Assembly (NCBI RefSeq): GCF_011397635.1
Contig: NC_064770.1
Span: forward strand, 31,023,098 to 31,087,097
DNA: 64,000 bases
Origin: Epinephelus fuscoguttatus
Taxonomy: Eukaryota; Chordata; Actinopteri; Perciformes; Serranidae
Direction: 5' to 3'
The position numbers and the translations under genes were made by a program. Below the pieces are notes generated by a model. The model was not told the DNA's origin. It did not search any database and was given only the letters and a program-made list of their open reading frames with translations. Shown piece by piece: positions 1-64,000 of the stretch (the first letter of the stretch is position 1; every line of letters starts with the position of its first letter).

Positions 1-2230
1 TCTGGTTTCAAAGGGTTAAAAAATAATCTATCAGTGACACAACAATATAAAAAGATTAATAAAACTAAAACCTCCAGTATTTAGTTTTTTGTTGTTTTTA
101 TTGGCCACTTGGGGGCAGTATCGTCCCCTTATAATTGTGTGTTGGAAAACAGTGCCTATTTACACATCCATCAGACCTGAAGCAACATTTGCATCCTGCT
201 TTTTAGCCTGTTGTATACAAATGACCATTTGTATATCAATTACTCACCCTGGGTTACGCTGAACTCATAAAGTTTCATTTTTCTTGCTTCCCTTTGGTGA
301 CCAAGAATCTAAAAATCTAAGTCTAATCTAAGTCTCATTAATCTAGTCATATGGTCAGTACCTCCCAAACAGACAGCTCTTTCCAATGGAAAATTAAACT
401 GAGACTCAACTGATAAAAACAGTAATTTTCACTGAACACAGGAGCTGCCTGTCTATCACTGCCTTGATAGTTAGGATTCACCAAAGCTACCAAACGCTTT
501 AAAACACCAAAGTCACACAGTAACACAAACTTACTGATCACTCTTTTTTAGCTCTGGTTTGGTCTCTACAAACTGTCCACCAGCGAGTGAAACAAAACAG
601 TGAAGTTGCGGCTGTAAAATCAAAACAAGCTAAAATATGTTAAAATACTATAAAGAGGAGAGAAGAACTCCAGGGTCTGGTGAAAATCGTTGGTGAGTTT
701 GGCACTACAAGCGATCCCTGTCACATTACACAGTCATTTGATCAATATAAAAATCCTGATTAGAGCAGCCTTACAAACTTTGAAAATAAAAGGATATCAG
801 AAATCACAAAACAGCAGGAGAAGCACAGGTGTTAGTCACAACATTAACAAAAGCTCTGTTAAAGTGTCCCAGTAAACTGTGACAGTGAGCCTGCATGAAC
901 AACACCAGGACATGCCAAAATGTTTTCAGAAAATCAGTGTTGCGGTACCACCCACACTGTTTGAATGATAAATGATCTCCCACAGGAGCAGACACGCCCT
1001 TGCAATTAGTACAGAAGATGTCACCAACCTCTGTTTGCCATTTGAGTGTCCCCTTTCTGATGATGAAAGCTGGTGGCACTGTCTGTGTGTGATTTTCCGT
1101 GACATGTTAGATGGCATTCTTAAAAAGATCAGGGGCACTGTCCCCTCACTGCACTGCACATGAACTTGATACATAGTGAGAGCCAGTGTTTGGTGACATT
1201 ACTGTTGCGTAGCACTTTCTGGAAGACCGCTGCTTTTAATTACCAACAGCTGCAAGAGCCTTTTATAATGAGGGGCTCTCTCAGACCTAATTACTCTGCT
1301 TTACTGTTGCACATACGAGCTGGCACACACACATGCAACCACACATCTCTCTACTTCAGACCAATTAAAGATTCAACACTTAGCCCCTGTTTCTATCTCT
1401 CCTGTTTCCTGCTCGCTCTTCCTCTCTGGTGTTTTCATCTAATTGGTCGTCTTGGGTTCTGTGTTGTTCTGTGAGAACCTACTATTTGTTTTGGTTTCTA
1501 ATATTTAATTTTTAGGTTTATCACGTATTTACCTACTGTCTTGTGACACCCTGCAGGCTCTAACGTTAAGCAGCGTCTGAAATTCATGACTCACCCAGTA
1601 TGTGTTGGCTTTTCCCTAAATCTCATTTTACATCCTTGGTGGTCTAGACAGGTTTGTTTTCCTCTAAATTTGGCCTCTAATTCAATGTGGCTGGTTCAAG
1701 TCAGCAAGACCAGCTGTCTCATTAGCCTATTGTTGTTTGGACAAATGGCCGGGCCCTAATGAATTGATGTGAATTTGTGGCCACAGTCAAGCTGCAATAA
1801 GGCACTAATTATAATATATATCCGGGGGGGACACATCTCCCCCAATATTCTAATATGCTCAAAATTTTGGTTCCACCTGCAAAATGTCCCTCAAAGAGAC
1901 ACATACTGATCAGGAAGAGACTCGAAATAACCACAAAAAAAGAAAACGACTACAGTAGACAGTTGAGTGAAACTCTTTTTTCGAGAAGTGTTGAATTCTG
2001 CTGACACAGATATCTCCAGTTGTACTGGCACAACCGCTAACATGACTAGCGCGCATGCTACAGAACAGCTAGCAAAAGCGTGGTCACAATAACTGTGCAC
2101 AGGGCAGTAATGTAATCTGAACACAAGTGGTCAGCTGGAGATGCATGCTGGGCACAGGTGTTAACAGTGATGTATCTCGGATGTCCACTTGTGTTCGGAT
2201 CACTGAAACACATGTTAATACCAGGTCTGA
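1..2230. other. Non-coding stretch, nothing recognised
   Basis: AT-rich sequence with only short uninformative ORFs. No exon with recognisable protein similarity or repeat boundary could be defined. Confidence 0.5.
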
Positions 2231-2265
2231 ACTACTACTACTGCTACTACTACTACTACTACTAC
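2231..2265. repeat. (ACT)n trinucleotide microsatellite
   Basis: About eleven ACT/CTA units, one interrupted by CTG, directly next to the minisatellite downstream. Confidence 0.9.
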
Positions 2266-2935
2266 AAAGAGATACAAAACAGCTACAAAGAGGCACAAAA
2301 TGAGCACAAAGGGACATCAAACAACTATAAAGAGGTACAAAATTACCACAAAGAGACATCAAACAACTACAAAGAAGCACAATATAACCACAAAGAGACA
2401 CAAAACAAATACATAGAGGGCCAAAATGACCACAAAGATACACAAAACAACTAACAATTGTTAAATGAGCACAAAGAGACACAAAACAACTACAAAGGGG
2501 CACAATATGACCACAAAGAGACAAAAATAACTACAAAGAGGCACAAAATGGGCACAAAATGGCACAAAACAACCACAAAGAGGCATAAAATGAGCACAGA
2601 GAAATCAAACATCTACAAAGAGGCACAAAATGGGCACAAAATGGCACAAAACAACCACAAAGAGGCATAAAATGAGCACAGAAACATAAAACATCTACAA
2701 AGAGGCACAAAATGAGCACAAAGGGACATCAAACAACTACAAAGGGGCACAATATGAGCACAGAGAGACAAAAACAACTACAAAGAGGCACAAAATGGGC
2801 ACAAAATGGCACAAAACAACTACAAAGAGGCATAAAATGAGCATAGAGACATAAAACAACTACAAAGAGGCACACAATGACCACAAAGAGATACAAAACC
2901 ACAAAATGATGCATAACAGCTACAAAGAGGCCTTA
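2266..2935. repeat. Degenerate minisatellite, about 21-nt units (ACAAAGAGRCACAAAA type)
   Basis: About 670 bp built from variants of acaactacaaagaggcacaaaatgag. The unit length is near a multiple of three, so both strands stay open for up to about 146 codons: plus strand YKEAQNEHKET-like, minus strand SLCGHFVPLCSCF-like. There is no start context or domain, so it is not treated as a gene. Confidence 0.9.
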
Positions 2936-4929
2936 AGCCACAACAAAAGGAGGCTAAATGTCTATACAATCTGTGTGTCTTGCTCTAATATAGGAGCGGC
3001 GGGCCTTTTGCGTGTCTGTGCTCAGGGGCCCACTGTCTCATAATCCACCCATGCCCCATAATGATGACTCCATGGCTACAGCCTTAAGGTGCAATATCAC
3101 CTGCACTAAATGTGGATGTAAATTCATATAATCTTTGTACAGGGTCACCACACAACAGGAAGGAATCACTCCTCTTGTTGCGTTATCATAAAATGTTGCG
3201 GCCTATGATTCAGTCTGGACTCGTGATTACTGAAGTGCACGCAGTCAATACTCATTGCATAAACAACAATCAAAATGTCATGCAAACATGAATATAAAGC
3301 CTTAACAGAGTTAGCATTTGCCCATTTCAACTATTTTTCGAAAGCCGGACAGTTTTTGTGTTGTCTCTTCTGTGACGAGTATCGACTCACTGATATTTTT
3401 TATGCCTGCTGAAGGTCAGTTCATTCATACTCATGCATAAATTTGGCCCTCTAAATGTTAGCTTATCCCTCTGATATTTAAGGCTCTAATGGACTGTTCG
3501 ACTCAGACATTGTCAGGATGAGCGTTGGGTCTGCTGTGCAGTAGTCTGCTGTGCTTGACCTTTTAACTCCCCTCTCACAATTATTAGAAATACAGATACA
3601 TGCAGAGAGGGAGAAAGGAAATAACTAGGAAATAAAGTAATTCACAAAAGCAGGACACACTTGAGGAGTTCCTTCGTACCAAAGTTTATGATATTGTCTA
3701 AAACATTTCTTTTAAACATTTGATACAGGCCAACAGGTGGGTGTTGTTTCACATAAGCACATTCTTTACTAATGGTCTTTTCTTCCCACTAGCAATCACA
3801 CTGGAGGAGAGCTTAAGAGATAATTGATCTACTGTCCAGTATCCCCAGGAATTGCATTTCATTAAAACTTTCCACACCTCATGATTTACATGCAATGCCA
3901 GTCTAAGTTCACGCACTCTACTTCAATTATCCATCTACTGGGTCACAACGTTGATCTGTAAGTTGTGTCATACTGTCTTACTCAGGGAAATCGCCACTAT
4001 GCTTAAATAAAAATGACCAAAGTCACACAAAAATGTCAGTTACAGTATCATTAGGTTATATAACGTGACAGATTTTCCTGTAAAATACAAGCGGCAACCT
4101 CCGGGGCTGAAAAATGTAGCCAACGCAGAAGTACCCAAAACTGCAGTTCCTCTAATGGCCACCTGAGGCTGGCTCCCAGTGCGAGTCAATCCCCATAGAC
4201 CCTCATGTTACAACTACAGTCTAGGGTAAAATAGAGTATGTGAGAGGTGTACCCACACGAGAGGAATTTAAAGCAAATTCTTCACATTTCAGGGCTGTAC
4301 TCAACCAAAGAAAACTTCTCTTCAACCAATGGACTGGTCGATGGGGTAAAAAGATGTGCATGTTATCTCTAGATTAACGAAATCTGCCACAATACACTGA
4401 GTGCACTCTACCTGGTAGCACAGTGTGTCTCAGAATAAAGGAATACTACTTCACACATCTATTTCCAAACAGGTGCGTAGGAGAGAGACGAGGAGAGCAC
4501 AACTTGCAGAAAAACTCCCGTACACAATTTGACTTGCAAAAATAAGGATTTTAATGCTGCAACATTTCAGTAACTAGACGACATCAGACAAACAGTTTGT
4601 GCATTGTGTCCACCAAAGCATTTTTTTTTTCTGTCACAGTGCTTGAAATTAACACTTCCCCTGGGCGACTAAACTCTGTGTTCGGACAAGTGGAATGTCC
4701 CAAGGGAAAAAAAATGTGTTATCTGACAATACGCTGCTACTCCTGAGCTTTGTGCACCAGTCCACCTCACCACTTGATGCTGAACAGAACTTTTGAGACG
4801 TAAAATGCTGAACTTTGGATAAAATGCTGCACTTGTCATTATCACCAGCTGTCCAATCACCATGGAGAAGGGGAGGGACAAATACCACAAATACCAACCA
4901 TCACAAAACGAAAAATACAAGTGCTGTTT
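2936..4929. other. Non-coding stretch, nothing recognised
   Basis: No ORF of note and no repeat family I can name. A/T-rich with short homopolymers only. Confidence 0.5.
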
Positions 4930-5145
4930 ACAACGGGAAAAATAAATGGACCTGGATTTGTATAGCGCCTTTCTTGTCATCCAACCACTCAAAGCGAGTC
5001 ACATTCACCCATTCACGTACACATTCATATGTATGTTGCTCCAGGGTACTTCGACATGCAGACTGGAGGAGCCAGGAATCGAACCACTGATCTTCAGATT
5101 GGTGGACGACCCCCGACTCTACCTCTGACTCACAGCTGCCATTGG
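4930..5145 (-). mobile_element. tRNA-derived SINE (minus orientation)
   Basis: The minus strand carries a pol III B box GGTTCGATTCC (5075-5085 on plus as ggaatcgaacc) and an A-box-like GTGAGTCAGAGGTAGAG upstream of it. The tail (tggacctggatttgtatagcgcc on the plus strand) is a common fish repeat. The head is slightly decayed. Confidence 0.75.
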
Positions 5146-5504
5146 CGGACACACACCATTATTAAAGTAACACCAGCCATTGTACGACCAGTGCGAATTT
5201 GGTTAGACAAGAGCACATCGACCAACTGACCGGAAGTTGACAGCATTACAGATTTTACTGGCTCACTCAAAGTGGGCATGGCTTAGTGACAGTGGTAGCA
5301 GACTGTTAGCTTCAACCTCCACCTTCCTCACCAGTGTTGGTAGATCAACAGGTGGAGGAGGTGAGGAAGAATTAATACATTAGAACTCAAACCATGCTCT
5401 TTTGCAAATGTCGACAAAGTTTTCACCATCTGACACCCAAACTCCTCTGACCCATGATATCACTCTGCTAGCTACAACCCATAAGCTAGCTATCAAATGA
5501 TCAG
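5146..5504. other. Short non-coding spacer
   Basis: Lies between a SINE and a Harbinger-like remnant. No recognised content. Confidence 0.5.
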
Positions 5505-6226
5505 TAGTGGGATTTCCATCCAAATGTATCGAAATTTTTGAGCGAATTTTGTGAAAATGTGCAAAAGAAAATGTGAATTTATGCCTGTTTCCATTCGTTA
5601 TTGTTTTGCGATTATTGGGAGCCAACAGGAAGAGCAGTAGGTGGCGCTTCTCGTGAAAAATGAACAAAATAAAAACACCCCCGCAGAAGAAGAGTGACGT
5701 CACGCTCAACAACTGACCATGGACAGATTCCTGACAAACCTGTGGGCTCTTGGGAGAACTCTGGTTAGCATTTTGTCAGCGTTCACAGCGTACCTAACCA
5801 TCTTGAAGAAGAGACGACAAAGAAGAAGTTTAATGTTAAGAGTACTGTTGTAAATAGCTGATAGGAGACCACCGTGTCGCTCTCCGTGTGTATGGGAACA
5901 TAGGCATGTGAAGGACTTTTGGGAAGTAGTCGTCCAGCAGCATTTCACTTATGAACTCTGGCTGAAACATTTCCGTATGTCAAGGGCCACATTTGAGGAT
6001 CTGTGTGCCGGTACGTCATCGTTTATTCGTAAAACATGTTTCCATAGCAGAAAGTCTCATTTTGCTTTTATCGATGTGCTGACAAATCCACCCTCTCCAA
6101 GCGTAAAAACTTTTTTGCGAATTTTCGGCCTTTTTTCGAATTTCTGGCATTTCCATCCATTTTTTTTTTCCGCAATTTTTGAAAATGCAAATAAAAAATA
6201 AAAATGGGTGGATAGATACCCCACTA
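5505..6226 (+). mobile_element. Harbinger-like (PIF) DNA transposon remnant
   Basis: The ends are imperfect inverted repeats: TAGTGGGATTTCCATCCA on the left, TAGTGGGGTATCTATCCA inverted on the right. Inside, plus strand 5908-6013 codes DFWEVVVQQHFTYELW and FRMSRATFEDLC, matching the start of HARBI1/Harbinger transposases. The DDE catalytic part is absent, so it is an internally deleted, non-autonomous copy. Confidence 0.7.
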
Positions 6227-8369
6227 GTTAGCTGGTCAAACTAAATCAAAAATGTTGTAACATTTTCTTGGAGAGAAAAAAGAGGGACATGTATTTAGCA
6301 TTCATGTAAATGGTTTCCATTACAACACATCAAAGTTATTATGGAAGCATGAGAGGCAAAATAATAAAAGAAGGTGGCAGATCAACTGCTGCATTTTGGT
6401 ACAGTGTTCTTCCCTCGGACCTAACACCTAGCAGCTACCATGTGACAGTATTTGTTCCTATATTGGTGTTGGAGAAAAGAATGTGGTTACTATATTTGTA
6501 TCATGGTACTTTTAAGAACATTCGCTTCACTTAGTGAATCTGGATCTCTCCCAGTTCCACCACCTCCTTTCCACTATTGATTGTCCTTCATCTGCTCAGC
6601 ATTGCATTTAAGCTACACTTAAGGCACCTAAACGGTTCAGAAATCTCACTTCTGTGGGTTGTGGTTTTTAAGGGAAAAAAAAAAAGTCTGACGCTGCATT
6701 CTGCCATGGCCTCAGGAGTGGGATGAGAAATATCCCAATTAATCAGTATAGGGGGAGAAAAAAAGAAAAGAAAAATAAACCCTTGAGTCAGGTCCACTCC
6801 ACGTCCCCTTTAATCAAATCCACCCCAACTTCCCTTTAATCACAGCACTTTTCTCTAATGCTAAATACTAAATAAAGCCTGGAGGGCACAAGGGGGCGAG
6901 AAAATCCCCGGGAGATGTTCTGTCATCAGTTGAGCGTGGTACTGGAGTGGAAAATTAACCTCTTCATTCACCTGACGCAGAGATGGAGCAAGGAAGAGAC
7001 ATAGGTCCATCAAGCACGGACAGTACATCCTGTCATTTGTATGTATTGCTGCACCAGCCCAAGTTAGAAACCACGCGATTGTGCATTTTGTTTGAGCTCA
7101 CTCCTCCCCCCCCCCCAATAAGCCTCAACCTTACTCCTCTCTCTTTTTCTCTCTCGCACAGAAAAAAAAAAAGATAAACAAACCATATTTGTTGATTAGC
7201 CGACATCTTGTTCCGTCTGTATACATCTTGTCTCTATCACTACGAGGTCTCCTCTTTCCAAGAAATTTGAAAGCAAGAGAGGATCTCTGCAAAACTGACG
7301 TGTGTTAAGACTCCAGATACTCAAGCCTTTGGTCCTCTGTGAGGCTTTACTCCATCTCAATGATGAAAGCTCTGGCAATTGGCTTTTCGTAGCAAAAATC
7401 CTCCCTTTCCCTCACACACACACACACACACACACGGACACACACTTGCCACCAGCGTCCTCATTAGGGCTTCCTGCCACTTCAGCACTTCGTATCCTGT
7501 CTGGTTTTAGCAGAGCCAATTTAAATGTCTTGCTTGTAGATTTGAATCATTTATGGGTGAAGTTTGGCATTTTTGAGCCATTCCAGGATTTCCATCTAGC
7601 TCAGTAAATGTATGTGGTGATTGTAAGATGTATGTCTGACTGGTTTTGACTCTGCTTTCCTGCTTAGTCCTCTTAAACTGCTGTCTCTGCATCACGTAAG
7701 TAAGAGAGGTGTAACTGTTACTTTTTAGACAATGCCGTATCTCAGCATTCGTGTCACCAAGACACATGATTGTGATTGCAAAGTTTGTAGTCAGGCCTTT
7801 CCATCTCCGTGTCCCTGCTTACGCAGTGGAAACTGTGTGACAAATGACAAGTTCATAAATGGATGGAGTTGGGCTCTCATTACATTATCAATACATCACA
7901 GGAGGACTGACACCAAAATCATTCTCACGTCTGTGAGGAACAACTTTGTACAAGCAAATGTTAAAAGAGCACTGCAGTGATTCAGTCCAGATTTACATAA
8001 TGTTGGGGTACTCATGAAAGGTGGATTGGCAAACAGCCATGTCTTTTAAACTCTATGCCAGCAGACTGTAATGCAGGGTTTCCATCAAGACTGGCTTATA
8101 CACCCATGTGATGTCACAGAGTTGTTTTCTCTGACTTTGCTTCTTTTTTGTTGGTAAGTCTGTAATCTCAGATTCCTAATATCCACACAGTATTACACAA
8201 GACAGATTTTTTTTAAATCGCAGACTATGTTTTCTTCCTCCTTCTAGTGTTCCTATTGGCATCTGAACAAAAACAAATTATCAGAGTTGAGGAATCTATA
8301 ACGCAGCTGTCAATATGTCAATCACTGCTAGGCAGCAGCGAATCAAGATTCTGTTATCGCATTGTCTAT
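6227..8369. other. Non-coding stretch with one (CA)n array
   Basis: No exon recognised. A (CA)n microsatellite lies at 7413-7435 and a poly-C run near 7105. Confidence 0.5.
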
Positions 8370-9054
8370 GGACCCTTTTAGAGCTGACGTCACAATGTTT
8401 GTTAGCTGGAGGCAAAACACAATTCTCCACCACAGGACTGTAGGCTACACAGGAGTCTTAAAATGTCATCTCGTTGTGTTATTGGGAGCCAGAATAGGAG
8501 TCATGGCTCAAAACTGAAATTTCAATTCTGTCAAATCATCCATCCACTGAACGAGAGCATACAGGTTCTCGTTGCTCAGTGTTTACTTATTCAAGTAATA
8601 TTCGCAGTCCCGGAGACTGAGTGACCTGACATGCTGCGTCATTAATTCAGTCTGATGCTCTACACTAAAATGAGAGCCCTGTTGGTCGAAGAAACAGAGC
8701 GTTATATTTCTGTATGAATTAACGAGCTGTTAAATTAATCACACATTCACTCCACTCAGTGCTCTGCTGCCCAGAAAGCACTCTGCTACTCCAAGAGTGC
8801 GGTGCTCTGGGTAACCAAATGGTACATTAAAACAGTGCTCTGAATACAAACAGTCCAGTTTGTGCCAGAGTGCACTCCGACACTTAAAATGAATATTTCA
8901 GAAAGCATCACTCCTATCATCTTCCTCCATTGTCTAAAACAAGCCAACAGAACTTGCTAGCTAGCGTTAACTAATGTCTGTGCAGAACTGTTTTGCCTTC
9001 AGCTAAGCCCCGCCCACCAAAAAACGACACTGTTTACTAACAGTAAAAGGGTCT
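8370..9054. mobile_element. Candidate MITE with short terminal inverted repeats
   Basis: The left end TATGGACCCTTTTA and the inverted right end CATAGACCCTTTTA suggest a small DNA element of about 685 bp. No coding content. Target duplication not clear. Confidence 0.45.
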
Positions 9055-9070
9055 ATGCGTCACTTCCGAT

Positions 9071-9237
9071 GTTGTCAGAAACATATTTTGGTGTACTGTT
9101 TGGCTGTAAATTGAGACAGTTTGCTTCGCCAATTGGGCGTTGTTTGGTTTTGGTACAACTGTTCTCAAAACAGCGGCTGGGATGCAAGCTCCCTCATTTT
9201 ACAGCTAAACTGTACACTAAAATATGTTTCTGATGAC
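9071..9237. repeat. Foldback hairpin with 45-bp arms
   Basis: The left arm 9071-9115 and right arm 9193-9237 are inverted copies with about six mismatches, separated by about 77 nt. Arm core: CAGAAACATATTTTRGTGTAC. It could be a MITE or part of the preceding element. Confidence 0.8.
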
Positions 9238-10769
9238 ATTTGAGGTGAGATATAGGCAATGTCATATGTTTTGCATTTGATCAGCGCTGCCTAGCTTGAC
9301 CTCAGTTCAAAAGCAGTGATTGACAGCTGTGTTAGAGAATCCTCGGCTGTGACTTGTTTTTGTTCAGGCGCGGTAGATTCTTGCAAATGCCATCAGAGGC
9401 ACTTGGAGGAGACAGAGACAATAAAATATATTTTTGTATAAGTTATCAGCTACTGATTTTTGGTAAATTAGGTTAATAAACAACTTTTAAATTATGATTT
9501 TGCTAGCTTATACAAAAGGTGACAAGGCAGTCCAATGCAAAACGACAAGAAAGTGCATCCCGCAGACGACAGTCCTTTCCAATACAGGACGTTAGGGGCT
9601 GCGCCAAGGGTGAAATGACAAGTTGTTAGGTTGTCATAGGTGTACTCATGGGTGTGTCAGTACATTGTGACATCACTGCTGGTTATGGTTACTGGTTCAA
9701 CAAAGCACTCTTCTGACCAGACCCAACTGTGACGCTAGGTGTATCAGAGGTGAAACAGGTTTGAAATTTTCAAACTGGAGAATGCAACAGACCCCCGCTT
9801 TTCAGCCTGGTGTTGAGTTACTGGTTAGCCCTGCCATAACTGATTTTTTCTGGCCACTTTAGGATACTGAAAGTGAACTCTATACAAAAAATGACATATA
9901 TTCAAATCATAAGGTTGATATGGCAAACTTTTTAGCAGAAGCATCAGCACTCATTTGTGTTTCTGACCACATGATGAATTTAAGTTCAATATTCACTCTC
10001 TTTCAGCTTTGTTTTTGGTCTCCACTAACCTACTGATGTAATATCTGGCTCTTTAGCTGCTAAATGCTTCACTATTTTCACCAGCTTGTCACTTACTCTG
10101 TCTGTTATTTGGTGGTGGGCATGTAGCATACAATTGATTGTTAGAGTGAACCAAAACAGTAAAGTTGCGAGCCGAAAAACAAAACAATGCGCTGAAAGCA
10201 TACAGTGTATAAAATAATGGATGTAGCCCCCATGACATCACTCATTAGTTTGTGGACTCCTGTTTTTAAGCCTCGAGTTTGGCATGTTGGCTGTCGCCAT
10301 CTTGGTTTTTCATAACCTTAACACTAGCTGCTAGCTTAGTTAGCATTGTGCGTTTACGGCTATAATTAACTGCGGTAATATTAATGCTAATGCTAATGTT
10401 TCAAAACAAGCTGCAAAAACGGGCTTAAAACAATTAAAACAACATTTCCAGTGGGACTACTTACCAGAAAAACTGGTCTTCGATTCTAGGAGGGTCTTAG
10501 TACAACCAAATCCTGAGCAAGATTTTTTTTAGGCAACCAAAATCTTACAATTAACTTTCAAGAACTGAAAACACACTGAAATAGCAGCAGCTACGGCTAC
10601 AACTTTAGTTTGAATCTGGGGTTCCACCATGGCTAAGTTGCCTACTCAGTGTCGTCGTCGTCGTCGTAGTAGGAACTTGTCAACGGATGGCTCTCACCTG
10701 TCACTCAAAGCCGACACGCCCTTAACTATGCAGAATTTTAAGCCTTAATAGAATTGAAACGAGTGATTA
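9238..10769. other. Non-coding stretch, nothing recognised
   Basis: Short ORFs only. A small (CGT)n run sits near 10650-10666. Confidence 0.5.
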
Positions 10770-11095
10770 ATTCATTCATTAATTTTCTGTAACCGCTTAT
10801 CTTGTTAGGGGTCACTGGGGACAGCTGACATTGGGTGAGAGGCAGGGTACACCCTGGATAGGTTGTCAGACTATCACAGGGCTGACACATAGAGACAGAC
10901 AACCATTCACACTCACATTCACACCTACGGACAATTTAGAGTCACCAATTAACCTGCATGTCTTTGGACTGTGGGAGGAAGCTGGAGCACCTGGAGAAAA
11001 CCCACGCTGACATGGGGAGAACATGCAAACTTCGTACTCTCAGGTTTTGAACCCAAGGTGGGGGATTCAAACAAGGAACCTTTTTGCTTCCTCAC
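10770..11095 (-). mobile_element. SINE copy, family A (minus orientation)
   Basis: Same family as 14150-14535 and 34755-34930, recognised by the shared body (tgtctttggactgtgggagg; gacagacaaccattcacac) and a tail of gaatgaatt type. The tRNA-like head is decayed. Confidence 0.8.
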
Positions 11096-13199
11096 TCTTG
11101 GAGCAGGGCCACAACTGCTGTTTCTAGCACTAATGCGTTTGCTTCATTTTTCAGCCCCGGAGGTTGAAAGGCGGCTAGAAAATGCTTTGAAGCCCACCCT
11201 TACACATACAAGAACTCATGTGATTATTGTTGATGTAAAAATATTGATTCTTACAATTTTAATGAGCCAGTTAATGTGTGTATCTAATATGAATAAAAAT
11301 CCACTGAACATACACATGTTCAAGGATCAATACTGTAATGATGTTGAGAGTCAGAGGCAGAATCGTTGCAGTAACTAATAACTTCTCCTCCTATCTGTAT
11401 TGCTTTTCTGTCTTTTACCGTCTCTCTGCATTTTACTTGAAACTGTCCGTCTCTGTTGCCCGGTATTTTTTCCCTCCCTGTTCCTCCTTTGGGAAATGAA
11501 TCACTGCTAATGTTTAAGACGCTATCTTGGAGTGTACTTAACCTCTGCCCCAACCCTCCACCACTGATTCCTATGCCTCTTTCTTCTCCCTCTCTCCCAT
11601 TCACACAGTAGAAGTGAGTCATACACAGAACGTAATACACACATTTACAGAAATATGCATACATGCAGACACCCAGTGCAAAACTCATTTCTTTCCTACT
11701 CTTGATACAGATTATGTCTGGCACGTGTCTCTGTGTATCCACATCACTCTGTTAATATGGGTTTGTGCCTCTGTGCGGATGTGTGTGATACTGCAATTTA
11801 CAGGGCATAGCTTTAATTTTGTCATCCCTTTGTGAGCGTGTCACCTCGGTTTTTACTGATGTTGTTTGTGCATGTGTGTGTGTGTGTGTGTGTGTGTGTG
11901 GGCTAGTTTAATCTGACGGTGCAAATTATGTTTGACGTTAATGAAATGTTTAATGAAGCCGTGGCCAGAGGGCAGGTGCAAGGAGCCACGTGCACGTAAG
12001 CACACACACAGACACACACTTACCGAAGCACCTACTGGAGTGCATTCACACACACAAGTACAGCCACACATGCACGTACATTTTGCACACACATGCACAC
12101 AAAAAAAGCATTATAAAAAGGTCCCTGTCACATTAAACAAAGGTGACAGAAAACCACTGTCTCTGACATCCCTTCCTCCATCCCTTCATCCTCCATCCCT
12201 TCATCCTGAGGCTTTCAGCCCCAGAAAAGAAAAAAGCATATACTGACCTGTGTTTGTGAGCTTCTGACTTGTTTTCCAAATTTTCATTTTTCATTGTTTT
12301 GTGTTTCTCCACAAATGAAGGCGATGGTGTTGGCAGAACTTACGACACACTTGACACCAAAACTATCTGCTCATCTAGCCACCACCAATCACAAGTGAGT
12401 TTTGTTGTGCTTTGGGTGAACTGACGCTTCAGTTTGAGTCACAGATTAATTCATGCCCTGAGCCTCTCCCATTCAAATATGTTGCGTTAGCTTGCAGATG
12501 TATTTAGCACTTGTTTTAACCTTTCACACCGCCTGGGTTCGCAGGGTCAGAGTTCTGTGATTTGCAGAGACCTGAGCAGCTGGAGAGCAGCCAGGGCTCC
12601 TCGGGCATGGCACCTTTGGTTTGTCTGAATCACCGGTCCACAAATCAGGTCCTCGGGGCCACGGTGCTGCCGCATTTTTTATTCTGCTGAGTTGTTTTCA
12701 TTTTGGCTGTCTAATCAGGGATGGTTCAACCAGGACAACAGGTTAATGGAATTAGCCACCTCACAGAATTAAAAACCAGCAATGCACTGAACCCTAAATG
12801 CCGTGATTGTGTGGCTTTCAGAAAATAATGCGTAACAGGCTGAGTTCCTCTATGCTGAGTGCACTTTCTTTTATAGTGGATCAGACTGCTTATATTTGAT
12901 AACTTGACTTCTATTAGAATATGACAAATTTTTCTTCAATGCTCAGATGCATTATTATAAATAAAGACTAGAATTACCGCCTTGGGGAGATCTATACAAT
13001 CAGCACAGTTTCAAGGTGGGCACCCACAAATAGGTCACCAATTCAGTATCTGACCAAATGTCTCTGCTTCTGTTCCTGAGATGTGATGCTGCATACGGCC
13101 AGAGAAGTGTTTTTGCAGAACATTATGATGCCAGAGTGAAGCTGACCATTGACCTCTTGGATATAAAATGTCACCACTTCATAATTGAATCATACTGTT
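11096..13199. other. Non-coding stretch with (TG)n/(CA)n tracts
   Basis: A (TG)n array at 11873-11900 and scattered CA-rich sequence at 11998-12100. No exon recognised. Confidence 0.5.
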
Positions 13200-13600
13200 T
13201 GTGTGAAATGTTGTCATAATTTCATATGAATTCTTGTGCTATGGCCAAAAAACATGTTTTGTGAGGTCACAGTGACCTTCACCTTTGACCACCAAATTTT
13301 AATCGTTCGTTCTTGAGTCCAAGTGAACATTTGCTCTAAATTTGGGAAACTCCTTTAAGACCTTCTTGAGATATTGCGTTCACTTGAATGGGAAACACAA
13401 GGTCACAGTGACCCTGACCTTTGACCACCAGAATCTAATCAGTTCATTATCGAGTCCAAGTGTACGTTTGTGCCAGATTTGAAGAAATTCCCAAAAGGCA
13501 TTCTTGAGATGTCACATTCATTAGAGTGGGACGGATGGATGGACAGATGGACAGACAACCCTGAATACATAACACTCCCAGCCACAGCTAACTCCAGTGC
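13200..13600. repeat. Fish interspersed repeat with internal duplication and hormone-receptor-like palindromes
   Basis: Two diverged copies of a roughly 135-bp unit start with aggtcacagtgacc (13264 and 13400), each followed by cctttgaccacca and a gagtccaagtg block. The end is the ggacagatggacagacaacc-type tail. Class unknown; the sequence type is common in fish genomes. Confidence 0.75.
13264..13278. promoter_or_regulatory. Perfect palindromic estrogen-response-element sequence (within repeat)
   Basis: AGGTCACAGTGACCT matches the consensus ERE (AGGTCAnnnTGACCT) at every defined base. A second copy at 13400-13413 lacks only the last T and runs into TGACCTTTGACC (13415-13426), a DR1-type receptor site on the other strand. 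No gene is near, so function is unproven. Confidence 0.4.
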
Positions 13601-14149
13601 GGTGGCTAAAAGATTTGACATAAATATCCAAAACAGAGTTCCAATTTATGAAATCATATATACAATCTCCAAATGATGCTTTGTTCTCAAAACTCCTCAA
13701 ACTGTACAATCAACAAAATCACAAACTAGTGTCTAAATAGAAATTGCCGTAACCAAAAACTCATTTTAGCCAAAGAAACGATACAGCTTCACCCTACATT
13801 TGTGTCTCTTTCTATTTTTTTCTGTACTTATTGAGTTTAAAGTTTTTCATCTCTTCATATATTGTCAGACAGTGCATGTGGTGACACAGCAAAAAAAAAA
13901 AAAAATTCCCCTCATTAAGAATACAATGCTGAAAATGGGGGGTTCTCAGGTGAACTCTGTACTAGTGTTAAATGTTCTTGCCAACCCAGTCGCCAGAAAA
14001 AAGTTGGCATTGTACATGTCTGCAAAACATTGATATGTTTGCTCATTATTATGTAGCAGATACATTACAAATGTATGTTTCTATAATGCTATGGCTAACT
14101 TGTGGCTAGGTTTAGGGACAAAAACCTCTTGGTTATGGTTAGGAAAACA

Positions 14150-14535
14150 TCATTCATTCAGTAATTTATTCATTTTCCGTAACCGATTATTCTGTTAGGA
14201 GTCATAAGGGGGCTGGAGCCTATCCCAGCTGACATTGGGTGAGAGGCAGGGTTCATCCTGGACAGGTCACCAGACTATCACAGGGCTGACACATAGAGAC
14301 AGACAACCATTCACACTCACATTCACACCTACGGACAATTTAGAGTCACCAGTTAACCTGCATGTCTTTGGACTGTGGGAGGACGCTGGAGTACCCAAAA
14401 AAAACCCAAGCTGAGATGGGAGGACAGGACATGAGGGGCTTCTCCACCCTGAACCTCCCTCACCAGGCTCGAACCAGAACCCTATTTGCTGTGAGGCAAC
14501 AATGCTAACCACTGAACCATCATTTCACCCTGGAA
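14150..14535 (-). mobile_element. SINE copy, family A, near full length (minus orientation)
   Basis: On the minus strand the head reads GTGGTTAGCATTGTTGCCTC (A-box region) and then GGTTCGAGCC (B box), followed by the shared body and a tail ending in gaatgaat-type repeats. The most complete of three copies in the window. Confidence 0.8.
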
Positions 14536-14559
14536 ATGTTTTGGCTTAGAATAGCTGGT

Positions 14560-15375
14560 TGGGTGGGCACAATCCTAGCAGGAAAAACAGCAATGTTTCA
14601 GAAAAAAAATCAACTGTGTTTTGTGGCACTATCCCTGCTGGAAAAATAGCGATGGGTTGCTACAAAACATCCATGTCTGGGGCCTCAAGAGCTGCTGGAA
14701 AAACACAGATGGATCACCACAGACACCTGCATTTAGAGCCTAAAAAGCTGCTGGATAAACAAAGATGGATTGCTGCAGAACACTCATGTTCAGAGCCTTA
14801 AAAGCTGCTAGAAATACACAGACAGGTTGCAACACAACACAGTCATGTGGTGCCTAAAATGCTGATGGAAACTCACTGATGGTTCACTACTAAATGCCCA
14901 CATTTGGAGCCCTAAAAGCCTCTGGAAACACACCAACAGGCTACAAACCACCCACATTTGGAGCCTTTAAAGCCACGGGATCAACAAAGATGCAATACCA
15001 CACCCACATTTGAAGCCTATAAAGATGGTGGAAACATAGGTAGAACAGCCTGTTTTGTTGTTTGTTGGTCTAATGGAAACACACTGATGGGTCACTACTA
15101 AATGCATACATTTGGAGCCTTTAAAGCCTCTGGAAACACATCAACAGGTCACTACAAAACACCTACATTTGGAGCCTTTAAAGCCTCTGGATTGATGAAG
15201 ATAGGGTGATACAAACCACCCACATCTGGAGCCTTTAAAGACATGGGATCAACAAAGATAGGGTGATACAAAACACCTACATTTGGAGCCTTTAAAGCTA
15301 CTGGTACTACAAACACAGGGCAATGCAATACACCCACATTTGAAGCCTATAAAGTTGATGGAAACACAGCTAAAA
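14560..15375. repeat. 56-bp VNTR/satellite-like array
   Basis: About 14 degenerate units. The landmark ttggagcctttaaagcctctgg recurs at spacings of 52-58 bp (for example 15112, 15168, 15226, 15282, 15339). Units on the right are most alike; those on the left are eroded. Confidence 0.85.
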
Positions 15376-16849
15376 CAGCCTGTTTTGCTGTTTGTTGGTC
15401 TCGAGCAATGGTCTGCAGTGCAGCTTTGCAGGCATCTCACCAAGGTGACACACCATCCACCATCCCCACTGCCTCCCGATTACAGAATCAGCTTATATAC
15501 TACATAACTTTTATATGCTCCATATGAAATGTGCAAATGTACTGTATTCATGGTTTGCGGAGATGTGCAATGCAGACATTTTCATCCTGTGACTGGGCTG
15601 GTTTTTGCACACTGTGTGAAGAGACCCAGAAAGGATTGCGTCACTGAACATCGCTCATCCAATTTCAATGTGTCCAAATAAATGGTTAGAGCAATCAGGT
15701 TGTGATTTGAATGCAGTGCTGCAAGTTCAAGGAAAACAGCCACTGGCTGCACAAAACGTCACCATTAGTTTCCAGATATAGTAATACCCAAAGGAGATTT
15801 TCCTTGCCCTCAGATGAGGGTCTAAGCTTGTTTTCATGTATTATTTTCATAATGTGAGCCCTGAGTGTAACAGAGAATAAAGGCTATATCAACAGAAATT
15901 GCCGGAGGATTGCCAGTTTGAATCCTGTGTGTGCGTGTGTGTGTCTGTGTGTGGGGGGGGGCATCCTTTCCTCTCCCCGCCTGCCCCCGTGTTGTTTAGG
16001 TGCCTTTGAGTGAAGCACTTAGCTCTGAACTGCTCCAGCTGAGCAACTTGTTATTAACAGTGAGGTGCAGCTCCCAGGTGTGAATGTGTCTGTCTATGAG
16101 TGCGAAAAAAGGCAGGCTACATGCTCAGCAAACCTTGCCTGAGTAAATCAAATTTTAGAAAGAAAAAAGAAAGTTCTAGCGGGGGGACGTGTTGTGGAAA
16201 GTATTAGAAGATTAACATCTTATTTGTCCTTGCAATCAGCAGCGATGTGAGTGCAGCCGTATAGGAAAGTAGAGAAGAGACTGTATAGAGAATTGGTTTT
16301 GAATCACGAGGAAATTGCCTATCGCAGTAACTGCATTTACCATGAGACCATCACACTCACACAGACACACAGATATACACAAAGACAATAGGAGAGAGGG
16401 AGGCAGTAAGAGTGCTGGGAGAACACAAAAAGAGTGAGCGAGATAGCAAAATGGAGCAGGTGGGAGGAAAGAGAGGAGATAAGACGGATAGAACAAAAAG
16501 TAGTAAAATGCATGCAGAGAGGAGTCATTAATCTTTGAGATGCCCCTTCCTCTTTTGTTCTAAATTGCCTGCTATTTATAGGCTGTCGTCGGGGCTGCAC
16601 CCCGGTGTCGAGGATGTTCTCATTGGTCCAGAGAGAGGTCAGAGGTCAAGTGATTTAACTCCAATCGCAGACTGTGTGTCTACTATGCGTGTGTATGTGT
16701 GCGTGAGAGAGTGTGAAATGATTTAACTGTGCTCTGAATGTGTGTCTCCTGCGGCTTCATTATCCAAGCTGGAGAATCACACACTGAGGCAGCAGAATCA
16801 CCTTTTAATGGGACTATTTTCAGCAAAATGGAAAGGAATGAGATAAGGC

Positions 16850-16900
<51 letters not shown>

Positions 16901-16994
16901 TCAAGTGATAGAAGACATTTACAATCAGCAATAATGCAACACATTCTTTACAGAGGCATCAGGACAACTTTTCAGCTGGTTGTGCTGTTGGTAA
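15376..16994. other. Non-coding stretch with microsatellites
   Basis: A GT-rich run ending in poly-G near 15928-15961 and a long (AC)n array at 16851-16896. No exon recognised. Confidence 0.5.
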
Positions 16995-17250
16995 AGTAAC
17001 GAGTGGACACTTTTGCCCCAAAAATACAGCAGAATTTGTCGGATAAAGCCCAGTGGATGGTCATTGTGGATCTTATAAAGGAAGAGATGGATATAATATA
17101 TAATATATCAACTTTTAATAAGGGCAGACAACTTCCCCAGCCAGTCCAAGACTGGGAAAAAGATTTAGCTGTCTCCTTTGATATCAATTCCTGGTTCTTC
17201 TCAATGACCCATAACTCTGAACTGCAACTTACTCAATACAAAGTTCTACA
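16995..17250 (+). mobile_element. LINE ORF2 C-terminal scrap
   Basis: Reads FNKGRQLPQPVQDWEKDL and LQLTQYKVLH, resembling the WEKDL...LxQYKxLHR region after the reverse transcriptase of L1-like fish elements. It is cut off abruptly by the following element. Confidence 0.55.
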
Positions 17251-17255
17251 TACAG

Positions 17256-17700
17256 TGCGTTTACATGGACAGTTTAATTCCCTTTTCATTCGGAATTAAA
17301 GTTCATTCCTATTGAAAGTGATCTTGTAAACACCTAATTCGGAATGAAAATGGCCAATGCGATTGAATATTCATTCCGATATAAGGGGCTGGAATATTCC
17401 GTTTCTAATTCGCACTTGTATACCCTCATTCCTCTTTAAGTTCATTCCAGTCTTTCTGCACATGCTTGTTTCCTTGCCCTTCTGGCACGATGACGTATAT
17501 AGTGTGCGTGGTCCCATGGAAGCATTATTTTTAATTTCTACGTTAGAAGACTTGAAAATCTTGACAAGATTGGATGGTCGGAAATACAAAAACTCTGAGA
17601 TTTACCTAGCGATGGCAGAAAAAATGCAGGAAGACGGGTTCGTCGACAGAGATGGAACAAGGACTACAGTATTTCCTTCCGGTAAACATAAACATGTAAC
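17256..17700 (+). mobile_element. Harbinger-type element scrap with Myb/SANT-like ORF
   Basis: Starts GCGTTTACATGGACAGTTTAATTC, typical of fish DNA elements. The reading frame at about 17530-17650 includes LTRLDGRKYKNSEIYLAMAEKM, like the Myb/SANT-type protein of Harbinger elements. The matching right end was not found. Confidence 0.45.
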
Positions 17701-19489
17701 ATCCACCTCGTCCCCTATCCAATCAGAAACCTTCCCTGCCCTACCAATTGCTAAAAATGCACAATAATTCACTCATGCACACTTTTAATTTGGTAACTAC
17801 CTCCTCCTACAGCCGGTGGCATCGATGCCCCCTGTACACACACCTACACATCCCTCAATTATAGAACGGCCAGACCACAACATCTGCCAGACTCTATTTT
17901 ATTTCTATGCATTTTCTCATTTCTCCCTAGTCAACACATTCATTTCTTACTTTTCAATATGTACATGTATTATTATAATTTCTATGATTTGTTTCTTTAG
18001 AATTATCCTTATTTGGTTTGCTATGTTTTTTACATTCATACTTAGTCAAGCTCTGTATGAATGTTACCATATTTTCTTTTTCTGTCCTTGTGTTTTTGTA
18101 TACACTTTTTTTTGCAGTAATAAAAAAGTAAAAAAAAAAAAGTTTACTTCTCTGCATTTGCTTCACTTCCAAAACTTGACAAGGTGAAGAGAGTTATGGT
18201 CCGAAAGCTGCAGCTAAACATTATTAGTGATAGTCGTGTAAAAGTACATGGGAGGACAACCTACTGTATTTAACTGTTCCAAATGCTCCCCGTTTTTTTA
18301 ATCGACATGGATTTGTGTGACTGAAAGAAATAGTCACATACGTTGTGGCATCTAACAGCCAACCTTTTCTATACATAGTTATAAATTAACTAAATATTAA
18401 GCAACTTGTATAAAGATATTAGTTTATTTGTTTTATGTTGATTACCGCACACTCTGCTCATTTTGCTCATCTGGAAACTGTGAAAAGGGTCACATAGAAG
18501 ACTTGCCGATGACTGGAAAAACTTATTGCACAATAACAGTTTTAATCTCCAGCCCATTATTTTATGTATGTTTGAGTGCTTGCAGACACTTCCTCTGTCT
18601 CCCTCCTCTCAGGCACCCAGGAAATGGTGTCTGACCATGACCAAGGCCCTGCTCCTCATAAGTGTAATTTACTTTGAATGATGACATTGCTCAAGTTAAA
18701 AGTTGAGCAAACTTTGATGGGAGATATGGGAGTTCACCAAACCCATTGCACTGATAAGAGTCATAGTTATTTTGTCCCGCCCTAATGTCTGCAACAAAAC
18801 TAAAAAGGAGGCTGAGGGAGGTGTCAATCATACACATCTATTAACATCCACACAGTCCTGAGAAAAGTTTTAACTAGCCAAAAGAAGTGGAAACACCTGT
18901 GTAGGTGAACTGTGTAGGGCCATCAACTTAATGACTCATCAACTCCGTAGGGCTTACAAAGAAAAACAGTACTATACCTGAACTAATAATGAAGTTACAG
19001 ATCTTTCACTGGGACTACTAGCTACTACTGAAGAAATACCCCAATTACACCTCCATGGTGTGTTCCTTAGAGTAAAGAGGACACTATTTAGGGGTTCAAG
19101 CACGGTCGCTTACTGCATTGTTTTCTCATTATTCTTTCTTCTATTATAATTATTTTCCCCCTCTAAAAAGGTGTTCATGCAGCAAAAAACAAAACACCAA
19201 GTCACCAAAACTGGCAGGTGGGTTGCAAATTCCACCCACTACTCACATGACACACACTGACCTCAAGGTGACGCTGTATTAATCAAGTTCACATTTTCAC
19301 AATCATCTCAAAAATGGCTTAGCTGAGAGAATTATTTCATCATTTTAATTATCTAAAAATGTCAAATTTGGTGATTAGCTTCTCAAATTTCTCAAAATTC
19401 TATTTTCGATATCTAGTCAGCGTTCGCTTGGCCATTCATCGGAAAGCTCAGTCAGGATCATCTTCAGACCTCACTGATCTTAAAAGTCT
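17701..19489. other. Non-coding stretch, nothing recognised
   Basis: T-rich and AT-rich, no exon or definable repeat. Confidence 0.5.
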
Positions 19490-19700
19490 TGTGTGTAGGA
19501 TTTAGTGGCATCTAGTGGTGAGGTTGCAGATTGCAGCCAACTGAAACTTCTCCCATGTGCCAAATGTGTAGCAGAACTGTAGTGGCTGATGCAAAGACGT
19601 CTAGAGCCAGTGTTTGGTTTGTGCATTCTGAAGCTATGGAAGAAACCAGTGCTGAAGAGTAACTACTTACATATTGTTAGTATGTATCTTTACATCTCCG
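19490..19700 (+). repeat. MITE family B copy 1
   Basis: Contains gtgtaggatttagtggcatc and gagccagtgtttggtttg. The same motifs occur inverted at 55160-55470, so this is a dispersed family. Confidence 0.65.
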
Positions 19701-19967
19701 CTGACCAGTGAATACTTGGTCAAGACCCCTGGGGATCATGTTCCGACATGGCAGACGAAATGGCGTCAGAAGTGCTAGGCTTACTGATGAATGGACAAGT
19801 TAGACTAATTTTAGTTGGCCCAAGGCCAAGTTAAATGTGTCAAGGCACCATTTTAGGTAATAGTATACATGCCACCATCCCGTATAAGCTGTGTCTCTCT
19901 CTGTTCACACCTATCACATAGCTTCTGCATGTAGCCATGTTGATCTAAGCTCGTAATTAAACGTGCA

Positions 19968-20441
19968 TTAAGAAAGAACTCTGTGATTGGCCTCGTCCTT
20001 GAATACTCTCACATATAATGGATATAAAGTCTCTCTTTTAGCAAGAGACTGAGGAGATGATGTGAGTGCTTTTTCTGAGTTATGCGAGACAGCTTTTGCC
20101 TGAGAGGGGTGAGCCGAGCTTTTAGAGACATCGTTGTGCTTGGCATTGGTAGCCAAAGTCCGAAGCTGAGAGAGCTCCGAGCCTGGAGCAGCAGTGATTC
20201 CGTGAGGTTTTAACAGTTCCAGAATCTCTGCGTTTAAACCTTCATGACGGGCAGCTATCCACGCACTGTGCCAGGTGTTCGACGGTGTAGAGGACTGCTC
20301 CAGTAAATCGGCCTCAAACAGTTCAGATTCACAGCCTGACATCATGAAACAAGATGACAGCCTGAAAATTAACAGCAACACCAAATGTATACTCACCATA
20401 AGCAGCAGGGGTGGTGACAGATGTACACACAGCTGCAGCAT
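19968..20441 (-). CDS. Orphan single-exon ORF with hydrophobic leader and a Lys-Arg site (doubtful)
   Basis: The 157-codon ORF starts at ATG 20441. The N-terminus MLQLCVHLSPPLLLMVSIH continues into a Leu/Ile-rich stretch, which could be a signal peptide or signal anchor. The remaining mature part is Ser/Ala/His-rich with few cysteines. Near the end, SLAKR precedes ETLYPLYVRVFKDEANHR, which looks like a prohormone-convertase site. I do not recognise the family. It stands alone, with no supported neighbouring exon and no obvious poly(A) signal. A gtgagt...ttttcag stretch inside the leader is only 35 nt, too short for a vertebrate intron. It may be a chance ORF. Confidence 0.22.
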   Translation of the reverse strand: MLQLCVHLSPPLLLMVSIHLVLLLIFRLSSCFMMSGCESELFEADLLEQSSTPSNTWHSAWIAARHEGLNAEILELLKPHGITAAPGSELSQLRTLATNAKHNDVSKSSAHPSQAKAVSHNSEKALTSSPQSLAKRETLYPLYVRVFKDEANHRVLS

Positions 20442-21618
20442 CAAAGGACTGCGAGCAGGAAAAGAGCCATATTTAAAATGAGTAGCAGTAAGATCATAGG
20501 AGTTGTTAAAGCAATCCCACTCTCTCTTTCAAGTATACAAGCCAATCAGTTTTGATCAAAATAGCCACAAAGGGTCGTGAAACATGTCCTCACTGAAGGT
20601 CATAAGCTACTTCAAATGGTAGTGAAACTAGATTCACATACCTCAGAGCGTGAGCATTTAGTGATGACCATGACAAATTACTTTTAAGAAAATCAAGAGC
20701 TTTACTTTTTGTCGTTTTTAACCATTTGAAACCTGGAGCGACATCGCTTTTCTTGTGCTGCTTTCAGACGTCTTTCACAAGTATTGAAACCCATGTACCC
20801 TGAGCAAATTGGTGCTTTAAAAAAAAAAAAAAAAAACATGCTGAAGAAAAAGGCAATGACCAACTTGATTAGAAATTTTCCAAAAATTGCAAAAAAAAAA
20901 TGAATAGATTTAGAAAATGATTTAAACAAAAAAAATAAGCTTGGGAAAAGCTGCATTTATAATTATCATTATCATATATCTAAAGTCATGTTACAGAATT
21001 ATTATAATTTTTTAAGCTATTTTTTCAGGTCATTTCCTTTTTTGTTTTAAAGTTTCTTTTTTCCCTATTTTAAAAATTATTTTCTTTTCTTTTTTTCTTT
21101 TTTTTTTACTTTTCTTGCAATTTTTAGGGGCCATTTCTTCTTTTGTTGCTCATTGCCTTCTTCCCAAGCCAAATTGCTCAGGTTTCATGGGGTTAATATG
21201 AAACAAGCATCCAAAATGTTTGAAAATCTGCTTAGCCCCAATTATTGCCATTTGCAGCTATCTAGTTTTTGAATGACATCATTCTAGGTTGTCTTTCACA
21301 TCTGAGAAATTGTTGAGAATGATGTATCCTAATCTTGTCAAATGTCCAGTAAGGCTGAGGTCCTATGGGAGATATTTCTTTAAACAGCGGGTAAAAATGA
21401 ATTTCAAGGAGTGAGATCCACGTGAAGGCTGCAAAAGTTTCCAGCTCCCTCATCAGTGTCACAGCTTGGTTCCATGCCAAGCTCGGCCTGCTAGTGTCCT
21501 GCAGGGACAGACGTTGTTGCGACAACTGGAGTGCATGTGAAGGCCAATCAGATGAAAACCCCCGGCCCACGTCAGGTCCCATGATGTCTCCGCTTCACTT
21601 GCAGTAAATTGTTTGTGA
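20442..21618. other. Non-coding stretch with poly-A/poly-T tracts
   Basis: Poly-A near 20818-20836 and a strongly T-rich tract about 20990-21140. No exon recognised. Confidence 0.5.
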
Positions 21619-21662
<44 letters not shown>

Positions 21663-21915
21663 ACATGTATGTTGGGTAACAGCATGCCTGCTGGCTGTGG
21701 TGTCCATCTTGGCTGTGTCATCGTTCGCTGACCTGTCTGTGGTGATGGTTTGTGACACCCCTCTCTCTTCTGCCTGTGTGTGTGTGTGTGTGTGTTCTTT
21801 ATTTCATGTCACATTAACACTTTTATAGACTTCTCGTGCATTAAATTATCTCTCAGTAGTTGAAAGAGATGTGTGAGTGTGCAAATGTGGGCAATCTTAG
21901 GCTCACGTGTAAATA

Positions 21916-21968
<53 letters not shown>

Positions 21969-22088
21969 CCAAGCCCGCAGGACCTGTGGAAAGTGGGAGC
22001 TTGTTTGTTTTGTGGTTGTCATTGATTATGTGGACAATGATGTTGCTTTAATTGCATCTATGAAAATGTATCCTGACAGCATGACTGT

Positions 22089-22135
<47 letters not shown>
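21619..22135. repeat. Cluster of four (GT)n microsatellites
   Basis: Arrays at about 21622-21660, 21774-21795, 21918-21966 and 22086-22132, all GT on the plus strand. The stretches between them are unique sequence. Confidence 0.9.
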
Positions 22136-23036
22136 TGCATGCCTGTGGGTATTATTCTTCTTTACACGATGTGGAAACTTTGCTCCTTATTTGACCTCAA
22201 AGACTGCAAGGCAAAAACTAGGACACCGCAGTGAGTACACATTAGCTCACACACAACCGCAGACACACACTCACTCAGCAGATTCTTATGAACACAGCTA
22301 AAACAAACGCACATGTTTCATGTGTGAAATCACAGTGCTTTGTAAACAGGTTAAGACAAAACCTCCCGGATTTAAAGGGTCCTGCTTTTAGTTTCCACAC
22401 CAGACACAGCAAATCTAAGAGATACTATTTTATGCATCAGGGTTCTCAAAATTAGTCATACCGAGAAACCAAGAATTCAGCTGCAGACGGCCTTAACACT
22501 AACAAATATTTTATACTTTTTGAGGACATCCAGATGTCTACATCCCAAGGACCTCACACTCAGTGCCAGACCGAGGATATTCTGCGCCCTAGGCAACCTC
22601 CCCTTGTCCCCCTAGGGGAAAAAAATCGTTATTATTAGCCAAAACAAACAAGAACAAGAGGGAATGAGAAACACCACAAATATACAACTTCACCTTCTTC
22701 TCTCTTTTTTGTACCGCGCCCTAGATGGCTTTTTCGTTTTTATTTCCTTGCTCTAATTCTCTACACACACACCCCACTACACCATATCCGTTAATGTTGT
22801 AGCACAGGGGTGTCAAACATATGCCCCGGGGGCCAGAACCAGCCCGCCAAAGGGTCCAACCCAGCCCACTAGGTGACTTTGCACACCTTATGTTGATGTA
22901 CTTGTAAAGGCTGAGAGGTTTCAGGAGCAGTCTAAACAGTGAGCAGATACTTCATGTAAAATACTGCTTCAGAGGCTTTTCCACCCTGACCAGAATACAG
23001 CTCTCTGAAATAACAATAAATACTTTCTGTGGTCAT
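22136..23036. other. Non-coding stretch, nothing recognised
   Basis: Includes a likely unclassified repeat fragment around 22800-22880 (ggggtgtcaaacatatgccccggggg). No exon. Confidence 0.45.
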
Positions 23037-23618
23037 ATTTTAAGTAGCGTTGTGTCGTTCGCGAACGAATCGTTCAAAAGAACGAATCTGTTGTTCCGGT
23101 GCTGATTCATTCATTTCTCAGTTCAGTTGAGCTCAGCAGCAAGCGTGCAGGCCGGGAGTGGAACTGCCGATTCGATCCCTGCGAACGATGAATCACTCAC
23201 GAGTCGCAAGGCAGCCAGGGTGCAGTGAGGGACTGCCTACCATGTGACGAATCACTCAGTGAACGACGTAACCCCGATCCCTGAGTAATTCAAATCATTT
23301 CTTCTCTGTGATACACTTTCACAGGGTTTTCTCCAAGCTAACGGCTAATGTAGCCACCTCCCCATTGTTTTAACAGACTTAGTTTGCAAATAAACAAACT
23401 TAAAACGTTAGGCTGGCCAGTAATGAGACTCGCCAGTGCAGGGCAGACGCAGCAGCAGCAATCAGACTGAGTCGGACTACGCAGTACACAGTCAGGGCTC
23501 CTCCTGCCAAGCACTGAACAATTCGATGAACAAATCTTTTGAACAAATCTTTTTAATGAACTGACTCTAGTGATTCAGTAACATCTAAAGAGCTGCTTTG
23601 CCCGTCACTAATTTTAAG
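23037..23618. mobile_element. hAT-like non-autonomous transposon with perfect 8-bp target duplication
   Basis: The element is 23045-23610 (566 bp), flanked by identical attttaag at 23037-23044 and 23611-23618. Ends are TAGCGTTGTG and, inverted, TAGTGACGGG. The interior is rich in GAACGAATC/GAACAAATC motifs shared with the NLR-intron element. Confidence 0.87.
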
Positions 23619-26600
23619 ACATTGAACAATGTGCTAAAACTGTCAACCAGCAGCTTCAGTACAAAAGAATCTGTATCAGACTTCTATCTTAAAACGATGA
23701 GGGTGGAGCCCTGCTGCTGAGGCACTGACAAAACTTCAGTTTGTAAGGCAGGGGATGAATTAACCTGCATTTTTAATAGCTTCCACTTCAGTTGAAAGTT
23801 ATGACAAAAAGTCACATGTAATGAAAGTGAGCAGCAGACTGACTGAATGTGGAACAACTGAGACATACTGTTGAATGTGCATATAATTTATATCTGCTTC
23901 AGCTAACATTTGCTTCACAGAGTGACAGCCGCGAACTCGGGAGGTCCTGATTCAGAGCTTAACGAGAGATTCTACGTGTTGAGTGTTCCACCAGCAGCTG
24001 ATCATTTACACAAGATTCCTAGCTGTTAATGAGGTCTCTGAGAATCATGAGACAAGATCATTTAGACTCAGAAAGTCACAGTGACTCAATTTCGCTGAGC
24101 ACCACATGATAAGCATGTACTTATGGGGACACCTGAGCAGTAAACCCACATGTGACTTTTTATGTGACTCGTACTGCTAGGCCGTGGGAAGTAATATACT
24201 GCTGTAACAGTCTCCTGGGAAGGCTCTCCACCAGACTTTGGAACCTAGCTGCAGGGGTTTGCTCCCATTCAGCCACAAGAGTGTTAATTCCCAAGGAAGT
24301 CAAGTTCTCCCAAAACAAACTTATAACAATCAGCTTACCTTTAAAGCCTAGTTATGAATTAAATTCAAAAGCTACAGTGATTACTTAACTTGGTTAGAGG
24401 GGGGTTGACAAAATAAAGGGCGTGCCTTTGGCTCCCTACAGACACCAGCAGAAGATGGTACTAACGGAAATTTAAATAGGCTCAAACATGATTTATTTAT
24501 ATATTATTCCCCTCCCCAAATGAAAATACAGGAGAAAAAAAATCAATAAAAAAAAAGGTAATCAGAAGAATTTCCGCTTTAACAATTATCTACTTTGTCC
24601 AATTTAAGATAATCCAAGTGAGAAGGAAATGTCCAGTATTTGAAATGAAAAACAGGAACCATGAAAAAGCAATGCATTGCAAAAAAAATAATCAGGCTCT
24701 CCAGGGTGGAATCAAGAAAAGAAACAATCTGGTCCCACTTGTTAGTTTGCTCAGTCCTTTTACAGTGCTCCACACACCTGGAATCGAGTGGATAACTATT
24801 AAATAGCAAGTGTAAATGCATCCAAGAAGTGTTAGAAAGGGACTGAATTTCAACACATTTTAGCTCGATGTTGAACAGGTGTAAATGCACCCGTATGTAT
24901 AATTTTCACATCAGGGACCCAGGCCCAGATCCGAGTACACCTGACCCCAAAGTCCAGATTAGTGTGAACACTGTACAGCCTGAAAACGTGGTCTTAAGTA
25001 TGGTTCATGTGTACTCCGGCATGATACACATCAGGTGTGAACAACCATATTAAAACACAGAAGTGGATTTCTATTTCACGTGAGTAGAAGGACTTTTTAA
25101 CCAGTTATTTAACAGTCCCAATTTAATACTGATGTCTCTGTATCACACGGCAGTGCAGACCCAGATCTGGCTTTGCTGCTGACTTCGACATGCAGGCAAA
25201 TCTACGGCAGGAGGTGGAGAGCCCCACGCCCAACAGCAGCAGCTCCTCAATTCACCTTGCTGCTCTGACGGTCCGACAGTCCCCGGGTCAGTGGTGTCCG
25301 TATGGCATAGAGTTCTGCTTGGGCGCAAAAAGATGGAGCCCAAACCTACATGAACCTGCAAAGTTTCTCTCCAAGGTTGACCCATCCCTGAACCACTGCA
25401 CCAGTTTTGTGCCAGGGCCTGATTAAAAACCTGAATTTCAATTGTAAAGCATGTTATTTCTTATATACTGTATATTTTTTTAATAAGATAACATTTATTA
25501 CGAGCTAAGGGCTGACGTGTTTCCTCACACCACTTCTCCTTCTCTTCCTTCGTCTAATGCACGACAGGTTCGGCAGAGCGGGCTCTAGTGCACATGGCGA
25601 TTCATGACGATGCAGCATGCAGATGATGATCACTGCTCTTTGCTACATGTTACACACATCTCTCCCAGTGCTGAGGAGGCAGAAGCAAACCCCTCCGAAC
25701 AAGTCGCCTTGCAGCCCCTCTGTCTTTTCTGTCCCTCTCTCGTGCATGTGCACTATTTCTCTCGCTCCGTTCTCCACTGTAATGCTGTCATTCCGTCAGT
25801 TTCCCTTTCTGTCTTGATTCAATCCTGCAATGTACTGCCAGTATCATTAAAAAACAAAAACAAAAAGAAAGCACACAAATTACAAATTACAGCCAGCTGG
25901 GGCTGAACATGGGCGGGCCTAGTCGAGCTGAGGCAGAAAATCAGAGCTCTACACTGTAGCACAACAAAGTATCACGTAGATGATGACACAAGTGCACTTG
26001 GGTATGGACCAACATTACTAATGTGAAAGCTGAGCGTCAGGGGAGTGGAGAGGAGGGTGGCAAATGAACTTGGGCACAGTACGAAACAATCACACCGGAT
26101 ATAAAAAACGCCCAAAGACACAAATGTGATCTTCACCTTTCCCAGGTGTTATGTGCACCCCTATGATAAGGCCAGCTGAAGTGACACTAAAATACAGGAC
26201 AAAAGCAGCTTCTGCAGTTTCAACACAAATGGCTTGCAGAAGGTGTAACATGATGTTGTAGCATTTATTTGATCCCTGATAAGTTCAGGCCACTGAATAA
26301 TCTGTGTAAGTGAGGGAGCGACGCTTTGGCTGTCTACAGAACACAAACCAACTCTAGGCAATTATACAACTTTGTGACAAAATTAGTCCCTGGTTCAGAC
26401 CAAAGGAGACGACTCTAGGTCTGAAAGCAGCCTTAAACTTTTCTTCCACACTAAATCATTCTCGTCCACACCCTGCAATTTAAGCCCCGCGTGGAGCTTT
26501 TGGTTTCTCTCTTATAAAACAAGTTCTAAACACATACACACCAAACAAACACTATCCTGTATGAATGTAAGCAGCACACACAAACATGATCAGCAAGCAC

Positions 26601-26944
26601 ATGTCATGCATGTATGCATGTACTCGTACGCTTACACGACTATAGGAGGTACGGCACCGCCCCTGAATGCTCCTGTCTTTACTATCTTCCTTTTATCTTT
26701 GATGTCATTATCCAGCCTCCACTGCTCCTCTTACCTCACTTACCCTCCATTTTCTGAGTGTGTGTGTTTCTATATGACAGCAGCACTTATACCACTACTC
26801 ATCAAAATGCAATGTGGTCATGTCACTTCTTTCTTCATATGTGTGTTGTCCTCCTCACTATTCTGCTATTTCTTCCAACTACTCTCTCATGCTAGAAAGG
26901 GTGAGTGACAGGAGGAGCAATGGAAGTTCCTAACGCGCGCGAGA

Positions 26945-27002
<58 letters not shown>

Positions 27003-28286
27003 CACCCCTTGTCAGGCTATAGGTGATTGGTTGCATGTTCTCACAGCGGCTGTTGCTGTCCCTGTTCTTGTAGTTGTTGCTGGAGCTGTTATTTTAGCTT
27101 TCATTTGGATGGAACCTTCTGGGGATGGTGAGCTGAATCAAATATTCATGATAGCAAAGAAAAGAAACATCAAACTCTACAAGCCTACTTCCAGCACCAC
27201 AGTGTATACACACACACACACACTTACTGTGTGGTAGGGAATAGAGAACGAGGGAAAAAATAAAACCCTATATGTGCATAACCCCTATATGTCTTAACAG
27301 TATAGTCTTCTGTGACTGCTGCTGTTTCTAAGTCTTAAAAAAAGGAAATGCAGGGTATTTTCTGTGGATTGACCTCAGGAAAACAAGCATGTTCCTTCCT
27401 TCCATAAGTAATAAACTGGAATAATGCTGATGATTCATTCATTTTGTTCACTGTGCTGTCACAGATTGTGTTTTCTTAGCACAACTACAGAACTCAATCA
27501 CTGGTTTCTCCTCTGTGTATTATCTGTCAGGAACCCGATTTGACATTTTGATTTCCATGCCCATGTCTCTTTGCTCAGGGAACCTGAAAAAATAAGGCTT
27601 TTACATTTACCGTTTTAACTTTTGAAAGCTCACTTTTTGAAATATTAATGCCAAATCTTGTCAAACAAGGATGTTGCATTAACACACTTAACAGAGTCAC
27701 CTTCGGAGCCTGCTGCTGCCCACTGCCTCTCGTCTTCCCACTGTTTGTGTTTTACTTTTTCTCAAAGCAGGTAGGGTATTGCAGGATTAAAATAGACCAC
27801 CAGATGATTCCCTGTAGGCATCTAAAGAGCTCCATTTCTAAAATGAGATACAACTATAACAACTCAGAAGAGGGGATACACAGCCTATTGAAAAATAATA
27901 AAGCTCACAAAATTAAATGCAATAAAAAGTAACAGGTCAATCCAACACGTTCTCACTCCCAACTCATCAAATACCACGCTGCAGCTTGCAACCCTACAGT
28001 TCAGACTGTGATGCTCTAGGTTGTTCCTTTTGTACACCCAAGTTCACTTTCATATAACTACAGGTGAACTTCAATAACGAAGCCAACGGTCAGTGTGAGT
28101 CAAAATGCCAGAACAGGCTTTTATTAAATTCAGGGTAGTTGGAGTGTCTTGCTGCAAAGGTTGTGGCGCATCAACCTATAGGCCAGTGCACTGGAAGTAT
28201 ACTATACTTGGATAACCAAAACTAGTCCATACTCATTAGTAGCTTTGTCACCTTCTACCTATGCCAGTCCTCAATGCCTATGTGCA
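23619..28286. other. Non-coding stretch with (AC)n arrays
   Basis: Long (AC)n at 26947-26999, a shorter one at 27208-27224. No exon recognised. Confidence 0.5.
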
Positions 28287-29252
28287 GTTTCACATAGATT
28301 GACCACGTCAGTGAGTAGAAAAATGTGGGACAGACAGAATGACTGACTGACAGAATGACACACTGACAGTTTCCGTGATTATGTACAGCATACCATACCA
28401 TGACTTAGTCATACCAAACATTAGAAAAAAAAAACAACAACATTGGTCCACAGGGGGAGCCACAGTGATCGGTCGCATTTTAGCCATTTTGAAGCATTTT
28501 TCTGTTGTTATAGCGCCACCCAGTTGCCAATTAGAGTTAAATTTCTCTAGTCACCTTGAGGCATCCTGTTCTACATATCTAACAAGTTTAGTAAAAATCC
28601 ATATGGCGGTTAGGCCTAGATAAGAAATTAGCTCTGTAGCGCCCCCATTTTGTTTGATGGGGTCAATAATGGAGGGGTCCCCTCAGATTATGTGTGCTCA
28701 TATGCCTACAAAGTTGCGTGGTGATGGGTGAAACCCTTGAGATGTTATACACCTTTATGTGATGAGCCACGCCCTCCACAATATTCATTGCCTTATAGAA
28801 GCTCAGTTTGAGTAAGTTTTCCAACTTTTGCCAAGAGGGAACTTTAGATATTGGTCCCTAGATTATGTTCACCCAGTTTCATGCAGATCGCTCAAACTTC
28901 CTAGGAAGAGATCGACTTTAAGTGTTTTTCAAAAAATTCATAATGGTGGAAAATCTATATAACCAGAAGTTATGGGTTCTTGAGGCAAATTTGTTCCTCA
29001 TGAGGAGAGGCATCTCTGTGCAAAGTTTCATGTCTCTACGACATACGGGGCATGAGATATGCCCATTCAAAGTTTGCAATTTCAATTGGTTGCTATAGCG
29101 CCCCCCTTTGGCCAATTGATGTGATATTGCTTCATTCACATCCTCCCATGACCCTCTACCACTGTGCCAAATTTCACATGGATTGACCAAGTCAGTGAGG
29201 AGAAAAACGTGGAACAGACACACAGACAGAGTTTTCGTCATTATATAGTAAG
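28287..29252. repeat. Interspersed repeat of unknown class, two copies of its end
   Basis: The tail at 28287-28380 (cacatagattgaccacgtcag...) recurs at 29167-29252. The stretch between holds tatagcgccaccc/tatagcgccccc blocks at 28509 and 29094. It looks like one full copy preceded by the tail of another. Confidence 0.6.
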
Positions 29253-30772
29253 ACTACACAAAACATAATCACCGAAACCACTACCAGTGCCACACCAAAC
29301 CTTAAATCCTATCACCACAACTCAACAATCAGCACTTTCCCTGTGAACACAACACATGTTAATCCTCATCCAACCACAGGCAAACATTGTTTAATATTAA
29401 GAGAAACTCACATCTCTCCTCTCCCTCTACCCCTGGACTGTTAGGAGCCTTTACAAAAAGAAACGTTGTTGGCAGACCCATATTTTGTAAATGTCATTTT
29501 TGCAATTAAAAATACAACAAATTCAATATTACCACTTAAAAAACCAATACCTCAGGGTGTGTTTGCACCCCTACACTACCTTAACGATAAAATCGATTTA
29601 AAACTGCAAGGTTTGTTGAGCTTACCAGGCAAACATGTGCACAGGAGTTGCCACAGATCAAATATGAGGCTCACACACCTGTGCTCCATGAGCCATTTAA
29701 CAGCTCAGGTGCTCTCACCTTGACTGGCCAAAGTTTGCCTGGGTCCTAGTGTCTCCCTGCTACACTTAAGCGGGACTGCTTGCCAGTTTCTGCTTGATAC
29801 ATGCATAGTGTCCTATCAAAATAACGATTAAAATGACTACAACCTTGTCATAAACACGCCCTTTCCGTTTCCGGTGGTGGATTACTACCAACGGACAAAG
29901 AGGCTTCTATAGAAAACCAATGGATTACACAAAATGTCAAATAAATCATCACAGAAACCACAGCTTGCTACGATTTTTATGTCAGAACATCAACCAACAC
30001 CGCTGACCACTCGGTGAGTTTCATGGCTTTGAAAATGAACATTTAGGGTGGTTTTAGGACAGGTTCACACATGGCCATAGGCAGCAGTGTTAAGTCAGGC
30101 AGAGGAAAGCCAAATCCTCCGAAAAGGAGCAATCGTCACTATTTTGGTCTTAACCACTCTATTTCATCATAAACAACCCAGAAATGGGGCTCAAAGTGCA
30201 AAATACCGGACGTCTCCTTTAACTGATAACTGTCATGAGAGCAGCTACAAAGCAAGCTTCTCATACACAAATGAAAACTATCCTAGGAAACAGTTTGCTT
30301 CAGGTATAATGACGCCTTATACACATAAGGAAGCAGAATATTACACGTCTATATATGGCAATGATTAATTTTATTCCTACAAATTTCATATAGCCCCACT
30401 TCAAAAAAACTAAACTGTCCCTTTAAGTTGGTTAATGAGTATGTCCCATAATGTGAGACATAACAATGCTTTCTTCAGTCCACCGAATGTAAACCAAAAT
30501 CCGTTTTCACTGCAGCTGACGAGTATGGCGTCTGTCCGTCTGTTTCCCTCTGCATGGATGTCTAAAGTATAAATGTGTGAGAGTGACCTATCCCCATTCA
30601 TAATTATAAATATGGCCCACAGTATATTACAGCCTAATGAAGCAGCAATGGATCATCAGCAGCAGTGAAAATAAGATTTGTAGTGCCAGTGGCTCATATG
30701 GCTCACTGGGTGGCCGTAAAAAATGTGCCCTGAGAGAGGAGCCTGATGAATGAAGAATTAACCATTTCCTGT

Positions 30773-30814
<42 letters not shown>

Positions 30815-31537
30815 TCCCTATACACAAATACGCACGCACAAAATACTTTAATTATATTCAAAACCTCTGCACACTCAATTAATGATTTGCAAAACACACA
30901 CAACACACAATTTTCCCCAAACGACCAGTGCTTTTTAACAGATTAGATTTTTCCTAAAATAATTACATCCGCTTGTGTTACAGTAAATTGTTCCAGAGGC
31001 TGAATGGAGGAGGTGCGAGAACAACACAATAAAAAGAAATTTAAATTAAAATGAGTTGGACGGGAATTACTCAGCAGCTAAATGCTGCATGATGGCTGAT
31101 GTGTGAAAAGATGAGTTGGCAGAATGTTCAAAAAAAAAAAAGACAATGAAAGCTAATTTGTGAGAAAACACTAAATCGTGTGTGTTAGCATGTCAGCGTA
31201 TGTGTGTGTGAAGAGACATTGTATGTGTGCATGTGCAGGTAAAAGGTGAAATGAGCCATATGATTTGAGTTTTCAGATGTGTGCCACTGTCGATGCGATT
31301 GCTGCGAATGCTGTGTTGCCGATAGTCAGCCTGTCGCTCTAAATAATGCACAAGCGCATGTAAAAATACACAACCGCTCCCCTCTCACAACTCGTCACCT
31401 GTCTCCACAGTGTGCACAACATGATCAAGTTATAAACATGAGAGTACGCGATATATGCCCCATTAAAAAAACATGAGAGCCAACTTTAAAGTACTTCCAC
31501 TTACAGTCAGCCACACACAGGCATAAAAGTACAATAC

Positions 31538-31574
<37 letters not shown>

Positions 31575-31954
31575 CCCCCATCTGAAACCAGACATGGAAA
31601 GTAGTGTCGTGGCAAGTATAAGCTATATAAAAGAAACTCTCTTTTCAAATTCAAGCCAGAGCACTTGGATGTGAAAGCAAATAAGAGATAATGACAGGGA
31701 GAAAAATAACATGTAAGAGAGGATAGTTTGTGTGTAAGTAAGCATGTGTGCGACTGCGGATCGCGTTGGAGAACCCTGCACACTAAACTCGATACATAGA
31801 CGATGGGCACTTACACACACAAAGAATTAGATGAGACCCAAGACTTTTCTTCAACTCCAAAAGAAGTAAAAAGACTAGATAGTAAGTGGGTTAAAGGTGG
31901 TTAGCTTAGCTTAGTATAAAGACAAATCTACCTGCACCTTCACTAACTAACTGG
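29253..31954. other. Non-coding stretch with (CA)n arrays
   Basis: (CA)n at 30775-30808 and 31541-31573. Nothing coding recognised. Confidence 0.5.
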
Positions 31955-32806
31955 GTGAAAATACCTTGTTGATGCCAGAGGTCAGAGGAGAGCGGCCAGA
32001 CTGGTTCAAGATGATAGAAAGGCAACAGGAAGTCAAATAACCACTGGTTCCAACCAAGGTCTGCAGAAGACCATCTCTGAAGCAACAACACCTTGTCCAA
32101 CCTTGAAGCAGATGGGCTACAGCAGCAGAAGACCACACCAGGTGCCACTCCTGTCAGCTAACAACAGGAAACTGAGGCTACAGTTCACACAGGCTCACCA
32201 AAACTGGACAATAGAAGATTGGAAAAACATTGCCTGGTCTGATGAGTCTGGATTTCTGCTGCCACATTCAGATGGTAGGGTCAGAATTTGGCATCATGGA
32301 TCCATCCTGCCTTGTATCAACGGTTCAGGCTGCTGCTGGTGGTGTAATGGTGTGGGGGAGATTTTCTTAGTACCAACTGAGCATGGTTTAAACACCACAG
32401 CCTACCTGAGTATTGTTGCTGACCGTGTCCATCCCTTCATGACCACAGTGTACCCATCTTCTGATGGCTACTTCCAGCAGGATAACGCACCATGTCACAA
32501 AGCTCACATCATCTCAAACATGACAGTGAGTTCACTGTACTCCAATGGCCTCCACAGTCACCAGATCTCAGTCCAATAGAGCACCTTTGGGATGTGGTGG
32601 AACGGGAGATTCACATCATGGATGTGCAGCTGACAAATCTGCAGCAACTGTGTGATGTCATCATGTCAATATGGACCAACATCTCTGAGGAATGTTTCCA
32701 GCACCTTGTTGGATCTGTGACACCAAGAATTAAGGCAGTTCTGAAGGCAGAAGGGGTCCAACCTGGTACTAGCAAGGTGTACCTAATAAAGTGGCCGGGG
32801 AGTGTA
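31955..32806 (+). pseudogene. Tc1/mariner transposase, 5'-truncated and frameshifted
   Basis: Strong Tc1-family coding sequence: QFTQAHQNWTIEDWKN, SDES (first catalytic Asp), GYFQQDNAPCH (second Asp) and PDLSPIEHLWD (third acidic residue, DD34E type). The frame shifts near 32520, where the usual sequence between HIISN and EFTVLQWP seems to lack about 11 nt. The 3' end ggtgtacctaataaagtggcc is the usual inner terminal repeat; the 5' terminal repeat and DNA-binding start are missing. Cannot move on its own. Confidence 0.92.
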
Positions 32807-34317
32807 CGTGTTAATGCATTTATTAAAAACTAGAACACCTTCTGTGGGCAGCCACAAGTGATCGCAGCCCACTAAACAAAACATGACAATATAGTAAAAC
32901 ACTGTTGTAATAATATAAAACACGTCTTCGTAGGTGAAGTTACAAGTGCAGCCCAGTTAACTGCTGAGTTTCAGCTCATTAAACCTCCGTTCAGACTTGT
33001 CCTGCTTACTGTGATCACCTATGCTGCGTCTTTATACAGCTGAACTCATTTAGCTGTTCTCATTTACATATTTTATTGTCTAGGAAGCATAAATTTAATT
33101 GTGGCTCATAAATGCTACCTTAATGTTACCCCAAGGTAAACAGTTATTCCTGTGCTGCTGCACTCAGGTGTCAATCAAATCATTATTTCACGATTGCAAA
33201 GTCTACAGCTTAGTAGCAACACCTGCATTGTGCAGTTTGCTTTAACGAAACCTAAAGGCAACAGACTTGTTTTCTTGACCTCCTTCCCACTCCCACCTGT
33301 CACCTTGCTGGGAAGGGTACATGTTTGGGAGTCATTTTTGCAACCCCATTCCTTTCACTTTGCACACAACTGCCACTGCAGGTGTGACCATTTGGAAAAA
33401 CTGAAGGACTGAATTTATATAACAGGCAGTAAGCAACAGTTGTTATCATGGCATTGCAGAGGGTTTTTTAAGAACCATGAATCAGGAAATCCTGATTGCA
33501 TAAATAGCATAACCTGACTAGAAATGCCAGATGTTCAACCTCAGGCAGGTACGCATGACTGTCTGGTGATGAAAGCAACTACTGTCAACAGCCAAATACA
33601 AAGAGGCTGATGAGTAAAGCAGCTGCAGCTTAATATTTGGCCACACCTGTGGCGTTGCTCCAGGGAAGAGAGTGCCGCTTCGTTGGTCTGTTGGTTAGTC
33701 CAGCTGATTATCTTTATACATCAGTGGGGTCACAGTGGGCTGGTGCCCAGCGGCAGTGCTGGGTCTAACCTCTGCAAAAAGAGTGGAATTTTAAATGGTA
33801 CCATTAAAGTCACACAATAACCTGGCAGCTGGCAAGTTTCTGTTTTTGTCATTGAAGTCTGGTGGCTTTGAAGACAGTGACATAATGCCTCTTTCTGGTT
33901 TAACAAAGGATATCTTTCTTTTTTTTAATTCCCTTTTTATTTCAAGGTCCATCAGACAGTTTAATCATGCTCAAAGGACTAATAGCCCCATATTTCCAGC
34001 AGGGCCTTCTGTAGGACACAGTTACAGCAGAAAGTAACATACAAGTGAGTTACGGTGAAGTTACACAAGCCAAAATGGACTGATCAAGTAGGCATGAACA
34101 TGGAAAAACTCTTACTCCCGTACTCGTCGTCCTCCGCTTACCCGGGTCCAGGTTGCGGGCCATAGAAAAACGAATACAAAAAAAGAATCTGAACTCCATA
34201 TATGAACCAGAATGTTGGGGTGTGTTTTCATGATACTCTAATCACTTATCAAACAAAGATTAAAAAGGACAAAAGGACATAAATTCACCTTAAACAAATG
34301 AAGAACGTACAGGCTAA
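32807..34317. other. Non-coding stretch, nothing recognised
   Basis: Short ORFs only; no repeat boundary defined. Confidence 0.5.
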
Positions 34318-34672
34318 ATGTACACCATCCAATTTTCCCATCTTTCCAAAAACTTGTCTAGTTGCAGACTAATAGAAGAAGTAATCCTTTCCATCCTAAA
34401 GATGTCATATAATGTCAATCCACTCCTCAACTGTTGGTATTGCTGGCTTTAGCCACTTTCTGGGAATAGCTTTCCTGCTAGCCGCACCTATGATCTGAAA
34501 TAGGTATCTCTCATAAGAGGTAACACTGTCCAAAGGCAAGGTGCCCAATATAAGGTCTCTAGTTTAAAGGGAATGTCTACCTGGAATACTGTATGAACCT
34601 CCTGCCAGAAAGGAATTAATGATGGACAAGACCAGAATATGTGATAGGATATCTCACTCTTTAACAGCAATT
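34318..34672 (-). mobile_element. LINE C-terminal scrap (L1-like)
   Basis: The minus strand reads ISYHIFWSCPSLIPFWQEV, the typical Cys/His motif after the reverse transcriptase of L1-like elements. After a frameshift it continues to KWLKPAIPTVEEWIDIIYDI. Truncated at both ends. Confidence 0.7.
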
Positions 34673-34754
34673 CAAATGTTTCAATTCAGTTGTTACCTCT
34701 TGTGTCTCGGGCCGTTTTTAATGGAACTGGCTAGCATTGTAGATGAGGTTGTTG

Positions 34755-34930
34755 AGGGCACTTGCCGTAGGTGTGAATGTGAGTGTGAGTGGTTGTCTGT
34801 CTCTGTGTGTCAGCGCTGTGATAGTCTGGCGACCTGTCCAGGGTGCACCGCGCCTCTCGCCCAATGTCAGCTAGGATAAGCTCCAGTCCCCCCCAGCCCC
34901 CGATGAGGATAAGCGGTTACGAATGAATGC
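34755..34930 (+). mobile_element. SINE copy, family A, 3' part
   Basis: Body gttgtctgtctctgtgtgtcag to gataagcggttacgaatgaatg, same family as 10.8 and 14.2 kb but in plus orientation and lacking the tRNA-like head. Confidence 0.8.
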
Positions 34931-36269
34931 TTAGGATGGCTGATACTAGATTTCGTACTGGCTAGCTCATAGTGTCACACTTCTCACCGCAACATCTGTA
35001 TAGATTAATCACATCTATAACACAAGATGGTAGCAACGCCTCAATAACATCAAATTTCATTCAATATTCTCAAGTTTCATTCCATATATTGGTTACTACA
35101 CCCCATGTATACCCCCACAGCATGTGATAAGGCTATCACAACCTCTTCACACTATACACAGTTTCCAGATAATCTCAATACTTTTGGTGATGCCCTAACT
35201 TTTCTTAGGCTTCTAAAAACTGTTGATACACCCTGACCTTTACAACATATGGGTAAATCAAGATGAGACTATGAATAAATAATATGCATAAATAATTTCA
35301 AACAGAAGGTGACTCACGCGTGAAGGATTTGGTCCTGTCTTTTCTAAAAGGGTGCTTAACTTCATTTATTGCTCCTGTGTTTTACTTCACCTGTTCAAAG
35401 TTCCCTGTGTCCTTAAGATATATGAGGTAAGGAATGTTCTTTTAATTTAAATAAGCTGCATTCTTCCTGAAAAATCATCAACACAACACTGCAGAAACAC
35501 TGCTTTCACAGAGGCAACCCTGAAATTTTAATGGGAGAATGGAAGTAGGGCATTGTGAGGCCACGTGTCTCCTTCTAATCAAGGTACAAATATGCAGAGG
35601 ATATGCCTTGAAATGCCATTTATACAAACACACGCACATTCACACAACAAACCAACATGCCTGCACCGTCGGCAGGCCCTGCCATGCCATATCCTGTTAA
35701 ACATCCCCCTCTAGTGTTGCACAGTTAGAATGCAGCTGCAGTGGTGCAAGGTATGAAGTGCAGCAATAGGCCTTTTTCACATAAGACATTTTGACATATC
35801 ACAGTGGGAAAAGCACAGGTGTCGAAAATGAAATAAATTATATAAAATACCTCTTAGCTGCTCTGATTTCAGGGTCCTGGTACTTTGCATGCCAGCTCAA
35901 TATCACTGTCACTGGGACAGTTTTGGTAAGGAGCCATTGTCAGTGTTATTAGCAACACCTGTGCTTTTACTACTATGACAAGTCAAAATGTCTGCTGTGA
36001 AAAGGGTCTGTGTGAGATTAGGCGGTGTCCTGTCACCTTCATGTCTGTCCAGGACTACACACACACACTACACGGCAACACTGTTGTATTACACATCACA
36101 CTTCTTTGGCTTCTGTAAAGCCAGCTTGCTATCTAAAATCACACACTGAGGAAACATTAAGCTAGTATTGTTTGGCTCAGTGTGAAAAAGCAAAGCCAGC
36201 GTAATGGCGGGTCTTCTTTACAGCAGTATTGCAGAATCTCTGTGTAAAAGGGAATACCGTGTAGACATC
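34931..36269. other. Non-coding stretch, nothing recognised
   Basis: No exon or named repeat seen. Confidence 0.5.
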
Positions 36270-36690
36270 CATCCATCCATCCATCCATCCATCCATTTTC
36301 ATCCACTTATCTGGGGCTGGGTCGCAGGGGCAGCAGGCCAAGGAAAGCACCTCAGACGTCCCTCTCCCCAGCAACGCTTTCCAGCTCCTCCTGGGGGACC
36401 CCAAGGCATTCCCAGGCCAGATGAGATATGTAATCCCTCCAGTGTGTTCTGGCTCTGCCCCGGGGCCTCCTACCAGTGGGACGTGCCTGGAACACCTCCA
36501 GCAGGCGCCCAGGAGGCATCCTGATCAGATGCCCGAACCACTTCAACTGACCTATTTCGACGTGAAGGAGCAGTGGATCTACTCCGAGCTCCCTCTGGAT
36601 GTCAAAGCTCCTCACCCTATCTCTAAGGCTGAGCCCAGACACCCCACGGAGGAAACTCATTTCTGCTGCTACCCAGAGCTCATGACCATA
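36270..36690 (-). mobile_element. RTE-like LINE 3' end with (CATC)n tail
   Basis: The minus strand codes LSLRDRVRSFDIQRELGV, then QLKWFGHLIRMPPGRLLEVF and TGRRPRGRARTHWRDYIS, the C-terminal end of a very common fish LINE ORF. Its 3' end is the (CATC)n microsatellite at 36270-36296. 5'-truncated. Confidence 0.8.
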
Positions 36691-36929
36691 GGTGAGGGTT
36701 GGGACATTCAGTTTACATAATGATGAGGTGTGTAACTCTATTTGACATAAATATGAAAATCAATGTGTTTGTACAAATAGATAAGTGAAAAACCGAAATC
36801 TTATTAGTTGGTCCCCAAGCAAAACGGGAGATAATTCTTTCCAAACTTTGCAGTTTGGCTGTGCAGGTTAAATCTGAAGTCACGAGCCTGGGTGTTATCT
36901 ACAGAGCCCCTAAAAAAGAAAAAAAAAAT

Positions 36930-37011
36930 CTTGTGCGCACAAGATACTAACTCGAGCGCCGCACAAGATAAGCTAAATCGAGCGCACGAGATACTAAAAC
37001 GTGCGCTCGAC
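36930..37011. repeat. Short array of GCGC-centred palindromes
   Basis: Begins with the perfect 14-bp palindrome CTTGTGCGCACAAG (36930-36943), followed by degraded copies with cgagcgcc, tcgagcgcacgag and cgtgcgctcg at about 22-26 bp spacing, separated by atactaa/ataagctaa. Confidence 0.7.
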
Positions 37012-38379
37012 ATACAATTATTTCCCACGCTGAAAGCTCACTGTCTGAGTCAGTACCATGGCTGTGTACTGTTTATAGACGAGGTTACATTACAGCGCAG
37101 CCAGGCACCATTGGCTCTCTGCCAAGTTTTCCAGCGCATCCGCTTGAATATCAAATTGTATTTTGTGAATACAAACTATATGCTGATGTTGTAAATAGTA
37201 CAGGCCACGCTTTGGAAAGCAGAGCTAAATGGTAAACAAACATGGCAGCACACCGGTAAGGTAAGACAACACATTTACATGTCGTTTTCTATATGTTCTC
37301 TGACATTTATCCTAACGATATGAGGCAGTCTTTGTGGGAAAAAAAGCTTGTTTAGTGGACTAACTTTGCACTTGAAGTATGCCCGTTCACTTACGTTTTA
37401 ACAGGTCTGACGCTACTATGCCCCTTGGCTGTATCTAGGCTAACGGCTAACATGCTAACTATTATTTTTATGTCACTAGTGACTTGAAACAAATTTAGGA
37501 CGATAGGAGACGGTTTGAAATAAACCGAAATTTCCCTTTAAGTTCAATCTACGCGCCTTCACAGAGTTCTGCGGTAGGAAAGCTGAAGGAGGAAGACGCC
37601 GTGGTTATCTATGCACATTCGAAACAACGGCACCCTCCCTTCTTTATCTTTGACAGTCAGCCAAGGTGGGGTTGCTCTGTTAAAGACTTTTTGTCTTGAC
37701 TGGAATCAATATACACACACACTCACACAAGGAAAGAAAAATGCTCCGATACTGTTTTTTATTGTGTGTGTATCCACTGGCAAACATATGACAAAGTAGA
37801 ACTGATACTCAAGAGGCAGGGAAGAAGAGCGTCTTTCTCTCTGTCACAGGTTTCACTGAACATACCAGACATCAGAGATGCAATCAAAACAGATACAGTA
37901 AGATAAGGACGGAGAACTGTGGGAAGAAATGCAGACAAACAAGATCATTTTTAGAGAGCGTGAGACATACAGTAGAGTAGAGTAGACAAATCCTCATTTT
38001 GCCAGTGTGAACCTACTCTGATGTATTATGTGGCCTCTCTTGTTTCAGTTGTTTTATTAACCAGATTTTCTTTTTTTTGTGTGTATCTGCTGTGCAAGGA
38101 CAAGGGAAACCTTATTTTGGCCATACTTTTATTATTATTATTATTATAACACTTTGACTTCTGTACATAGGTTTTCCAAAAACCAGACATACACACGTGT
38201 TAAAAAAAAAAAATGGACTGAGAAGCAAAGATGTGCTTGACATGAAAATTGCTTAAAAAACAACAACAAGATCTTTGATACATACTATGGTATTTACAAA
38301 GTCACAGTTTATGTTTTATGCTTTCTTGAGACCTTTTCAGATCCTGTAATGACTGTGTTGTTTGGAACCTTTAGACCCA
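37012..38379. other. Non-coding stretch, nothing recognised
   Basis: No exon seen. Short homopolymer and ATT runs only. Confidence 0.5.
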
Positions 38380-39210
38380 GACCCTGTTATAATTAAGCAA
38401 TATCACACGAGAAGGAGTGATGTTGTACTGTGATATTGTCATGGCTGTGATTCGGTCATAGGCACGAGGCCGCAGGCAATTACAGCCGTGACGATATCAC
38501 AGTATAACATCACGAGCTCATGCTTTTATACAACAGTTCAACAATGAAATAAGCAAGGCTGATTAAGAAATGTTGAAAAATGAGGACAAAATAGATCATT
38601 TAAGCATTTTATTTGTCTTTCGCCAACAAAAATAGTTCCCTCAGGACTCCGCTGTCACCGTTGCTATGTAACGCAGACATGGTGCGCCAGGCACTTAGTC
38701 TTTATACACATTTATCTGCACGTTTCCATTAATTGTGCAGCCGGTGAAATAAGTTTCTGGTGACTGCATGGTGGACTGTGGCTTCACAGGCACAGCCAAC
38801 TCTACCTTCTGATCTGACAGTATGTTGCTTTTCTCCAAGTCATTGAGCTCCGCTGATGAAACACTGACAAAACTGGATGTGTGCTCAGATGGATTCAGCA
38901 TTCATCTCCTCTCCCTCATCTTCCTCTGATGACCATTCATAGTTCAATTCAAAATTTATTTTAGGAAATAAATCCATATTTTTGGCTGTTTGACAGTGGA
39001 TGAATTAATTAGCCTACAACGCAACTGCTGACCTAACTGACACTGACCGTCAGTTTTGATTTGATTGTTGATTGCGATCAGCTGTGAGGCGGAGTGATAC
39101 ATACACAGTGAAATAACCGTGATGTTGTACTCCAATATTGTCACGGTTTTGCTGTCTCTCGACCAATCAGATTGCAGGGCCGGAACTAACTGTTGTATAA
39201 ACTGTATTTT
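38380..39210. repeat. Unclassified repeat with strong hairpin at one end
   Basis: 38420-38508 folds on itself: two 36-nt arms (gtgatgttgtactgtgatattg and its inverse) with about five mismatches around a 25-nt loop. A related gtgatgttgtactccaatattgtcacgg block at 39120 marks the other end. Probably a DNA element downstream of the NLR gene. Confidence 0.55.
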
Positions 39211-39451
39211 AGAATAGAAATTTGTCTTTGACTTGCAAGACAACATAAAACCATAAAACATGTTCCAACACAACAACAACAACCTGTTAAAAAAGTTTAC
39301 ATAAATCACAACAGAAGCAACATTACAAGACCAAATCCAAATTATTCAGTCTTATCATTGACAGTGGTAATACAGTACATAGAGCATGTAGCCAGAAGGC
39401 AGTATAGCTCTTTTCAGTTGTACATAGGACGTTTTCACAAAGATTTTTTGG

Positions 39452-39969
39452 TTACTTTAGTTTACGGAGGTGAATTGACCCGTTGGAAAAACTGAAACCA
39501 GGATGGAGCGGTTCACTGAAAGTTGTGTGGACAGTGTACAAGTGGGTCAGTGCATCAGGAAAGACCTCATAAAAGGACAAAATACCCGCTGGCCAGTCCA
39601 GATACACTCCTATGGTACTTCGGTATGTTCTGCGGCCCAGGAAGTTCAGATGGGAATAGTTGTGATAAAAGCAGCCGTCATAACACCAGCACCAAGACTT
39701 TTCATTTTGTCCCAAAGAAAATTCACTTGAACAGTCTCCTGCCCTGTCTATACTTTTGTACGCCACTCCAACATCGGCTGAATCACAATCAACCTCCCAG
39801 TAATGTCGACCAGTCAGACCCTCTTCACACAGTACTTGACAGCTGTCAAATCTGTCTGGATGATCAGAATATGGCTGATTCTCATGAACATGTGTCGCCT
39901 TTTTGTTCTCCTCTGTCAAAATTGCATTCACGCCTGCTGTGTTAGGATCCAGTGTCAGATCACAGGCAT
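39452..39969 (-). other. NLR exon 11: PRY/SPRY (B30.2) domain and stop
   Basis: This 518-nt exon codes residues 1121-1292. The PRY part opens with ACDLTLDPNT. The SPRY part has GRHYWEVD, a DVGVAYKSI strand, the WCWCYDG turn, IGVYLDWPAGILSFYEV and a closing PGFSF. All B30.2 core motifs are present and there is no internal stop. B30.2 domains of TRIM, fish TRIM-like and fish NLR proteins recognise protein ligands through variable loops. The stop codon is TAA at 39454-39452. Confidence 0.95.
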
Positions 39970-42900
39970 CTGCAATCAGAACAGAAGAAATAATTCATTA
40001 GTGCAGTGCAATTGCTCCGTAAGTGTGGGTCTTGATCTCTGATTGTTTGAGTACCATCAAATTAGAGATGTGCTACATCGTGATCAAACCCCACCACATA
40101 ATATGAAAATGTTAAGTCACCAAACTTGAAACAAGGTTGTGTTATATAGCATGTGATGATTTTTAGTCAATAGCCCTATTCGAACGGGATTAGTTTTACA
40201 GGTTTTTTAGGTACGTGGGGTAAAGTAATAATTACCAGAGATTTTAGTCCCGTCCGAATGCCATGTCAGTAATCATTACCGCACGATGTCAGTAAAGATT
40301 ACCGCGACTTTTACCTTCTGTAAAAGGGTCCCGGAAGATTACCTCAGGTAATACTAATCCCGTGCGAATAGACCAGCAGTAAATATGTGTGTGTAGATAT
40401 TTCGTCATATCCTGTTTACAAGTGGTTTTTCGCAGATTTTCAAGCGTGGAGGCTCTTGAAGAAGCACTCAGTTTTGCATGTACTTCACAGTCGGACAAGT
40501 CCGTGTGAAACCTCAGGTACTGTGGGCCTATGACGAACATGATTCAACTGTGTTCGAGTGTGGTACGCACAGGAAGCAACGTCATACGCACATGACGACA
40601 GGAGGGGGCGGCGGTACGTGAATGGATTTGCCCCTCCCACTTGTGGTAGTTTTACTGATATTTCTTATCCTGTGCGAATCGGCCATTAATATTACCGATG
40701 TCCTGTGGTAAAGTGACATTACCCCACGTGCCCATGTAAAACTAACCCTGTCCGAATAGTGCTAATGACTGCACTATTCATTTGGCATGCTGTTCAGATT
40801 GGTTAAGTATTTTTGCAGGTGTGATACTTGTTTAAAGTGAAATGCTGTAACTGCAGTGGGGAAGGAAAGCAGACCAGACTGCACAAGATGCTAAGTACCT
40901 GATTATCTCCATCAGTCATTCATCGCATTTTAAGTTGAGTAACGCAGAGTGGGAAGAACTGCACATCTCTTCTTAAGAAGAGCATATACCATAGCCACAG
41001 AAAATATTCATTCCTGAGTGGCTGAGAAATGTCAGTGGGGACAAACCCAATGTCATTTTTTTCACATGAACATATTCCCCCAATCCCAAACGGATCCCTT
41101 ACAGACTCATTGACTTAAGTCATAAGCCCTTACAGACCTAGGACCAATTCCATTTCTTCCCCTTAGCCCTTGTCTTGGCCCTTAGCTAGTCAACGAGTCT
41201 GTAAGTGATCCATTTGGGATTGGGGGATTGCTAACCTGTGACTGCATGTTCTGACATTTTATTAACACCTTCATAATGACTATTGTATTTTATCTATGTT
41301 TACTTTAGGCCTGTTTCCACCGCAGGAACTTTGGGGAAATTTTACAGGGCTGGGGCCGTTGGTGCGTGTCTCCACCGCAGGAACCACCGCCGAAGGACAG
41401 AGTTCCAGAACTTTTACAGGGGTTAAACAAGTCCCTGCCTCGGAGTAGGTACTCGGAACGGCCCCGAGAAACTCCTGGCTGGGGCTTGTGGATTACTTGG
41501 TGCTGATTGGATACACTCAAGGCAGGATGTGACGTTTTGTAATTAATAACATGGTTATCGTAGATTAGCTGGGCTAACCGTTAGCTGTTAGTGGTGTCTG
41601 TAATAACTCAATAAACGGTCCGTGAATAAAATATTTTTTCCAGCGGATATCTTAGTTATAACATGATTGAGCTAGCAAAGCAGTTTTGTGTTGCTATGTC
41701 TGGTATGTATTCAGTTTTGGGAAATCACGATGTCTAGAAAGCATCAGCTGACAGGGACAGCTAACAGCAGCAGCAAAGCTAATATCAGGACATCATCTGT
41801 TAAAAACCTCCCGTTGTCGGATACGACATGAAACTACTCCAGTTAGCTCAATCATGTTGTAACTAAGACACCCTCTGGAAAAAATATTTTTGTCACGGAC
41901 CGTGACCGGAGTTATTACAGACACTGCTAACAGCTAACGGCGTTCCTACGCCCCTACGTCGCCCCGGTCAAAATGGTCGCACAACAATACGTCACATACA
42001 GAGCCCGGTAACTTTACAGGAACCTTCCTCCTACTCCGCTGTCGTGGAGACACGGCGGTTGAGAGGGCCGAGCGAGAGGACGTTCCCGTAGTAGTTCCTG
42101 CCCCCCAAATAGTACCAGGAACTTCTTCAGTGGAAACAGGCCTTTTGTATTGCTGCTCCGCATGTCGAATGCATGTTGGCCTGGCTGCCTAGAGAAGACA
42201 GGCTGTGTTAGCGCTGTCCACAGAGACAGAGCAACATTTCTTGCTAAAATGTAGCACATCTGAAGACATGAGAACAAAGCTCTTTACAAAAATTAAATGT
42301 AAACTCCAAGACATTGATTCACTCTGTGACCATACTAAAATACAACATGGAAAAAACAGTGTCAGTGCCATACGTGCAGCAAGATATGACAGCGTTAAGA
42401 GACAACCAACACAACAACATATAGTCCATCTCATCACAGATCACACTCTGCCTTTTAATTTCTGGCTATAATTTTGTAATAATTTATATTTATATTATAT
42501 TTTAAGCCTTTAAAAAACTTGCAGACATTCTGCAACATACATGCATGTTACAACACCACAACGTTAGCATTCCATTAAAAATAATTATATGCTTACACTG
42601 TCTCAGTAGCTTCAGGTCAAACCAGCATTCTTCATTTTGGTCCACACTGATGGGAAATAGAGGGACAGCAGACGACAACATTGAAAATATTTTCACACAC
42701 CAAATCAAACAAAGTGAATTTTGGAGATCTGACTTGGAATAATGGTAGAAATGAGAAGACTGCCTGTTTGAGCATACTTGAGTGTCTTTAGACTGTAGTG
42801 TGAATCCATCTGTATTTCAGTCAGGAGCTTGGCTCCTTGATCTGTCAGGTGATTAAAGCTCAGGTCCAGGTCCCTGAGGGTGCAGTGGTCAGACCTCAGA

Positions 42901-45900
42901 GCTGAGGCCAAGGCGGCACATCCATCTCCTGTCACTTTACAGAATGACAGCCTACAGAAACCAAACAACTGACATTTTAGGCGTGTGGTACATGCCCTTA
43001 TCAGCAGCAATTTTCACTCGCTAACATGACACAAACCCTATTTGATTAGTCATTTATCAGGCTCTCCCTTTGGACTTGCTGACATGTAGCACCAGGAATC
43101 ACACTAGTTGACATTTTCAGAGCAGGGCGCAGACCAAAAGAAGGAGAGGCAAAGCACTTGTACCCATAACACAGTAAAATGATTTTTAGAGGTAAATTTG
43201 CATGTGACAGTCATCATCCAATACACTGTATGTATTTACCTCATCCTTATTGATAAGTAAAAAGGGTGCATAAAATATCTGAAACACTGTTAAGGAGGAT
43301 GCAATATGACTCCACAGCCACACAACCACCTACACTGATTAAACACCTCTCTAAAACAGTTCCAGAAAGTTGAGCATGATAAAATCCATGACTGCTATAA
43401 AACACCATAATATTAAAAAAACAAATCTGTATATTAAATTGATAAAGTCAAAATCAATGAGCTATTTATTACACTAACCTGAGTGTTTGCAAACAACAGT
43501 GTGGCTTTGTCAGTGCATCACAGAGTGCCATCACTCCTGAGTCCTGCAGGTCATTGTAGCTCAGGTCCAGCTTTGTAAGGCAGGAAGATTCAGAGCTGAG
43601 TGCTGAGGCCAGTGTCTTACAGCCATTCTCAGTAAGGCTGTTATGACTGAGACTGAAAGACAAATGTAGAAATATCATTCAATTGCTCAACAGAATGTTT
43701 ACAATACTTACTTTGTGTGGCATGTTGTACATATTAGAATTTATTATTTATATATCCTAAACGTTCCCATTCACTTTGACGTTATTAAAATTAACCTTGT
43801 CAGACATTTTTAGCGTACTTACAACATGTTCTCATAAATATAAATAATGATATTTTTCCTGTATTGGATAGGAAAAGCATTAGCGTGTAAGAGGGAGGGA
43901 AAGAGGGGATGACATGCGGCAAAGGGCTATGAGTTGGGACTGAAGAACAAAGCCTTTGTGCATGCTGCACACACAGGTGAGCTGGGGTAGCGCCACTTCT
44001 TTCTTCTATTTTGAACAGTCTTTTACATACCTAAATACCTCAAGAGTGCAGTTTGCACTCATCAGCCAAGTAGACAGGATCTCCATTTCCGAATCTTTCA
44101 AACTGGTATCATTCAGCTCCAGCTCTCTCAGGTTGCTTGGGTTTGATGTGAGCGCCGTCACCAACACCTCACAGATTTTTGCAATCCTAGAATTTCTGTT
44201 CAGTCTTTTGATACAGAGATGATAAAACATGGGGTGTTTAGCAAACAATTTTACATTGCAAAATAATTAAATTCAGTGTTCATATGTTAAATATTGCTTA
44301 CAGAGACAGAGCTTTAACAATAATGAAGGTATCAAGAAGTACCAATAAAAGACAAAAGGATTGCAGCTATTCTGACGATGTCGATGATGCCTTTGTAGCC
44401 AAATACATAATGTCTGCCATATTACACAGCCAAGAAGTTCGATGTAGAACCTTTTAGGGATGGGAGGATGAGAGTAGAGGGAGAGAGGAGTAGGAAAGAA
44501 AGAAGAAAGGATTTTCTGCACGGGCAATTTTGTATTGTTGTTGTTTTTTTCTTTTCTTTTTTTCTCCCTTTTTTGTTTTTTGTTTTTTCTTTATACCATT
44601 TTTAGAGCATTCTGCTTGTTTTGTTTTATGTTGATTATGTAAAGATGTATCTAATTGAAAACATCAATCAGAAAGAAAATGAATAAATAAAAAGTATAAA
44701 AAAAAAAAGATGTAGAACCTTTTATCCATACTACAGTTTTGGAGGGAGTGGTAAAATGTGAACAGTAGTAACTTGAGACTGACCTAAGCTTCTCCAGTGT
44801 AGGGCTGCCCAGCACAACAGAAAGCACAGAGCACAATGAACCTCCCAGTACATTGGCACTCAGCTCCAGTTCCCTTAGATGCGAGATGAATGATTTGATA
44901 GCTGATGCCAACTTTTCATACTGTGATTGTGAGTGTCCCCCACCTGAAAGACTACACAAAAGCAGGCCAAAAATGTCACATGAGTGCAGGGTTAAATGTT
45001 TCAGTCTGGACAGAAGTGGTTAAAAGATCAACTGAAAGGTCGTTGCTGCTAGCACAGCAAACAAGTTGACAACACTGACTATAAGTGGATGAAGTGTTGA
45101 GTTAGTGTCCCTGTTTGTTCGGGCTCATATTGTGGGGCTAATCCTTGATTGGCTGGCTGAGTGCACATTACGCAATTTTTAGTGTATTAATCCTCGAGGA
45201 TGAGAGGCAAAGCCCACTTAAATATGGCAAAATTACCTAGCTTTTTATGTATTTCACTTCTTATACAAATGCATAACTAGAATGTGCTGAAAAAGAAGAA
45301 AACAAATAGCAACACAATAAAATTAATGACAGTTTTACTCACCTCAAAGCTTCTAGTTTACACTGAGAGTTTAGCAGTCCCTCAATGAAGCTCTCAAGAG
45401 CGTTCTCATAAAAGACACAGTTTGTCAGGTGCAGTTCAGTTAGCACAGAGTTTGGCATTCGAAGACCTGAGGAGATTGTTTCACAAAGCCAAGATGTAAG
45501 ATCCACCCCTGAGATTCTGCAGAAATTAAAAAAGACAATCATGCAAGCTAAAGAGTACCAACTTGTGTACATAAGTAATCCTACCTTTCTGCTCATATGG
45601 CACACAACATAATTTTATTATCTTTTTTTATGTAAAGTGAGTGACAAATTGATTGCATGCAGTCCAGATATACCACAGTTTAAGTAACCAACTCACCTTA
45701 CTTTTCTGCTGTTCCTCACAGCTGGGACAAGCCTAAAAATACCCTTTACTGATGGTCTGTATTTCTTCAGGTTGAATTCATCTAGAGGCGTATTTGACAT
45801 GAGAATTGAGTCGGCCAGGGCTGAGCACTGAACAGGGGAGAGCTGCGTTTCTGGAGCTTGATCTGGTTTCAGATACTTCTGTACAGTATCATGTAGAGAG

Positions 45901-48900
45901 CTATCTTTCAGCTCGATCAGGCAGTGAACAAGGTTCAGACATCTTTCAGGTGAGCAGTCACCCAAATCTATTTCTAAGAGACTTGTCCTAATTTCCTTAA
46001 CAACTGTAGAGTGTTCCTCTTCCTGCTGAATCAGGCCTTGAAGCAGTTCTTGTGTTGATCGTAGCGACATGCCAATAAGGAACCTGAGGAACATGTCCAG
46101 TTCTCCTGTCTTTCTCAGAGTTGAATTAGCTACTGAAATTTCCATCAGCTCATCCAAAGGTAAATCAACTGGATGTGCATCCAGGATAGGCTTGAGTTCT
46201 TCGTCAGATCCTTTGAGCAGGAAATCCTTGAGGCTTAGAGAATCTATTTTCTTTCTTGCAAAACTGTGGTACACAAAGAGAGCAGCAAAGTACTCCTGGA
46301 CTGTCAGATGCACAAAGCAGTAGAGTTTCTTTGTGTTGAACACACTCTCTTCTTTGAATATCTCTGTGCACAACCCACAGTTAACTCCAGCTTTGTGTAT
46401 GTCGATGTCGTAGTTTTTCAGGTCATTGGCGGTAAATATAATTTTGCCTTCATTCAGATGTTCAAATGCCATCCTGCCTAACTGAAAAATGAATCCTTCA
46501 TTCGACTTAAAGATCGCCTCTGTATCTGATTCATTTTGTTTGTCGTACTTTTCGGTAGCTACCTGCATTTGAATGCAAAGGAAGTGCGTGTACATCTCAG
46601 TGAGAGTTGTGGGTATCTTTATGTCTTCATCTTGAGTTTTGTCCATTTTTAGCAGCAAGTGTGCAAGAACTTTTGCTGCAAGCCAACAGAAGATAGGTAT
46701 GTGACACATGATGTATAAGCTCCGGGACATCATAATGTTGTTGATAATTCTCTCAGCAACCGCCTTGTCCTCAACTCTCTTTCTGAAGTACTGTATTTTT
46801 TGTGGATCATTAAATCCTCTGACCTCAGTCCACTGGTATATATACTGGCGAGGGATGCGCTGAATGGCTCCTGGTCTTGAGGTTATCCAGACAAGAGCAG
46901 ACGGAAGAAGATGCTCCCGGAGGAGGTTGGTCACCAGAGTGTCCACTGATGATTCCTTTGTGACATCTACCAATCTTTTGGCTGTTTTGAAATTCAGTTG
47001 AAGCTGGCTTTCATCAAGACCATCAAAAATGAACAGAACTTTGTGATTAGTGAATATTCTTGCAACTGATATGTTCTTAAGTTCTGGATGGAACTCTCTC
47101 ACAAGTGTCTCAAGGCTAAACTGATCATCTATGACCAGATTTAGCTCCCTGAATGGTAGCACAAAGATGAAGTCCAGGTCCCGATTGGTGCTCCCATCTG
47201 CCCAGTCAAGGATGAACTTCTTCACTGAGACAGTTTTTCCAATGCCGGCAATTCCTTTGGTCATCACGGTCCTGATAGCTCTTACTTCTCCTCTGTCTTG
47301 CTCAGATGATACACTATCTTCTAGTGTGCTTTTAAAGATGTCATTGCAGTTGATTTTCGTGCCCTCAGCTGTTTGACACTTTGCCTTATCTTCAATCTCC
47401 CAGATCTCATGTTCTACATTGATACGTTCACTCTCTCCCTGTATAATGTGAAGCTCTGTGTAAATTTTGTCCAGTGATTTTGCATCCATGGGATCTTTCT
47501 CAGTGCCTTCAAACTCATATCTGAACTTTTCCCTCAGATATGCTTTGTGCTTTTTGATGACTTCCTTGACAACTTCTTCAGCTGCAATGAAAGAGTGCAG
47601 TGATGTCAGAGCATAATCAAAGCAGTTCCTTGAGGACCACCGCAAAATTTTGAACAGTGTAGTAGTGATGGGCGAAAATGACCGAACAAATCTTTTTGAA
47701 CAACTCTTTTTAATGTCTTTTATGTACCATTCAGCCTGTCAAACATCTGAGTGCTCATGAATCTGTAATGTGTTGTAAGGTGGTGCAGCAAAGGCACTGA
47801 ATGAATGAGTGAGGACTGATTAAATCAGATCTGAGTCGAGACCTCCGCCAGCCAAGGCCAATGACGCATTCACATGCTCCTCAAATGATAATTATTCCGA
47901 CTTGGGTGTGTTGATGAACTTTAAGTTGTACTGTTGAAGGACACAACAAACAAGATGTGTTGGATTTTATTGCTCAGTGTTTAAACAACACGTTAATAAC
48001 AAAGAGCAGAGGGAAACAGATCAGCTGAGCCATGAAATATGATGAGGAACTAATTTTGTCAGACTATTCCCAGAGCACATCAATAGCATAAGGCTGTGGC
48101 GGTAACTGGGACGTCTGCTTCTTCACCTTCAGAGAAAGGCAGATTGTGAGCTCACAGGGCCTACCTATGTACAAGCCGGATTTGGAATCTATGCATTAAA
48201 ATTAATGTTTTATCTCATTCATTTTTGTGGAGTGGGCAGCACTAGCTGTCAAACGTGCACGGACTGTCACTGAGAAACTGACACCATATTTTGCAAAAAG
48301 TTTCAAAACTCAAAAGGTTCAAAGAGTTCGATACATTTACATGTATGAACTCAGGCTGTTCTCATGCACTGTTCGTACATTTTCTAATGAAAAGGAATGC
48401 ACCAAATTTCCCACATATCTTACATAATGATGAGCCAGTATATTGTACATACCCTACGTATTTTGTAAGGCTGTAACCACGTGACCACTGCGCCGATGGG
48501 AGTAGAGAAAATAGAGGGCATTTGTCTCGTAAGAGAGCAGTTTGGGGTGGCGGATGAGTCTTTGTTTCCACAGGACACCAGTGTTCAGAGCAGTGTGGAG
48601 CTGTTTTGAACTTTGAGTCATTTTAAGGTACGTCACCACCACGTTTATTTTCCAACTTTAGTAACTTTAAATGAAGTGCGTAACTTTACGATAACGTCAT
48701 TTGTGGGGCACCAATTCGTAGGATATCATACAAACTATTATGTGAGCATTTTCGTAGGATATCATATGCAGTGTTGTATGAGGATACGTTAATCAACTTG
48801 AAGGAATCGATACAGTAAAAAGAACTGGTCCGCCCATCACTACTGTGTAGTACATTTGATCTACTAATACTGTTTTATCACCAAGCCATACCATAGCTGA

Positions 48901-49850
48901 ATATGATGTCCTCGGTTTCTTACCACACAAACCATTCTAACATTCTATTATTATCATGTTTTACACAAAGACCTCAACAGAGGTCAACATATCAAAAAAA
49001 CATCTCACGTACTTTCACATGTCTCTGGCTGAACCTCCCGAAGGATGTTATAGAAGGCAGATTTAGCTTTTACAGATGTGAGGGTCCTGTAGAGCAACCT
49101 CATCTGCTCCTGGCTGGTCCGGGCAGCCTCGATGTTGCTGTACATCTCTTCCTGCATTATGTTCCTCTGGAGCATCTCATCCGCTATTTTTATCACTAAA
49201 GTGACGTTCTGAATCAGCTTGGCCCTGTTGTTGTCCACCCAGTTAGCCTCTTTAAAAATGATGACAAACACACAATGGCACATGTAATCATCTTTTCAAA
49301 GCAGAGTACCTGGGCTACAAGCATGCAGCAGAATGAGAGGCTTTTTTTGTGATGTGGCTTTTTATGATCACCAAAGCAAGATTTGCGCCTCAAACTTAAA
49401 CTCACCTTTCTCCTCCGTATTGGCTGAAGCAAGTTCATGGGTTTCAGAGAGGCAAGGACTGAAAAGTGGCAAAAACAACATAAAAGTCATCAATTAATAC
49501 TGCTTAGAACTATTACTATTCGTGGTAACTTTTATTTATGTACACATAATAGTGTTTTAGTGTCAATGCAAGTCTTACCTTTGGCTGTTAACTTCAATGA
49601 CAGTGTATTCATGTGCCAGAGTGCTGCTCTTATCATTACAACTACATTTTTCAGAGGAAGTTTCCTCTTCTTGCCTCCTTAAAGTCCCCTCCTCTGTTGT
49701 CTCCTTTAAGGCTCCTCCCTCCTCCTGCTGAGACGACCTTCTCTGCAGGAGAGGAGACACCTCTCTACTTTTCACTGTGGTGGAAACCTCATCTTTCTTT
49801 TGGTCACACTCATTTCCCTTTTTACAGAGTGCAGAGCACTGGCTCCCCAT
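39452..49850 (-). CDS. NLR immune receptor: CARD-FISNA-NACHT-LRR-B30.2 (NLRC3-like, fish NLR-C type), 11 coding exons, intact
   Basis: Predicted cytosolic or membrane-tethered pattern-recognition receptor of the fish FISNA-NACHT family. Exons, minus strand: 49850-49579, 49458-49406, 49249-49013, 47581-45697, 45516-45343, 44951-44784, 44204-44031, 43652-43479, 42951-42778, 42646-42597, 39969-39452. All introns are GT-AG, the exons join in frame, and the total is 3879 nt (1292 residues plus stop). Domains: residues 1-108 acidic, Ser/Glu-rich leader starting MGSQCS; 109-187 CARD; about 190-260 FISNA; about 290-480 NACHT; 816-1103 leucine-rich repeats; 1121-1292 PRY/SPRY. The start was chosen because it is a true ATG in a good context (A at -3, G at +4) and opens the exon chain. 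A possible poly(A) signal lies at 38955-38960. Family and architecture are seen directly; ligand and pathway are unknown. Confidence 0.94.
40172..40763. mobile_element. Foldback/MITE-type DNA element in NLR intron 10
   Basis: The left end CTATTCGAACGGGATTAG and the inverted right end CTATTCGGACAGGGTTAG are imperfect terminal repeats of roughly 50 bp that continue through TTTTACA and ACGTGGGGTAA. Further inverted copies of the ATTCGCAC motif lie inside, at about 40345-40376 and 40670. No coding capacity is recognised. Class uncertain. Confidence 0.7.
41308..42143. mobile_element. Long foldback DNA element in NLR intron 10
   Basis: Terminal inverted repeats are AGGCCTGTTTCCACcGCAGGAAC-like on the left and its inverse (GTTCCTGGTACT to GGAAACAGGCCT) on the right. 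Long subterminal arms also pair: the stretch around 41600-41680 (ataactcaataaacggtccg) is inverted at about 41845-41920. About 840 bp with no recognised transposase, so probably a non-autonomous cut-and-paste element. Confidence 0.75.
42195..42470 (+). mobile_element. LINE 3' coding scrap in NLR intron 10
   Basis: The plus-strand reading includes STETEQHFLLKCSTSEDMRTKLF, resembling the C-terminal Cys/His motif found at the end of L1-like reverse transcriptases (E-x-E-H-F-L-x-x-C). There is no complete domain. It lies antisense to the NLR gene. Family assignment is tentative. Confidence 0.45.
42597..42646 (-). other. NLR exon 10: 50-nt linker exon
   Basis: A small exon joining the LRR block to B30.2. 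The acceptor is cccatcag|T and the donor is CAGT|gtaagc. It codes NVDQNEECWFDLKLLRQ, and the split codon T|AT gives the Tyr of YACDLTLDPNT in the next exon. It resembles the linker of fish NLR-B30.2 proteins (VDxxGExxxxPGLRKY), although the usual Gly and Pro are replaced. Its length (2 modulo 3) is exactly what converts the phase from exon 9 to exon 11. Confidence 0.85.
42778..45516 (-). other. NLR exons 5-9: leucine-rich repeat block
   Basis: Five LRR exons: 45516-45343 (174 nt), 44951-44784 (168), 44204-44031 (174), 43652-43479 (174), 42951-42778 (174). Each starts and ends in phase 2 and codes about 58 residues, that is two ribonuclease-inhibitor-type repeats with LxxLxLSxNxL consensus, for example LTKLDLSYNDLQDSG. 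Exons 8 and 9 are closest to consensus. Exons 5 to 7 are more diverged. Symmetric phase means any exon could be lost or duplicated without a frameshift. The block presumably forms a horseshoe used for autoinhibition or ligand sensing. Confidence 0.92.
45697..47581 (-). other. NLR exon 4: FISNA-NACHT ATPase exon
   Basis: This 1885-nt exon codes residues 188-815. FISNA is seen as HKAYLREKFRYEFEG and KIYTELHI. Walker A is GIAGIGKT with GKT at 302-304. Walker B is LFIFDGLDE at 370-378. The sensor-1 region WITSRP has TSRP at 421-424. CHIPIFCW at 480-487 and FVHLTVQEYFAA further on are typical of fish NLRs. All nucleotide-binding landmarks are present, so the ATPase switch is probably functional. 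The donor is AG|gtgagt at 45697; the overlapping gtaagg just upstream would break the phase. Confidence 0.95.
47655..48850. mobile_element. hAT-like non-autonomous transposon in NLR intron 3
   Basis: The element is 47663-48842 (1180 bp). Both ends read TAGTGATGGGC inward. It is flanked by 8-bp duplications, cagtgtag (47655-47662) and ctgtgtag (48843-48850), with one mismatch. Eight-base duplications and TAGxGxTGxx ends are typical of hAT transposons. No transposase is recognised inside. It shares the GAACAAATCTTTTTGAAC-type motif with the element at 23.0-23.6 kb. Confidence 0.85.
49013..49249 (-). other. NLR exon 3: CARD domain
   Basis: One exon holds a whole death-fold domain of about 79 residues, beginning EANWVDNNRAKLIQNV and ending near AFYNILREVQPE. 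The spacing of helices matches CARDs of ASC and NLRP1 type: W/F-V-D-x-x-R-x-x-L-I-x-x-V at helix 1, A-R-T-S-Q-E-Q-M-R before helix 5, and the closing A-F-x-x-I-L. CARDs recruit other CARD proteins such as caspases or ASC. Of the two possible acceptors only 49249 keeps the frame; starting two bases later gives an immediate stop. Confidence 0.88.
49579..49850 (-). other. NLR exon 1: acylation-type amino terminus and acidic linker
   Basis: Codes residues 1-90 plus two bases of codon 91. It begins MGSQCSALCKKGNECDQKK: Gly2 with small residues at 3 and 6 fits the N-myristoyltransferase consensus, Cys5 and Cys9 are placed for palmitoylation, and lysines follow. The rest is low-complexity Glu/Ser/Thr-rich sequence with no recognised fold. 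The donor follows CAAAG at 49579. Lipid modification is an inference from the motif only. Confidence 0.85.
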
Positions 49851-52800
49851 GATGTTGTGTCCTCGGTGTCAGCTCAGTAAATCTGTCATTTGGAAAGTAT
49901 TTAAATGTCAACAAGTTCTTTTTGAACATGCTTCCCTACAAACATAGCTCTGCTCAGAACAGCCAAACTTGCTTTCATTGTTGTAGAGGGTTTACAACAG
50001 ATCAAACTGCCCTTAAAAGTGAAAGTAAAAACATTTTTGATCTGCATCCATTTTTTATTTATTAATTTGACACATATTGGCAGTGATGTAGTGGAGGGTA
50101 TACGCAGGTATATGGACTATACCCACTTTTTTTCTGACTGTTTACAGCATCTCTTCCTATCAACCAAGAATCCATTGGAATATATAGTAGAGCGGTGGTT
50201 CCCAACTGGTGGGTCACAGTCCAAAAGTGGTCACAGGTCCATTGTGAATGGACCACAAGTGACTCACAAACACACTTTCTTTCTAAGTGAAGTGAATTTC
50301 TGGCACAGAGCTTTTACTTTGAAGGTGTTTTTTACAGGCAAATTCACACATTAACAAACTGTTTAACTGTGTCAAAAGTAAAAGCAATGTCTGAGCTGTA
50401 TTTTTCTTTATCAATACTCTAAAAACAACTCTGGACGCTTTTGATTTTACCAAAACAATATGTAAGATTTCTGACTGGACTATTCATCTGCATTTTTTGG
50501 TATACATTTAAATATCTATTTCCACACAAACAGGCACAGACGCATTCAAATGTGTTGTTTTACCTTTGAGTCTGAGTCCCTGCGGTAAGCTGCAGCAGGA
50601 AATGTGAGCGTGTTGCATTTTCAGCAGGGTGTATCAGCTTGTGAACGATACTAAGAAAGACAGCTTTTATCAGACGCAGGGAGCAAAATTTGGTAGGCGG
50701 ACCCAACTGAGTGTGAGTGAAGTTTGTGTGTGTGTGTGGCAGGAAGGGAGTGGGGTGGGACAGACAAAGAGAAAGGAAAGGCTCTTGCTGCTGCACAGAA
50801 ACTCCAAAACAGTTTAATACCTTTTCTTTTTTATTCTTTTAAGTGGCACAGCTCTCGCACATCAGACCACATCCCCAATTTTAGTGCAAGATCCAACAGC
50901 CTCCAAGTCCACTCAGGCTGTTTCATTTGTCCATGTTTTTGAGTCCAGACTCACTGCAGGTTGACTGGTTGTCTAACTCAGATATCATACATTTAAGCCA
51001 GACAGTTGGCAGCTTTCCTTTGTTAATAATTAACCAGAGTTTCACTGTACTGGGCTACATTTTAGTCCAGGGATTTTGTGGCTTGTTTAATCACAGTGTG
51101 GTGCATGGTCCAAGTTAGTACTGTATGTGGTAACTACAGTATGAATGTCCTTCTAAACAGTCATCCGACATGAACAGAAGTGACGGCACTGCTTTACTTA
51201 CATCAAATACATGAGCAGACAGTGACAACAACACTCCAGTACCCTAATAAACATGCATACTTATTTATACGAGTTCACAGTGAGTACTTCACTGGCTTTA
51301 CCTGACATTTCACTGAATATTATTTCAGTTTGTATGACGTGTCTTGCACAGTTATTGGTGTTCTGAAGAAAGAAAGCTGTTCCTGTCTTCCTAAAATGCA
51401 CACTGACTTGAATGGCACACGAGGTAGTCTTTGAGACAGGAAGTTAAATGACACAAGACTTATGCAGCAACCCAAACCAGCACCCACTTCTTCAGAGGCT
51501 TTGGTGTACAGGAAAATGAGCTACAGTCAGTGAGTGCTGACAGTCAGTCACCGACCACAGGTCTCTGTATTACTGTTAGCTGCCCTTTTGGCTTCAGGTT
51601 GGGGATCTTGGCATTTGCTGTCCTGTATAGTTACTCGCCGTGACAACATCCTGGTGGCTAGTGTTGTTTTCATCTCATGAGCGTGTGTATGTGTCATCAT
51701 GGCAATATGTGGTCCTGGTGACAACAGTTGCTGTGGGGACTACCACAGAAGCCATTTTGAGGACTTTGCCAGGTGTTTTTGTGCCTGTATAATTGATCCT
51801 TCGCTAAGCACCGCCCCTTTGTGATGGTCAGACAAGCTGTCAGAGTAAGCATGGAGCCCGCACTGTAACTAACTGCACTCCCTGAAGAAATATTATCATA
51901 TTTTTGGAGAAATGAAAGAGTGATTCCAGAGAGAAGCAGACAGAGGGGTCTACAGTCTGTGTTTGAAGGATATATCCAGGATGTCAAACTGACTCAGCAG
52001 CAACAACAGGTTAAAAAGACAAAGATAGTTAGAAGCTAAAGCCGAACTATAGGCTACAGATCACAGTGTAAAAGTGAACCACCACATCACTGCTGATCGC
52101 CACACAAGACAATGAATATAAAGGGAAACTTTGCTGATATTGAACCAGCTGTGTGGCATCACAGTGTGCAGATGAACTGTGTTTGGCTTCACCCCCGTGC
52201 TGCTGCTGCCCTCTGCCACCTCTGCCACCAGATGGGCACAGATCTCCTGGGGAAGTCAAACAACGTTCATCTGCGCACACTGCGATGACACAGAGCTGGT
52301 TGAATATCAGCAAAGTTTCCCTGCTTCCCTTCACTGGTTCCTGTACAGCAGGGTCGGTCTTTGTTTCACTGTTATAATCATTAAAAGCAAAAGCAGCATG
52401 TGTATACATTCAGTAGGCTATATCTTCAGTAGCTAGCTAGCTAACCCTACACTTTTCAGGGTTTGATTTTGGTTTTGGAACAGGGAAGAAACGTATATCT
52501 TTTTCCAACCTCTCCAGGTAACAAGTATCATTAATACATGACGTGCCCCAGGCACAACATTTAGCTCCACAAAACCAGCCTGACAATGAAGGAAATCTGA
52601 AACGACTGCGTTAGAGTCAATGGAGCACAGCTGTGTTGTTGTCGGAGCCTGGTCTGAGCCGGCCCGGTGCTACATTATAATTGGCCAGTCTGTGTCCCAG
52701 ATGGGACTTTGCCCCCCACTTTACACCCCTGGCTCACAAAACTTTAGAGTCGTGTAATGAAGATCTCGATGGCCAAGTTCAAAGATGGGTGTGACCCGAG

Positions 52801-54348
52801 TAAGGGCACCAGGAAATAGGGAAGGGGCCACTGGCCCCCCGACTTTACACCCCGGCCAACATTTGCTTTAAATCACATATTGCTGTTTATGTGCGTTTAA
52901 AAACCATTAGGTCATCTTGTGTTTGTTCCGCTAAGCAGATTTTAATGAAGATAAGAGGAAAGATCATGCCATCTTATGATCACAGATTTACAAGTGCCTA
53001 TAAAATGTACCCCCCTACATTTAAGACTTTGTCATGCTTTATGATTTTACAACATTAAACTGCAGTAGACGTTCAAGATTATAATGTCACCCTTGTATTA
53101 TATGATATACAGCTACAGTCCAATAAATTCTTAGCCAACTGCTAAAAGTTTCAAAATGTCTCTGCAAATTAATTAATCATTTGTAGAGTTAAAACGAAAC
53201 TATTCAGCATAGACCAATGGCCATCTGTGTGTTTATCTTTGTTTATTTGTATATAGAGCCAGGGAGTAATATCCGATCACAAATGGTCCCTCAAGACGCA
53301 CGTGGACATGCAATATAATGCTAGGTATGAACAGACAGACTTAGAGCTGTCCTCTTGTGATCCAATCACCCAAGACACATGTTCATACCAAGTGTAACCG
53401 CGGCTTACTCCGTACAAGTTCCTCAGGCCCTAAATTTGGGGTTTGAGCTCCTGTCCGTCAGTCAACAAATGCTGCACCACTGTTTGTGAATCAAACCTTG
53501 AGTGGCTCTTTTCTGATCCTTTTAACCAATCTGAGAATTTAAACAATTATGTAACAGAAACTACGCTCATTTTCATATGAAAAAGTAGAGTTTAAAGGTA
53601 CAAACTTAAATGTAAATGCTCACAAAATTAAGATGACAACACATTTATGGAAGGGGTAATTCCATACGCATCATCCATTTTACAGGAGGCAAGGGACCGA
53701 GGAAGCAGGTCACCATTCTGCCAACACTTCACTTTAAAACTTTAAAGAACGCATTTGCTCCCTAATCACTCTCTCTGCTCCACCTCTGCTTTTTCTACCC
53801 GGCTTCTCTGCACCATTCTTTTCCTCGCCCTCTTTTCATAAGCTCTCTCTCCTCTGCTGTCAGCTCTAATTAGGCCACTGTGTGCGCCCGTACGTGTGTG
53901 TCAGTGTGATTGTGGGTTTGTGTTTTTAAGTGGTCTTCCGAGGCCCATCGCTCTGCTGTGCTTCCCCACTGGGTCCTGCTGGTCCAAGGGAGACACACAC
54001 ATACACACAGACTATTGCTGATGCTGGGAGCAGGATTTCGCTGCGGGTCTAATGACTCCCTTTACAGTTGCACTCCCACTCCTTCATATACGGCATTATA
54101 TCAAACTGTGGCAGACCAACAGCACAAACGCAAAGGCAGACCTTCTTTGAAACATATAAGCCTAAATGGTTCCACATTTAGCAGTCTATACAGACTGTAT
54201 ACACACATTCTGGCCTGTGGGAGAGACAATAACTCTGCAGTCATATGTGCTGCGAAGGGTAATGCTGGTAAAACCAAAGTAACCCATTGCCAGGTAAGTG
54301 CATCTCATTCCATGTTGGGAGGAGCCAAGTTTATCAGTCTACTGGAAA
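49851..54348. other. Intergenic stretch upstream of the NLR gene
   Basis: Holds the IRF-like motif at 50015 and a possible non-coding first exon ending at 50564 on the minus strand. Otherwise no exon, and scattered unclassified repeat-like pieces only. Confidence 0.45.
50015..50030 (-). promoter_or_regulatory. IRF/ISRE-like site upstream of the NLR start
   Basis: On the minus strand this reads TTTTACTTTCACTTTT; the plus strand has AAGTGAAA, the core bound by interferon regulatory factors, followed by another GAAAGTAAAA half. It lies 165 bp upstream of the start codon. A possible non-coding first exon ends at a donor (CAAAG|gtaaaa) at 50564. If that exon is real, this site would sit in the first intron rather than the promoter. 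No clear TATA box is seen. Motif only. Confidence 0.35.
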
Positions 54349-54872
54349 TAACACTTTACTTAAAGGTATCGACATAAGGGTGACATGACACTGTCATAAC
54401 TATGACATGACACTGTCATGAACTTGTCATAAACATTATGTACATGTCAAGCGTTTATGACTGCTGTCATTAAGTGTCATTCGGTTTTTGTCATGACAAG
54501 TTAACATTGTTTGGGTTGTCTTGATTGACACCTTGACATTAATCAAAGTGACATTACCAGAAGATGTCTTTGTCATGACAATAATAATCATTATGTCAAC
54601 TTGTCATAAACACAAAAAGAGGTGCATTTCTTGTTCATGTCAACTCTTGCGGTAATGTCACCCTAGTTAATGTCAACTTGTCATTACAAAGACAACTTCT
54701 GGTAATGTCACTTTAATTAATGTCAAGTTGTCATAATCAAGACAACCCAAACAATGTCAACTTGTCATTACAAAAACTGAACGACACTTAATGACAGCAG
54801 TCATACACATTTATGACATGTTCATGACAGTGTTATGTCACAGCTATGTAGATACCTTCAAGTAAAGTGTTA
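54349..54872. mobile_element. Large foldback element (about 524 bp), nearly one inverted repeat
   Basis: The left end taacactttacttaaaggtatc and the right end gataccttcaagtaaagtgtta are inverted. The arms continue for about 200 bp (gtcattaagtgtcrttc, ttgggttgtcttgatt, aaagtgacattaccagaag on both sides). The interior is made of TGTCA/TGACA motifs. Confidence 0.88.
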
Positions 54873-55159
54873 CCCTATCTTTTTACTATACCTGCTTATC
54901 CTGTTCAGGGTTGCAGGCAGGTCTGGGGCCATTAAAGGTCGACTCGTGCCAGTATACAAGCACCTCAGTACATGGTCAGCCACAGACATTCAATGGGTGT
55001 GCTCCAAAATTATGAAGAACCAACCTGACTTTATAGAAAAATAAAGAAAAAATGATCAAATACATTGAGAAAAAAAGAAAAAAAACAATGGAGCACAAAA
55101 TGAGAAATAAATGTAATTGAATTTTACATTACTTACTTTATCTCCAAGTATCAGTTCAG
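54873..55159. other. Short non-coding spacer
   Basis: Contains a small repeat-tail-like piece (cctgcttatcctgttcaggg). No exon. Confidence 0.45.
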
Positions 55160-55470
55160 GACATTTCATGTCCAGTGGGTAGGATTCTGTAGCATTTATT
55201 GGCAGAAACATAATATAGAAGCATAAAATGTGTGTTTTCTTTAGTGTATAATCACCTGAAAAAAAAAGTATTGTGGTGTTTTCAAGAATGAGCCATTTAT
55301 ATCTATATAGGAATACGGTCCTTATCCATGAAGATCGCCATGTGGTACTGCCATGTTTCTAGCATAGCCAAACCAAACACTGGCTCTATAGGGCCATTCA
55401 TGTTTTCACATCAGCCACTGCCCCTCCGCAATGAGCAACATCATAGCATAATTGTTTTAACAGGAAACTG
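55160..55470 (-). repeat. MITE family B copy 2
   Basis: Carries gccaaaccaaacactggctc, the inverse of the 19.6-kb copy, and a gtgggtaggattctgtagca end. Diverged. Confidence 0.6.
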
Positions 55471-57500
55471 CTTTATTCAGTGTTTTTACCAGATTAAATC
55501 GCCTGTCCATTTGTTTCAGAGAGGAAGAAACCTCTGTGGATAATTCAGCTCCTGGTCCTCTTTTATGCCTGGATCTTAAGTTGTCAGAGAAAAAAGGTGA
55601 GCACACATTAGCAGGTGCTGGGCTAGCAGGCTGTCTGCGACGTGCCAAACAGCAGCAGAGAAACACTGATTTTTAATGCAAGACTGCTTTATTCGGTGTT
55701 TACTGGTTTAAATCGGATGATTGGGCTCCTGGTCAAACCTCTTGAACAATCAACACTCAAGGAATTCTAAATATAAAACAGTTCCTTTAACTCTAACTTC
55801 CGTTATGCATTCATATGCTGACTAGATGCTAACTATCATTATTTAGAGGTTTATCCTGGAGAAGAATGTAAGGGTGGGTAGCACTGTGTGTGATTCTACG
55901 TGAACTGGCCCTTTAAGGTCTAGCCAGGTCGGGCACTCAAGTCTCCCAAATTCTGAGTGACTATGCCAAGCCTCTGTTGTGACTGATAGGAATTGTGGCC
56001 TGTCGTCTTCACTTACACGTACTGAATGTGAGAGCTGGAGGCAGAGCGGGAGAGTGAGGAGACTGTTGACTGCTGCCAGCTGGCAAGAAAGCAAAACTCG
56101 ATCAAGCAGGAAAAGGAAACATCTGGAGCAGCAAGTAAGAGCACGACCACAGTTTTGTGTGTACATATTAAGTACAAGAGGGCCTGTGTTCTTTGTAAAG
56201 AATGTAAAGACCGGCATGAGGGTGTCATCAGAGAGGAGAGGTAATGGTGTTACCCAAAAAAACAGCTGTACGTAATCAGCCTCAGCTTGATTTAGCTGGT
56301 GGAAAGCCAAAAAAAGAGAGCCCACGCCTCCCTCTGTCGGCCTCTTGTGGCTGAATGAATGTGAATGAATAAGTATTCCATTCATATGAAAAAGGGAGAA
56401 GCAGAAGCAGTTGGAACCAAGTTGTATCCAATGTTTGAGATTTTTACAAGAGATGCTCCTAAATGTTTTTGTTTCTGTCCAAATACTGATTCTGATAACT
56501 TGGAACTGGAATTTCTCAGTCCACCTTAAATGTTGCATAACGCCTGTAGATGGCGGCATTCAGTCATTTTCAAGCTAATTCATGAACTGAAAAATTGAAC
56601 AAATATGGGGAAGATGAAATGAGAATAATCAGTAGAGTGCAATTGTACTAAATTTAGAGCATTTTACCTGTAGCATATTTTTCTTATTGTCCTTACTCAT
56701 GGTCAAGATCACTGTAGCTCTACCAGAGCCTTCGACAGCAATGGTGATGTTACAGAGCCAAAGTTATGTTTTACGTCGCGGCAACAAGCGCATAATCCTT
56801 GGGGCTCCAAGGCAGTCATAATAAATGACAGCCTACTATCAGTATCAGACAGTAAATTAAGTATGCACTAGGCTGAATAACTTCCAGGGCACAAAATGAG
56901 AGAGATTAAATATCAAAATAAAAAAAAGGGATCAAGACTATTTTTTAAATGTTCTATTTTGGACTTGCGCACTAAATGAAATATTTGAAAAAGTAGTCGA
57001 AATCTGTTTTTTGTTGGACATTGAAAAACAAATAATGAAATAAATCGTTTTTCCATTTTATTGTTTGTATTTATTGTATTGTATTATTATTGTACTCTAA
57101 AACAGTAGCCCTGAAAATGCGCAAAACTGTTTTATCCGGGTGGGAAACCACTTTAAAGCTAATTAATAAATTACATGGTATCTGATCAGTGTATAGACTT
57201 GCAGACTCCCCGAAAGCCGATCCAAAATTTTACGCAATTGGGGGCATATCGGAAAAACTCAAACCAAAATATGAAGGAAAATCACACAGAGCATACATTA
57301 AAACATTGTCATTTTTATTATCTCATTTAAAAACGTCATCATTTGTTATACATTGCTAACATTGTGTGAACTACTTTTTCACAGTGAAATGCATCTCATG
57401 GTTGTCTGTTTATTTAAGGCTTAAACAACTGCTCCATTATAACAGGAGATAACCAAACATGGCTATTTACACTACTTCCTTTGGAACCGTAATCAATGAG
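55471..57500. other. Intergenic stretch, nothing convincing
   Basis: A 238-codon open frame on the minus strand (55843-56559) lacks domain features and looks like chance. No exon supported. Confidence 0.45.
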
Positions 57501-58150
57501 TCTGTTTACATTAACATGAATAATCATCAGTAATCTGGATATAACGACTAAGTAGGGAAAGGCAAATAACAGAACAGCTAGAACAGTCTGGTATGTTCAG
57601 AAAATGATAACCAAGATCTAAGACAATACCAAGTCTGACATCACGATATTGGTGATAACATAAATATACTGTCCAGCCCTAACTGGAGTACTCTGAAAGA
57701 CACCGGATTACTGTTCCATGAATACACCTTATCCTGGTTATTGAGCACCACTGACTTCCTACACAGGAGCAGCTTCAGTCACGTGATGTTACAGAAATAC
57801 AAACAATAGTGGTGGCGAAAACGTCTCACTTCTGGAGCAATGAAGTGAAACTGAGTTTTGTCTTTTGGTAGGAGGCTGCATGTCTTCATCCACTGCTTCC
57901 CTACATAGTGGTAGTGGAAGCAACAGGCTGGCACAAGTCAAAATGGAGGAGTGTTATAAGAGTAGTGTAACTCCTTTCAAGAACAGCACAGTGTGGAGTG
58001 AAAGTGTGTGTAGTTGAGACAGAGAATAGGATTTTTATGTATGCGAGGGATACGAAAAACCTGATTCGTCTGTGCTCATGTAAACACTGTATCCCAAATA
58101 TGATCATAACCAGGATAAGCGGGTTATTCATGTCCATGTAACTGCAATAA
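57501..58150. mobile_element. Candidate DNA element with TTTACATG-type inverted ends
   Basis: Left gtttacattaacatgaataatc and inverted right gttacatggacatgaataacc resemble the ends of fish DNA transposons. It sits just downstream of the ATF7IP-like stop codon. No transposase seen. Confidence 0.45.
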
Positions 58151-58340
58151 TTGCTGGAGGGCATAAATAAAGCACCTGTTAATGTTTGGCTGAAGTTCCA
58201 CTCAATTTTAAAGTATGCCAAATAATCTTCCTGACATTCCCCACATTATCAACCTTAAGACACTTCATGAGAAAACTGGGCAAATCCAGGTAGAGGTAGC
58301 CTCACGTGTTCTCTCCCTTGACACCATGTCCTCCTCCCAG

Positions 58341-58551
58341 CTAGTCCGGTATGGCTCTGGTATCAACTTTACTGTAAGGTCCGTATCGGCCGAACTTGTC
58401 TTTGCCTATTACGGCGACACAAACCTTGTGTCCGGGCTTGTACTTGCTGACCATCACACACATGGGCAGAGGGTTGGCCGGCACCTCACCAAGGGTGGTC
58501 CAATCTCGAAAGACGCCGGTGCCCTTCTGCTTCTCCATGGTCATGAAGATG
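58341..58551 (-). other. ATF7IP-like last coding exon: FNIII second half and stop
   Basis: Starts with the base completing AG|C, then codes [17 protein letters not shown], the [11 protein letters not shown] hairpin and the KFGRYGPY strand G region, ending AIPD and TAG. The acceptor is tgctgcag|C. It is the most conserved-looking stretch of the gene. Confidence 0.82.
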
Positions 58552-61500
58552 CTGCAGCACAGACAGACAGAGAAATGAGAAAGCGTGACTAAAGCAACGG
58601 AGCAACTAAAAGAACAAAGACTACAAAGGGAAGGAGAGCTGTGGTGAAGACCACTAACTGGCTGAGTCTGCCTCCATCTGGTGGTCATGTGTTGACATAA
58701 GCAGTGTATTCCTCAGGTAGATGTGTAAAAGATATCAGTCCTATAAAGAACCTGGCTGAGTGTGACAGCTTGTCTCAGAGGATGAGCAATGATAATTGAG
58801 TTGTGTCACGTGCCGCACACCGCTTGCATCAGATATCAGCATCTAAAATCTTGTAACTCTACTGAAACTAAAACCATTAGTCGATAAATCAATTTGTCTA
58901 CTGACACAGTAATAATCTGCAATGCTTTCAATGATCGATTGACCAAAATTGTAAAAAAAAAAAAAAAAAAAGCTAAAGTTTAAGGATAAATACTTACACA
59001 CTTCTCAACTATCTGACATTTCCGCTGTGCTTATTTCATATACTTTGTTGTTTTGCTATCATCTGTGATAAACCAAATATACTGTCATGGAGGCTATGCA
59101 CTGTACTGCTGTGGACAGGCTGCAGCAAATGTATTTTAGCCACCTAAAAAAAAAAATCAACAACTGTTGAAAAAGGCTGTCTGGCAGCAAGGTGAGGCTG
59201 CGAACGAAGATATTCTAAATATAGTGTAGACTCAAAGTGATAGATCTTTTATTTTGGTGGGCCTTTTTAGGTGACTAAAATCTCGTTGGGGTGCCCAGTA
59301 TCTCAGTGGATAGAGCAGGCACCCGATATACAAAGGTAATGTCCTTGCTGCAGCTACCACGGGTTAGCTTCCAGCCTGTGGCCCTTTGCTCCATGTTGTC
59401 CCTTCTCTCTCCCCCTTCACACTTCTAACTTTCCTGTCATTAAAGCCCAAAAGCCCGACAAACTAATTGGGCAAAGTTTGCTCAGCGCCATTTGATTTCA
59501 TGTACAAGTTTTTGTATACAGACAGTGTGATTCGGTCTACACATTCTCAGGTTCAGGTTTCTATAATGGCAGGATTTGCCGCGCCTCTTTGTGATCAACC
59601 ACAACATTAAAACCACTGTCAAGTGTAGGGACAGAGCAGTATTCTAAACTCCCGTGTTGCCAAGTCCGTTTATTATAAGCGACTTTGGACTTGTTTTTCT
59701 ATAAAGTCACTTACAAATTTTGGTAGTTGCGGATCGCGTTTTTTTTTTTTGGGCTTGTTTCTAAAGCGTAGTTGCTTATTTGGGCTTGTTCCCAGCTCCA
59801 TAATAAGTTGTCAAGCAGATATTTTTGATATGTTATTTAAACGTAGGATAGTTTGTCTTGCCTGTTCCCTCTGTCCCTCCCCTTTCCCCATACACACAGG
59901 AGACAGCAGAGTTTTTTCCCACCCGCATCCTGCTTCTAATTGGCTCTGACCCTGATGGCAACGAGTACTAGCCAATCAGAGGCAGAGCAGGGTAATGTGT
60001 TTTTTTCCTGGTTAGGAAAACGTCAGTCCTGTAACTAAAAGAAAAAAGATGAGTGCATAAAAAGCAATAATAAATAAAGAATTTGTGAATTCAGAATGAT
60101 ATTTATTTGTGTGTGCAAATTTTAATTATCAGAAGTTTACTGTGTATATAATGTACTTGGTACATCAGTCTATATTTGATATCCCATCTGTTTTCTAATG
60201 TTAAATAATGTTAAAAGGTGGTTTAACTCCCTCTTGTAGTCATTGTCCTCAAGCTCAGGGGGGAGAAAAATAAATAAACTATGTACCGTGGGTACAGTTT
60301 TGCAAAACTGCGCACAGTTTAACAATCTGTCCACATGGATGTAAATTGACAATCTGTACTCACAGTTTAAAATCCGTCCCCACAGTTTATTTAATTTTCT
60401 CTCACCGGAACCTAGGGGGGCTCCATAGAAAAAGTCGTTTGTTTTGGGCTCGTTTTCACAGGCCTGGTTGCTTATTTGTCTCGCGAGATCTGGCAACACT
60501 GCTAAACTCTCCAGATTGGACTACAATAGACAACGAGAGACCACCGCAGGGTCAAATGTTTAGGACTCAACCCCGTAATCACCCCCAGTCCTGACAAACA
60601 CTCCTTTCAGCCATCCTAGGATCTTAAGACAATGCTTCTTTTCTCAACCACATCCTGTCCATTCCTGTCACCCCGGGGAATCACACCCCTCCCCTCTCTC
60701 ACCAAATGTTCCTGAGCAGAAACTTCGTACATCTCTGGATGTGAAATTATACAGTTGTTTCCCTTATTGTTTTCTTTTCCATATCCTAAACTTGTACATG
60801 TGCATAATCCATGTTTGTTATCTGAATTATATTTTTCTTTAATCCTGTAAAACAAAAGATTAACGAGTTGCAAATTCAGTTTCTTTTAATCCCTCATTTA
60901 ACATGGAGCTATACTGCCATCTTGTGACGGCAGTTAAAGTGGGTTCCCATATGGAGCCCCATATTATATTTAGAATTAAAATATAGTTGGATTTATCAAT
61001 CAACCTGTTTGCATGAATATGTGCTTCCTCATTGTGTTTTTCTTTATATATTGCAACTATAGGTTAGTCTAGAGTGTGTGTATTTGAAGCAGTTTAGGCT
61101 ATACATGTACTTTGCTGATACACGCGGTATAATAACAAGGAAGCGCAGCGCGTCTGCTCTTACTCTCTTCTTTTTCTTGTCCTCTTGCTCTTCTTTTCGC
61201 CTCTTAATCTCTTCTACGTCATTTTCCGTACTCTTCGTCTCTTTTGTTGTTGTTTTTTGCCTTTTTCGTTTTTGTCCACGTGCTTTTGCCGTATTTTATG
61301 TTTTAGCCAGTTACGGTTCCTGCGTAACTCTTACTTGCTCACAATCAAAGTTAGTTTAAACTTTTAAAGTTTTACTCATCCAGTTTTTCTTTTACCTCCA
61401 GTGCCTTCAGTAACATTATACTTGAAGTGATGAAGCCAGTCGATTTTTACATTTTCATGCGCGTTAATAGTAACTTTGATAACAAGATCGAACGGCCAAC

Positions 61501-62489
61501 GAGATTGTTTTCAACTTTATCTGTCCATTATTATAAGCGAGTAATCATAACAAAGTAGACAAGTGCCTTTTCGACCTGCCTCGTCACAACTGTTATAAAA
61601 ATTATGATCACGCTGTGTATGCCTGCTACTATTTTGCACAAGTCATGAAGACTTGTTCTGTTTCGTACTGCAACACTGCAACATCAGCAGACTCAACAGC
61701 TACGGTTAAGGGAAGTTCAGCACTATATCTGTAAGAGCAAGACGGAGAAACCAAGGGCCGGAGACAGGTCGAGGGCATGTAATCTGGGGGCCAGTGTAAC
61801 AGGGTGTCACTCCAACAGAAGGACTGAAGACGGTTGTTATCTATTAAGTCTGTACCTGATGAACTGAAACAGTTATGACGTTATCTATGAAGTCTAACGC
61901 CCACCTGTGCTGTATAAAAACTTGCAGTAGATGCTCCTCAAGGAGCCTTTTCTCTGTAACCTCATCTTGTGTGTTGCACTGTGAAACGCTCCTTCTTGTA
62001 CAAGAAAATAAATTCTGTTCAACTTTGATATTTCGGCTCCGGTCTCTGTTGCTTTAAGGGTCATTACGAAGAGCTTCTTTTGACACAAACCCAGAGATTT
62101 TCTGCAGCTTAAGAGAAGCAACGTTTGAGGGTCACCCAAAGGACATCGCAGTTAGACTCAACCGCTCCTCAACCACTGTTTTGCAGCTGTTTCATTCTGC
62201 TGGGAAGTCCGGGAGCTGCCAAGCGACAGTCCGGGTGGCCCTCGGAAAGAAACGTACGCCTGAATCAACGCTGCTACGAAAGTAGGAAAAGAAGTTCTCT
62301 AACTCCAGGCCGCCGCTGTGTGGTAAAAGAGTTGATGCCGAATAGGAGGCTTAATTATTCTGGTCGTAAGTTAGATTTCCTTAGGTGAATGGTTCTGCGC
62401 ATCCCTGCATTTCCAATTAATCTATAGCCACATACTCTCTCACTATCGCCAAACTAAATAACTCACACGAGTGTTACAAGTGTTTCAAT

Positions 62490-62528
<39 letters not shown>

Positions 62529-63778
62529 CACTATTGATTTTGTGTTATTTCATATCATTATCATTTGGTATTTATTTACTCAATTATTACACATTTAGCT
62601 TAAATAAATCTGGATTCATCGCCATGTCGTTGTCTGTGTATATCTCTTTTGAACAGGAACTAAGATCCCTGTATAGAGAATTCATAAACCAGATATTGAG
62701 ATTGATTCATTATTGATAAGCGTGCTAACGAATTAATAATTGGTTTACAGAGTTATTAATTTTATTAGTCGCTTTCCTCATTAGGAGGGTGGTGCCCCAA
62801 ACTTTATTACGCGTCCAAACATTCTCAAAAAGTTATTTCCCCTACACAAGTGAGGTGAAGCAGGACAACGCATCATGTCACACTGCAGGGAATGGCCTGA
62901 GAAACATGACAAAGAGCCAAAGGCATCAACCTGGCCTCTAAATTCCCCAGATCCCAATCGGGTGATTTTATCCAGTGGGTAGCCTGGCTCAAACCTGCCT
63001 TCTCAACACATAATGTCTCACCCTCTGCTGCTTCTCACCTGTAACTCTCCATTGGCGGCTCAGAGGGGTCTTTCTCCTCCACATCCCACGTTACAGACAG
63101 GCCAGGAGGGTTCTTGATGAGAGCCAGGCGCACCTTTGGTCTCTGGGGAATGTTGTATGAGGCTGCTTCCATGCTCAGGATGGAGGGGAAAGTGGTGGAG
63201 GGAAGAGGAGGGTACAGGTACTTGTCCTTAGGTTCAGAAAAGCAGGGAGGCAGTGGGGGTTAACATTAGTCGCAAACAGTCGAATGAATTACTACAGTGG
63301 GTTAGTTTGGGAGTGTGTATTACCTGCTCTGAGTCTGTGTACAGGGCTGTTACTAGGTTATTATCGACAGTTGAGAGACCTACGTTCACCCTCCCGGCCT
63401 TTGGTTCCTCACGCTGCTTGGACTCCTCAACATTGTTCTTTGTTTCCTGCTCATTTTCTGGCTCTTTCTTTATTGACGTGATGAGCCCCTGCATTACACA
63501 ACGTAACACTGTGAGTAAATAAAGGCACAACTCAAAATATTAACATTAACGATGAATTAACTCAAAAGGATAAGTGATGTAGGGTTTTAGCAAAAACTCC
63601 CAATTTTTTTTTTCATGTGCATGAGTAGCTTGTCATTTGCTACATGTTACATATTTATGCGTGGCATGTTTCGAAGAGGATGTAATAAAAAAATGAAGCA
63701 TCCTACCTCACAGTCAGGAGAGCCGTCAGGGGTAAGAACCGGATGAGGCAGCTCCTCACTTAAATCTGCTATGGCAGC
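58341..63778 (-). CDS. ATF7IP-like chromatin cofactor, C-terminal four coding exons (5' part beyond window)
   Basis: Exons, minus strand: 63778-63707 (72 nt), 63488-63324 (165), 63226-63039 (188), 58551-58341 (211), all GT-AG and in frame, giving 211 residues and a TAG stop. The last about 105 residues form a fibronectin III domain: [21 protein letters not shown], then [18 protein letters not shown] and [11 protein letters not shown]. This resembles the C-terminal domain of ATF7IP/ATF7IP2, where LGEVKALPLPM and AKDIYGRFGPF occupy the same places. ATF7IP binds SETDB1 and MBD1 and supports H3K9 methylation in the nucleus; the FNIII end mediates partner binding. Which paralogue this is cannot be told here. 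The second exon carries an IKKEPE sumoylation-type motif. The 63778 acceptor has a weak pyrimidine tract. Confidence 0.8.
59288..59460 (+). mobile_element. tRNA-derived SINE in the ATF7IP-like intron
   Basis: The head reads TATCTCAGTGGATAGAGCAGGC (A box) and cacgggttagcttcc (decayed B box), followed by tgtggccctttgctcc and a cattaaagccc tail typical of fish SINEs. Antisense to the host gene. Confidence 0.8.
59650..60510. repeat. Candidate interspersed element with GTGTTGCCA inverted ends
   Basis: Left cgtgttgccaagtccg and inverted right agtgttgccagatctcg. Internal blocks recur (gttgcttatttgggcttg, gttgcttatttgtctcg). Class unknown. Confidence 0.35.
61795..62085 (+). mobile_element. Probable solo LTR of a retroelement
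   Basis: Begins TGTAACAGGG and ends TTTTGACA. A TATA box (TATAAAAA, 61913-61920) is followed 87 nt later by AATAAA (62007-62012) and a GT/T-rich region, the usual U3-R-U5 order. No second LTR or internal genes are seen and the target duplication is not evident. Boundaries are approximate. Confidence 0.45.
62492..62524. repeat. (AT)n microsatellite
   Basis: About 16 AT units in the ATF7IP-like intron. Confidence 0.95.
62855..62962 (+). pseudogene. Tc1 transposase scrap
   Basis: Codes [15 protein letters not shown] and, after a frameshift, [10 protein letters not shown], matching the second and third catalytic regions of Tc1 transposases. It is from a different subfamily than the 32-kb copy and is only about 110 bp. 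Confidence 0.75.
63039..63226 (-). other. ATF7IP-like penultimate coding exon: proline-rich linker and FNIII first half
   Basis: Codes [15 protein letters not shown] followed by the first FNIII strands (KVRLALI, LSVTWDV). It starts in phase 0 after AAG and ends in phase 2 (TACAG|gtgag). The acidic [13 protein letters not shown] loop follows strand B. Confidence 0.8.
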
Positions 63779-64000
63779 CTTCAAAACTTAACAGGGATTA
63801 TGTGCAATGACAAGTAGCAGGGGAAGGGACAGGGAAGAGTAGAAATAAAGGATGTGGTTATTAATTCATGTGCTCACTGACTCATATTATTTAATTTGGG
63901 TCATTATAGCAGCTTATCGTGTCAGTTTTTCTCACTGCGTGGTGAGATGATGTCACCAGAAGCTGTATTAGACAGTTTAAACTTTCAGCTATTCAAACAT

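Follow-up and report, generated by a model that had tools for sequence, protein, structure and literature searches.

Gene structure and domain organization

On the minus strand of the window, by which we mean the whole 64 kb stretch of Epinephelus fuscoguttatus DNA analyzed here, lies an NLR gene of 11 exons (39452–49850; Table 1), with a coding sequence of 3879 nt corresponding to 1292 codons and a stop. The product is the same protein as P0001, annotated by NCBI as "NLRC3-like isoform X1" (1292 aa). Our manual splicing model, in which all 10 introns were GT-AG and every junction was in phase, also comprised 11 exons and yielded 1289 aa; P0001 is otherwise identical and opens exon 7 with three additional residues, which is consistent with an acceptor lying 9 nt farther 5′, at 44204 and not at 44195. 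With this acceptor, the exons sum to 3879 nt, exactly the figure in the initial annotation, whose 11 exons, absence of a stop, and in-phase junctions are confirmed by the splicing and by P0001. The 50-nt exon 10 was found with a looser linker-exon scan, the strict filters returning none. Around the ATG, position −3 is A and +4 is G, and an in-frame stop occurs seven codons 5′ of it.

Upstream of the ATG, the ISRE/IRF-like sequence AAGTGAAAGTAAAA is the only match to AAGTGAAAGTGAAA with up to two mismatches on either strand of the 64 kb, a consensus picked post hoc, after the site was seen; as a putative regulatory element, it is a weak lead. Of ten further open frames in the window compared with Pfam, two have a match.

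Table 1. Positions of the receptor gene's exons and associated features within the window, with the evidence for each.
Feature	Position	Strand	Description	Evidence
ISRE/IRF-like element	50017..50030	+	AAGTGAAAGTAAAA; about 170 bp upstream of ATG	
Exon 1	49579..49850	-	Start codon; MGSQCS N-terminus (predicted myristoyl-Gly2/palmitoyl-Cys5); fast-evolving tail	Splicing; P0001 identity; G2/C5/S6 conservation
Exon 2	49406..49458	-	53 nt linker	Splicing; P0001
Exon 3	49013..49249	-	CARD, residues 109–187; 237 nt, phase 1-1, skippable in frame	Pfam; AlphaFold; nearest CARDs; P0033/P0043
Exon 4	45697..47581	-	FISNA, NACHT, winged helix, HD2; 1885 nt	
Walker A	47232..47255	-	GIAGIGKT, residues 297–304	Invariant in 38 aligned sequences
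Exon 5	45343..45516	-	LRR-region	Splicing; P0001
Exon 6	44784..44951	-	LRR-region	Splicing; P0001
Exon 7	44031..44204	-	LRR-region	Acceptor as implied by NCBI protein
Exon 8	43479..43652	-	LRR	Splicing; Pfam; P0001
Exon 9	42778..42951	-	LRR	Splicing; P0001
Exon 10	42597..42646	-	50-nt linker, VDQNEECWFDLKLLRQ	Splicing; P0001; conserved in relatives' consensus
Exon 11	39452..39969	-	PRY-SPRY (B30.2) and stop codon	Pfam PF13765, PF00622

The domains first read from the letters, namely CARD, FISNA, NACHT, LRR, and B30.2, all score above the Pfam cut-off in the 1292-residue protein: CARD (PF00619, residues 111–184; 39.9 bits, cut-off 23.9), FISNA (residues 199–271; 75.8 bits, cut-off 28.1), NACHT (residues 291–459; 106.3 bits, cut-off 26.7), LRR_6 (60.6 bits, cut-off 23.4), PRY (PF13765; 47.9 bits, cut-off 27.5), and SPRY (PF00622; 46.5 bits, cut-off 26.3), along with NOD2_WH (54 bits, cut-off 23.1) and NLRC4_HD2 (84.6 bits, cut-off 33.1). 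A signaling head of cell-death type is combined in this one intact gene with an energy-driven switch and two recognition modules. The grouper protein gave no Pfam match to PYD up to an E-value of 1, carrying a CARD instead. The ATPase residues are invariant in 38 aligned sequences (the grouper protein and 37 chosen relatives), and the most variable stretches of the protein alignment lie around residues 852 and 883 in the LRRs and 1232 in the SPRY. Given that full-length relatives with the same domain set exist in other fishes, chance is excluded as the source of this arrangement.

Relatives within and beyond the grouper genome

The nearest other FISNA-NACHT exon in the same genome is only 46–48% identical (best 70 of 233 candidates scored), and the nearest B30.2 and CARD are 54% and 45% identical, respectively. 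Relatives in other acanthomorphs share 56–78% identity and form one fully supported clade, stable with and without the outgroup. The lineage tentatively branches outside nearly all other sampled FISNA-NLRs, a placement underlain by long-branch outgroups. Two full-length relatives, P0015 and P0035, sit on database contigs of only 4.9–5.2 kb and yet are full-length coding, and so look like assembled transcripts. The initial annotation had implied a rare survivor among pseudogenes, which does not hold: the gene belongs to a conserved, NCBI-annotated acanthomorph lineage, and internal stops are few, affecting 5 of the 73 rows listed for FISNA-NACHT matches within the grouper genome (best 70 of 233 candidates).

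Other grouper FISNA-NLRs with an N-terminal CARD were sought among the candidates listed. Within about 15 kb upstream of FISNA-NACHT exons, and in the same orientation, there are four other CARDs. Of these, three match CARDs downstream of other NACHT exons at 75–100% identity, and one (C23:16940147) matches the downstream CARD at C23:16961963 at 82%; we therefore rejected all four as probable C-terminal CARDs of neighboring genes. Five more CARD-NACHT neighbors (C2, C8:37.79 Mb, C20, C23:23.99 Mb, and C24:0.97 Mb) were set aside, their NACHT domains being only 22–29% identical to that of the receptor gene and NOD-like rather than of FISNA type. Looking beyond acanthomorphs, a profile search (120 of 7973 matches listed) gave a Pfam CARD in none of the 120 listed non-relative proteins, and a search with residues 1–190 returned 31 proteins, comprising 27 relatives and four Salmo Ig-CARD proteins. 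The available text of PMC6988351 gives one N-terminal CARD in round goby against 343 FISNA-NACHT; this is possibly the same gene as that of the grouper.

Comparison with known receptors

The fish NLR-C/NLR-B30.2 family is built as FISNA-NACHT-LRR-B30.2, with groups 1–4 in zebrafish and groups 5–6 in goby, and, as far as the accessible portion of PMC4852459 describes it, has one large FISNA-NACHT-WH-HD2 exon and its other domains on single exons. The grouper gene shares the order of FISNA then NACHT, both above cut-off, and the exon plan (large exon 4, one CARD, five LRR-region, and one B30.2 exon), as well as the C-terminal B30.2 of groups 1, 2, 3, and 5 in Table 4 of PMC6988351, which was available in part. 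In that table, which has no CARD column, the Walker A motif fits group 3, and the end of exon 4, LVPAVRNSRKVR (relatives' consensus LxPAVRNCRKAR), is a loose fit to groups 3 and 6. The N-terminal CARD, in contrast, departs from the PYD or peptide repeats of the family, and the architecture is absent from the eight given in the consulted part of PMC9978379.

With NLRC3 (CARD-NACHT-LRR), the grouper protein shares the N-terminal CARD, NACHT, and LRR; however, the NLRC3 class as set out in the same part of PMC9978379 lacks FISNA and B30.2, both of which are present here, placing the protein outside NLRC3 proper, and in our view the NCBI name "NLRC3-like" is a misnomer. It is likewise not an NLRP3, having a CARD rather than a PYD, although the terminal B30.2 is common to piscine NLRP3 and, by the available text of PMC9978379, missing from the mammalian form. 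Zebrafish GBP4, with a C-terminal, Asc-dependent CARD according to the accessible part of PMC4932187, is a GTPase, whereas the grouper protein has a NACHT and an N-terminal CARD; the likeness lies in the CARD, the closest solved one in sequence and fold being that of a zebrafish GBP-NLRP1-like protein.

The nearest CARDs overall are those of zebrafish GBP and ASC. In the AlphaFold model (mean pLDDT 92), the predicted CARD fold appears closest to the inflammasome-type set (ASC/NLRP1/GBP/NLRC4/CARD8), with modest margins over other CARDs. NOD1 and NOD2 differ from the grouper protein in that, to our knowledge, they lack both FISNA and B30.2.

Proposed function and alternative readings

The protein begins MGSQCS, a signature for myristoylation and palmitoylation: such a pattern (PROSITE PS00008-like) comprises a Met-Gly start, a small residue at position 6, and nearby Cys and basic residues, and MGSQCSALCKKG fits it. 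Of the 46 relatives whose first exon could be aligned, 38 retain G2 together with S/T/C6, compared with none of the 44 other listed matches. The initial annotation made no mention of an N-terminal acylation signature. An acidic dileucine sorting motif, as exemplified by LAMTOR1, was also considered in exon 1 (EVSPLL in grouper) and rejected, [DE]xxxL[LI] occurring in the first 90 residues of only 23 of 76 relatives.

We propose, at about an even chance and from sequence features, that the gene is a conserved acanthomorph NLR acting as a membrane-tethered, CARD-type inflammasome sensor (ASC/caspase-1). The structure of the gene, its domains and lineage, the intactness of the ATPase motifs, the similarity-based CARD subtype, and the conservation of the N-terminal signature are directly supported, whereas lipidation, localization, ligand, partner, output, and a use for exon skipping are inferred, as follows. 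N-myristoyltransferase would lipidate Gly2 and a DHHC enzyme would palmitoylate Cys5, anchoring the protein in a membrane. At rest, the FISNA-NACHT-WH-HD2 module would be closed and ADP-bound, like NOD2 and NLRP3. Sensing of a pathogen-derived or pathogen-altered ligand by the LRRs and B30.2 would lead to ATP-driven oligomerization, clustering the N-terminal CARDs to nucleate filaments of ASC (or caspase-1), with IL-1 processing or pyroptosis as the outcome. In-frame skipping of the CARD exon could yield a tethered, headless isoform able to damp signaling.

Exactly this exon is absent from predicted isoforms P0033 and P0043 of Seriola dumerili and Trematomus bernacchii; the initial annotation had held that transcripts skipping it would count against a working sensor, and the predicted isoforms of these two relatives go part of the way toward that outcome. 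Such CARD-less forms fit an alternative in which the protein acts as a brake tethered to a membrane: by binding ASC or other NLRs, its CARD (or the remainder of the exon-3-skipped isoform) would limit inflammasome or NF-kB signaling, as reported for zebrafish NLRC3-like. The available part of PMC9978379 describes NLRC3-like interacting with ASC in goldfish and zebrafish, the zebrafish one read as an inflammasome suppressor; however, NLRC3-like there denotes NLRC3 homologues without CARD or with additional domains, and the proteins tested need not match that of the grouper. The intact ATPase and CARD are features expected of an active oligomerizing sensor, though a brake could retain them, and we regard this alternative as unlikely.

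It is also rather doubtful that the protein is an ordinary cytosolic sensor, with MGSQCS unacylated and conserved for, e.g., translation start context or as a binding motif. G2+[STC]6 is indeed missing in 8 of the 46 relatives, most of them with a different predicted start, but across the 33 rows of alignment A1 that bear the motif, C5, which played no part in their selection, has a conservation of 0.94 against an average of 0.51 for residues 13–90, and the signature persists in Lampris (P0116, MGSQCT), the basal row of the tree.

NOD1/NOD2-like signaling via RIPK2 to NF-kB, and not ASC, is improbable. The N-terminal CARD-NACHT-LRR order would suit it, and the NACHT model aligns to NOD2 as well as to NLRP3; however, the CARD profile scores GBP, NLRP1, and ASC best and RIPK2 and NOD1 far lower (no NLRC3 CARD was in the scored list), although similarity is no proof of partner.

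That the gene is decaying or unexpressed, its intact frame accidental, is scarcely credible: the family has many damaged copies in some fishes, and most round goby FISNA-NACHT exons are frameshifted or carry a large insertion, for which problems of assembly are one possible explanation (PMC6988351, available in part), but a frame open over 1292 codons, good splice sites at all ten introns, invariant ATPase residues, relatives of similar length with the same domains, and isoform numbers in the NCBI model argue against it.

The earlier view of a good candidate for a working sensor is reasonable given the complete domains, the invariant ATPase residues, and the transcript-like P0015 and P0035 contigs. 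Close kin in other spiny-rayed fish point to a sensor of infection that works and may be bound to a membrane. At somewhat short of even, the gene may represent an animal NLR with a built-in lipid anchor (myristate at Gly2, palmitate at Cys5) carrying a CARD to a defined membrane for sensing and inflammasome nucleation, in a stable acanthomorph lineage within a family known to expand without restraint; skipping of the CARD exon in frame would then serve as the receptor's own brake.

Significance

The gene and its lineage were already known through NCBI annotation; what our sequence comparisons add is a lone lineage, the CARD kinship, the MGSQCS signature, and a CARD exon that is skippable in frame. 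The zebrafish FISNA-NLR family has hundreds of members, by the accessible text of PMC4852459, so that individual copies are difficult to investigate; given no close copy among the scored grouper matches and recognizable acanthomorph relatives, this gene is amenable to knock-out, tagging, and tracking. If the lipid signature is real, this would be a constitutively membrane-anchored NLR; among the reports listed, only palmitoylation, as for NOD1, has appeared so far. The gene would also be evidence that the FISNA-B30.2 chassis was joined to a CARD and not to a PYD alone. Groupers are farmed fish, and such a sensor could matter for their disease resistance.

Gene Model and Lineage

Splicing of the window on the minus strand rebuilt an 11-exon gene (nt. 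39452–49850) with no internal stops, in which every junction is GT-AG and in phase. The best public-protein match was the NCBI entry 'NLR family CARD domain-containing protein 3-like isoform X1 [Epinephelus fuscoguttatus]' (1292 a.a), identical to our translation save for three extra residues, consistent with an acceptor of exon 7 that lies 9 nt further upstream. When this site is used, the exons total 3879 nt, and the 11-exon, 3879-nt gene of the initial annotation is matched exactly. Given this agreement with both the NCBI protein and the earlier count, the gene is real, was precisely described, and is already annotated by NCBI. Its domain content is firm and, in our view, the name NLRC3-like is a misnomer for a lineage of CARD-FISNA-NACHT-LRR-B30.2 receptors.

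The grouper's own genome (1.05 Gb, 26 contigs, with the window on contig C19) was searched with three parts of the gene. Besides itself (100%), the FISNA-NACHT exon had no match exceeding 46% identity across its full length or 48% across a portion (73 match rows; best 70 of 233 candidates scored). No B30.2 match exceeded 54% in the rows listed from 153 matches (150 of 452 candidates scored), and none of the 15 CARD matches exceeded 45%. Among 120 listed public proteins, 76, counting that of the grouper itself, make up a set at 56–100% identity and the other 44 lie at 38–45%, the split being made by identity; a Pfam CARD occurs in 70 of the 76 versus 0 of the 44. The 76 include isoforms and multiple copies per species (e.g., Oreochromis aureus, Cololabis saira, and Poecilia latipinna), showing duplication of the lineage within some groups. 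One member, P0072 from Sarotherodon, carries the database label 'nuclear receptor co-repressor 2', an apparent annotation error.

A FISNA-NACHT tree of 63 hand-chosen sequences (19 of the set, 20 grouper paralogues, 20 other fish proteins, and 4 NOD-like grouper sequences) placed all 19 set members in one clade with a long stem (SH-aLRT 100), and a second tree under a mixture model, without the four outgroup rows, kept the same clade at 100. At the base of the clade in the first tree lies Lampris, a lampriform acanthomorph, followed by Centroberyx/Diretmus/Myripristis; the grouper is a percomorph. The branching order resembles the generally understood species tree, as that of orthologues would. 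The grouper gene is intact and belongs to a lineage of CARD-FISNA-NACHT-LRR-B30.2 receptors that is conserved among acanthomorphs.

Conserved Core and Variable Surfaces

In an alignment of the grouper protein and 37 relatives hand-picked from the 76, no substitution was seen in the Walker A GIAGIGKT (297–304), DGLDE (374–378), and TSRP (421–424) motifs of the ATPase core, or in the winged-helix stretch CFVHLT (609–614), residues whose roles are general knowledge for NLRs. By entropy, the NACHT (0.61) and WH-HD2 (0.65) were least variable, and the FISNA (0.98), PRY-SPRY (1.04), LRR (1.06), and CARD (1.16) more so. Past residue 109, variability peaked in the alignment windows at 1232 (a SPRY stretch), 883, and 852 (both in the LRR region). 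This SPRY and LRR pattern, a measure of protein variability and not a test of selection, fits a role in recognition.

Predicted N-Terminal Acylation Signature

The grouper receptor begins MGSQCSALCKK, and the majority of alignment rows start MGSQCSALRRGK or similar. A Gly2 myristoylation pattern was matched in 52 of the 76 proteins of the set, 45 of which also have a Cys in residues 3–7 and at least two K/R in residues 7–14; the full combination occurs in 0 of the 44 other listed proteins, many of them partial or fused models. Since many gene predictions start elsewhere, a second selection was made by exon-1 similarity from residue 13 onward, admitting 46 proteins and leaving out 30, Lampris among them, on account of truncation, a different start, an anchor that was not located, or weak similarity. 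Of these 46, 39 have G2, 37 have C5, 38 have G2 with [STC]6, and 36 have all three. In the lineage alignment, the 33 motif-bearing rows, selected for G2 and S6 and not for C5, hold C5 and S6 at 0.94; residues 13–90 average 0.51. Losses do occur: P0002 has Trp2, and P0007 and six cichlid entries have no Cys in residues 3–7, the cichlids carrying CC or WC at 9–10 instead. The signature is a conserved island within a fast-evolving tail, and its chemistry fits dual acylation as such motifs are generally understood.

CARD Type

A profile built from ten lineage CARDs matched the zebrafish GBP-like CARD 4irl best (E 4e-21), followed by NLRP1 (5e-11), 5gpq (titled zebrafish ASC CARD, 6e-11), and BIRC2/cIAP1 (2e-6), with other ASC entries from 4e-6, NLRC4 at 8e-5, and after these RIPK2 (0.004), NOD1 (0.009), and caspase-1 (0.14). 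Structural comparison likewise put the zebrafish GBP-like CARD first (15.7), ahead of zebrafish ASC (14.8), NLRC4 and CARD8 (both 14.6), NLRP1 (13.7), human ASC (13.4), NOD1 (12.7), caspase-1 (12.3), and RIPK2 (11.2). The antibacterial function of zebrafish Gbp4, a CARD protein, requires Asc, according to the available portion of one report (PMC4932187). ASC would be the likeliest partner of the grouper CARD. Of the folded domains, the CARD shows the lowest conservation among the relatives, with a median of 62% identity to the grouper sequence, which counts against tight constraint.

Four Salmo proteins (P0121–P0124) combine a Pfam CARD with Ig-type Pfam domains and are 40–42% identical to the CARD region of the grouper receptor. 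Elsewhere in the grouper genome, six loci (L058–L063; contigs C8, C21, and C23) hold CARDs 75–100% alike, several downstream of other FISNA-NACHT exons, a pattern that suggests a group of FISNA-NLRs with C-terminal CARDs, resembling group 6 of the goby.

Transcripts and Isoforms

Two public proteins have the source 'lgn', which we take to be Logan assemblies of sequencing runs: P0015 (contig of 5171 nt, 1297 a.a, 100% of the query covered) and P0035 (4877 nt, 1282 a.a, 99% covered), both without long gaps. Given that the grouper gene with its introns spans 10.4 kb, the two contigs most likely represent spliced mRNA, and are evidence from related fish, not from grouper, for a full-length CARD-to-B30.2 message. 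P0015 begins MGSQCS; the start of P0035 differs. Exon 3, encoding the CARD, is 237 nt long with phase 1-1, and two isoform X2 entries, P0033 (Seriola dumerili) and P0043 (Trematomus bernacchii), lack exactly residues 109–187, which the CARD exon encodes; in P0029 and P0053, parts of the LRR exons are missing. All four are gene predictions, and the CARD-less isoforms hint at a possible regulated loss of the head.

Surroundings of the Gene

The inverted-repeat pairs in intron 10 look like small MITE-type DNA transposons (table below). Among ten other open frames scanned in the window, two had a Pfam match, of which the fn3_4 frame, lying on the strand of the receptor gene, is probably one exon of a neighbouring gene. 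Rfam and tRNA scans of the window gave no matches.

Features in the window surrounding or within the receptor gene
Feature	Position (nt.)	Strand	Remark
Inverted-repeat pair	40165–40770		intron 10 (39970–42596)
Inverted-repeat pair	41076–41227		intron 10
Inverted-repeat pair	41307–42143		intron 10
Inverted-repeat pair	41578–41940		intron 10; inside the preceding pair
Tc3-type transposase fragment	31959–32579	+	HTH domain PF01498; 206-a.a open frame
Open frame with fn3_4 domain	58341–58712	-	PF16794, E 2.6e-18
Minisatellite	2261–2931		nested periods of 21, 42, and 165 bp
Two nearby arrays	14682–14887 and 15107–15354		57-bp periods, differing consensus units
ISRE/IRF-like site	50017–50030		~170 bp upstream of start codon; sole match with ≤2 mismatches in 64 kb; post hoc

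Relation to Known NLRs

We take PMC4852459 and PMC2268669 to be Howe et al. 2016 and Laing et al. 2008, respectively. In the available parts of these zebrafish papers, NLR groups carry death-fold domains or peptide repeats, with the word CARD absent from the main text (PMC4852459), and NLR-C proteins carry a pyrin or uncharacterised effector domain (PMC2268669). A review, as far as its available text goes, covers at least eight architectures of fish NLRC3 or NLRC3-like proteins, none with CARD plus FISNA (PMC9978379), and the available portions of two further reviews add nothing on the CARD-FISNA-B30.2 architecture (PMC12436146, PMC8122782). The term 'CARD-FISNA' was not found in a literature text search, whose single hit had matched a different term. 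The accessible text on the round goby counts 1 N-terminal CARD alongside 12 C-terminal ones and 343 FISNA-NACHT (PMC6988351), and the lone N-terminal case may correspond to this gene. A sturgeon paper, in the part available, mentions a CARD for some NLRC3 homologues (PMC10253273); CARD-bearing members have therefore already been noticed.

Among papers listed for myristoylation and NLRs, in a library with few subscription journals, none of the titles and abstract openings covered named an N-myristoylated animal NLR. From the available text of two reports, NOD1 is recruited to membranes via palmitoylation by ZDHHC5 (PMC13286793) and NLRP3 is palmitoylated by ZDHHC7 (PMC12134225); hence, lipid attachment as such has precedent among NLRs. 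The grouper receptor is most likely a membrane-anchored inflammasome sensor, whose anchor, partner, ligand, and sign of output we infer, and an N-terminal myristoyl-palmitoyl anchor, if true, would be a new form of lipid-attached NLR.
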